Of a stretch of 31,576 nucleotides of DNA, positions 1-31,576 are shown piece by piece. The position numbers and the translations under genes are program-made. Source of the DNA: a virus; the IMG/VR virus record IMGVR_UViG_3300042868_005039, positions 1 through 31,576 of that record; one strand, 5' to 3'. The notes beneath the pieces were generated by a model. The model saw only the letters and a list, made by a program, of their open reading frames with translations, made no database searches and was not told where the DNA came from. The stretch's first letter is position 1. The number at the start of each line of letters is the position of its first letter.

Positions 1-39
1 GTATTCGACAACAATCTGATTGGTACTTAAGGTACTCAT
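1..39 (-). CDS. Probable tail tape measure protein, first 13 codons only
   Basis: Only the first codons (MSTLSTNQIVVEY) lie in the window; the gene runs off the left edge. The ATG overlaps the TGA stop of the -1 frame of the upstream gene in an ATGA arrangement, which implies coupled translation. In siphophages the gene directly after a frameshifting tail-chaperone pair is usually the tape measure protein. That position, rather than the 13 residues, is the reason for the call. Confidence 0.4.
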   Translation of the reverse strand, partial: MSTLSTNQIVVEY

Positions 40-838
40 TTTTTCGCATTGGATTTGTCTTGCTTAAGTGATGCTACCCAATGCGAGTACATCAGGTAGT
101 AAGTGTAGAGGGGTTGTTCGACCAATTCAGGAAGACCGACTCCCATTCCTTTTGCAAAGCTAAGATTTTCGTTGAATCTGCGTTTGAAGTCTCGGAGGCA
201 AGTAATGTAATATGATGCTCTAACATCTTTAAATTCATCAACGTTTCCCCCTGTAAATAAGTGTTCAAACTCCTCTGTAATTCGTCTCCAGTAGTCAGAT
301 ATTGATTTTCCGGAAGACTCAAAAAAAAAGTGGGAACATCGGCATACTTGGCCCAATGTTCGATTTTGGTCTTGTTGTAATCGTGCTGATAGCTGAACGG
401 ATTTTCAATCTCGTCAAAGTATTTGACCGTTGCCAGTTTGATTTGAATCTGGACAGAGATAGCCAGTTCTTTGCGTTCTTTCAATCTGGCGTTCAATATA
501 CCGATCTCAATTAGTTTCTTGTTTGTCTTGATTTTCTCGGATTCCAGAACGGCATCAACGGCCTTGCAATGGCTATCCAGATACACCGGATTAACTGCCG
601 CATCCAACTCCCGATAAATGTCAATGGCTGCGTGCATCCTCTCGTAAGGAATGTTGATGTCGTGACCAAAACAGAAGTAATTCTTGTCACCAGAACGAAA
701 CGCAAACTTGATCTTATCCCAATGTTTACGGTCGGCAGTCCCATTGTATTGAGGTGTTACAGGTTGATTTTCTGACGTAAGTATGCCAGTAGTTTCAGGC
801 TGACGTGATTTAATCCAAGGCCAAATATTGAAAGCCAT
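36..838 (-). CDS. Putative -1 frameshift fusion of the tail chaperone (about 267 aa)
   Basis: If ribosomes slip back one base on the T9 run at 329-321, the first 172 or so residues of the upstream frame join a 95-residue extension that begins FFFESSGKSISDYW and ends SNAKK. The extension has balanced, protein-like composition (WRRITEEFEHLF, YYLMYSHWVASL). It is in the -1 frame relative to the first frame (offset 482, remainder 2 modulo 3). Its TGA overlaps the ATG of the next gene, which is hard to explain if the frame is unused. The classical parallel is lambda gpG-GT. The slip is an inference, and a sequencing error in the homopolymer is the main alternative. Confidence 0.5.
92..838 (-). CDS. 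Tail assembly chaperone-like protein, zero-frame product (248 aa)
   Basis: A 248-residue protein starting MAFNIWPW with no signal or membrane segment. It is mostly helical and charged, as expected for a cytoplasmic assembly factor. I do not recognise a named domain. It lies downstream of terminase in the minus-strand operon and overlaps the end of the membrane-protein gene before it by 82 bases. From codon 171 it reads through a run of nine T (plus-strand A at 321-329), after which the -1 frame is open for about 95 codons and ends exactly on the next start codon. This matches the G/GT arrangement of tail chaperones. The zero-frame tail (from FFLSLPENQ) ends at 92. Confidence 0.6.
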   Translation of the reverse strand: MAFNIWPWIKSRQPETTGILTSENQPVTPQYNGTADRKHWDKIKFAFRSGDKNYFCFGHDINIPYERMHAAIDIYRELDAAVNPVYLDSHCKAVDAVLESEKIKTNKKLIEIGILNARLKERKELAISVQIQIKLATVKYFDEIENPFSYQHDYNKTKIEHWAKYADVPTFFLSLPENQYLTTGDELQRSLNTYLQGETLMNLKMLEHHITLLASETSNADSTKILALQKEWESVFLNWSNNPSTLTT

Positions 839-1086
839 AAAGGTTGATTAAAGTAAAATATTGATATGATAAGGTATTGCCATGCACCAGAGCAAAAGAG
901 GCATTCACCGAGGGGCTTTGCGATGTTTTCGGGTAGTTCTTGGAGTTGCTTTAGATACCACTGGAAAGGCGGCATATTGTCCATAAGGTAGTCCAAGAAC
1001 AATGATAGCATTGCTGACAGAATCGCAATCTGAAATAGGCCCAATAAGGCAACATCCTCTGCGCTTGCCGCCACAATTTGATTCAT
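757..1086 (-). CDS. Small membrane protein with a CxxC motif (DUF1360-like)
   Basis: A 109-residue protein with about three hydrophobic segments (around residues 14-34, 66-80 and 83-96). A conserved-looking loop, KPLGECLFCSGAW, carries a CxxC pair followed by W. Small phage and Bacillus membrane proteins of the DUF1360 type have a similar Cys-containing loop between helices, but the match is by eye. The C-terminus overlaps the next gene by 82 bases, and hydrophobicity continues into the overlap, so both frames look used. Its role is unknown. The position between terminase and the tail chaperone genes suggests late expression. Confidence 0.55.
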   Translation of the reverse strand: MNQIVAASAEDVALLGLFQIAILSAMLSLFLDYLMDNMPPFQWYLKQLQELPENIAKPLGECLFCSGAWQYLIISIFYFNQPLWLSIFGLGLNHVSLKLLAYLRQKINL

Positions 1087-1102
1087 AGTTGTTCATGGTT
1101 GG

Positions 1103-1258
1103 TTAAAATAAAAGGATTGCAAGAATGACAACGATTGCAAGAATCAATAGGATTTTAAACGCTGATTTAGTGTCGTTGTCTGGCTGTGGTTCATCCTGAT
1201 TGAGCATATCAACCGCCTCGTCATGGGTGAATACTTTAAGACCGTTAACTATTTTCAT
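1103..1258 (-). CDS. 51-residue single-pass membrane protein
   Basis: A short reading frame starts MKIVNGLKVFTHDEAV and has an acidic, polar middle (NQDEPQPDNDT). It ends in a strongly hydrophobic C-terminal helix (residues 36-51, AFKILLILAIVVILAILLF-like) running to the last residue. It fits the 2-base gap after the preceding gene and is followed within 17 bases by the next start, so the operon packing supports it. It looks like a tail-anchored protein with a cytoplasmic N-terminus. No function can be assigned. Confidence 0.6.
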   Translation of the reverse strand: MKIVNGLKVFTHDEAVDMLNQDEPQPDNDTKSAFKILLILAIVVILAILLF

Positions 1259-1260
1259 GA

Positions 1261-1665
1261 TCAGTAGCCTTCCGGCAGTTCGTTGTAAAATGCATTCACG
1301 AAAGCAACCGTTTCATCTGTTGAACCGTTTGCAATATTGAATGAAATGCAATTATACATCTTTCCATCAATTGCAACAAAATTCAATTCCTGCAAGGATG
1401 GATTCAAGAACCTGATTTCATACGGGCCGCCATAGGATGAGAAGAACCCTTGCGGAATCAATGTGTTATCCAGATCAATCTGGATGTGCGTACCACCGAT
1501 GACCTCAGAGGTCTGATAGGTCACATGGTTCTGACCATTGCTAATCCTGATCTTAACCGTTTCATCTGGATATCCAATCGGAAGGTAAACCAGGAGGGTT
1601 TCAAAGCAACTAATCAGAGGCTCACAGATGGAGTAACACGTTTTACAGCAGTTCATTTTGTTCAA
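1261..1665 (-). CDS. Hypothetical protein with a Cys-rich N-terminus (134 aa)
   Basis: The first 20 residues hold five cysteines (MNKMNCCKTCYSICEPLISC). A beta-rich body with alternating hydrophobic residues follows (VKIRISNGQNHVTYQTS, FFSSYGGPYEIRFLNPS). The composition resembles small virion or head-tail accessory proteins. Other virion-type proteins in this window also have Cys-bearing N-termini (for example the one starting MNTCLLDYIGLRGC). The gene starts 4 bases inside the end of the terminase gene, so it is translationally coupled to it. No family was recognised. Confidence 0.6.
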   Translation of the reverse strand: MNKMNCCKTCYSICEPLISCFETLLVYLPIGYPDETVKIRISNGQNHVTYQTSEVIGGTHIQIDLDNTLIPQGFFSSYGGPYEIRFLNPSLQELNFVAIDGKMYNCISFNIANGSTDETVAFVNAFYNELPEGY

Positions 1666-2960
1666 TCAATTTCGTAATCGGTTGCAATTTCGTGAAAATT
1701 AGTGAAAACAAAATATCTGAACTCATCGAGACTGTGCGATAGGTTCGGGTTCTTCAGCTTCCACGGGTCGAGGCTTCCTTTTCGGTCGACCTGTGCTTGT
1801 TTTAAATCTTCAATCAGCAGGTCATTTTCTTCCGCTATCCTGACATTACACCTTTGCAGAACCATGTTGGTAATGACCCTTGACTGGATGTGTGACGGGT
1901 TCGCAGGTGCGACCTGAATCTGCATATCATTCAATTGCAGATGCGATTTAATGGCGGTATAGGCTGAGATATTATCCGATGTGAACGCTGACTTGTTCTG
2001 CCCAGATGCATCCCCGTTGATGATGAACTTTGCTTTTGGGAATTCAGCCCTGATTGTCTCACAAAGGATTTTCAGATCACCGATTCGATAGGTTTTAATC
2101 TTATTGATTGTTGCATAATACTTTTGGCCTTTGACGTTCTTCAGAAACTGATAGACTCCGCAGGTGTTGGTCACGTTAAAGTCAAATGAAAGGTAGATTT
2201 CAAACTGAGGATTGATGTTGATCTTGCCCTTTATTACGTGCTTATCGGCCTCGAATGAATAGGCAAAGGTTGAATCAATGTCTTCAACTCCCCAATCACC
2301 CAAGGCCCAGACCTTATATCTTCTTTCGCCTTCCATCCCGTGACCTTTAATCCTGAGAAGGCGTTCGTGCAATGCATCCCGGTCAATGGTGTAATTATCC
2401 CAGAAGGTTGACTTGTGGAAAAGGCAATCTGGTTTATCCTTGTTTTCGTCAACTTCCCGTTTCAGCCAATGGTTGATGGATTCAGGATTCCAATCCATAA
2501 TCAGGGATATGGGAACGCCCGTTTCACCTCGAAGAGTTGTGTCGATGTAATCCACATCCTCTCTGGTGAATTGATTGGCCTCGTTTAACCAAGCAATGTT
2601 CGCCCCTTCCACACCTTTACCCTTTTCAGCCTTGTCCATCCCCAGACCTCTAAACCAATTACCCGTGTGCTTATTGATGATCTCAAAGTGATTCTTGCGG
2701 ATGATAAAATCATTCTTGAAGTTCTTGTAGATCAGATTAGTGAGCAGAGTAAAGGTAGAGCCTTCAATGTCTGAATAAACCTTTCTGGAATGGATTACAT
2801 TGAACTGGTACGGCTGAAAGGAGTGATAGATTAGCTTTCTGGCTATGTTGTGGCTCTTGGCTGATTGCCTTGTCCCGTAGTGGCCTTCCTTTGTGTAGAG
2901 AGTCTCTACATAAGGCCAGTACCATTGAAGCCAGAAGTTGCGTTCAAAATGATAATTCAT
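1662..2960 (-). CDS. terL: Terminase large subunit (packaging ATPase and nuclease)
   Basis: This 432-residue protein is the motor that pumps DNA into the prohead and cuts concatemers. The N-terminal ATPase has a Walker A variant GTRQSAKS (residues 29-36), as in PBSX-type large terminases, a Walker B strand ending IAWLNEAN (122-129) and a coupling motif near SLIMDWNP (152-159). The C-terminal RNase H-like nuclease has a first acidic strand (YLSFDFNVT, about 258-266) and a second acidic site around INGDASGQ. The length is normal for the family. The gene lies 57 bases downstream of a DUF5681 gene that may supply the small subunit. Confidence 0.9.
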   Translation of the reverse strand: MNYHFERNFWLQWYWPYVETLYTKEGHYGTRQSAKSHNIARKLIYHSFQPYQFNVIHSRKVYSDIEGSTFTLLTNLIYKNFKNDFIIRKNHFEIINKHTGNWFRGLGMDKAEKGKGVEGANIAWLNEANQFTREDVDYIDTTLRGETGVPISLIMDWNPESINHWLKREVDENKDKPDCLFHKSTFWDNYTIDRDALHERLLRIKGHGMEGERRYKVWALGDWGVEDIDSTFAYSFEADKHVIKGKININPQFEIYLSFDFNVTNTCGVYQFLKNVKGQKYYATINKIKTYRIGDLKILCETIRAEFPKAKFIINGDASGQNKSAFTSDNISAYTAIKSHLQLNDMQIQVAPANPSHIQSRVITNMVLQRCNVRIAEENDLLIEDLKQAQVDRKGSLDPWKLKNPNLSHSLDEFRYFVFTNFHEIATDYEID

Positions 2961-3017
2961 TTCATTTTATACTAGTTATGCTAATTTGTTCCGGCTGAAA
3001 TCTTAGCACATCAGGAG

Positions 3018-3314
3018 TTATTCACTCGGTGGTGTCGGGCCGGATATGGTGACCGTCAAAGTTGATGGTGTTTCAATCGGTTGGGCTGCTTTACCGTAAG
3101 CCCGATCCAAAAGCAACTCAGCAGCCCTTACATCGCCTTTAATAGCCTTGTTGCGTATTGCCATCAGGATGGCCTCGGCAGCGGTCTTGCCGTCCTTTTC
3201 ATCGCCTAAAACATTGGCTAAAAGTTCCCGCAGTTCGGGTATCTTTTTTGGTCGGCCTTTAGGGTTCCCTGTCGTGCCTTTTTTAAATTGGCTGTGCTTT
3301 GGTGGTGTTCCCAT
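3018..3314 (-). CDS. DUF5681-type protein, candidate terminase small subunit
   Basis: A 98-residue basic protein opening MGTPPKHSQFKKGTTGNPKGRPKK, the signature of DUF5681 proteins. A helical segment follows (AAEAILMAIRNKAIKGDVRAAELLLDRAYGKA). DUF5681 genes are frequent in phages next to terminase or ParB-methyltransferase genes, as here, and the KGRPKK patch resembles an AT-hook-like DNA contact. A role as DNA-recognition (small) subunit of terminase is inferred from position. It starts one base before the end of the methyltransferase gene region, so the two are probably co-transcribed. Confidence 0.7.
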   Translation of the reverse strand: MGTPPKHSQFKKGTTGNPKGRPKKIPELRELLANVLGDEKDGKTAAEAILMAIRNKAIKGDVRAAELLLDRAYGKAAQPIETPSTLTVTISGPTPPSE

Positions 3315-3315
3315 T

Positions 3316-4497
3316 TCATCCCTGTTTTGCCCCTGTATTTAAGTAAGCTTCTCCATTGCGTTTAATGACCAGATTAGGGTCAAGTTTCAGCATCCTATCG
3401 ACAATCACTTGGCAGTATTTTGGGTCAAGTTCCATACCGTAGCATTTGCGGTTTAGTTGGTGAGCAGCGACCATTGTTGAACCGCCTCCTAAAAATGGGT
3501 CAAAAACATTTATACTTTCAATTTGCTTTAATAAATCAGAAAGTAATTCGATTGGCTTTGGTGTTTTGTGTTCTGCTTCTCTATCTCTTTTGTGTTGCAA
3601 TACATTAGGTGTTGCACCATCTCCAATTTTCCCTGCAATTTTTGAAGCAAACAAACAAAGTTCGTGTTGATTTCTAAAAGGCATTCCCATTCCCATTTGC
3701 ATCTTATCCCAAACAATCATATTTCTAACTCTAAATCCTGACCTTTCAGATATATCAAATGTTTCAATCCACATTTTCCAATCACAAAAAATAAAAACAC
3801 TATGGACATCAGAACATAAAGCTAAAACATCTTGCATTAAAAGACGATATCCTCTTGTGCTTAAATTGTCGTTTTTTATGGTATGTCCTCCCCTTGCTCC
3901 TATGCTTCCAGTAGTTTTACCACTTTCTTGACTTCCTCCACTTGAATATGGTGGGTCGGTTAAAAGTAAATCCGCCTTTTGCCCATTCATCAACTTTGCA
4001 ACTTGGTCGCTATCTGTACTATCACCACATAATAACCGATGCTCTCCAATCTCAAACAAATCACCTAAAACAATATCCGTTTGAATTGTATCGGGAATCT
4101 CATAATCATCTTCTTCGGCTTCTGGCTCTTCTATAAATCCCGGCACATCCAACCCCCACTTTTCCAAATCTTCGGCCTCCCATTCGTTTGCAAGCATATC
4201 CCACTCCCACTCGCCAAACCCCACATTATCCTTTATAATAAACTCCTTTTGCTGCTCTTCTGACCAATCAACAACCTGAACGGGTACTTGTTTCCATCCG
4301 GCTTCTTTCATTGCCTTGAGCCTCATATTACCCCCTAAAACAACAAAGTCCTGATTGACTACAATCGGACGCACATTTGCCATTTCTGGGAAGTCTTTCA
4401 GGGATTGAACAAGCTTTGCAAACTTGTCATCTTTGATCAGCCTCGGATTATTTGGATTCGATTTTACATCTGATATTTTAACAGATTGAATTGCCAT
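3316..4497 (-). CDS. ParB/Srx domain fused to a beta-class DNA methyltransferase
   Basis: Residues 1-120 form a ParB/sulfiredoxin-like domain (SNPNNPRL, then VVLGGNMRL at 52-60, which corresponds to the GGxxR phosphate loop). An acidic linker (EEPEAEEDDYEIPD) leads to an amino-methyltransferase of the N4-cytosine/N6-adenine group. Its catalytic DPPY is at 181-184, the HKTPKP element at 310-315 and the AdoMet-binding FDPFLGGGSTM at 332-342. The motif order places it in the beta class. This fusion is common in phages and is thought to protect phage DNA from restriction. No cognate nuclease is present. The middle of the gene is visibly more AT-rich than its ends, which suggests domain shuffling. 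Confidence 0.88.
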   Translation of the reverse strand: MAIQSVKISDVKSNPNNPRLIKDDKFAKLVQSLKDFPEMANVRPIVVNQDFVVLGGNMRLKAMKEAGWKQVPVQVVDWSEEQQKEFIIKDNVGFGEWEWDMLANEWEAEDLEKWGLDVPGFIEEPEAEEDDYEIPDTIQTDIVLGDLFEIGEHRLLCGDSTDSDQVAKLMNGQKADLLLTDPPYSSGGSQESGKTTGSIGARGGHTIKNDNLSTRGYRLLMQDVLALCSDVHSVFIFCDWKMWIETFDISERSGFRVRNMIVWDKMQMGMGMPFRNQHELCLFASKIAGKIGDGATPNVLQHKRDREAEHKTPKPIELLSDLLKQIESINVFDPFLGGGSTMVAAHQLNRKCYGMELDPKYCQVIVDRMLKLDPNLVIKRNGEAYLNTGAKQG

Positions 4498-4544
4498 AAT
4501 TATAATTAAGTAGTGCCGTTTTCACGGTAAATGATTTGAATTGA

Positions 4545-4703
4545 CTATTTCTTTTTTGTCGGCTTCTTAGCCGTTTTAGCGGCTTGTCTGAAGTCAGAAG
4601 CAGATGGTGCGGCCTTAGAACCAACACGGTTCATCTTCTCGCCTGATCCGGCTTCAATGCGTTTCTTTTTAGCGTTGATGTTAGCGTACAATCCTGGTTT
4701 CAT
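4545..4703 (-). CDS. Small basic phage protein (52 aa)
   Basis: The preferred start is MKPGLYANINAKKKRIEAGS, because this segment is the conserved part of a widespread small phage protein family. The longer frame from 4760 would overlap the upstream gene by 53 bases. The product is very basic and probably binds DNA or RNA (KAAKTAKKPTKKK tail). It is the last of three tiny basic genes in a row. Proteins of this type occur near terminase and portal genes, but their function is not known. Confidence 0.7.
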   Translation of the reverse strand: MKPGLYANINAKKKRIEAGSGEKMNRVGSKAAPSASDFRQAAKTAKKPTKKK

Positions 4704-4707
4704 TTTT

Positions 4708-4938
4708 TTACGTTCGTTTAAATTTAACTGCTTTCGATTTGACTGATTTCTTGCCTTCACACCCCCAAGCTTGTCGGCTGAGATCGTTTGGGCATGGTGG
4801 ATTCTTGCACTTCTTTATCCCGGCTGATCTGGCACAATAGGAGTCACCTTTAGCCGTACCGGGTGCGATGGAGTAGCCCTTCGCACCAAACTTGACGGTC
4901 TTGTCTCCTATCGTCTTTTTAAATTTCTTCTCAGCCAT
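4708..4938 (-). CDS. Small Cys-containing basic protein (76 aa)
   Basis: Starting at MAEKKFKKTIGDKTVKFG, the protein is basic. It has a four-Cys cluster (YCARSAGIKKCKNPPCPNDLSRQAWGC) that could bind a metal ion, with spacing CxxxxxxxCxxxxCxxxxxxxxxxC. The longer frame from 5001 would overlap the upstream gene almost fully and starts with an unlikely sequence, so the internal ATG at 4938 is chosen. It begins one base after the upstream stop and ends 4 bases before the next gene. The SYCARSAGI segment resembles small phage proteins of unknown function. Confidence 0.65.
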   Translation of the reverse strand: MAEKKFKKTIGDKTVKFGAKGYSIAPGTAKGDSYCARSAGIKKCKNPPCPNDLSRQAWGCEGKKSVKSKAVKFKRT

Positions 4939-4939
4939 A

Positions 4940-5095
4940 CTACATTTTCTTTTTGCCCTTTGGCTTCTTAGCCTTACCTGCGGTGCTGAGTGCGATTGCA
5001 ACGGCTTGCTTTGGTTTCATGGAAGGATTCTTCTTCAATTCCATGCTGATATTCTGGCTTATGGTTTTTTGACTTGATCCTTTTTTGAGTGGCAT
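4940..5095 (-). CDS. DUF6496-like small basic protein (51 aa)
   Basis: The protein starts [20 protein letters not shown] and contains [16 protein letters not shown], a pattern typical of the tiny phage proteins annotated DUF6496. The C-terminus is a lysine-rich tail (KKPKGKKKM). It is too short for many gene finders, but its start, its 1-base spacing to the next gene and the family-like sequence support it. A TATATTTG promoter box lies 17 bases upstream (5112-5119). Nucleic-acid binding is likely from charge alone. Confidence 0.75.
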
Positions 5096-5111
5096 AGTGA
5101 AATCGTTTTCG

Positions 5112-5119
5112 CAAATATA
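5112..5119 (-). promoter_or_regulatory. Possible Bacteroidota-type -7 box ahead of the three small basic genes
   Basis: On the minus strand the sequence TATATTTG matches the Bacteroidota -7 consensus TAnnTTTG. It lies right after a terminator T-run and 17 bases before the ATG at 5095. No TTTG is visible 19-21 bases upstream, so the promoter may be weak or depend on another factor. Confidence 0.4.
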
Positions 5120-5142
5120 AAAAAACCCTCAATTAAGAGGGT
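5118..5142 (-). terminator. Rho-independent terminator overlapping a stop codon
   Basis: Read on the minus strand, ACCCTC-TTAATT-GAGGGT forms a 6-bp hairpin followed by seven T. The TGA stop of the upstream gene (5129-5131) lies within the hairpin. It separates the 5746-5129 gene group from the small basic genes. Confidence 0.75.
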
Positions 5143-5299
5143 CTTGTTTTTTCAGTTCTGAAATCATGTTTCGAATTGCTAGTTTTAATCTGGCTTCATG
5201 AATGAGAGGCACACGGAATGCGATTGTCGTGGTTGGCTCTCCAGACTTTCGACCGCATCCGGCTTTGCGAGGGCCGTCTTTTGGGATTCCTTTAGGCAT
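5129..5299 (-). CDS. Small putative DNA-binding protein (56 aa)
   Basis: The start MPKGIPKDGPRKAGCGRKSG is preferred. It overlaps the previous stop as TAATG, and the longer frame from 5353 would lie inside the upstream gene. A basic N-terminal arm is followed by EPTTTIAFRVPLIHEARLKLAIRNMISELKK: one beta strand and helices, as in short ribbon-helix-helix or transposon-regulator-like proteins. Whether it regulates anything is unknown. Its stop codon is inside the terminator hairpin. Confidence 0.6.
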   Translation of the reverse strand: MPKGIPKDGPRKAGCGRKSGEPTTTIAFRVPLIHEARLKLAIRNMISELKKQDPLN

Positions 5300-5529
5300 T
5301 AGAAAATCGGTTGAATACCTGGATACCATTTGTCTGCAAAACTTACGGTACACTTGAACCCGTATGAGGTATTCAGGTAGAAATCGTATGGAGTCACTTG
5401 CGGATGTGGCTCTCTTGCGGTCAACCAGGCTCTTACTGGCTGACTGTGTCGTGATGTGAAAAGGACATTCATTCGTCCAGTTCTTTGAATCGCTTCTTGT
5501 GCGATTTGATAAGGTTGTAAATTTTCCAT
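5299..5529 (-). CDS. Hypothetical protein (76 aa)
   Basis: A 76-residue protein (MENLQPYQIAQEAIQRTGRM...) with no clear motif, membrane segment or signal peptide. It has a helical N-terminus followed by a proline and aromatic-rich half (AREPHPQVTPYDFYLNTSYGFK). It starts one base after the preceding gene's end and overlaps the next start by one base, so it belongs to the same short operon. No function can be named. Confidence 0.55.
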   Translation of the reverse strand: MENLQPYQIAQEAIQRTGRMNVLFTSRHSQPVRAWLTAREPHPQVTPYDFYLNTSYGFKCTVSFADKWYPGIQPIF

Positions 5530-5530
5530 G

Positions 5531-5746
5531 TTATTTGATTAAATCGGTTCTTGTAATAGTGTATCCTGCTTTGCGGTAATTGCGATAATCGGCAGATGAG
5601 ATGCATTGACAATCGTCAGGCATACCACCGAGGAATTTGATTGCGGCCTCTGGATTACCGAAGGCTTTGTCTCCGGCTGATTTTAGAACTTCCAATGTGT
5701 TGGCGTTCTGGTTGATTTTTACTATGAATGGAATGAAATTTTGCAT
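5531..5746 (-). CDS. Hypothetical protein (71 aa)
   Basis: A 71-residue soluble protein starting MQNFIPFIVKINQNANTLEV. A mid-region (NPEAAIKFLGGMPDDCQCIS) holds two close cysteines. No family recognised. It follows a strong GC hairpin (5777-5790) that could reduce read-through from the gene before it. The packed arrangement with its neighbours supports it as a gene. Confidence 0.55.
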   Translation of the reverse strand: MQNFIPFIVKINQNANTLEVLKSAGDKAFGNPEAAIKFLGGMPDDCQCISSADYRNYRKAGYTITRTDLIK

Positions 5747-5776
5747 GATTATTTTTGTTTGATTGTTTGAAAATGA

Positions 5777-5790
5777 GGGGCCGAAGCCCC
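5777..5790 (-). terminator. GC-rich UUCG hairpin between small genes
   Basis: The minus strand reads GGGGC-TTCG-GCCCC, a stable UUCG tetraloop stem 7 bases after the stop at 5798, followed by a loose TCATTTTC. The T-run is poor, so it may be a partial terminator or an mRNA-stabilising 3' structure. Confidence 0.5.
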
Positions 5791-5797
5791 GGTTTGA

Positions 5798-6082
5798 TTA
5801 TAGACTTGTATAAAGTCCTGTTGTTTTTTCAAATATTGATTTCAGCATATCAGAATAGGCTCCTTCCACCTCTTTGATTGTTTTTACATCAAGTCCTCTG
5901 AACTTGCAGATTTTTACATCGTAAGTATCCATTGCATTAAGTGTTACATACATGATGTTTGCAATTTTAGAACCTTTGAATTTTGCTACTAAAGTGTTTC
6001 CGTCTGAATAACAAGTGGCTCCGGTCATTACGATGAATTTGTTACCACCTAGTTGCTGAAGAATTTGAGATGCGATTGTCAT
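5798..6082 (-). CDS. Conserved phage protein of unknown function (94 aa)
   Basis: The start MTIASQILQQLGGNKFIVMTG is chosen over the ORF extension to 6124, which would begin inside the promoter. The sequence resembles a small protein common in phages and conjugative elements, with an N-terminal helix, the GGNKFIVMTGA segment and a C-terminal helix ending in TGLYTSL. Its function is not known to me. A well-formed promoter (6114-6144) lies directly upstream with a short A-rich leader, so it is probably an early, well-expressed gene. Confidence 0.7.
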   Translation of the reverse strand: MTIASQILQQLGGNKFIVMTGATCYSDGNTLVAKFKGSKIANIMYVTLNAMDTYDVKICKFRGLDVKTIKEVEGAYSDMLKSIFEKTTGLYTSL

Positions 6083-6113
6083 TTTTGTTTTTGTTTTCTT
6101 GTTTTCGTTGAGA

Positions 6114-6144
6114 CAAAAGTACAACTACTTTTCAATTCTGCAAA
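6114..6144 (-). promoter_or_regulatory. Bacteroidota-type promoter for the minus-strand gene at 6082
   Basis: On the minus strand, TTTG (6144-6141), 19 bases, then TACTTTTG (6121-6114) match the -33/-7 consensus TTTG...TAnnTTTG. The ATG lies 32 bases after the -7 box, preceded by an A-rich leader with no Shine-Dalgarno sequence. Confidence 0.8.
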
Positions 6145-6207
6145 CATATTTAAAAAGAAATGTAAAATATTTTTGAATTATTTTTTATCCCTCTGATTTA
6201 CAGGGCG

Positions 6208-6239
6208 TTTTGATTACATAATTTTTAGGTTAAAATTTG
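6208..6239 (+). promoter_or_regulatory. Promoter for the lysis operon giving a leaderless start
   Basis: TTTTG (6208-6212), 19 bases, then AAAATTTG (6232-6239), one mismatch from TAnnTTTG. The endolysin ATG begins at 6244, only 4 bases after the box, so the transcript should start at or next to the start codon. Confidence 0.55.
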
Positions 6240-6243
6240 CCTT

Positions 6244-6603
6244 ATGGTACTGAAACATTTCACTCTTGCAGAATTTGATTCGAAGGATGCGCCTGGTTCT
6301 GGGTCAGCTATGCAATCAGACTTCTTACTCAAACTTGACAAGGCCCGTTCATTGTGCGGAATTCCTTTTAAGATAAATTCAGGCTTCAGGACTCCGGCTC
6401 ATAACAAGGCGGTCGGTGGTGAACCGAATTCATCGCATACCAAAGGTTGGGCGGCTGACATCGGCTATTCGTCAGGAACGGAGGGTTATCGGATTCTCTG
6501 CTCACTTCAGGCGGTCGGGTTTAACCGGATTGGGATTTATAAAAATTGGATTCACGTTGACTGTGATCCTACATTACCTTCACACGTCATTTGGTCGAAA
6601 TAA
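6244..6603 (+). CDS. Endolysin, M15-type peptidoglycan peptidase
   Basis: A 119-residue single-domain enzyme of the peptidase M15A/D-alanyl-D-alanine carboxypeptidase-like type. It would cut the peptide part of peptidoglycan at lysis. Visible motifs are SGFRT (46-50), the zinc site SSHTKGWAADI with H65 and D72, and WIHVD with H104 as the third ligand. The length fits a minimal M15_3 endolysin, and there is no signal peptide, so release needs a holin. It is the first gene of a four-gene plus-strand lysis cassette, each gene overlapping or touching the next, and the upstream promoter suggests a leaderless message. Confidence 0.88.
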   Translation: MVLKHFTLAEFDSKDAPGSGSAMQSDFLLKLDKARSLCGIPFKINSGFRTPAHNKAVGGEPNSSHTKGWAADIGYSSGTEGYRILCSLQAVGFNRIGIYKNWIHVDCDPTLPSHVIWSK

Positions 6604-6941
6604 TGAAGATATTATCCACATTTGTCTGCAACCTTCGGCAAGATTCGTTTCATGCCGTTGGTGATCAATGCTCGTATTGGTCAATGAGAATGATGTATTC
6701 ACTCGCTGATGTGAATATAAGTTTCTCATCGGTCGAAGGTTTCTTGTTCTATCACGGTTGGCTGATCCTGCTTGTATGGCGTTGTTTCAATGCCAGTTTA
6801 GACACGTACAAACGTGTCAGGGATGTGAGTAAACCGGAATGGGAATCCCAGATTAAACCTTTGATTACAAGGGATGCCATCCGTCAACGCAGATTGTCAC
6901 TTTGGAATAGATTTTTAAAATTTATAAAATCAATTTTATGA
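6603..6941 (+). CDS. Lysis-cassette protein of unknown function (112 aa)
   Basis: The start at MKILSTFVCNLRQD overlaps the endolysin stop as TAATG, better than the longer frame from 6591. The centre is hydrophobic and aromatic (SSVEGFLFYHGWLILLVWRCF), which may be a membrane helix. The C-terminus is basic (RQRRLSLWNRFLKFIKSIL) and amphipathic. It lies between endolysin and a membrane-anchored coiled coil. It could assist lysis, but I recognise no family. Confidence 0.65.
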   Translation: MKILSTFVCNLRQDSFHAVGDQCSYWSMRMMYSLADVNISFSSVEGFLFYHGWLILLVWRCFNASLDTYKRVRDVSKPEWESQIKPLITRDAIRQRRLSLWNRFLKFIKSIL

Positions 6942-7249
6942 AATACGTTATCATCGGCTTATCGGTCCTTGCAATGGGCCTTGGTGGAATTGAATATCAA
7001 ATTCAGTCCAATATCCAGAAACGAACCAAGATCGACCGTAAGGTTGATTCTTTGATGTTGGTTCAGTCGGTCAGAATCCAGGTCTTGCAGAATAACAATG
7101 ATTCATTGGCTCATCAGATTCATGATCTGGCCTTGTGCGTTCAATACCTTGATTCGGTCAATTTAGCGAAAGGGCCAAAATCAGAGAGGGCAGAGAAACG
7201 AGGTCGGTTTATAGGCGGTCTGATCAAGGGATTATTCCCTGGTCTTTAA
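6938..7249 (+). CDS. Membrane-anchored coiled-coil protein, spanin-like candidate (103 aa)
   Basis: An N-terminal hydrophobic helix (residues 3-17, YVIIGLSVLAMGLGG) leads to a heptad-like helical stretch (IQKRTKIDRKVDSLMLVQSVRIQVLQ). The C-terminus is basic with an amphipathic end (GRFIGGLIKGLFPGL). The layout of inner-membrane anchor plus periplasmic coiled coil is that of Rz-type inner-membrane spanins, and the position between endolysin and holin fits. No lipoprotein Rz1 partner was found inside it in another frame. The spanin role is inference. Confidence 0.55.
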   Translation: MKYVIIGLSVLAMGLGGIEYQIQSNIQKRTKIDRKVDSLMLVQSVRIQVLQNNNDSLAHQIHDLALCVQYLDSVNLAKGPKSERAEKRGRFIGGLIKGLFPGL

Positions 7250-7467
7250 TGACCTTCCAGAGGTGGATGGAAGCAATAACCTTTGCCGTTGTCACTCTGA
7301 TGACGGCAGGGCTTCTATTCGGCTTAGGTTGGCTCTACAAATTCGAAAAGATAGACAAGTCTGATACCATCCTGATCTATGTATTAGGCCAGTTTATTAC
7401 AGGATTTTGGGATCTGGTCAAGAAACGGAATCGGATTGAATCCCAACCACCGACAAAGGTTGAGTAA
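7249..7467 (+). CDS. Holin candidate (72 aa, two membrane helices)
   Basis: A short protein with two hydrophobic segments (about residues 10-30, ITFAVVTLMTAGLLFGLGWLY, and 40-56, ILIYVLGQFITGFWDLV). A short charged loop (KFEKIDKSD) separates them, and the tail is positively charged (KKRNRIES). Size, topology and its place at the end of the lysis cassette fit a class II holin, which would open the inner membrane to let the endolysin out. The ATG overlaps the preceding stop by one base. An imperfect terminator follows. Confidence 0.7.
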   Translation: MTFQRWMEAITFAVVTLMTAGLLFGLGWLYKFEKIDKSDTILIYVLGQFITGFWDLVKKRNRIESQPPTKVE

Positions 7468-7492
7468 AAAAGCCCCCACCAATGGCGGAGGC
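7466..7492. terminator. Bidirectional terminator between convergent operons
   Basis: A 9-position stem with two mismatches (GCCCCCACC / GGCGGAGGC, loop AAT) has six A on its left, so on the minus strand it ends in TTTTTT; on the plus side ATTTATCTTTT follows. It separates the plus-strand lysis genes from the minus-strand transcription unit that ends here. Confidence 0.6.
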
Positions 7493-7518
7493 ATTTATCT
7501 TTTCAACCCTAAAAAAGC

Positions 7519-7592
7519 GGTGGAGTCCGGAATCGAACCGAAATAGCAACCACACGGGCCTCGGCCTCCTTGCCTCATTACGCCCCTCCACC
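7519..7592 (-). other. tRNA-like element with degenerate D and anticodon arms
   Basis: On the minus strand 74 bases have a perfect 7-bp acceptor stem (GGTGGAG/CTCCACC) and a complete T arm (TTCGG-TTCGATT-CCGGA) with the universal TTCGA loop. The total length is that of a normal tRNA. No proper D stem can be drawn, and there is no U33-bearing 7-base anticodon loop. A 5-bp helix GGCAA/TTGCT and a 9-nt loop can form instead. No CCA is encoded. A run of T follows the 3' end. It could be a decayed tRNA, a tRNA mimic or a very divergent tRNA. Confidence 0.5.
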
Positions 7593-7596
7593 ATTT

Positions 7597-7612
7597 GCCC
7601 GTCTTTCCGGGC
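7597..7612. other. GC hairpin after the metalloprotease gene
   Basis: GCCCG-TCTTTC-CGGGC forms a perfect 5-bp hairpin between the stop of the protease gene and the tRNA-like element. No T-run follows on either strand. It may be a processing site or 3' stabiliser in a transcript that continues into the tRNA-like element. Confidence 0.45.
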
Positions 7613-7624
7613 TGTCATTAGGTG

Positions 7625-8893
7625 TCATTTCAAACTTACTTCAAAAATCCGGCTGATATTACTTGTTCCTGTTGTGGTAAGCACAAACCGCTTCCCAGTT
7701 ACGTTGATCGCCTTGGTGAACTTAATTTTCTTGTCAAATCCCAACGGCACATTCACGCCATCAACAGTCAGAGTGAGTGTCTGATTAGGGCTTCCAGTCT
7801 GGAATCCTGAACTTAAATAAACCTGCGTCCGTGTTACTGCCTGAGCATAATTCCATGTAAGCGTTGTTGGTCCTGCGGTGAGCCATCTGGTTGCTTCATT
7901 CCCATCAACTGCCTTTGCCGTGTCTGCTCTTGTGTATCCGGGCTGATATGGCGTTCCGGCAATTCTAAAAGTGTTGGTTCCGGTTGGTGGTGGTGGAGGA
8001 GGTGGATTGGTTGAATAATCCGGTAGGTTTGAATAAAACAATGATTTGTGTAATACTGGTACAACGGCAGGATGAAGGTTATACTGCATCGTATTGTACA
8101 AGTGGCAATAACTATTCAAACCCCCAGCCATTCTTTTTGTCGTGCTTGAACAATTTACAGGCGTTGGTGAGCAGGTGATCTCAGCCGAATAGCAACTATC
8201 CAGACGGCCCAATGATACACCTGTTTGGGATTTCCATGCACAACAGTTTTGCGTGTGTGAGATGCCCAAGTTATGAAGAAGTTCATGGGTGAAACAATAC
8301 ACCGAATAGGTGTAATTGAAGGCATCTCCCGGAATGGATTGACCAAACCCACACACAGAGTATTTGACAGTTGTCACATTCTCACGGCTGATGTAGGCAA
8401 TGCCACCAAAGTTTTTGCCAGAGATAAACACATTGAATGTGTCCTTCTTTAACGGATTGGCGTTGCCCCAATTAGATAAAACACTCATTGCATCGGGATA
8501 GATGGCATAAGGATCAGGCGTTGTCCACTTCTTAACCCTAACCAGGTTTATTTTCGGCCCTGCTATGCGCTCCAATATCTGAGAGGATGAATTGCACAAT
8601 CGTTGCAAGTTGGCATCGGCATTCGCACCCCATGCGGTTGTCAAAGAGTAATCCAGTTCAATGTAGACATTGATTGTTTTTCTTGACCTGTAAGTCGGGT
8701 CCCAGAAGTTGGGTTCAGCCTGACCCCGTGAAAGGTAACGTGGATGATCCTCGTTCACTTCAACTTCATCATCGCCAAGATCGGGCGCAATGAATGTTGA
8801 ATCGGTGGTGGCTGATGCCCTATCAGGCATTTGCTTGTTGCATCCTGTAAGATAGACAAGCGCAAGAATGATAAATGGCAATGTGTGTTTCAT
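7625..8893 (-). CDS. Lipoprotein metzincin metalloprotease with a C-terminal F5/8-like domain
   Basis: The 422-residue protein begins with a lipoprotein signal (MKHTLPFIILALVYLTGC, lipobox LTGC, Cys18). The zinc site HELLHNLGISH (203-213) is the long metzincin form HExxHxxGxxH, and NTMQY (Met269) fits the Met-turn. Many cysteines surround it. A run of seven prolines (297-303) links to a beta domain with KAVDGNEATRW, typical of discoidin-like (F5/8 type C) carbohydrate-binding domains. It should be anchored in the host envelope and cut proteins there. It overlaps the upstream DNA-binding gene as ATGA and belongs to the replication operon, so expression is likely early. Confidence 0.85.
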   Translation of the reverse strand: MKHTLPFIILALVYLTGCNKQMPDRASATTDSTFIAPDLGDDEVEVNEDHPRYLSRGQAEPNFWDPTYRSRKTINVYIELDYSLTTAWGANADANLQRLCNSSSQILERIAGPKINLVRVKKWTTPDPYAIYPDAMSVLSNWGNANPLKKDTFNVFISGKNFGGIAYISRENVTTVKYSVCGFGQSIPGDAFNYTYSVYCFTHELLHNLGISHTQNCCAWKSQTGVSLGRLDSCYSAEITCSPTPVNCSSTTKRMAGGLNSYCHLYNTMQYNLHPAVVPVLHKSLFYSNLPDYSTNPPPPPPPTGTNTFRIAGTPYQPGYTRADTAKAVDGNEATRWLTAGPTTLTWNYAQAVTRTQVYLSSGFQTGSPNQTLTLTVDGVNVPLGFDKKIKFTKAINVTGKRFVLTTTGTSNISRIFEVSLK

Positions 8894-9072
8894 CTATCAA
8901 AGTTAGAATTTTCTTGAAAAACTTTTTCCAACTCTTTTTCTCGTACTGCCTTCATCAATAGATCACGCATCAACTGTGAACGGTTTAAATGGCCCAATGC
9001 CCTCAAATATCGGTCAAACTGGTCATCTGCAATCATGAAGCTTATTTTCTGGTTGCTGGAATAATCAACCAT
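8890..9072 (-). CDS. Ribbon-helix-helix-like small protein (60 aa)
   Basis: The start MVDYSSNQKISFMIADDQF is 4 bases after the preceding stop; the alternative at 9102 would overlap by 26. A beta strand (KISFMIADDQFDRYLRAL) is followed by HLNRSQLMRDLLMKAVREKELEKVF, the strand-helix-helix outline of CopG/Arc-type regulators. It overlaps the metalloprotease start by 4 bases (ATGA), so the two are coupled. It may regulate the operon or act on phage DNA. This is a fold-level guess. Confidence 0.6.
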   Translation of the reverse strand: MVDYSSNQKISFMIADDQFDRYLRALGHLNRSQLMRDLLMKAVREKELEKVFQENSNFDR

Positions 9073-9076
9073 CTTT

Positions 9077-9325
9077 TTACTTTTCTTTTGGTAGACTTGC
9101 ATAGCTTATTTCTTTGGTTTTTAGTCGTTTATGGTCTTTTAGAATCCAGAATAGTGAATCATAAAATTCAGCATTGGCTTTGTGTTCCTGAATCTGGCTT
9201 TTGGTCTTGAGTTGTTTGGCTCTGTCGTAGTGATGGTCACGTTTCCTGATGACTGATTCAATCATCTGCTCAATCAACCGGATTTCCTTTGAATTGCCAT
9301 TACCGGATTTGTTCTGGTTTATCAT
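9077..9325 (-). CDS. Helical hypothetical protein (82 aa)
   Basis: A highly charged, almost all-helical protein (IEQMIESVIRKRDHHYDRAKQLKTKSQIQEHKANAEFYDSLFWIL). It has no signal or membrane segment. It overlaps the short gene upstream by 26 bases and ends 4 bases before the next start, so it is part of the replication operon. No family recognised. Confidence 0.6.
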   Translation of the reverse strand: MINQNKSGNGNSKEIRLIEQMIESVIRKRDHHYDRAKQLKTKSQIQEHKANAEFYDSLFWILKDHKRLKTKEISYASLPKEK

Positions 9326-9464
9326 TTTTTAGGATGTCTTTGACCAGGGTTATGAATATCGAAATGTCCATCTTGGTGACCGTCTGATCCTTTACCCGAT
9401 TATGCAACGCATTCACGAAAGGTTGAATCTGGATGCATTTATCTTTAGAAAGTGGTTGATGCAT
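9300..9464 (-). CDS. Small hypothetical protein (54 aa)
   Basis: The short frame starts MHQPLSKDKCIQIQPFVNAL and ends NDKPEQIR. It overlaps the end of the DnaB gene by 20 bases and the next gene by 26, filling what would otherwise be a 120-base hole in a tightly packed operon. The helical pattern (MDISIFITLVKDILKN) is protein-like. No function is known. Confidence 0.5.
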   Translation of the reverse strand: MHQPLSKDKCIQIQPFVNALHNRVKDQTVTKMDISIFITLVKDILKNDKPEQIR

Positions 9465-10782
9465 AGTCTGAGAATTTCATAATGTTAGAATCCCATTTTA
9501 ACGCCAGTAGTTTCGTTTCTCCGGCTCTGAATTTAGCGATTGAAAGTATGCATAGGTTTTCGGTCTCGTATTCATCACCTTCAACCATTGTCGTTCTGGA
9601 TTCACGGAATTGCGGATAGTAACCTGGTCGCATGAGAAACCAGATTGAATCTGCATCTTGTTCAATCGCTCCAGATTCACGCAGGTCTGACAATTGCGGC
9701 ATCTTATCGGATCGGGCTTCAACGGCTCTAGATAGTTGCGACAAGGCAATGATTGGAATTTGCAAATCCTTGGCTAAAATCTTTAACCCTCTGGAAATCT
9801 CACTAATCTCTGATTCCCGATTGCCTTTCTTGTTATCCGATGACATCAGTTGCAGGTAATCCACGCAGAGCAGTTTGATGCCGTGTTGCTTCTTCCAGAT
9901 ATGCGCCCTAGTTCGTAATCGTCTCAATGTCATTCCGGCTTCGTCATTGATGTATAAGGGCCATTTGTCAATTCTCGATGCGGCATCGTAGAGTCTCTGA
10001 CGGTCGTAATTATCGTATTTATCGTTTCGGATTTTATAGGCAAAGACATCTGACTCCATTGAGAGCAACCTTTGAACCAGTTGAACCTGCCCCATTTCAA
10101 GGCTGAACATCCCAACTGGAATGCCTCGCTTGCAATAGGACTGTATAAGGCTCATCAGGAAGGCCGTCTTCCCTTGTCCGGGCCTTGCACCCATAACGAT
10201 CAAGTCCGTGTCTACAAGCCCGCCTGTGGCCTTGTCAAGAGTATTCAATCCGGTTGACATACCTGCAAGTCCTGAGATGTTTTCAATCTCCCATTTTTCA
10301 CGAATCTCACGAAGGGTTTCGGAGATGCTTTTTTCGTCTTTGATGATCACCTGGTTGATCAGGTTCTCCAATCCAGTCTGAACCTTTGCTACACGTTCAA
10401 AGACATCATCCACATCATTGACTGATGAGGTCAGGAGTTGTTGAGCAAACGATCCGATTCCACGTTTGACGTAGGCTTCCAACAGGTAGCGGATGTGAAT
10501 ACTGAAATGTGCAGCTGATGAAACCTTGCCAGACAATTGAGCCAATGTTTTACCACCACCGATGGCCTTGTAGCTTCCGGCCTTTTTAGCCCACTCTGCA
10601 ATCGTCAAAATGTCGATTGGTAGGTTATCATCATACAGGGCTTTTAGAGCCTGATAAATCGTTTTGTGCTTGTCCTCTGTGAATACATCAGCAGAGTTTA
10701 CAAGGGCGAAAAATTCAATCTGTGCATCCCGGTCGATTATGACTGATCCGAGGATGACTTGTTCAAGTTCTGGTTGCTTCAT
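9445..10782 (-). CDS. dnaB: Replicative DNA helicase, DnaB type
   Basis: This 445-residue protein has the DnaB plan. The N-terminal helical domain (about 1-105) opens with the typical EQVILGSVIID, followed by a linker and the RecA-like motor. Walker A is GARPGQGKTA (198-207), the Walker B region reads LLCVDYLQLMS, and QLSRAVEARSDKMPQLSDLRESG is the usual DnaB motif 3-4 region. It unwinds DNA at the phage fork. It starts inside the stop of the initiator-like gene (ATGA). No separate primase is in the window, so the phage may use the host primase or encode one elsewhere. Confidence 0.95.
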   Translation of the reverse strand: MKQPELEQVILGSVIIDRDAQIEFFALVNSADVFTEDKHKTIYQALKALYDDNLPIDILTIAEWAKKAGSYKAIGGGKTLAQLSGKVSSAAHFSIHIRYLLEAYVKRGIGSFAQQLLTSSVNDVDDVFERVAKVQTGLENLINQVIIKDEKSISETLREIREKWEIENISGLAGMSTGLNTLDKATGGLVDTDLIVMGARPGQGKTAFLMSLIQSYCKRGIPVGMFSLEMGQVQLVQRLLSMESDVFAYKIRNDKYDNYDRQRLYDAASRIDKWPLYINDEAGMTLRRLRTRAHIWKKQHGIKLLCVDYLQLMSSDNKKGNRESEISEISRGLKILAKDLQIPIIALSQLSRAVEARSDKMPQLSDLRESGAIEQDADSIWFLMRPGYYPQFRESRTTMVEGDEYETENLCILSIAKFRAGETKLLALKWDSNIMKFSDYASTTF

Positions 10783-11459
10783 TTGTTAATTGTTTTGGAA
10801 GAAAAGGCCAGAGGGCCGGAATGAGTTGTTTGATTTTTATTAAAGTCTTTATCACGTCTTGCCCACATTTCAAGTCTTCTTTCCAAATCCCAGGTCTTTT
10901 CAAGTTCCTGTTTGAATTTCGTTCCCGACTTATTGGGTTCGCCCCAATATTTGTAAAAATCAGAAAGCATTTGTTTAGGATATAATTTTTGGAAAGGTTC
11001 GAGAGTGGAAGCAAACTTTTGTTTGCGCTCTGCAACCGTATTTGTTATAGGTTGTAGGTTACTGGTTATAGGTTTATATATGGGTGTAGGTAGCGGTTCT
11101 GGTAGCGGTATAGGTAGCGGTTCACTTTGTGGTATTGTTGAGGTATAGGTAGAGGTGCTTTTTAGCACCACTAAACTGATCTTAGGAGACTTCCACATAT
11201 TCTCTCCTTTTTCGTAATTGAGAAGTCCCCAATTCTGCAAATCATCAAGACAAGCATAGTAGGTTTTCTTGCTTCCAATGCAAGAACCAGTCATGCCCAA
11301 ATCAATTGGACATTTGAACCATTCAACCCAATTGTTGCGATTGTTCTGGTTTAGCAAAAACATATAAAGACTTATGTGCTGAGGCTTAAAGTCGTATTCT
11401 TGGCTAAACACAATTGAGTAAAAAGCAGAAATCTGATGAAATCCGTTAATTCTCATCAT
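10779..11459 (-). CDS. Replication initiator-like protein with an internal proline repeat (226 aa)
   Basis: The N-terminal half (about 1-105) resembles winged-helix phage replication proteins: FYSIVFSQEYDFKPQHISLYMFLL, then SKKTYYACLDDLQNWGLLNYEKG as recognition helix and wing. A proline-leucine segment (about 110-130, PLPIPLPEPLPTP) links to a C-terminal module (FYKYWGEPNKSGTKFKQELEKTWDLERRLEMWARR) often seen in Bacteroidota phage initiators. It lies directly upstream of dnaB with an ATGA overlap, the usual initiator-helicase pairing. It probably opens the origin and loads DnaB. The proline repeat DNA may itself be the origin (11089-11121). Confidence 0.7.
   Translation of the reverse strand: MMRINGFHQISAFYSIVFSQEYDFKPQHISLYMFLLNQNNRNNWVEWFKCPIDLGMTGSCIGSKKTYYACLDDLQNWGLLNYEKGENMWKSPKISLVVLKSTSTYTSTIPQSEPLPIPLPEPLPTPIYKPITSNLQPITNTVAERKQKFASTLEPFQKLYPKQMLSDFYKYWGEPNKSGTKFKQELEKTWDLERRLEMWARRDKDFNKNQTTHSGPLAFSSKTINK
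11089..11121. repeat. Three 9-bp direct repeats, 12-bp spaced, inside the initiator gene
   Basis: GGTAGCGGT occurs at 11089, 11101 and 11113, exactly 12 bases apart, with degenerate further copies on both sides and AT-rich sequence nearby. This could be an iteron-type origin within the initiator gene, as in lambda O. The repeats also encode the 4-residue E/I-P-L-P repeat, so a purely protein-level cause is possible. Confidence 0.5.
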
Positions 11460-11752
11460 GAAGCCATTACTAAAGCTATCCTAAACTTTTCCAATGCATC
11501 ATAATAGGCATGCTCATTTGGTTCTTGCCATGAAAAATATAATGACAATTCTTGGTAAATTTTTTCAATTCTATCCAATGACACACCCATTGGTTGTTCT
11601 ATCCCAAGATTGGCAATTAAGATTTCTTGTAGTTGATTTTTAAGGTCTTCCGGCAAATCAAAAGTTTCCAATGCATAAACAATATAGGTGTTTGGCAAAT
11701 CGTTTAATAGATGGCCTTTGTATTTCCCAAATGGGAATTTTTCGTAATTCAT
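11456..11752 (-). CDS. DUF3820-type protein (98 aa)
   Basis: The N-terminus FPFGKYKGHLLNDLPNTYIVYALETF is the signature of DUF3820, a small fold also found at the C-terminus of exodeoxyribonuclease X-like proteins. The rest is helical. It is the first gene of the initiator-dnaB operon, overlaps the initiator start as ATGA, and lies 31 bases after the 3' stem of a structured RNA with its own promoter. A part in DNA processing is possible from the family, but its activity is unknown. Confidence 0.7.
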   Translation of the reverse strand: MNYEKFPFGKYKGHLLNDLPNTYIVYALETFDLPEDLKNQLQEILIANLGIEQPMGVSLDRIEKIYQELSLYFSWQEPNEHAYYDALEKFRIALVMAS

Positions 11753-11778
11753 AACTGATTAGTAATTAATGATGGTAA

Positions 11779-11887
11779 AACGAAAAAGCCCGAAATCAGG
11801 AGGTCGGAGTCTCCATCATTCAGGCTTTTGTTGGTTTTGGAAAACCAATATTTTCGAATCGGCTCCGACCCCGATTGCCTTTCGGCA
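11779..11887 (-). ncRNA. Structured RNA copy 1 with a putative kissing loop
   Basis: Minus strand, 5' to 3': hairpin TGCC/GGCA (11887-11876); hairpin AATCGG/CCGATT with 8-nt loop GGTCGGAG (11870-11863); perfect hairpin TTGGTTTT/AAAACCAA (11848-11831); long stem of 11 bp (one wobble; 11829-11819 with 11794-11784), a symmetric TGAT/TGAT internal loop, 4 bp GGAG/CTCC and an 8-nt loop ACTCCGAC (11810-11803), ending in CTTTTT. Loop bases CTCCGAC pair perfectly with GTCGGAG of the second hairpin (7 bp). A TATATTTG box lies at 11898-11891, so the RNA starts at its first hairpin. A second copy with a different but matching loop pair lies at 24502-24590. Function is unknown: a small RNA or a leader that controls the DUF3820/initiator operon. 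Confidence 0.75.
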
Positions 11888-11890
11888 TTG

Positions 11891-11898
11891 CAAATATA
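11891..11898 (-). promoter_or_regulatory. -7 box of the structured RNA copy 1
   Basis: TATATTTG on the minus strand matches TAnnTTTG and is 4-5 bases before the first hairpin of the RNA. The -33 region is weak (GTGTTTTT about 23 bases upstream). Confidence 0.6.
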
Positions 11899-11906
11899 CT
11901 AAATTT

Positions 11907-12188
11907 TCATTTCTCTAAAAACACTTCCAGATATTCAATTGGATAATAGTGGGCATCTCTTCCAATTTCAACGAGAAACCACACATCATAATTCGGATCG
12001 ATTACCACGTTCACAATCCGGCCTTCAGAGTCTTTTGTATCACCCTTGTTAACCCTGCAAGGCTTATTCATATACGGCTTTGCAATAGTTGTTTTGATCA
12101 ACCCCTTGGCTTCGGCATATTCCTGTTCAGCCTTTTGAATGGCTTTCAGTAAAGGTTGCAACGTGGATTTGATTTCTTCTTGTGTCAT
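11907..12188 (-). CDS. Hypothetical early protein (93 aa)
   Basis: The start MTQEEIKSTLQPLLKAIQKAEQ is chosen because it lies 2 bases after the upstream stop; the ORF extension to 12242 would overlap. A helical N-terminal half (to residue 30) is followed by a beta-rich part (KPCRVNKGDTKDSEGRIVNVVIDPNYDVWFLVEIGRDAHYYPIEYLEVF) that looks like a small SH3-like barrel. No family recognised. It is co-transcribed with the coiled-coil gene and ends 9 bases upstream of the RNA promoter box. Confidence 0.6.
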   Translation of the reverse strand: MTQEEIKSTLQPLLKAIQKAEQEYAEAKGLIKTTIAKPYMNKPCRVNKGDTKDSEGRIVNVVIDPNYDVWFLVEIGRDAHYYPIEYLEVFLEK

Positions 12189-12190
12189 GG

Positions 12191-12691
12191 TTAGGAGCGT
12201 AAAAATATGAAACCGAAAAGAGTCGTGAAGAACATGATCCAACCAACCCAGGTAAGTACCTTGGTGTACTTCTGATCGTTGTGGAGTTCTTCGTGATCCT
12301 TCTTTAAACTTTCAAATTCGTTTTGGTAAAATTCAAGATCACCTTTCATTAGCATGATTTCAACTTTCTGGTTCTTTACTTCCATTTTTGAAACCAGTTC
12401 ACTGCTTTCGGCAAGTCGGCATCGCTCCAGAAGTTCCTCGTTGGATTGCTTCATAATCTTATGAGCCTCATTAGCCCATTTGTATTTGGTCTCAATGGTT
12501 TCAAGTTTTTTGGTTATTTCCTGATTTTCAGCATTGATTTGATCTTGAACGAAGAAGAACTTTTCCTCCCATGAATTCGATTTGTCTTTCCAATACTCGA
12601 CCTGCTTCCGTCTGGATTCAGATTTCTTTTCCAACTTATCAATTCTGGTTAATAGGCTTTCTTTTGCCTTGCCTGTTCCAATGGTATCCAT
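12191..12691 (-). CDS. Coiled-coil protein with a C-terminal membrane anchor (166 aa)
   Basis: From MDTIGTGKAKESLL onward the protein is a long charged coiled coil (about residues 10-140). It ends in a single hydrophobic helix (VLTWVGWIMFFTTLFGFIFL) with only RS after it, a tail-anchor topology with the bulk in the cytoplasm. The start at 12691 follows an A-rich leader and a promoter (12716-12747). The gene belongs to the early minus-strand operon. It could tether phage complexes to the membrane or act in exclusion. Neither can be shown from sequence. Confidence 0.65.
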   Translation of the reverse strand: MDTIGTGKAKESLLTRIDKLEKKSESRRKQVEYWKDKSNSWEEKFFFVQDQINAENQEITKKLETIETKYKWANEAHKIMKQSNEELLERCRLAESSELVSKMEVKNQKVEIMLMKGDLEFYQNEFESLKKDHEELHNDQKYTKVLTWVGWIMFFTTLFGFIFLRS

Positions 12692-12715
12692 GATTTTTGT
12701 TTTTGTTATTTTTTG

Positions 12716-12747
12716 CAAATGAATAATCTATTTTTTTCTGTTGCAAA
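12716..12747 (-). promoter_or_regulatory. Promoter for the early coiled-coil operon
   Basis: Minus strand: TTTG (12747-12744), 20 bases, TTCATTTG (12723-12716), one mismatch from TAnnTTTG. The ATG at 12691 follows after 24 A-rich bases. Confidence 0.6.
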
Positions 12748-12750
12748 TAA

Positions 12751-13143
12751 TCAGCTAAAATATTTATCAATTTCAAAAATCACCTGGTCGAGTGAGTAGC
12801 TGACGAGGACATGCCAATTGTGGGCTATAAAGTGCCTGCGCATTTCATTCTGATGATCTGTGCATTTATTTTTTCCCACCTTCAATTCAATGGCAAATCC
12901 GTAGCAGTTTTTACGAGGCTCTAAAATCAAGATGTCAGGGATTCCGGCCTTGACTCCCATCGCTTTGAGTTTAGCGGCTTCAGCTACGTTCCTGTGGCCT
13001 CCATTCGGACAATGGAACCATAGCACACCTTTCGCATCCAGATACCGAGCAACGGCTTTCTGGAAATTATCCTCCGATCCGATGTAGGGTTGGAACTCCC
13101 CTAATTTATTGTATGGTATAATTGACATTGAGAAACCCGGCAT
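12751..13143 (-). CDS. VRR-NUC domain nuclease (130 aa)
   Basis: The core has the VRR-NUC pattern: ...EDNFQKAVARYL, HCPNGGHRNVAEAAKLKAMGVKAGIPDILIL, FAIELKVGKNKCTDHQNEM. The catalytic set is the PD of GIPD, E-x-K in IELK and the Q of DHQ. These stand-alone phage nucleases act on branched or flap DNA. The start MPGFSMSIIPYN at 13143 is preferred over longer frames that run through the divergent operator; 13128 is a second option. It is divergent from the HTH gene at 13198, with a palindrome between them. Confidence 0.85.
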   Translation of the reverse strand: MPGFSMSIIPYNKLGEFQPYIGSEDNFQKAVARYLDAKGVLWFHCPNGGHRNVAEAAKLKAMGVKAGIPDILILEPRKNCYGFAIELKVGKNKCTDHQNEMRRHFIAHNWHVLVSYSLDQVIFEIDKYFS

Positions 13144-13166
13144 TATTTCTTTCAATATTGCAAAAA

Positions 13167-13184
13167 GTTGCATAGTATTGCAAC
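13167..13184. promoter_or_regulatory. Palindromic operator between divergent early genes
   Basis: GTTGCA-TAGTAT-TGCAAC is a perfect inverted repeat (6-bp arms, 6-bp spacer) 14 bases before the HTH gene and 24 bases from the nuclease start. The neighbouring HTH protein is the obvious candidate to bind it. The related TGTTGCAAAT occurs at three other promoters. Confidence 0.6.
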
Positions 13185-13197
13185 AGAAATTTTGAAA

Positions 13198-13419
13198 ATG
13201 GCAAAGAAACGACAAGCGGAAAAAGTAGTTATGGCTCTTACGCCATCTGACTTTTCGAGGCTTTACAATATACCAAAGTATGCAATTACAAGGCATACTG
13301 ACAGATTTAAGTGGGCTGAAACAGTTGAAGGATGTAAACCGAAAATACTTGACTGTGAGGAAAATGCACTTGCTGCTCTACACATTGAAGCGACAAGGCA
13401 CAAACGATTTCGAAAATAG
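13198..13419 (+). CDS. Small helix-turn-helix regulator (73 aa)
   Basis: The start MAKKRQAEKVVMALTPSDF is chosen over a TTG frame that runs through the operator. LTPSDFSRLYNIPKYAITRHTDRFKW reads as a MerR/excisionase-type helix-turn-helix, and CEENALAALHIEATRHKRFRK as the following wing and helix, giving a basic protein. It is divergent from the VRR-NUC gene and its own perfect palindrome suggests autoregulation. It is probably the early switch of the region, though this is inferred. A strong terminator follows. Confidence 0.65.
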   Translation: MAKKRQAEKVVMALTPSDFSRLYNIPKYAITRHTDRFKWAETVEGCKPKILDCEENALAALHIEATRHKRFRK

Positions 13420-13452
13420 TAATGGTTATCAATTTGTTATTCATGTTGAAAT

Positions 13453-13480
13453 TAGGTCGGATTTTCTGACCTATTTTTTT
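13453..13480 (+). terminator. Strong rho-independent terminator after the HTH gene
   Basis: TAGGTCGGA-TTT-TCTGACCTA forms a 9-bp stem with one G-T wobble, followed by seven T (13474-13480). It isolates the HTH gene from the SSB-like operon. Confidence 0.85.
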
Positions 13481-13496
13481 GTCCTTTTTACTTTTT

Positions 13497-13529
13497 TTTG
13501 TTGCAAATGAAATAATTGATTTATCTTTG
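13497..13529 (+). promoter_or_regulatory. Promoter of the SSB-like operon
   Basis: TTTG (13497-13500) followed by TTG, then TATCTTTG (13522-13529), spacing 18-21 bases, an excellent match to the Bacteroidota consensus. TGTTGCAAAT (13499-13508) overlaps the -33 box. The leader to the ATG at 13554 is A-rich without a Shine-Dalgarno sequence. Confidence 0.85.
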
Positions 13530-13553
13530 TCGAAACTTTAAAAAACAAAAACA

Positions 13554-14213
13554 ATGGCGATAACCGCAACCAATTCAGGCGGCTCATCTTATGAGCCAAT
13601 TCCGGCAGGTACATACCTTGCCCGATGTTATTCGATGGTTCAGATTGGAACCGTCAAAGAGGAGTTCCAAGGTCTGGAAAAACAAGTGAACAAGGTCAGG
13701 ATCACTTGGGAACTTCCGACCGAAATGAAAGTGTTCAATCCAGAGAAGGGTGAGCAACCACAAGCGATCAGTAAGGAGTTCACATTGTCGATGCACGAGA
13801 AGTCAAGCCTACGGGCCTTCCTGACCTCTTGGAGAGGTAAGGGATTTACCGAGGATGAAGCCAAGGCATTTGATGTCACCAAGCTTCTTGGTGTGCCTTG
13901 TATGCTTAGCATCGTACATGAACCGGGCAAGAAAGACCCATCACGGATTTACGATAAGATTGCATCGGTCAGCACAGTAATGAAGGGTGTCATTATGCCT
14001 CCACAGATCAATCCATCGTTCGAGTTCACTCTTGAAAACTTTGACCAGAATAAGTTTGACTTCCTGCCAGATTTCTTGAAAGATAAGATTCGTCAAAGCA
14101 AAGAGTACAAGACCATGATCAGCCCAGAGATTAGGCACATGGAAGAAACGAATCAAAAAGTTTCTGAATTTCAGGTTGCAGATAACGAAGAATTAGAGCC
14201 ACTTCCATTTTAA
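13554..14213 (+). CDS. Single-stranded DNA-binding-like protein (219 aa)
   Basis: The N-terminal part (IPAGTYLARCYSMVQIGTV..., VNKVRITWELPTEM) has the look of phage SSB/DUF669-type OB-fold proteins. The C-terminus is acidic and ends NEELEPLPF, very like the LPF/IPF tail through which SSBs recruit partners. Length is normal for phage versions. It has its own strong promoter, as expected for a protein needed in large amounts during replication, and is followed 3 bases later by a partner-like gene. Confidence 0.75.
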   Translation: MAITATNSGGSSYEPIPAGTYLARCYSMVQIGTVKEEFQGLEKQVNKVRITWELPTEMKVFNPEKGEQPQAISKEFTLSMHEKSSLRAFLTSWRGKGFTEDEAKAFDVTKLLGVPCMLSIVHEPGKKDPSRIYDKIASVSTVMKGVIMPPQINPSFEFTLENFDQNKFDFLPDFLKDKIRQSKEYKTMISPEIRHMEETNQKVSEFQVADNEELEPLPF

Positions 14214-14216
14214 GCC

Positions 14217-14681
14217 ATGAACAACATTGAACTTATCAAATCTGGTCCTCACACAGGGGATCAGATTCTTGAATTCCAGAACGAGATTTTGGATTCTGTA
14301 ACAAACGGATTTGAAGACCCGTTATTCCTGCTTGTAAAGCTTAAGGCAATGAGCAAGGCTCTGGATGGTGCAATAGACTCAATTCAGGAATACGCCTTGT
14401 CAGAGGCTCAGAAACACGGCAAATCCTTCGCTATCTATGGCGCAAAGGTTGAAGTCAAAGAAATGGGGACTAAATGGTTCTTTGACAAGACAGGTGATCC
14501 AATCATTGCACGAATTTCCGAGCAAAAAGACCAAATCAGTAAGGCTGAAAAAGATCGTCAATCATTTTTGAAAACCTTAAAAGAAAAAGTATCATTTTTG
14601 GATGAGGAAAGCGGAGAGGTCTTTACGGTCTATCCGGCTCGCAAAGAATCAAAGACTGGAATTGCGATTTCAATAATTTGA
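14217..14681 (+). CDS. Hypothetical protein paired with the SSB-like gene (154 aa)
   Basis: A soluble, charged protein. The first half is helical (LKAMSKALDGAIDSIQEYALSEA), followed by a beta pair (GKSFAIYGAKVEVKEMG) and a long helix (ISKAEKDRQSFLKTLKEKVSFL). Phage genomes often have such a protein beside SSB, annotated as hypothetical or siphovirus Gp157-like. I cannot decide between them. It is 3 bases after the SSB-like gene in the same operon, which points to a DNA replication or recombination role. Confidence 0.6.
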   Translation: MNNIELIKSGPHTGDQILEFQNEILDSVTNGFEDPLFLLVKLKAMSKALDGAIDSIQEYALSEAQKHGKSFAIYGAKVEVKEMGTKWFFDKTGDPIIARISEQKDQISKAEKDRQSFLKTLKEKVSFLDEESGEVFTVYPARKESKTGIAISII

Positions 14682-14722
14682 TAATTGGTTATTTTTTGGT
14701 TGAAAAAAGTACGTGAAAAAAA

Positions 14723-14752
14723 AGAGGGGTTTTTAGCCCCTCTCTTTTTTTT
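14723..14752. terminator. Bidirectional terminator between early and capsid genes
   Basis: AGAGGGG (14723-14729), loop TTTTTAG, CCCCTCT (14737-14743) then CTTTTTTTT on the plus strand; on the minus strand a run of eight or more T follows. It ends the SSB-like operon and the minus-strand capsid operon. Confidence 0.9.
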
Positions 14753-14803
14753 AAGCATATCCATCGGAGTATCCATTTGAATAGGACCCCGTAGGCAGAG
14801 GAT

Positions 14804-15946
14804 TTATACTGCCTGAGTGAAAGCGGCTTCGAAAACACCATTCACACCAGTCAGACGGTCAGTTGATTTGAACAACTCCATTGATGGCGTAAAGATTTCG
14901 AAGAATTGATCCAGGAAGACCGCATAATTTTCTGAGCATTCATCCGGGAGAATTCTCACGTCAATAGATACGTTTGGCAACTGTGGAATTGGCATTGTGA
15001 AACGCTTCATTACTCCGATATCACCGAAGTTACCTACGTACTGAAGGAACGGAAGGTACAACATTGAACCTGGCATAAAGACGATTGCGGCATCTTCAGA
15101 AGCGAATTGATCCACTACGTTCTCATCGGTGAACAAACGCATTTCCTGACCGGCAGCACCACGAACGGATGCAAAGTCAAATCCATTTGCACCTGGCCCG
15201 AAGTAACGGCTATCCTGTTGGAAAATCCGATCCATTGCACCGTAACCAGAGATGATGTGAGGCAATCCGTTGAACTTGGTTGCTCTGGCATCCTGACGGA
15301 ACTCAAGCAATCCACCTGCATTGATGCTTCCTGCACCATTTACATACGTTGAACCGTTCTGCACCACGTATGAATTGGAAGCAGCACCACCAACCCAAGT
15401 ACCTTTGGCTGCATCAGCATAGGCTAGGATTTTCTTGTTCACGGCCTGAATCATGGCATCCATTGACAATTGGAAGTCGCTGAACATCTCACGAATCACG
15501 GAAAGTTCAGTTGTAGCTGAACCCATTTCAGAGGCTTTCATCACAATCTGACGAGGGTCTTTTGAACCAGTCAAACGTACAAGTTCAGAGTAGCTAGAAT
15601 CGTACTGACGAACAGTTGATTCGTTCAAAAGGAACTTACCACCGACATAGTCAGTAATTGTTACAACTTCTTCTTCGTAAAGCAACTCCGAACCTGGAGT
15701 ACAATCTTTAGATGAAACGGTATCATCGGCAGTCTGGCGTTGCTTGGTAACAACACGTACTTGCTTCTGATGTCCAGTTCCGTCATCGTTCGCCAACCGG
15801 ATGATCTTACCAGAGGCAAGGTTCTCAGCGGTATTTAACGCTCCGAGTGCGCCAGTATTAATACCGACCGTCTCAGCGTTGTTGATCAAGTTCGCTGTTA
15901 ACGAGGTAAGCACCCCTAGCGAAATATTATTTAATGCAACAGACAT
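14804..15946 (-). CDS. Probable major capsid protein (380 aa)
   Basis: Length, neutral composition and place suit a HK97-type capsid protein: last gene of an operon, directly after a scaffold-like gene and before a strong terminator. Visible features are an N-terminal helical arm (ISLGVLTSLTANLINNAETV), a long helix (FSDFQLSMDAMIQAVNKKILAYADAA) that may be the spine helix, glycine-rich segments (YVNGAGSINAGGLLEF) and a beta-rich C-terminal half with ISGYGAMDRIFQQDSRYF and DAAIVFMPGSMLYLPF. No named family motif is decisive, so this rests on context and overall pattern. Confidence 0.7.
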   Translation of the reverse strand: MSVALNNISLGVLTSLTANLINNAETVGINTGALGALNTAENLASGKIIRLANDDGTGHQKQVRVVTKQRQTADDTVSSKDCTPGSELLYEEEVVTITDYVGGKFLLNESTVRQYDSSYSELVRLTGSKDPRQIVMKASEMGSATTELSVIREMFSDFQLSMDAMIQAVNKKILAYADAAKGTWVGGAASNSYVVQNGSTYVNGAGSINAGGLLEFRQDARATKFNGLPHIISGYGAMDRIFQQDSRYFGPGANGFDFASVRGAAGQEMRLFTDENVVDQFASEDAAIVFMPGSMLYLPFLQYVGNFGDIGVMKRFTMPIPQLPNVSIDVRILPDECSENYAVFLDQFFEIFTPSMELFKSTDRLTGVNGVFEAAFTQAV

Positions 15947-15969
15947 TATTTTAAAATGGAATTACCGAA

Positions 15970-16863
15970 CTAACCCATGTTGGGTATGTTCAGGTTCGCC
16001 AAGGCATTCGTCACCATTGGGTGTTGCTTCGGCTGAGTGCTACCACCGCCAGAGGGAGGGGTAAAGGGGGGAGTGGGTGAAGGATTCGGATTGCCACCTC
16101 CTGATTCCTTCATAAGTTTATGTTCCTGCAATATTACTGAATGCAGGTCATTAAATGCAAATTCTTTCCCTGATACCACCAAAGGCAATGTTTCATCCTT
16201 TGCGTTTACCAACCGGGCTGATAGCGTGTCAGCATCAAATACCAACTTAGCTTCAAGTTTAGAAAGTTGAGCAGACATTGCAGCGTTATAGGTTGCCTCT
16301 CTGGCTATCTCAGGAATAGCATCATTCCATTGAACCGAGGCCAGTTGATTTCGCATCCAGAGATTTTGTTGCTTGGCTTTTTGCGTTTCTAGAATCTGGA
16401 ACTTTTCAGATTCAAACTTTTTAGTTGCATCTTCCAAAGCCTTCTGAGCCTCTGACAATTTACGAACGTATTCATCCGATCCAGGCTTGTGTTTCTTGGC
16501 CTCGTCAATTCTGGAATTGTACTTATCCAGAATCTTACTCATTCTTTGCCCGGTAGATTTGGAAGCAGCTTTGATTTCTTCGATCTCAGTATCGTCAAAC
16601 CCTGATGCCTTGAGTTGATCGAATACGGCTGATTCCATCCCGTTGAACGCCATGCCGGTGAAATGGTTTTTGAGGTCAAGATTTGACTTGGCCGTATTGA
16701 AATCCATCAGGTTTGTGTTCACCTGGTTCACTACGGAATCCGGCAATTCCAATGCCTTTAATGTATCAGCAGCAGATCCGGCCAATGCCAGATCAAACTC
16801 CTGATTATCCTTTATTCCGGCTCTTGCCGCAATGCTCTTAATAAAGTCGAGTGCAGTTGCCAT
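15970..16863 (-). CDS. Scaffold-like coiled-coil protein (297 aa)
   Basis: A long helical, charged protein (about residues 95-170, e.g. KKHKPGSDEYVRKLSEAQKA, with more coiled coil after it). A glycine-proline linker (GGGNPNPSPTPPFTPPSGGGS) and a short C-terminal helix ending NALANLNIPNMG follow. A coiled-coil body plus a small C-terminal capsid-binding helix is the classic plan of internal scaffolding proteins, and the gene is just upstream of the capsid gene. No protease is seen nearby. The role is inferred. Confidence 0.65.
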   Translation of the reverse strand: MATALDFIKSIAARAGIKDNQEFDLALAGSAADTLKALELPDSVVNQVNTNLMDFNTAKSNLDLKNHFTGMAFNGMESAVFDQLKASGFDDTEIEEIKAASKSTGQRMSKILDKYNSRIDEAKKHKPGSDEYVRKLSEAQKALEDATKKFESEKFQILETQKAKQQNLWMRNQLASVQWNDAIPEIAREATYNAAMSAQLSKLEAKLVFDADTLSARLVNAKDETLPLVVSGKEFAFNDLHSVILQEHKLMKESGGGNPNPSPTPPFTPPSGGGSTQPKQHPMVTNALANLNIPNMG

Positions 16864-16864
16864 A

Positions 16865-17263
16865 TTAGATCAGGGGATTGTTTTCGGTGGTTTCTGACTC
16901 GATCGTTTCTTTGTCGGCCTTCTTCAAAGCCTTCTCACCTGCCTTCAGTTGTTTTAAAAGTTCAGGATTGGCAAGAACCTTCTGGATCAGTTCATCATCT
17001 GATAATGGGTTCGTGTCCTGCTTGGTTTGAACCATTGTTTTTCCTGATAATTGTGATTCGTAACCGATTGGATAGATACGTTTCCAGATGGCAGGTCTCT
17101 GGTTAACTGGTAAGGAAAGGAACTGTAATGCGGTGGTAGCATTTACTTCAATTTTGGCATCCACTTTCACAAGGCCCGTTTCAGGGCTTATCTTAGTGCG
17201 GATGACCATCGCCCTTTCACCTCTTGCGATGGCTTGACGGATGTAAGCTAATTGATCTGACAT
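16865..17263 (-). CDS. Hypothetical virion-operon protein (132 aa)
   Basis: The protein has an N-terminal helix (DQLAYIRQAIARGERAMVI), then a beta stretch (GLVKVDAKIEVNATTALQFLS), and a C-terminal charged region (LLKQLKAGEKALKKADKETIESETTENN). No membrane or signal segment. It is directly upstream of the scaffold gene (one base between them) and may assist head assembly. No family recognised. Confidence 0.55.
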   Translation of the reverse strand: MSDQLAYIRQAIARGERAMVIRTKISPETGLVKVDAKIEVNATTALQFLSLPVNQRPAIWKRIYPIGYESQLSGKTMVQTKQDTNPLSDDELIQKVLANPELLKQLKAGEKALKKADKETIESETTENNPLI

Positions 17264-17270
17264 ATAAATT

Positions 17271-17939
17271 TTATTGAGTGTGCTTAATTAATGAGGGATT
17301 ACACGGTGTAATCTTAGCCTGACAGATGACATGGTTTCCCTGAAACCCGAATGACTTGACCTTGTCCTGCAACCCGGTCAATTGCCAATCAATGCCACCA
17401 GTTTGGGTGTGGGTTTCATCAAAGAAGAATTTAGCGGCAGTCTGGTTTACAGAATAGGCATGAGTCAGCCACATTCCACAACCGCCAAATAGCAGAGGGA
17501 AGGAATCATTCTTGACTAGCGTAAATTCGTTCTTGATAGATTTGTTGTTGCTGATATATCCAAAGTTCACATAATCCCAATCAGGCATCTTTGCGAAGTT
17601 GGTAAAGACCTTTTCAGCAAATTGACCAAACCGGACATCGTCTTCCAGAATCAAACAATTGTCAAGGCCCGATTCCATGAAATCAGACCAGACCTGACGA
17701 TGAGAAGCGAAGCATCCGATTTCACCTTGGCTCATCAGTTGCTTCCGGTTCTGCTTCTTAATAGAGTTGTCTACACTATGGCCGTATTTACAACCGTTGT
17801 TGGCAGGGAATATCACAGGACTATTGCCATTGATATCAGTAACACCACCGACACGGTCAAACTCTTTAAAAAGGTTTGTCCGTCTGTTTGTGGATTTGGT
17901 GAGACTGATGATGTAGATTTTCTGAAAAGGCAAAACCAT
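17271..17939 (-). CDS. GT25-family glycosyltransferase (222 aa)
   Basis: The pattern of LPS-type glycosyltransferases (GT25) is clear: IYIISLTKSTNRRTNLFKEF at the N-terminus, EIGCFASHRQVWSDFM, and CLILEDDVRFG carrying the metal-binding EDD. A further FGGCGMWLTHAYSV segment suits the acceptor side. It transfers a sugar from a nucleotide donor. The start at 17939 is chosen because a consensus promoter ends 5 bases before it, which leaves almost no leader; the longer frame would begin inside the promoter. It sits among head genes but has its own promoter and a 24-bp palindrome, so it is controlled apart from them. Confidence 0.85.
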   Translation of the reverse strand: MVLPFQKIYIISLTKSTNRRTNLFKEFDRVGGVTDINGNSPVIFPANNGCKYGHSVDNSIKKQNRKQLMSQGEIGCFASHRQVWSDFMESGLDNCLILEDDVRFGQFAEKVFTNFAKMPDWDYVNFGYISNNKSIKNEFTLVKNDSFPLLFGGCGMWLTHAYSVNQTAAKFFFDETHTQTGGIDWQLTGLQDKVKSFGFQGNHVICQAKITPCNPSLIKHTQ

Positions 17940-17944
17940 GTTTG

Positions 17945-17977
17945 CAAATTTACATTTGAATATTTGATTATTCAAAT
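17945..17977 (-). promoter_or_regulatory. Private GT25 promoter with embedded palindromic operator
   Basis: Minus strand: TTTG (17976-17973), 20 bases, TAAATTTG (17952-17945), and the ATG only 5 bases later. A perfect inverted repeat ATTTGAATA-TTTGAT-TATTCAAAT covers 17954-17977, the -33 box and the whole spacer, so a dimeric repressor bound here would block the promoter. Confidence 0.75.
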
Positions 17978-17996
17978 ACGTTGCAATCGTAAATGG

Positions 17997-18467
17997 TTAA
18001 CACCTTTCACAGACAATCGTTTCCACGTTCGTGAAATCAATGCTGAAAAAGTAAGTCTCGAAATTGTGTTCCTCAGTTCCGAAATAGGTCTGAGCAATTG
18101 ACTTTGCAGAGTTGTCCGTTCCGGTATAATTTAATCCAGGTATTGAGTTAATAATCCCAGTCAGGTTGAATTCCGCATCAGCATTCTTTGAATTGCCAAT
18201 CAATTTAAAGGCGACCTCTCTCGATAGCTTATTCCGGTATCCACCTTTGACCTGATCCTTTGGGCTTGATCCGGTTCTGACGATGAACAGAACAAGGTCA
18301 TAGTTGTCATTGACGGCACAAGGGACTGCCTGCTCAATACTGGCATAATTAGCACCTTCATTTTCCAAGATGACTTCATGAGCCTCGCCATAATTCAGGC
18401 AATTGATACCGAACTTCAGGCTGATTTTATCGCAAAGTTTAGAAAGGTCGTTGGTAGCTGTTGTCAT
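17997..18467 (-). CDS. Hypothetical virion or tail-completion-like protein (156 aa)
   Basis: A mixed alpha-beta protein starting MTTATNDLSKLCDKISLKFG, with a middle (YDLVLFIVRTGSSPKDQVKGGYRNKLSREVAFKLIG) and a C-terminal beta part (NFETYFFSIDFTNVETIVCERC). The fold order and position just after the gp10-like gene resemble tail-terminator or head-tail joining proteins. No motif proves it. It overlaps the preceding gene by 4 bases (ATGA), so the two are coupled. Confidence 0.5.
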   Translation of the reverse strand: MTTATNDLSKLCDKISLKFGINCLNYGEAHEVILENEGANYASIEQAVPCAVNDNYDLVLFIVRTGSSPKDQVKGGYRNKLSREVAFKLIGNSKNADAEFNLTGIINSIPGLNYTGTDNSAKSIAQTYFGTEEHNFETYFFSIDFTNVETIVCERC

Positions 18468-18928
18468 TTTGAAAGTAGTTTTTGAGCTTGTCTGTTGATT
18501 ACATCAAGACTGACTTGTAGTTCATATTTTGAAGGATCAAAGATAGTTCCAAATCGTCCTTCATTCCATCCTGCCTTCTTAAACTCATCCGGCCCTAGGA
18601 ATCCAATGCCGTAACTATTTGGTCCGGTCGGCCCTGCCTTTAGTGAGTTCATCATTGCACCCGATAAAGTCAGATCAATGATAGCGGTCTGGAATCCTTT
18701 CTTGTTCCTAAATCGCCCATAAGCCCTTGAATAAGCACCGTATTTTTTTGATGACTTAGTTCTCATCTTCACATCTGCCGTGTTTTTACCATCGTTCTGA
18801 ATCCTGCGTTTCATCTCTGGAACAACCACAATCACCGCCTGACGCAAAACTTTATTGGCATCCGTAGCATTCTGAAAGTTAGCCAGTTGTTGAGCCGCAA
18901 ACGCCTGAAGAGAATTATATTTTGGCAT
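18464..18928 (-). CDS. HK97 gp10-like neck protein candidate (154 aa)
   Basis: The order is an N-terminal helix (LQAFAAQQLANFQNATDANKVLRQAV), a basic middle (MRTKSSKKYGAYSRAYGRFRNKKG), a segment LSGAMMNSLKAGPTGPNSYGIGFLGPDEFKKAGWNEGRFG and a final helix. This recalls the helix-basic loop-beta order of gp10/minor tail Z-like head-tail proteins, in which 'LSGAMMNSL' is the usual 'TG.L..S' strand. The length fits. It is the first gene of this minus-strand block, starting beside the promoter of the divergent plus-strand cassette. Confidence 0.55.
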   Translation of the reverse strand: MPKYNSLQAFAAQQLANFQNATDANKVLRQAVIVVVPEMKRRIQNDGKNTADVKMRTKSSKKYGAYSRAYGRFRNKKGFQTAIIDLTLSGAMMNSLKAGPTGPNSYGIGFLGPDEFKKAGWNEGRFGTIFDPSKYELQVSLDVINRQAQKLLSK

Positions 18929-18940
18929 TTCTTAAAATTA

Positions 18941-18976
18941 TTTGTTGCAAATTAGAAAGTGATTCCATTATATTTG
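18941..18976 (+). promoter_or_regulatory. Promoter of the plus-strand glycan cassette
   Basis: TTTGTTG (18941-18947), 21 bases, then TATATTTG (18969-18976). TGTTGCAAAT overlaps the -33 box, as in the SSB-like promoter. The ATG at 19002 follows after an A-rich leader with no Shine-Dalgarno sequence. Confidence 0.75.
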
Positions 18977-19001
18977 ACGGACAAAACAAAATAACAAAAA
19001 A

Positions 19002-19346
19002 ATGACCAACAAATCAGTATTTCACATTTCGAGCATCGTTGTAATGTCTCAGTCACCAATCCGTAGTTCAATCAGCTTGACCTCGGTATCGCTTCACGAC
19101 ATAGCTGAATTGGCTAAATTGTGGGGAGGAACGATTCGGATAACCTTTAAACAAGGTCAATCTGGAGCAATGATCTCTCTTCAAGGATCATTTAATAATT
19201 GTGAATTTTGGGCGCACCATCACACAACTGTATTGGCCGGAAACCTTCAACAAGAGGTCTTTCAGTCTGACTTTTTTGTTGTAGAGCCGGAAACGAATAT
19301 GACCATTATTGATAACCAATATTTAGTCCTTTCGGATGCTTCCTAA
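19002..19346 (+). CDS. Hypothetical protein (114 aa), first gene of the glycan cassette
   Basis: A Ser/Thr-rich, beta-looking protein (FHISSIVVMSQSPIRSSISL, GGTIRITFKQGQSGAMISLQGSFNN) with several histidines (FWAHHHTTVL). No signal peptide or membrane helix. It is directly downstream of the cassette promoter and overlaps the small membrane-protein gene by 11 bases. I recognise no family. Confidence 0.55.
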   Translation: MTNKSVFHISSIVVMSQSPIRSSISLTSVSLHDIAELAKLWGGTIRITFKQGQSGAMISLQGSFNNCEFWAHHHTTVLAGNLQQEVFQSDFFVVEPETNMTIIDNQYLVLSDAS

Positions 19347-19482
19347 TCGAGAAACCCGTAACGAACTGAAAGAGTCCTATCTGGGACTCTTCAGTTGGTT
19401 GATGATCACCATCTGTGTGATCATATTTTTGATTTATATTGTTGCTCCACAAGTCCTTAAGCACTATGGAATCACCCATTAG
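19336..19482 (+). CDS. Small membrane protein (48 aa)
   Basis: The short frame starts MLPNRETRNELKESYLGLFS, with one hydrophobic helix (LGLFSWLMITICVIIFLIYIV) and a short tail (APQVLKHYGITH). It overlaps both neighbours (11 and 17 bases), which is typical of the tight packing here. Such single-pass proteins in phages are often lysis or exclusion accessories, but this one lies ahead of glycosyltransferases. Function unknown. Confidence 0.55.
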   Translation: MLPNRETRNELKESYLGLFSWLMITICVIIFLIYIVAPQVLKHYGITH

Positions 19483-19669
19483 TCAGTACGGTGTTTACTA
19501 CCCAAAAGGATTACTTCGGGGGGAAAAGGGCCGTATCATTAGCCCAGACAGTCAGGTTGTCGTTTTGTCGATTGACAAGGAAGGAACGGCAAATGTTTGC
19601 AGGTTTGGGGATTACAAAGATTCAATTTATACACACGTTAGCAATTTATCAAAGTGGAAAATCAAATAA
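19466..19669 (+). CDS. Small beta-rich protein (67 aa)
   Basis: The start at MESPISQYGVYYPKGLL is chosen because the longer frame from 19439 overlaps the membrane gene more. The sequence alternates charged and hydrophobic residues (KGRIISPDSQVVVLSIDKEGTANVCRFGDYK), suggesting a small SH3-like barrel. It ends inside the first codons of the next gene. No family was recognised. Confidence 0.5.
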   Translation: MESPISQYGVYYPKGLLRGEKGRIISPDSQVVVLSIDKEGTANVCRFGDYKDSIYTHVSNLSKWKIK

Positions 19670-20349
19670 CAGTATGTCTCACATCCTGCGGTCGGTGGGA
19701 TTTATTAGAAATAACTCTTAAAAGTCTGGTTCAGTTTTGGGATGGGCCAGAGCCGGAAAGGTTGCTGATTTACGAAGACCAGGATTTGACGGATCAATAT
19801 AAAACCATCCTGCATGACCTTGTTAGAAAGGCTATAGATGATAAATGGCCGTTTGAAATCTATACCGGAAAGGTTGGGCAGATTAAGGCAATTGATATAA
19901 TGTATTCAAAGGTCACAACGCCATATATTTTTTCAACAGAAGACGATTGGATTACAACCAGAACCGGATTCATCCAAAAGTCACTTGCGATTCTGGAAGA
20001 GAAGCCAATGACCTGTCAGGTCTGGATTCGTGAACCCAATGACCGCAATGGTCATCCGGCAATCGGGCAGGTAATCACTCTTGAATCTGGTGTCAAATAT
20101 CAATTAATGAAGACAGGGTACAGAGGTGTGTGGCATGGCTTCAGCTTCAATCCTGGTCTTCGCAGGTTATCCGATTACCAGAAACTATTTCCGAAAGGAA
20201 TGTACGCTGACATCCATTGGTCACCATCCAATCCATTGCAAGCCGAACAGTTAGTTGGCAAGCAATACTTCCGGCATGGGTTTCGGGCCGCAACACTTTT
20301 GGAAGGTTATTGTAAGCACATCGGTAACAATAGACACGTTCAGCCATGA
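19654..20349 (+). CDS. GT2-like glycosyltransferase (231 aa, GTG start)
   Basis: The N-terminus ITVCLTSCGRWDLLEITLKSL is the usual opening of GT-A (family 2) transferases. YIFSTEDDWITT (about 92-103) supplies the acidic metal-binding motif in place of DXD. The remaining part is shorter than most GT2 enzymes and holds no membrane helix. It probably moves a sugar from a nucleotide donor. The GTG start at 19654 overlaps the preceding stop by 16 bases. It is the first enzyme of the plus-strand cassette. Confidence 0.75.
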   Translation: MENQITVCLTSCGRWDLLEITLKSLVQFWDGPEPERLLIYEDQDLTDQYKTILHDLVRKAIDDKWPFEIYTGKVGQIKAIDIMYSKVTTPYIFSTEDDWITTRTGFIQKSLAILEEKPMTCQVWIREPNDRNGHPAIGQVITLESGVKYQLMKTGYRGVWHGFSFNPGLRRLSDYQKLFPKGMYADIHWSPSNPLQAEQLVGKQYFRHGFRAATLLEGYCKHIGNNRHVQP

Positions 20350-20642
20350 GCCAATTAAACCTATTTACCGTTGATCCTAAACAGGCCAAATTCGAACGGT
20401 ATCATGCCGAGAATCCTGAGATTTGGCAACAGTTCAAAGATGCTACCTTTGCCCTGATTCGGGTCGGTAGGAATCACTTTAGTGCGGATGCCATCCTTCA
20501 TTCGATTCGGTTTAATACTGTTATTAGAGGAGGGAAAGACTTCAAGATCAACAACAACTATTCATCCATGTATTCAAGGATGTTTACCGCTAATTTTCCA
20601 CAACATAAGGACTTTTTTGAACAGAGAATTTTAAAATTATGA
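20346..20642 (+). CDS. Conserved small phage protein of unknown function (98 aa)
   Basis: The sequence FERYHAENPEIWQQFKDATFALI, HFSADAILHSIRFNTVIRGG, FKINNNYSSMYSRMFTANFP matches a small protein often seen in phages and bacterial accessory regions. It has conserved aromatic residues and an NNNY motif. It is helical, soluble and lacks a signal peptide. Its function is not known to me. It overlaps both neighbours by 4 bases (ATGA), so it is translated with the glycan genes, though it need not act with them. Confidence 0.65.
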   Translation: MSQLNLFTVDPKQAKFERYHAENPEIWQQFKDATFALIRVGRNHFSADAILHSIRFNTVIRGGKDFKINNNYSSMYSRMFTANFPQHKDFFEQRILKL

Positions 20643-21229
20643 AAATACCACATTTAATGCCTTTTCAAATGCAGCCGTTTAACGGTGATCATTTTATTGA
20701 AAAGAAGTTTCTAGAACTAAGAGATAAGTTCGCGATTAAAACCATTGTCGAAACCGGAACTTGCCTTGGTTCATCTACGATTTTCTTTGCCAAAAACTTT
20801 GAAAAAGTAGTGACAATAGAATCCAACATCGAATACCAATCTATTGCCATCGCCAGATGCCAGAAAGAACGGATTGACAATGTCGAATTCGTTTTGGGTG
20901 ATTCATCCAAAATTCTTTCTGATTCATTGGTAAAACTTGGAAGTGAAACAGTAATGTTTTTTCTGGATGCTCATTGGGGTAACAATTGCCCATTGCTTGC
21001 TGAGTTGGATCAAATCGAGAAAAGCGAAGTAATGCCAGTCATTGCCATTCACGACTTTTACACGGGTGATGAAAGACTTGGATTTGATTCGATTCACGGC
21101 CAGAGATTTGAATATGAATGGATTTTACCAGTTGTTTCTACGATTGGAATATTCAACGCTGAATACAACGCATTTGACAAATGTGCAGGTGCTAAAAGAG
21201 GGATTATTTATTTGAGTCCTGTGATATGA
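20639..21229 (+). CDS. Class I SAM-dependent methyltransferase (196 aa)
   Basis: The AdoMet-binding loop IVETGTCLGSSTIFFAKNF (about 36-54) is followed by an acidic strand end VVTIESN (about 58-64), and VMFFLDAHWGNNCPLL (about 101-116) looks like the catalytic region. Related proteins modify sugars or small molecules in glycan clusters. The overlap with both neighbours puts it in the cassette, where it likely caps or modifies the sugar chain. Confidence 0.75.
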   Translation: MKIPHLMPFQMQPFNGDHFIEKKFLELRDKFAIKTIVETGTCLGSSTIFFAKNFEKVVTIESNIEYQSIAIARCQKERIDNVEFVLGDSSKILSDSLVKLGSETVMFFLDAHWGNNCPLLAELDQIEKSEVMPVIAIHDFYTGDERLGFDSIHGQRFEYEWILPVVSTIGIFNAEYNAFDKCAGAKRGIIYLSPVI

Positions 21230-21795
21230 TCAGGTTGTTTATAAATAAATACAAGGACAAACACATTGCCCGAAACAGAGAGTTGGAGAAGTGTTTTTCC
21301 TTTAATCAAAAGGTTTTTGGTGTGGACAATGTCATATCATTTAACTCCCGACTTTCTTTTTCTGACTTTTTTTCACAGGTCAATCTTTTGGCTGAAGAAT
21401 CGGATATTTCAATAATTGCAAATTCTGATATCTACTTTGAAAGCCTTGATCATTTTGAAATGATTAAGGAAAATGAAGTCTATGCTTTGTCAAGATGGGA
21501 TGGTAATATCTTATACGACCATGACGATTCACAAGATGCATGGGTGTTCAGAGGACAAATAAAGCCAATTGAAGATTCCTACTTTAGTCTTGGTATTCCA
21601 GGTTGTGACAATGCAATTGCAGAAAGGATTGCAAGAGCCGGATACAAGGTTCTTAATCCTTCAAGATCAATTAAAGCCATACATCTACATTCGTCAAACA
21701 TTCGGAATTATGACCGAAAAACAACGGTTGCAAAGCCTTACCTATTAATCAAACCCCACTACATAAATGAAACTCCTACATATCGGTCTGTTTGA
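21226..21795 (+). CDS. GT-A-like glycosyltransferase (189 aa)
   Basis: The pattern ISIIANSDIYFES, YALSRWDG, SQDAWVFRG, YFSLGIPGCDNAIAERIARAG, VLNPSRSIKAIHLHSSNIRNY matches a glycosyltransferase-like family found in phage and bacterial polysaccharide clusters. The NSDIYF element replaces the usual DXD, and PGCDNAIA probably forms the acceptor pocket. No membrane segment. The reading frame overlaps the next gene by 29 bases. Confidence 0.65.
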   Translation: MIRLFINKYKDKHIARNRELEKCFSFNQKVFGVDNVISFNSRLSFSDFFSQVNLLAEESDISIIANSDIYFESLDHFEMIKENEVYALSRWDGNILYDHDDSQDAWVFRGQIKPIEDSYFSLGIPGCDNAIAERIARAGYKVLNPSRSIKAIHLHSSNIRNYDRKTTVAKPYLLIKPHYINETPTYRSV

Positions 21796-22693
21796 CAACC
21801 ACGAGCCACAGTCGAGCCTTAGAAACGCTCTTCGTGGTATTTCGACCTATTACGAGGAATATAACTTTCCATCGCATAAGGGTCGATTAGTTCAAGTAAT
21901 TCAAAATGCATTGATGAGGAGAAAATTTGATGTTTTGTTTCTGCAAATTCAATCAGATAAAATTCTTTCAACATCTCAGATTCGAATGATTTCTCAAAAA
22001 GGAATCAAGATTTTTAACTTTACCGGAGATGTCAGGCAGCCAATTCCAAGATGGTATCACGACCTTGCACCATACGTTACAACTCTTTTTTCCAATAAGA
22101 CCGATTCTGATTTGTTCAAATCTTTGGGCTTTAAATCTGAATACTTCCAGATAGGTTATAATGTGGAATTTTATAACACAACTAATCCAAAGCTTGCAGG
22201 ACCGGAAATAGTGTTCATGGGCAATAACTACCCCGGAATGTTTCCGCTTTCTGGGATGCGGATTCAAATGGTTAATGAATTACAAAAAAGATACGGGAAT
22301 CGCTTCGGTGTCTTTGGCAATGGATGGGGTAGTGCAAAGTGGCTTAAACAACATGATGAAGCATCCATTTATCGCAATTGTAAAATTGCAATTAGCCTTT
22401 CACATTATGATTTAAAAAGGTATTCAAGTGATCGGTTGTTTAGGATTTTAGGATGTGGAGCATTTTGCCTTTCACATAAATTCCAAGAAATTGAAGAAGA
22501 GTTCGAAAATGGAAATCATTTAATTTACTGGAATTCGATTGATGAATTAATTTCAAAAATTGATTTTTATCTAAATGAAAAAAATGAATCTGAAAGATTA
22601 AGAATTGCAATGTCTGGTAATCAACTTTGCGAGTCAAAATACACTTGGAAATACCGGATTGAAACACAACTTTTACCGTTAATTAACGCATGA
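21767..22693 (+). CDS. CgeB-like GT-B glycosyltransferase (308 aa)
   Basis: The first half (MKLLHIGLFDNHEPQSSLRN, then KFDVLFLQIQSDKILSTSQ and GIKIFNFTGDVRQPIP) and the second half (YRNCKIAISLSHYDLKRYSSDRLFRILGCGAFCLSHKF) match the spore-maturation CgeB-like, GT1/GT4-type group. The conserved FRILGCGAF lies in the donor-binding domain. It is a cytoplasmic sugar transferase. The start at 21767 overlaps the previous gene by 29 bases, and its end overlaps the next start as ATGA. Confidence 0.75.
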   Translation: MKLLHIGLFDNHEPQSSLRNALRGISTYYEEYNFPSHKGRLVQVIQNALMRRKFDVLFLQIQSDKILSTSQIRMISQKGIKIFNFTGDVRQPIPRWYHDLAPYVTTLFSNKTDSDLFKSLGFKSEYFQIGYNVEFYNTTNPKLAGPEIVFMGNNYPGMFPLSGMRIQMVNELQKRYGNRFGVFGNGWGSAKWLKQHDEASIYRNCKIAISLSHYDLKRYSSDRLFRILGCGAFCLSHKFQEIEEEFENGNHLIYWNSIDELISKIDFYLNEKNESERLRIAMSGNQLCESKYTWKYRIETQLLPLINA

Positions 22694-23355
22694 AAAACTG
22701 GATCAAAGAATTAAAAAAAATAATCCCAGTAACTGGGCATTCTCAATTTGGAGAAGAAACATACATTGATTTCATCTTTAAAAATATCGGACCGGGAAAG
22801 AGAAGGTTTCTTGATGTGGGAGCAGGTGGATATGGTGGTACAATTAGCAACACACGGACTCTACAAGAGGCCGGATGGTCTGGCATTGGCTTTGACATGA
22901 ATGCACATTCACCTGGCATTATACAGGCATTTGTGAAGCCTGATAATATTGTTGATTTGGTCAGTAATGAAACGGATGAAAAGGAATTTGACTTCCTCAA
23001 CATCGACATTGATTCATTTGATTACGATATTCTTGAATCGCTTCTTAAGTCTTTTAAATTCCGACTTATTATTGCTGAATTCAATGCGACTTTAGCCGTT
23101 GATGTTAAATTGAAATTGAAGTATGAAGATGGATACACATGGGACGGGACTAATAAATACGGGTTCTCCTTTGCGGCCGGAATGCATCTCTTTGAAAAAT
23201 ATGGATACGTTGTAATCTTCAATCAGATTAACAACAACCTATTTGCAATCCACTACACGGAATTAAACGATCAGCCAATTCCAAAAATTAAGGCAGAACG
23301 GGTAATGTATCATGCATGGAATCCAAATGCCGAATGGGTTCTTATTGAAGAATAG
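22690..23355 (+). CDS. FkbM-like methyltransferase (221 aa)
   Basis: RRFLDVGAGGYGGTISNTRTL (about 37-57) is the AdoMet-binding loop with IGFDMNA as the second strand. FDFLNIDIDSFDYDILESLL (about 98-117) is the hallmark of FkbM-type methyltransferases, which methylate sugar or polyketide hydroxyls. It is the last gene of the cassette, ends 23 bases before a terminator, and would be expected to finish the glycan. Confidence 0.75.
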   Translation: MKNWIKELKKIIPVTGHSQFGEETYIDFIFKNIGPGKRRFLDVGAGGYGGTISNTRTLQEAGWSGIGFDMNAHSPGIIQAFVKPDNIVDLVSNETDEKEFDFLNIDIDSFDYDILESLLKSFKFRLIIAEFNATLAVDVKLKLKYEDGYTWDGTNKYGFSFAAGMHLFEKYGYVVIFNQINNNLFAIHYTELNDQPIPKIKAERVMYHAWNPNAEWVLIEE

Positions 23356-23377
23356 TTAAAAGTTGAACAAAAGAAAG

Positions 23378-23405
23378 AGGTCTGACTATGTTGGGCCTTT
23401 TTTTA
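23378..23405 (+). terminator. Terminator of the glycan cassette
   Basis: AGGTCTGAC-TAT-GTTGGGCCT forms a 9-bp stem with three wobble pairs, followed by eight T starting at 23398. It lies against the 3' end of the convergent virion gene (stop at 23403). Confidence 0.75.
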
Positions 23406-24455
23406 TGGCCTTCTTCCTGTCGTGGCAATCATGGCCTGATCTTCACAATCAAAGCACAACCCTTCAGCACCCAGGTTCAACTGTTCAGCCCAATTATCAA
23501 TGGCATCTTTGAACTTCTCCTCAAAGGTGACCAGAGAACGCTCTGTGCGCTCTGTGTTGGACTGTGTGAAGTAGTTGACACGATTAGAGCCTAATTTAAA
23601 ACGAAGCGTCTGAGCCGCCAGTAAATTGCCCCATGATTCTAAAAGGAACTCCCGTTGTCCGCAGATGAATGAATCCAAAGAGCAGAGCAGTTCAGCATCC
23701 CAATAGATAGCTGATTGACTGAAGTCATTGTTCCATAGTTCGCCCAATCCATAGTTCAGAGGGGCGGTCACAGGAAAGATGTTGTAACCGGATGTATTTA
23801 ACCATGAATAGTAACGAGAGGCACATTGGGCATCCATTCCCTGCCAGTTCCAACTTCCATTGTCAATGAATTGACCTGTCAGCGTTGGCAGGTTTGTGCA
23901 ATCAACCAACATGGCAATGTTGATCTTGTCGAATACCAACCCGAAGGTTTGACCAATGTTGATTGTGTTTGCACCTGGTTGAACTGTGACGGTTGTTTCC
24001 CAAAGAACAGTACCATCCTGACATTGGAATATCTTGATCGGCACATTAGCAACGGCAACTGCACCTGAGTTGTAGATGTAGGCTTTCTTGATTCGCAACC
24101 CGGCATATTTAGACCCTGCGATTGATGTGAATACACCTTTGAATATTGCTTCTTCAGGAACTGGATTGATTTGTTGCCATTGTTGAACAAATAGTCTGGA
24201 TGTCTGGAAAAGTACCTGATCCAGTCTTGCCCCGGCAAAGTCCTTCAAAGCCTTCTGCACACTTGTCTTCAGTTCAAGATATGCAGTCTGTTGGATGTCC
24301 TTCCAGACCTGTGCAAAGGTGACCTGATCGCTCGATGCAACCTTGTCGATCAGTTCAGTTGACATACCCGGATACTGATTAATGTACACACCAGATTCTG
24401 GTTCAACTGTTGAGCAACCCCGTAAACCGATATAATCAAGAAGGCAAGTATTCAT
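23403..24455 (-). CDS. Virion protein of unknown role (350 aa)
   Basis: A soluble protein starting MNTCLLDYIGLRGC, with cysteines at 4 and 14. It shows a helical N-terminal third (FAQVWKDIQQTAYLELKTSVQKAL), then a beta-rich middle with IYNSGAVAVANVPIKIFQCQDG and VQPGANTINIGQTFGLVFDKI, ending in a helical part and another Cys pair (CFDCED). The shape suggests a head or neck structural protein, and it follows portal and minor head genes. No named family recognised. Confidence 0.55.
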   Translation of the reverse strand: MNTCLLDYIGLRGCSTVEPESGVYINQYPGMSTELIDKVASSDQVTFAQVWKDIQQTAYLELKTSVQKALKDFAGARLDQVLFQTSRLFVQQWQQINPVPEEAIFKGVFTSIAGSKYAGLRIKKAYIYNSGAVAVANVPIKIFQCQDGTVLWETTVTVQPGANTINIGQTFGLVFDKINIAMLVDCTNLPTLTGQFIDNGSWNWQGMDAQCASRYYSWLNTSGYNIFPVTAPLNYGLGELWNNDFSQSAIYWDAELLCSLDSFICGQREFLLESWGNLLAAQTLRFKLGSNRVNYFTQSNTERTERSLVTFEEKFKDAIDNWAEQLNLGAEGLCFDCEDQAMIATTGRRP

Positions 24456-24464
24456 GGTTCAATT

Positions 24465-24497
24465 TTTTGTAAAAATACAGCAATTTTTGTATCTTTG
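24465..24497 (+). promoter_or_regulatory. Promoter for structured RNA copy 2 and the HNH gene
   Basis: TTTTG (24465-24469), 20 bases, then TATCTTTG (24490-24497). The predicted start falls at about 24501-24503, the 5' end of the structured RNA. Confidence 0.8.
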
Positions 24498-24501
24498 AAC
24501 T

Positions 24502-24590
24502 GTTGCGGAGTAGTGGCCAAAACAAAGAACTTGGTTTTTAACCTTAAAGCCTGATTGAGCAGTCCACTACCTGTTTGATCGGGCTTTTGA
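24502..24590 (+). ncRNA. Structured RNA copy 2 with a putative kissing loop
   Basis: The architecture matches the RNA at 11887-11779. A weak first hairpin (TTG/CAA) presents the loop GGAGTAGTGG (24507-24516). A middle hairpin GGTT-TTT-AACC (24533-24543) sits within TTGGTTTTTAACC. A 17-bp stem with wobbles (24546-24562 with 24571-24587, opening AAAGCCTGAT and closing ATCGGGCTTT) is capped by an 8-nt loop TCCACTAC (24563-24570). The loop's CCACTAC pairs perfectly with GTAGTGG (24510-24516). A TTTTGAATTTTT tail follows, so it may terminate weakly. The HNH start is 10 bases downstream. Function unknown: free small RNA or attenuator-like leader. Confidence 0.7.
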
Positions 24591-24596
24591 ATTTTT

Positions 24597-25103
24597 ATGA
24601 AAGTAGAAGAAATCTGGAAAGACATTGTTGGATTTGAGGGGCTTTATATGGTTAGCAGCTTGGGTAATGTGAAAAGCCTTAATTACAATCACACCAAAAA
24701 AGAAAGAATATTAAGTGCTAATGGGAAAAGGTATTTAATGGTTGTCCTTTCGAAAGAAGGCAAAACATATCCGTTTTTGGTTCATAGAGTTGTAGCTACT
24801 GTATTTATTGAAAACCCCGAAAACAAAAAGACTGTCAATCACATTGACGGAAACAAATTAAATAATACGGTTCAAAATTTGGAATGGGCTACTACCTCAG
24901 AGAATCATAAAGCAGCGTTTAAACTTGGATTAATGAGTCAGACGGGAGAAAAATGCTCAACCCATAAATTGAAAGAATGGCAAGTTTTAGAAATCCGTGA
25001 ATTGATCGGCAAAAAGACTCAGGAAGAAATTGCTGCAATGTATGGCGTAAAGCGTGGAACTATTTCCTGCATTAAATTAAGGAAACTATGGAATCACATT
25101 TAA
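24597..25103 (+). CDS. HNH homing endonuclease with NUMOD4 motif (168 aa)
   Basis: The order is NUMOD4 (EIWKDIVGFEGLYMVSSLGN, residues 5-24), a HNH core (LVHRVVATVFIENP, VNHIDGNKLNNTVQNLEWATTSENH, with H63, H82 and N104-type residues) and a C-terminal helix-turn-helix (TQEEIAAMYGVKRGTISCIKLR). This is the layout of free-standing mobile HNH endonucleases of phages. It is on the plus strand between minus-strand virion genes, as expected for a mobile insert. It is preceded by a promoter and a structured RNA that may repress it. Confidence 0.9.
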   Translation: MKVEEIWKDIVGFEGLYMVSSLGNVKSLNYNHTKKERILSANGKRYLMVVLSKEGKTYPFLVHRVVATVFIENPENKKTVNHIDGNKLNNTVQNLEWATTSENHKAAFKLGLMSQTGEKCSTHKLKEWQVLEIRELIGKKTQEEIAAMYGVKRGTISCIKLRKLWNHI

Positions 25104-25105
25104 AC

Positions 25106-25972
25106 CTATTTTAAACCGGTAAGACCTTTTTGTTCTGCTACCCGATACTGAGTCTGGGTAATCGGATAATAATCGTGGCGGCAGTTGTAACCACCAAGCA
25201 AGGTAAATATGGTTGATTTTGTAGTGCCTTTCGCACGACCTGACCAGTTACCTAAATTAGCCCAATTTTCAACTTCTGATTTCTTGAAGTATCGCCCATG
25301 TCTGGCCCGACAAAAAGACCGAGTATCTTTAATGGCAGTACCACTATAAAATCCGTATTGCAAATTAAGGTCTTCGGCAATGGTTTGATTGTACTGCCTT
25401 GAAAAGCCCATCACGGAGTCGTTGGTGACTTGTTTTACATATCTATTAAGATATGCTTGCTCTTCGGGAGTGCCTTCAATAAACTGCCTTAATGTTTTTT
25501 GTAAGACGGTTCTATTTGTTGTTCCGCTTGCATTTGCCAATAAGGTTTCTTGTATTGCATTGGCAAAGTTGTTCCTGATTCCTGAACCAAGAAGCATATC
25601 CTTTGTGATCTCGACATTGGCTTTCAGGATTTCTTGGTACAACAATTCCTTCGCATTGAACCCATCAATCAGTTCACTAAAATAAAGGTCAGATAGTTTC
25701 TTGAGGTCTTTAAACCCATCCAGAACCCGACCAACTTCTTTTACATATTCGGGATTGGTAACAATGACATTGGTCAATTGTGTTTTCAGTCCGATGATGG
25801 CCCTGATGTTTGCGGCCCTTTTCTTTGGGTCTAAAGGCAGGTCGTTGGTCAGTTCAATAACTTGATCAGATAATCCTTTGAATATATCAGGGAGTCGGGA
25901 GTTCATGCCCTCTTCTAGTTCAGCCTGAAGAGTCTGAATCCGTTTGATTATCTCAAGTTGCTTCTCGGTCAT
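25106..25972 (-). CDS. Mu F-like minor head protein (288 aa)
   Basis: A helical N-terminal region (to about 190) leads to a C-terminal module: NDSVMGFSRQYNQTIAEDLNLQYGFYSGTAIKDTRSFCRARHGRYF, then TLLGGYNCRHDYYPIT. CRARHGRYF and the GYNCRH end are typical of SPP1 gp7/Mu gpF minor head proteins, which sit at the portal and may help DNA ejection. The start overlaps the portal gene's stop by 4 bases (ATGA). It is followed by the HNH insert on the other strand. Confidence 0.8.
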   Translation of the reverse strand: MTEKQLEIIKRIQTLQAELEEGMNSRLPDIFKGLSDQVIELTNDLPLDPKKRAANIRAIIGLKTQLTNVIVTNPEYVKEVGRVLDGFKDLKKLSDLYFSELIDGFNAKELLYQEILKANVEITKDMLLGSGIRNNFANAIQETLLANASGTTNRTVLQKTLRQFIEGTPEEQAYLNRYVKQVTNDSVMGFSRQYNQTIAEDLNLQYGFYSGTAIKDTRSFCRARHGRYFKKSEVENWANLGNWSGRAKGTTKSTIFTLLGGYNCRHDYYPITQTQYRVAEQKGLTGLK

Positions 25973-27792
25973 TCTTCAGGCATCAAAGTAACCAATCCGG
26001 CTTTGATTTCTTGTTGTTTAGCGATTGCCATAGCTTTGACATCGGCTCGTTGCTTTGGCCTTGGTTCATTAACCCAATCCATATCAGCTTCAATCAACTC
26101 CGTCACAAAGGCATTCAGGTAGGCAGATGTTATGTAGTCAAGTTCAGTACAACCCATTGAATCTTTGAGGATCAACTTCTCCTCGGTGGTCATGTATGGC
26201 AATGGATCAATTGCCGTCTTGATTTTCAAAACCTTTAACTGATAGCTATTTTCACCAAATACTTTCTCTGTGTACTGAGCAGTTAGGCCCATTGTAATAA
26301 TCGGATCAAACTGGTTCTTAATGGCATCGGAAAGGTTAGTAGAAAGGACGGATGTAGTCAGGACATCATAGTCTGACGGAATTACAACCTTCGGCTTATT
26401 GGCCTCTATCTGATCCAATGTCAAGAGCCTTGACTCTATTTCCGTCCGGTAGCGTTGCAGGAATATGGCAAAGGAAATTTCCTCAATGAGATAACCAAGA
26501 TGAACGGCAACCTGAAAAAAGAATGTGTTTAATTCCTTCCGGTCGTATTGCTTCGCAACTCCAGATTGAGCCGCAGGAACATTGGCTAACAGTTCGATTC
26601 CAATCGCTTGAAAGCCTCGGTAGATGTCATCATCAATGTCCTTCTTTTGGGCATCAAGAGCCGCAATGTCCAATTGAATATATCCTGCAGGTGGGCCAGT
26701 TGGATACTGGACATCCGGATTGGTTGCGTTCTTCTTTTGCAGGTTTATTTCGATGGTGGCGAATGGCGAACCCTCTGAACCCAGTCCGTTTCCGTTGCAG
26801 CTACTGCAAGTTCTTTGTGTATTGTCCTTTCCTGATAACAGACCTGATCCGTTACAGGTCTTGCATGGGGAGTTTTTGTAACGCCAAAAAATCGGATTCG
26901 AATGAAGGGCTTTATTGACCAATAAATCATCATTGGTAAACAAGGCATCATTCCATGCAGGGAGGCAAGGAGTAAGGATTGAATCATAAACGATTTGACC
27001 ATCTTCAATTTCACAGATTACCGAACCAACCGAATAGATTGGATATTGAAGGAATTGATAAGGTGCAATGAATGTATCAAACACATCCTCGCTTCCGTTG
27101 TACGGTCGAATCTGACGTACCAGAACCAACCCTTCCATTGATATAGCAAGGAATTGATCATATTTCCTTTGAACCTTATCACCGTCCTTGTTTTCATACT
27201 GATCCAGTTTGAAAATGATTCCACCGTCAGCCTTGTAGACGATGTGATCTTCTTCGAAGACTTGCGGATATGGTTTCTCCCAGTTGATGAACTGTTCGTT
27301 GCCCGGTGTTGGGTCTTCTATCCATGATTCCAGATCAGGCCCGACAAACACCACCGAGTTAGGGTTCTCCAGGTACTTGGATAATCCCAATGAAAAAGTC
27401 CATGTTTCGATTGAGCCAAACTTTGGCAGGTTCTCCAAGCAATACTTGGAAGGTAATCCTTTCGGGTTGCTTTCACTTATCCCGATGTCGGCAAAGTCAT
27501 TCTTGAAAAGGATTTTGAAATCATCCGCTTGCTGAATCTTTTGCAGGGTAGTATAAACCCGTCCGGTTGCCGTTCTGGTTTTTGGTTGCCATCTTTCCTT
27601 CCGGTAGATTTTCATCCAATCCTGCTCACCCGGATGCTGCACACGCAGCAACTTCTTCGGGTAATCCTCATCAAAGTGCGGCTCAAGTTCATCCGCAATC
27701 TCACGGATGTCATGGATGTACTCTGATTTACCCTCTCTGATTTTATCCTTAGAGAGAAGTTTGATAATGCCCAAAAGAAGTTGCTCGTTCAC
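25969..27792 (-). CDS. Portal protein with an inserted DnaJ-like zinc motif (607 aa)
   Basis: Position before the Mu F-like gene, length and the mostly alpha-helical C-terminal half (LSTNLSDAIKNQFDPIITMGL, EKLILKDSMG) suit a phage portal, the dodecameric gate for DNA. A zinc-finger-like module is set in the middle: CKTCNGSGLL (from C310) and CSSCNGNGLG (from C329), two CxxCxGxG units as in DnaJ. The C-terminus (RPKQRADVKAMAIAKQQEIKAG) may bind DNA or the scaffold. The zinc motif is unusual for portals. Confidence 0.7.
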   Translation of the reverse strand: MNEQLLLGIIKLLSKDKIREGKSEYIHDIREIADELEPHFDEDYPKKLLRVQHPGEQDWMKIYRKERWQPKTRTATGRVYTTLQKIQQADDFKILFKNDFADIGISESNPKGLPSKYCLENLPKFGSIETWTFSLGLSKYLENPNSVVFVGPDLESWIEDPTPGNEQFINWEKPYPQVFEEDHIVYKADGGIIFKLDQYENKDGDKVQRKYDQFLAISMEGLVLVRQIRPYNGSEDVFDTFIAPYQFLQYPIYSVGSVICEIEDGQIVYDSILTPCLPAWNDALFTNDDLLVNKALHSNPIFWRYKNSPCKTCNGSGLLSGKDNTQRTCSSCNGNGLGSEGSPFATIEINLQKKNATNPDVQYPTGPPAGYIQLDIAALDAQKKDIDDDIYRGFQAIGIELLANVPAAQSGVAKQYDRKELNTFFFQVAVHLGYLIEEISFAIFLQRYRTEIESRLLTLDQIEANKPKVVIPSDYDVLTTSVLSTNLSDAIKNQFDPIITMGLTAQYTEKVFGENSYQLKVLKIKTAIDPLPYMTTEEKLILKDSMGCTELDYITSAYLNAFVTELIEADMDWVNEPRPKQRADVKAMAIAKQQEIKAGLVTLMPEE

Positions 27793-27796
27793 GTTA

Positions 27797-28639
27797 TTAT
27801 GCAGTTACAGTTACTGATACATCAAGAGTTCCAAAGATACATCCGGCTTCGTTGGATGCAACTACGGTCAAGACATAATCCCCAACAACTTGCGGATCAA
27901 TGTCAAGTGAACCAGTTGTTGCGTCAATCGTTGCACCTAGGTTCGCAATAACGGCAGCAGATGAACCGAGTGACCAAACAGTTGATGGAAGACTTTGTGA
28001 ACCAAAATCGTAGTTCAGAGAGGCTGTATACGTTTCAGTCTGAATGAAACCGATTGGTGCAGCAATGGCATCAACTCCGGTTACTTCGTAAAACAGACCT
28101 TCAAGAAGAGTGTCCGTGTCGAAATCAGATGGAACAGGGTTTGAATCTGCTACCCATTTGATCATCGTTTCACCGTTGATGAACTGAGTCAGGTCATTCT
28201 GGATAACTGGATCACCGATGACAGTCACCTGCGTTCCAGAGGCATCCCAGTAAAGTTCAGGAGTGAAGTAGTACAGGTCATAGTTCTGAGATGAACGAAG
28301 GATTTTGTTGTACGAATCCACGTTGGCAATAACCTGAGCATCGATGAAATTCAATGTGTGAGTCTTCGCCCCTGGTCGATTGATCCTAAGTCCAACACCG
28401 GGAAGTTCTGCCGTTTCTGGCTTCGGTTTGTCACCTGCAATGTTCAGGAACATGATAGCATTCCCGTCCAAAGCTTGGTAGAAGATTGAATCCAGAAGAG
28501 TAGTAGCATCTGTCTTGTCGATGAGGCTCGCAACGGTCTTTTTAACCAATGCAGCCCCAATGATCCGACCTTTATAATCCACGTCACAACGGTAGTTCTT
28601 ATAGCAAGAAACCGGAGGACAATTGAGAGTAATATTCAT
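27797..28639 (-). CDS. Structural protein with a C-terminal Ig-like domain (280 aa)
   Basis: The protein starts MNITLNCPPVSCYKNYRCDV, with three cysteines in the first 18 residues. Its main part (residues 20-200) is mixed alpha/beta (ALVKKTVASLIDKTDATTLLDSIF, GAKTHTLNFIDAQVIANVDSY). The C-terminal 80 residues have the beta-strand rhythm of an immunoglobulin-like domain (TETYTASLNYDF, LDIDPQVVGDYVLTVVASNEAG, LDVSVTVTA). Ig-like domains decorate capsids or tails, so a tail-tube or decoration protein is likely. It is just upstream of the portal gene. Confidence 0.55.
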   Translation of the reverse strand: MNITLNCPPVSCYKNYRCDVDYKGRIIGAALVKKTVASLIDKTDATTLLDSIFYQALDGNAIMFLNIAGDKPKPETAELPGVGLRINRPGAKTHTLNFIDAQVIANVDSYNKILRSSQNYDLYYFTPELYWDASGTQVTVIGDPVIQNDLTQFINGETMIKWVADSNPVPSDFDTDTLLEGLFYEVTGVDAIAAPIGFIQTETYTASLNYDFGSQSLPSTVWSLGSSAAVIANLGATIDATTGSLDIDPQVVGDYVLTVVASNEAGCIFGTLDVSVTVTA

Positions 28640-28654
28640 TTGAATGTTTGAATT

Positions 28655-30832
28655 TTAACACCCTATACAGGCGTTGTTGTTAGGCTGAAAGCCCTGAATC
28701 AGTGCGGAAAACTTCATTTGTGCAAGTTTTCTATAAGAGGTCTTGTTTGAAAAGTCCTGAACGGTGGCAACGTCCAAATCTCCACTAACAAATATGGATT
28801 TGTCCTCAAAAATAAGGATCGGACATCTCGTGGCAGAGAATACCGCATTCCGTGTTTCTAAGTCCAAATAATCACTATGCAAATCTAGCGTTAAATCAGA
28901 ATAATTGGAAGGTCTTTGATACGTTCCATCTGAGTTACGATAAATGCTTTCTTCAATCTTTGGCTTCTGTCCTGCCCCGTTGATGGGTAGCCGTAACTGT
29001 TGCATCCAACCGTAGTAATACTCAAAGCCCTCAATAATGGCATCCTCAGACGATCCGAATTGCCACATTGAACTGAAGCAATCCTCATTGTTCAAGTAAA
29101 GTGTATTCGAAAAGGCAAAGATTGATTGATAAGGGTAGTTGTCATCGTATAGCCCGAATACATAGCAACCATCAGGTGCAGAGGGGATTGTGACAGTTGC
29201 TAGGAATTGGGTGGCATTTTCCGTTTGTTGTACAAATTGATTCGTATAAGGAGGTAATGGTGGGTCTCCAATTAGATTAACGGCTAATTGAACCTGATAA
29301 TCTCCAATCTGACAATCCAAAGCACAAGTGGTTACCGTAATTATCCCATAAAATGGCAAAAACTCATCTCCAGTTGCTACAAGTTCAACAGATACAGTAT
29401 AATCATCCGTTGATAGACTTTCAATAAATGCAGCTAATTGGGCATCTGTGGTCAAGGCAACTGTAGGTAATGGAATAGCTAAAATATGTTCTGATGTGCT
29501 ACCAAACCCAAAGTAGATTCCTAACTCATAAGTTGCAGGGTCTGCAATGTTACTATTAATTTCCAACCTGATTAAATTCCACCCTGCCCAATCATCCACA
29601 TAATTGTTAACAAAAATAATAGGTTTTAAACAACCAAATTTTGCTTGCCCAATCTCACTCACAAAATTCAGGTTCTCATCGAACAGACCGATCTGGCAAG
29701 AAGTCAATCCGGTCAGGTTGGCCTGTTCTGGAATGATGTTGAATTGATATGTGTCACCCGTCTTGATTGGCATCTGGAAGGTGTCTACCTCTTCAGGTTC
29801 ACATCCGTTGTCAAACTGGATCAAATCCATGTCGTACCAATTGCTAATGTACAATTGTGCGTCTACGGGTTCATACGGTAACTCTGTGGCAATGGGATAA
29901 TATAATAAGAACAGTAACTGATCAGTTTCATATTCAAGATCAATTACAAACCTCTGGAAGTACCAGAACGTCCCGTCAGTACGTGCCATTAAGACAAACG
30001 ACCTTTCACCACTAAATATAATTTGAACTCGTTCAGTAGCCCCAGATGAATCCGTAGCAACCCCTATGCTGTAATCATCTGGAAGATGCAAGAGATTGAT
30101 TGCATTAATCAGGTCACTAGCCGTCAAAGTCTGGTCAGCGATGGTCAATGAAATGATCCGTTCCATCAGACTCAGGATGTAATTCTGAGATGGACTCAAA
30201 GCTGAAAAGGTCACAGAATTCACCGGGGCAAATGGATTTGATTGTGCCGGATACCGACCAACAACGCCCGTGTCCAGATCAACCTCCCAATCCTTTCCTC
30301 TAGCAATTGAACTGGTTGCAATGCCCGTTGTCTTGTCGAATGAATAGGTAATCGGGAATATGGCTGAACCGTTCTGATAATAGATTTCTAAGGCCCGTTT
30401 AACCAACAACTCCACATCTACAATCGGGTCATCGTAGGCTTGTGTAGCCGTAACAATAGTATAAGCGTCGAACACGGAATCAACCACAATACCATCGACC
30501 AAGTCCAATGTCATGATTACTTTCTGCGTTGAATCAACCGCATGGAGTTGGTCATTCTGGACATTAAATATCAATGTCTGAGTCCCTGAAATGGTTGGGT
30601 AAGGCTTCGGATAAACCAATCTTAATTCACCACCTTCTTCTGGCAGATTCAAGACGAATATATTGAACTGAAAGTTCTTGATGGCCTCGCCAATGGTTTG
30701 ACCGACCAAATCCCCATTCGAATAAAGGTTTTGGAATTCTTTACACAAAGTTGATTGTAGACTGTACCCTGGCTCAAAGCCACCATTAACATTGGCCGGA
30801 CTGAATCGGTAGAAAGGATGTGCGTTGCCCAT
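28655..30832 (-). CDS. Large structural or tail-like protein (725 aa)
   Basis: The protein begins MGNAHPFYRFSPANVNGG. It is beta-rich with acidic strands and few charged helices (VDVELLVKRALEIYYQNGSAIF is one of the longest). A central segment TFQMPIKTGDTYQFNIIPEQ and Cys-containing parts (SCQIGLFDENLNF, CALDCQIGDYQVQL) look like beta-sandwich modules of tail tips or baseplates. No membrane or enzyme motif. It starts with a TAATG overlap with the gene upstream and ends in NNACIGC. Confidence 0.5.
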   Translation of the reverse strand: MGNAHPFYRFSPANVNGGFEPGYSLQSTLCKEFQNLYSNGDLVGQTIGEAIKNFQFNIFVLNLPEEGGELRLVYPKPYPTISGTQTLIFNVQNDQLHAVDSTQKVIMTLDLVDGIVVDSVFDAYTIVTATQAYDDPIVDVELLVKRALEIYYQNGSAIFPITYSFDKTTGIATSSIARGKDWEVDLDTGVVGRYPAQSNPFAPVNSVTFSALSPSQNYILSLMERIISLTIADQTLTASDLINAINLLHLPDDYSIGVATDSSGATERVQIIFSGERSFVLMARTDGTFWYFQRFVIDLEYETDQLLFLLYYPIATELPYEPVDAQLYISNWYDMDLIQFDNGCEPEEVDTFQMPIKTGDTYQFNIIPEQANLTGLTSCQIGLFDENLNFVSEIGQAKFGCLKPIIFVNNYVDDWAGWNLIRLEINSNIADPATYELGIYFGFGSTSEHILAIPLPTVALTTDAQLAAFIESLSTDDYTVSVELVATGDEFLPFYGIITVTTCALDCQIGDYQVQLAVNLIGDPPLPPYTNQFVQQTENATQFLATVTIPSAPDGCYVFGLYDDNYPYQSIFAFSNTLYLNNEDCFSSMWQFGSSEDAIIEGFEYYYGWMQQLRLPINGAGQKPKIEESIYRNSDGTYQRPSNYSDLTLDLHSDYLDLETRNAVFSATRCPILIFEDKSIFVSGDLDVATVQDFSNKTSYRKLAQMKFSALIQGFQPNNNACIGC

Positions 30833-31374
30833 TATGATATCGGGAATTTAGTGTACGTGCCGTAAACTCTAAGGCTGTAATCACCTTCTGTTGCATCAGA
30901 GAATGCTGAGAGTGCTAGACCGCCTGAGTTTTCTGCTACTTTAAATGTCAAAAATAAATTATTTGTACTTGGCAAATTAACAGGAAAGGTTAATATAGAT
31001 GTTGTGCCAGAGCCAATACTAACATCCATAGTCGCACTAAATGCTTTGACATTACTCTCAACCGTGCCAATAATTGACATATAACCCGTAAAGTCATATT
31101 GAGTCGTTCCGTCATCAATCATTAGAATAGTAGCCGCAATCAATTGCAGATAACTAACCCCGTCATCTTCTACTAATAGAATTGGGTTAGTAGCCATGCC
31201 TTGAATTGCAGCCGTGTCTGTGATGGTTACATCAAACTCATATCGCATCGCAAAGGAATCATTGACATCCTCGTTATATGCCCTTTCTTCATCTGGTGTG
31301 ATGTCACCAGTTTCATTGTTGACAAATAGAGCCGCATTGGCCGCATTTAGTTCTTCTCTTGTTTTCTGTGCCAT
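30832..31374 (-). CDS. Hypothetical virion protein (180 aa)
   Basis: A short N-terminal helix (TREELNAANAALFV) is followed by an acidic turn (NETGDITPDEERAYNEDVNDS). The rest is a beta-rich body (FAMRYEFDVTITDTAAIQGM, ILLVEDDGVSYLQLIAATIL) with serine-glycine rich strands. Composition suggests a tail or baseplate component. It is coupled to both neighbours by TAATG overlaps, so it belongs to the long virion operon. No family recognised. Confidence 0.5.
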   Translation of the reverse strand: MAQKTREELNAANAALFVNNETGDITPDEERAYNEDVNDSFAMRYEFDVTITDTAAIQGMATNPILLVEDDGVSYLQLIAATILMIDDGTTQYDFTGYMSIIGTVESNVKAFSATMDVSIGSGTTSILTFPVNLPSTNNLFLTFKVAENSGGLALSAFSDATEGDYSLRVYGTYTKFPIS

Positions 31375-31576
31375 TAGATTTCGAATGTTAAGATTGATTC
31401 AAGGGCTTCAATTTGACGGGCAGAGAATTTCATATCTTCACCTTCTAAGGACAATACTTTCAAATCCAAATCCTCCATTTCACCCGACTCATCCCATCTC
31501 TTAAATACTATTGAATCTGCAATTGTGTGATATTGCTTTAACTCGCCTTCAGCATACACTTCCTTTTTTGGCAGTA
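31374..31576 (-). CDS. C-terminal part of a hypothetical virion-operon protein
   Basis: The frame stays open to the right edge, so the visible GTG at 31559 is probably internal. The visible part has an acidic helix (LKQYHTIADSIVFKRWDESGEMEDLDLKVLSL) and a final segment ARQIEALESILTFEI. The beginning of the protein is outside the window, so no length or function can be given. Confidence 0.5.
   Translation of the reverse strand, partial: LPKKEVYAEGELKQYHTIADSIVFKRWDESGEMEDLDLKVLSLEGEDMKFSARQIEALESILTFEI

Follow-up and report, generated by a model that had tools for sequence, protein, structure and literature searches.

Two places in the window, by which we mean the whole 31,576-nucleotide stretch of viral DNA analysed here, itself an entry of IMG/VR, had been read from the sequence alone as copies of one small structured RNA closed by a kissing loop, and the question raised by this locus is whether such an RNA exists and what it does. 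Both elements, with the parts described, could be located and read in the window, copy 1 on the minus strand at about 11889 to 11779 and copy 2 on the plus strand at about 24499 to 24590. Their features and the genes that follow them are listed here with the basis for each assignment; P1, P2 and P3 are hairpins in 5′ to 3′ order.

11891 to 11898, minus strand: promoter −7 box of copy 1, TATATTTG, from the sequence; a TAnnTTTG-type box is kept upstream of relatives.
11779 to 11889, minus strand: whole leader RNA of copy 1, from folds, a score of 25.2 bits with covariance model R1, and compensatory changes in L496 and L512.
11876 to 11887, minus strand: accessory hairpin of copy 1, TGCC-GAAA-GGCA, from the fold; also in L026, L496, L512 and L506, and absent from the copy 2 type.
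11858 to 11875, minus strand: P1 of copy 1 (ATCGG/CCGAT), from the fold; its loop holds the kissing segment GTCGGAG at 11869 to 11863.
11831 to 11848, minus strand: P2 of copy 1 (TTGGTTTT..AAAACCAA), from the fold; variable among relatives.
11784 to 11829, minus strand: P3 of copy 1, terminator-like with an 8-nt loop, from the fold; stem and loop covary in L026, L496 and L512; kissing segment CTCCGAC at 11809 to 11803, a U-run at the hairpin foot, and a symmetric UGAU/UGAU internal loop with possible tandem G.A.
11456 to 11752, minus strand: 98-aa ORF directly after copy 1, DUF3820-like (Pfam QSregVF_b).
10779 to 11459, minus strand: 226-aa replication-protein-like ORF downstream of copy 1, ahead of the DnaB-type helicase.
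24466 to 24497, plus strand: promoter of copy 2, from the sequence; TTTG at 24466 to 24469, a 20-nt spacer, and TATCTTTG at 24490 to 24497.
24499 to 24590, plus strand: whole leader RNA of copy 2, from the fold and 127.3 bits with model R1, which includes this sequence itself.
24501 to 24524, plus strand: P1 of copy 2 (TGTT..GG/CC..AACA), from alignment A3; kissing segment GTAGTGG at 24510 to 24516.
24533 to 24543, plus strand: P2 of copy 2 (GGTT/AACC), from the alignment.
24546 to 24587, plus strand: P3 of copy 2, 17 bp with loop TCCACTAC; all 17 pairs are in the fold, and L480/L481 carry compensatory stem changes; kissing segment CCACTAC at 24564 to 24570, U-run at 24585 to 24588.
24597 to 25103, plus strand: NUMOD4-HNH endonuclease ORF after copy 2, its ATG 9 nt past the stem foot; the cargo at this site differs in relatives.

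Minimum-energy folding gave the long terminal stem with its 8-nt loop in both copies (z = −2.9 for copy 1 and −2.2 for copy 2), as the sequence-only reading had it. The first hairpin assigned to both was recovered in the same way for copy 1; in copy 2, P1 is short and the nested minimum-energy fold prefers another weak pairing, GGCCAA/TTGGTT, so that P1 there rests on comparison with relatives. The two proposed 7-nt contacts, GTCGGAG/CTCCGAC in copy 1 (8 nt counting a flanking G-C) and GTAGTGG/CCACTAC in copy 2, are complementary. The TAnnTTTG box had been placed at the 5′ end of the RNA. We take it instead, from general knowledge of Bacteroidota sigma factors, to be the −7 box of a Bacteroidota promoter, in which case the RNA begins downstream of it; in copy 2, the TTTG 20 nt upstream of the box is read as the −33 element. 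The copy 2 endonuclease gene lies between opposite-strand genes with no same-strand gene upstream, and the copy 2 promoter is therefore the only evident one able to serve it.

Scans of IMG/VR and of annotated phages added about 45 leaders built in the same way, with no fewer than 25 distinct contact sequences among them. Homologues came up in scans that were independent of the loop contact. Among viral contigs, pattern scans found close relatives of copy 2 (L079, L100, L110, L221, L247, L249, L250, L254, L480 and L481), a sequence identical to it (L037), a copy identical to copy 1 (in L028), and the divergent members L026 and L189. Covariance model R1, built from copy-2 type sequences, recovered copy 1, L026, L189, L496, L512 and a second L221 copy (L221:13469-13575) whose P2 and kissing sequences (GGTGAAG/CTTCACC) are completely different. 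The TTGGTTTT hairpin, regarded there as a shared element, is present in the window, but an unrelated hairpin stands in its place in this second L221 copy and most of the distant members lack it. The contig of L221 (G008) carries at least three leaders, each with its own kissing sequence (GGGTCACAG, GTAGAGG and GGTGAAG).

Compensatory change in the contact, claimed originally from two copies, extends over many homologues. In L496 and L512, which are relatives of copy 1, GTCGGAG/CTCCGAC has become GTAGGAG/CTCCTAC and stem changes are compensated; among copy-2 type sequences, changes in P3 of L480/L481 are compensated, and a T/A swap in the kissing segment has its A/T counterpart in P3 in 11 of 11 sequences (alignment A3). 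Stem changes that preserve pairing were thus found as described. In alignment A5 (16 sequences), the contact was paired in 95.6% of cells and 21 cells were double-changed, compared with a mean of 7.4 by shuffling, and none of 500 shuffles, which leave relatedness partly in place, reached the observed contact pairing; sliding the contact by one to three columns lowered the pairing to 31-47%. In nested folds both contact segments stay in loops, unpaired at 0.76 and 0.86 against an average of 0.44. When the upstream region was shuffled in sequences identical to the window copies, matches as long appeared in at most about 0.5% of trials. With the slide control and so many distinct contact codes, chance is untenable, and the homologues with their compensatory contact changes strongly support a genuine RNA whose loop-loop contact is a conserved tertiary interaction. 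The original observation was correct, and the phenomenon is larger than it described.

Eighty viral loci were also chosen by their replication protein, and terminator-like hairpins in them were scored for an upstream match of at least 7 nt. Such a match was present for 25 of the 32 hairpins with an upstream box and an ATG within 45 nt (0.037 with shuffles) and for 13 of the 130 hairpins without a following ATG. Of the 71 loci with enough upstream sequence, 38 have a leader in the 1 kb before the replication gene, and 19 different contact sequences occur among these leaders; no locus has one on the opposite strand, and several of the 33 loci without a recognised leader have one by eye or with a looser script.

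Few nucleotides outside the promoter and stems are conserved across subfamilies. The internal loops of P3, read from the sequence, do recur. Often a symmetric loop lies below the kissing loop, as UGAU/UGAU in copy 1 and L512 and in similar form in L026 and L496, and would fit tandem G.A pairs; in the position that UGAU/UGAU takes in copy 1 types, L506, L507, L592 and L593 carry AGUA...GAA loops that would suit a bulged-G (loop E) motif. The internal loop may serve as a hinge. A second covarying contact, AGAGTTA/TAACTCT versus AAGGTAA/TTACCTT, was seen by eye in L507 (1208-1354) and L508 (2854-3000). The same two leaders have an ORF running through P3 (MKIFKSPIRPVLCS...GVFVL) and ending in a stop that overlaps the replication gene's start codon; a leader-peptide reading of L507, L508 and L592 was dropped, since the frame is not kept across members.

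What the RNA does is approached through its position. Across members, an ORF begins 4-32 nt past the terminal hairpin, which leaves no room for another promoter; this distance is 9-10 nt for the copy-2 type, 9 nt in copy 2 itself and 31-32 nt in copy 1, and in L254 the first ATG soon reaches an early stop. The ORFs close behind the two window copies had gone unmentioned in the first reading. The elements are consistently placed with a terminator-like hairpin beside a start codon, and the view that each is the 5′ leader of a gene, and not the free-standing small RNA first proposed, is well supported by this placement. Copy 1 is followed by the DUF3820-like ORF, then the replication-protein-like gene, then a DnaB-type helicase. 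Relatives of its replication gene occur in the same place behind the same leader architecture (P1 near the 5′ end, P3 with a U-run, ATG), and relatives of the 226-aa protein come directly after leaders in L507, L508 and L547. Most leaders precede replication operons or endonuclease genes: the first gene is one for a replication protein, a small ORF immediately ahead of such a gene, a NUMOD4-HNH or HNH endonuclease or, judged by eye, a GIY-YIG-like (L048), ParB-like (L533) or methylase-like (L110) ORF.

Copy 2 occupies a cargo-exchange slot (window 24456-25105), found at the same site in L037, L079, L110, L247, L250 and L481. Several phages share the two flanking genes there, of 350 and 288 aa and both on the opposite strand, and have a promoter and leader that hardly differ, but the cargo gene between varies: it encodes HNH proteins (33-51% identical) or is the L110 ORF. 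In L100, where the leader is also nearly identical, identity of the flanking proteins is just 37-46%, which implies either strong constraint on the leader or its recent transfer. The HNH endonuclease encoded at 24597-25103 has a C-terminal Pfam match to Sigma70_r4 (residues 126-159), a segment that is probably a DNA-binding helix-turn-helix.

One could envisage that P3 is a full terminator, that the downstream gene is expressed by leakage, and that the hairpins at both ends together with the kiss make a very stable small RNA acting in trans on other RNAs or proteins. The promoter, compact fold and terminator-like end do match a small-RNA gene, as does the position of P1 within a few nucleotides of the expected 5′ end. 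We nevertheless consider this unlikely: a trans-acting RNA needs no fixed placing, yet in all members of the set a start codon follows the element after 4-32 nt, the leader is kept while the cargo gene changes, and the downstream mRNAs of the main class showed no shared target sequence.

With the start codon so close beyond P3, and no same-strand gene upstream of copy 2, expression would have to pass P3, and the gene would be made only from transcripts that do so. The P3 foot is 75% T, a value that is partly inflated, as the U-run statistics are, because the descriptor demanded TTTT near P3, whereas regions upstream of ordinary ORFs in these contigs are 45% A and 27% T; U-runs are weak in some members (L496, L512, L588-L594). 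These weak U-runs would suit a leader acting on translation or mRNA stability, in which P3 and the kiss shield the 5′ end or control ribosome access and the U-run, as an AU-rich region, serves ribosome binding. Strong Shine-Dalgarno signals are lacking in Bacteroidota, and P3 ends near enough to the AUG for an initiating ribosome to reach it in many members. Against this, the upstream regions of ordinary genes in the contigs are A-rich and not T-rich, and the A-tract and U-tract at the foot of P3 are arranged as in intrinsic terminators; we regard such a leader as quite improbable.

If P3 acts as a terminator, an alternative pairing might be expected to oppose it. However, pairing of the P3 5′ arm before the 3′ arm is made was 0.47, versus 0.45 with shuffled upstream sequence, and classical attenuation by alternative pairing therefore finds no support; a possible antiterminator-like pairing, GGUUUU/AAAGCC, occurs in window-type members only. 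Given that no general antiterminator was found, the loop contact itself is the likeliest gate. We lean slightly toward a cis-acting, attenuator-like 5′ leader in which the loop of the upstream hairpin pairs with the loop of the terminator hairpin and gates read-through. Transcription would start a few nucleotides past the TAnnTTTG box, and the nascent RNA would form P1 near its 5′ end, sometimes a variable P2, and then the GC-rich P3 with its U-run, in the form of an intrinsic terminator. The P1 and P3 loops would pair over 6-12 nt, P3 would terminate a share of the transcripts, and the loop contact would be the control. In the version that we prefer, the P1 loop would catch the emerging P3 loop before the P3 3′ arm is made, and this capture would change the rate at which the terminator hairpin forms, and with it the level and timing of read-through. 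The structure and cis arrangement are well supported, as comparison among members establishes the predicted fold, the covarying contact, the U-run, the position before the start codon, and the repeated occurrence ahead of replication operons and endonuclease genes; that the leader regulates, in which direction and by what signal, if any, is what we infer from them.

Among cultured phages, Cellulophaga phage phi13:2 has a leader directly before replication gene gp006, with a 9-nt contact (CTCTCACAA/TTGTGAGAG). Riemerella phage CRP5 (L597) has two related leaders, at about 8790-8975 on the plus strand and about 24735 on the minus strand, with 12-nt contacts. Both precede small ORFs followed by annotated antirepressor genes, and a P3 segment that is complementary to the P1 loop of the leader is also complementary over 12-13 nt to the first codons of the ORF. 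This arrangement resembles the c4 antisense immunity RNA (RF01695) of phages P1, P7 and P22, likewise a phage leader RNA with loop complementarity, and would have the P3 loop pair with the start of the downstream message while the P1 loop competes. For the main class such an antisense function is already disfavoured, and overall we hold it very unlikely: in nearly all other leaders, both window copies included, there is no significant complementarity to the start region, the complementarity of most members stays inside the leader, and the c4 covariance model matched neither the window, nor CRP5, nor the other member loci scanned.

The leader was absent from Flavobacterium phage 11b, Cellulophaga phi39:1, Bacteroides phage BU2-1 and an 8.3-kb stretch of Tenacibaculum phage Gundel_1, and DNA similarity to copy 1 among annotated phages consisted of promoter-like or chance short matches only. 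The phages that carry leaders appear to infect Bacteroidota-type hosts. An exact-pattern scan of genome contigs gave no member by eye among the Bacteroidota matches listed; models R1 (3 Bacteroidota genomes) and R2 (395) gave no match under strict filters that weaken the result; and replication-protein relatives occurred in 31 of those genomes, with no leader in the 30 neighbourhoods analysed. As the Bacteroidota genomes searched yielded no member, the class may, to judge from these weak negatives, be mainly one of phages and not of resident prophages.

The RNA had been matched to no named class, and the Rfam searches agree. The scan of the whole window against Rfam 15 had no match over either RNA at E≤1, local scans of the window RNAs returned only far-sub-threshold MicC (opposite strand) and mir-991, and 20 loci with other members returned nothing; nor was a description of the element found in Rfam or the literature searched. 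Elsewhere in the window, a sub-threshold match to the histone 3′ UTR stem-loop (11149-11194; 24 bits, cut-off 34) lies within a coding region and was dismissed as chance. The element is a structured RNA class absent from Rfam, and its nearest kinds are terminator-based attenuators and kissing-loop antisense systems. It shares with transcription attenuators and riboswitch platforms a promoter-proximal leader, a terminator-like hairpin abutting the gene, and possible control of read-through: hairpin and U-run come after the promoter and before the start codon, TTTT having been one of the search criteria for the protein-selected set. Unlike in these systems, no conserved antiterminator was found, a conserved ligand-pocket-like core was not evident, and the loop of the terminator hairpin itself contacts, and covaries with, an upstream hairpin. 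Plasmid kissing-loop antisense pairs (ColE1 RNA I/RNA II, and the pT181 and pIP501 attenuators) are similar in their loop-loop pairing of about 7 nt, in a sequence that drifts yet stays complementary, and in their tie to replication genes, but here one transcript bears both loops and no divergent antisense RNA gene was seen. The HEARO/omega RNA of IscB-IsrB also adjoins an HNH nuclease gene. In contrast, the present RNA stands as 5′ leader before many unrelated genes and has no guide segment; the HNH proteins are homing-type NUMOD4-HNH endonucleases, that of copy 2 having NUMOD4 and HNH_3 and not being of the IscB/IsrB type, and copy 1 precedes a DUF3820-like gene. HMP2_4078, a candidate structured RNA of human-gut Bacteroidetes, lies near phage replication (D5) and integrase domains (PMC8040213); it would seem to differ in being described as palindromic and not a predicted terminator.

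The results suggest an undescribed RNA control element before phage replication and endonuclease genes. The covariation of its tertiary contact is unusually clear, and occurs at sites where phages control DNA replication and selfish endonuclease genes; the slot at copy 2 is an expression slot whose cargo gene is exchanged behind an almost constant promoter and leader. To our knowledge, little is known of transcript-level regulation in Bacteroidota phages. The mechanism is accessible to experiment because the cultured phage phi13:2 has a member and CRP5 a related form. We propose, tentatively and with more doubt than confidence, that this is a widespread, phage-specific class of leaders in which a kiss between the P1 loop and the terminator loop, and not an antiterminator, would gate attenuation of replication operons and homing endonucleases, and that the fast-changing loop code may insulate leaders from one another within a phage or from those of co-infecting phages, or may let a terminated leader act on its kin.
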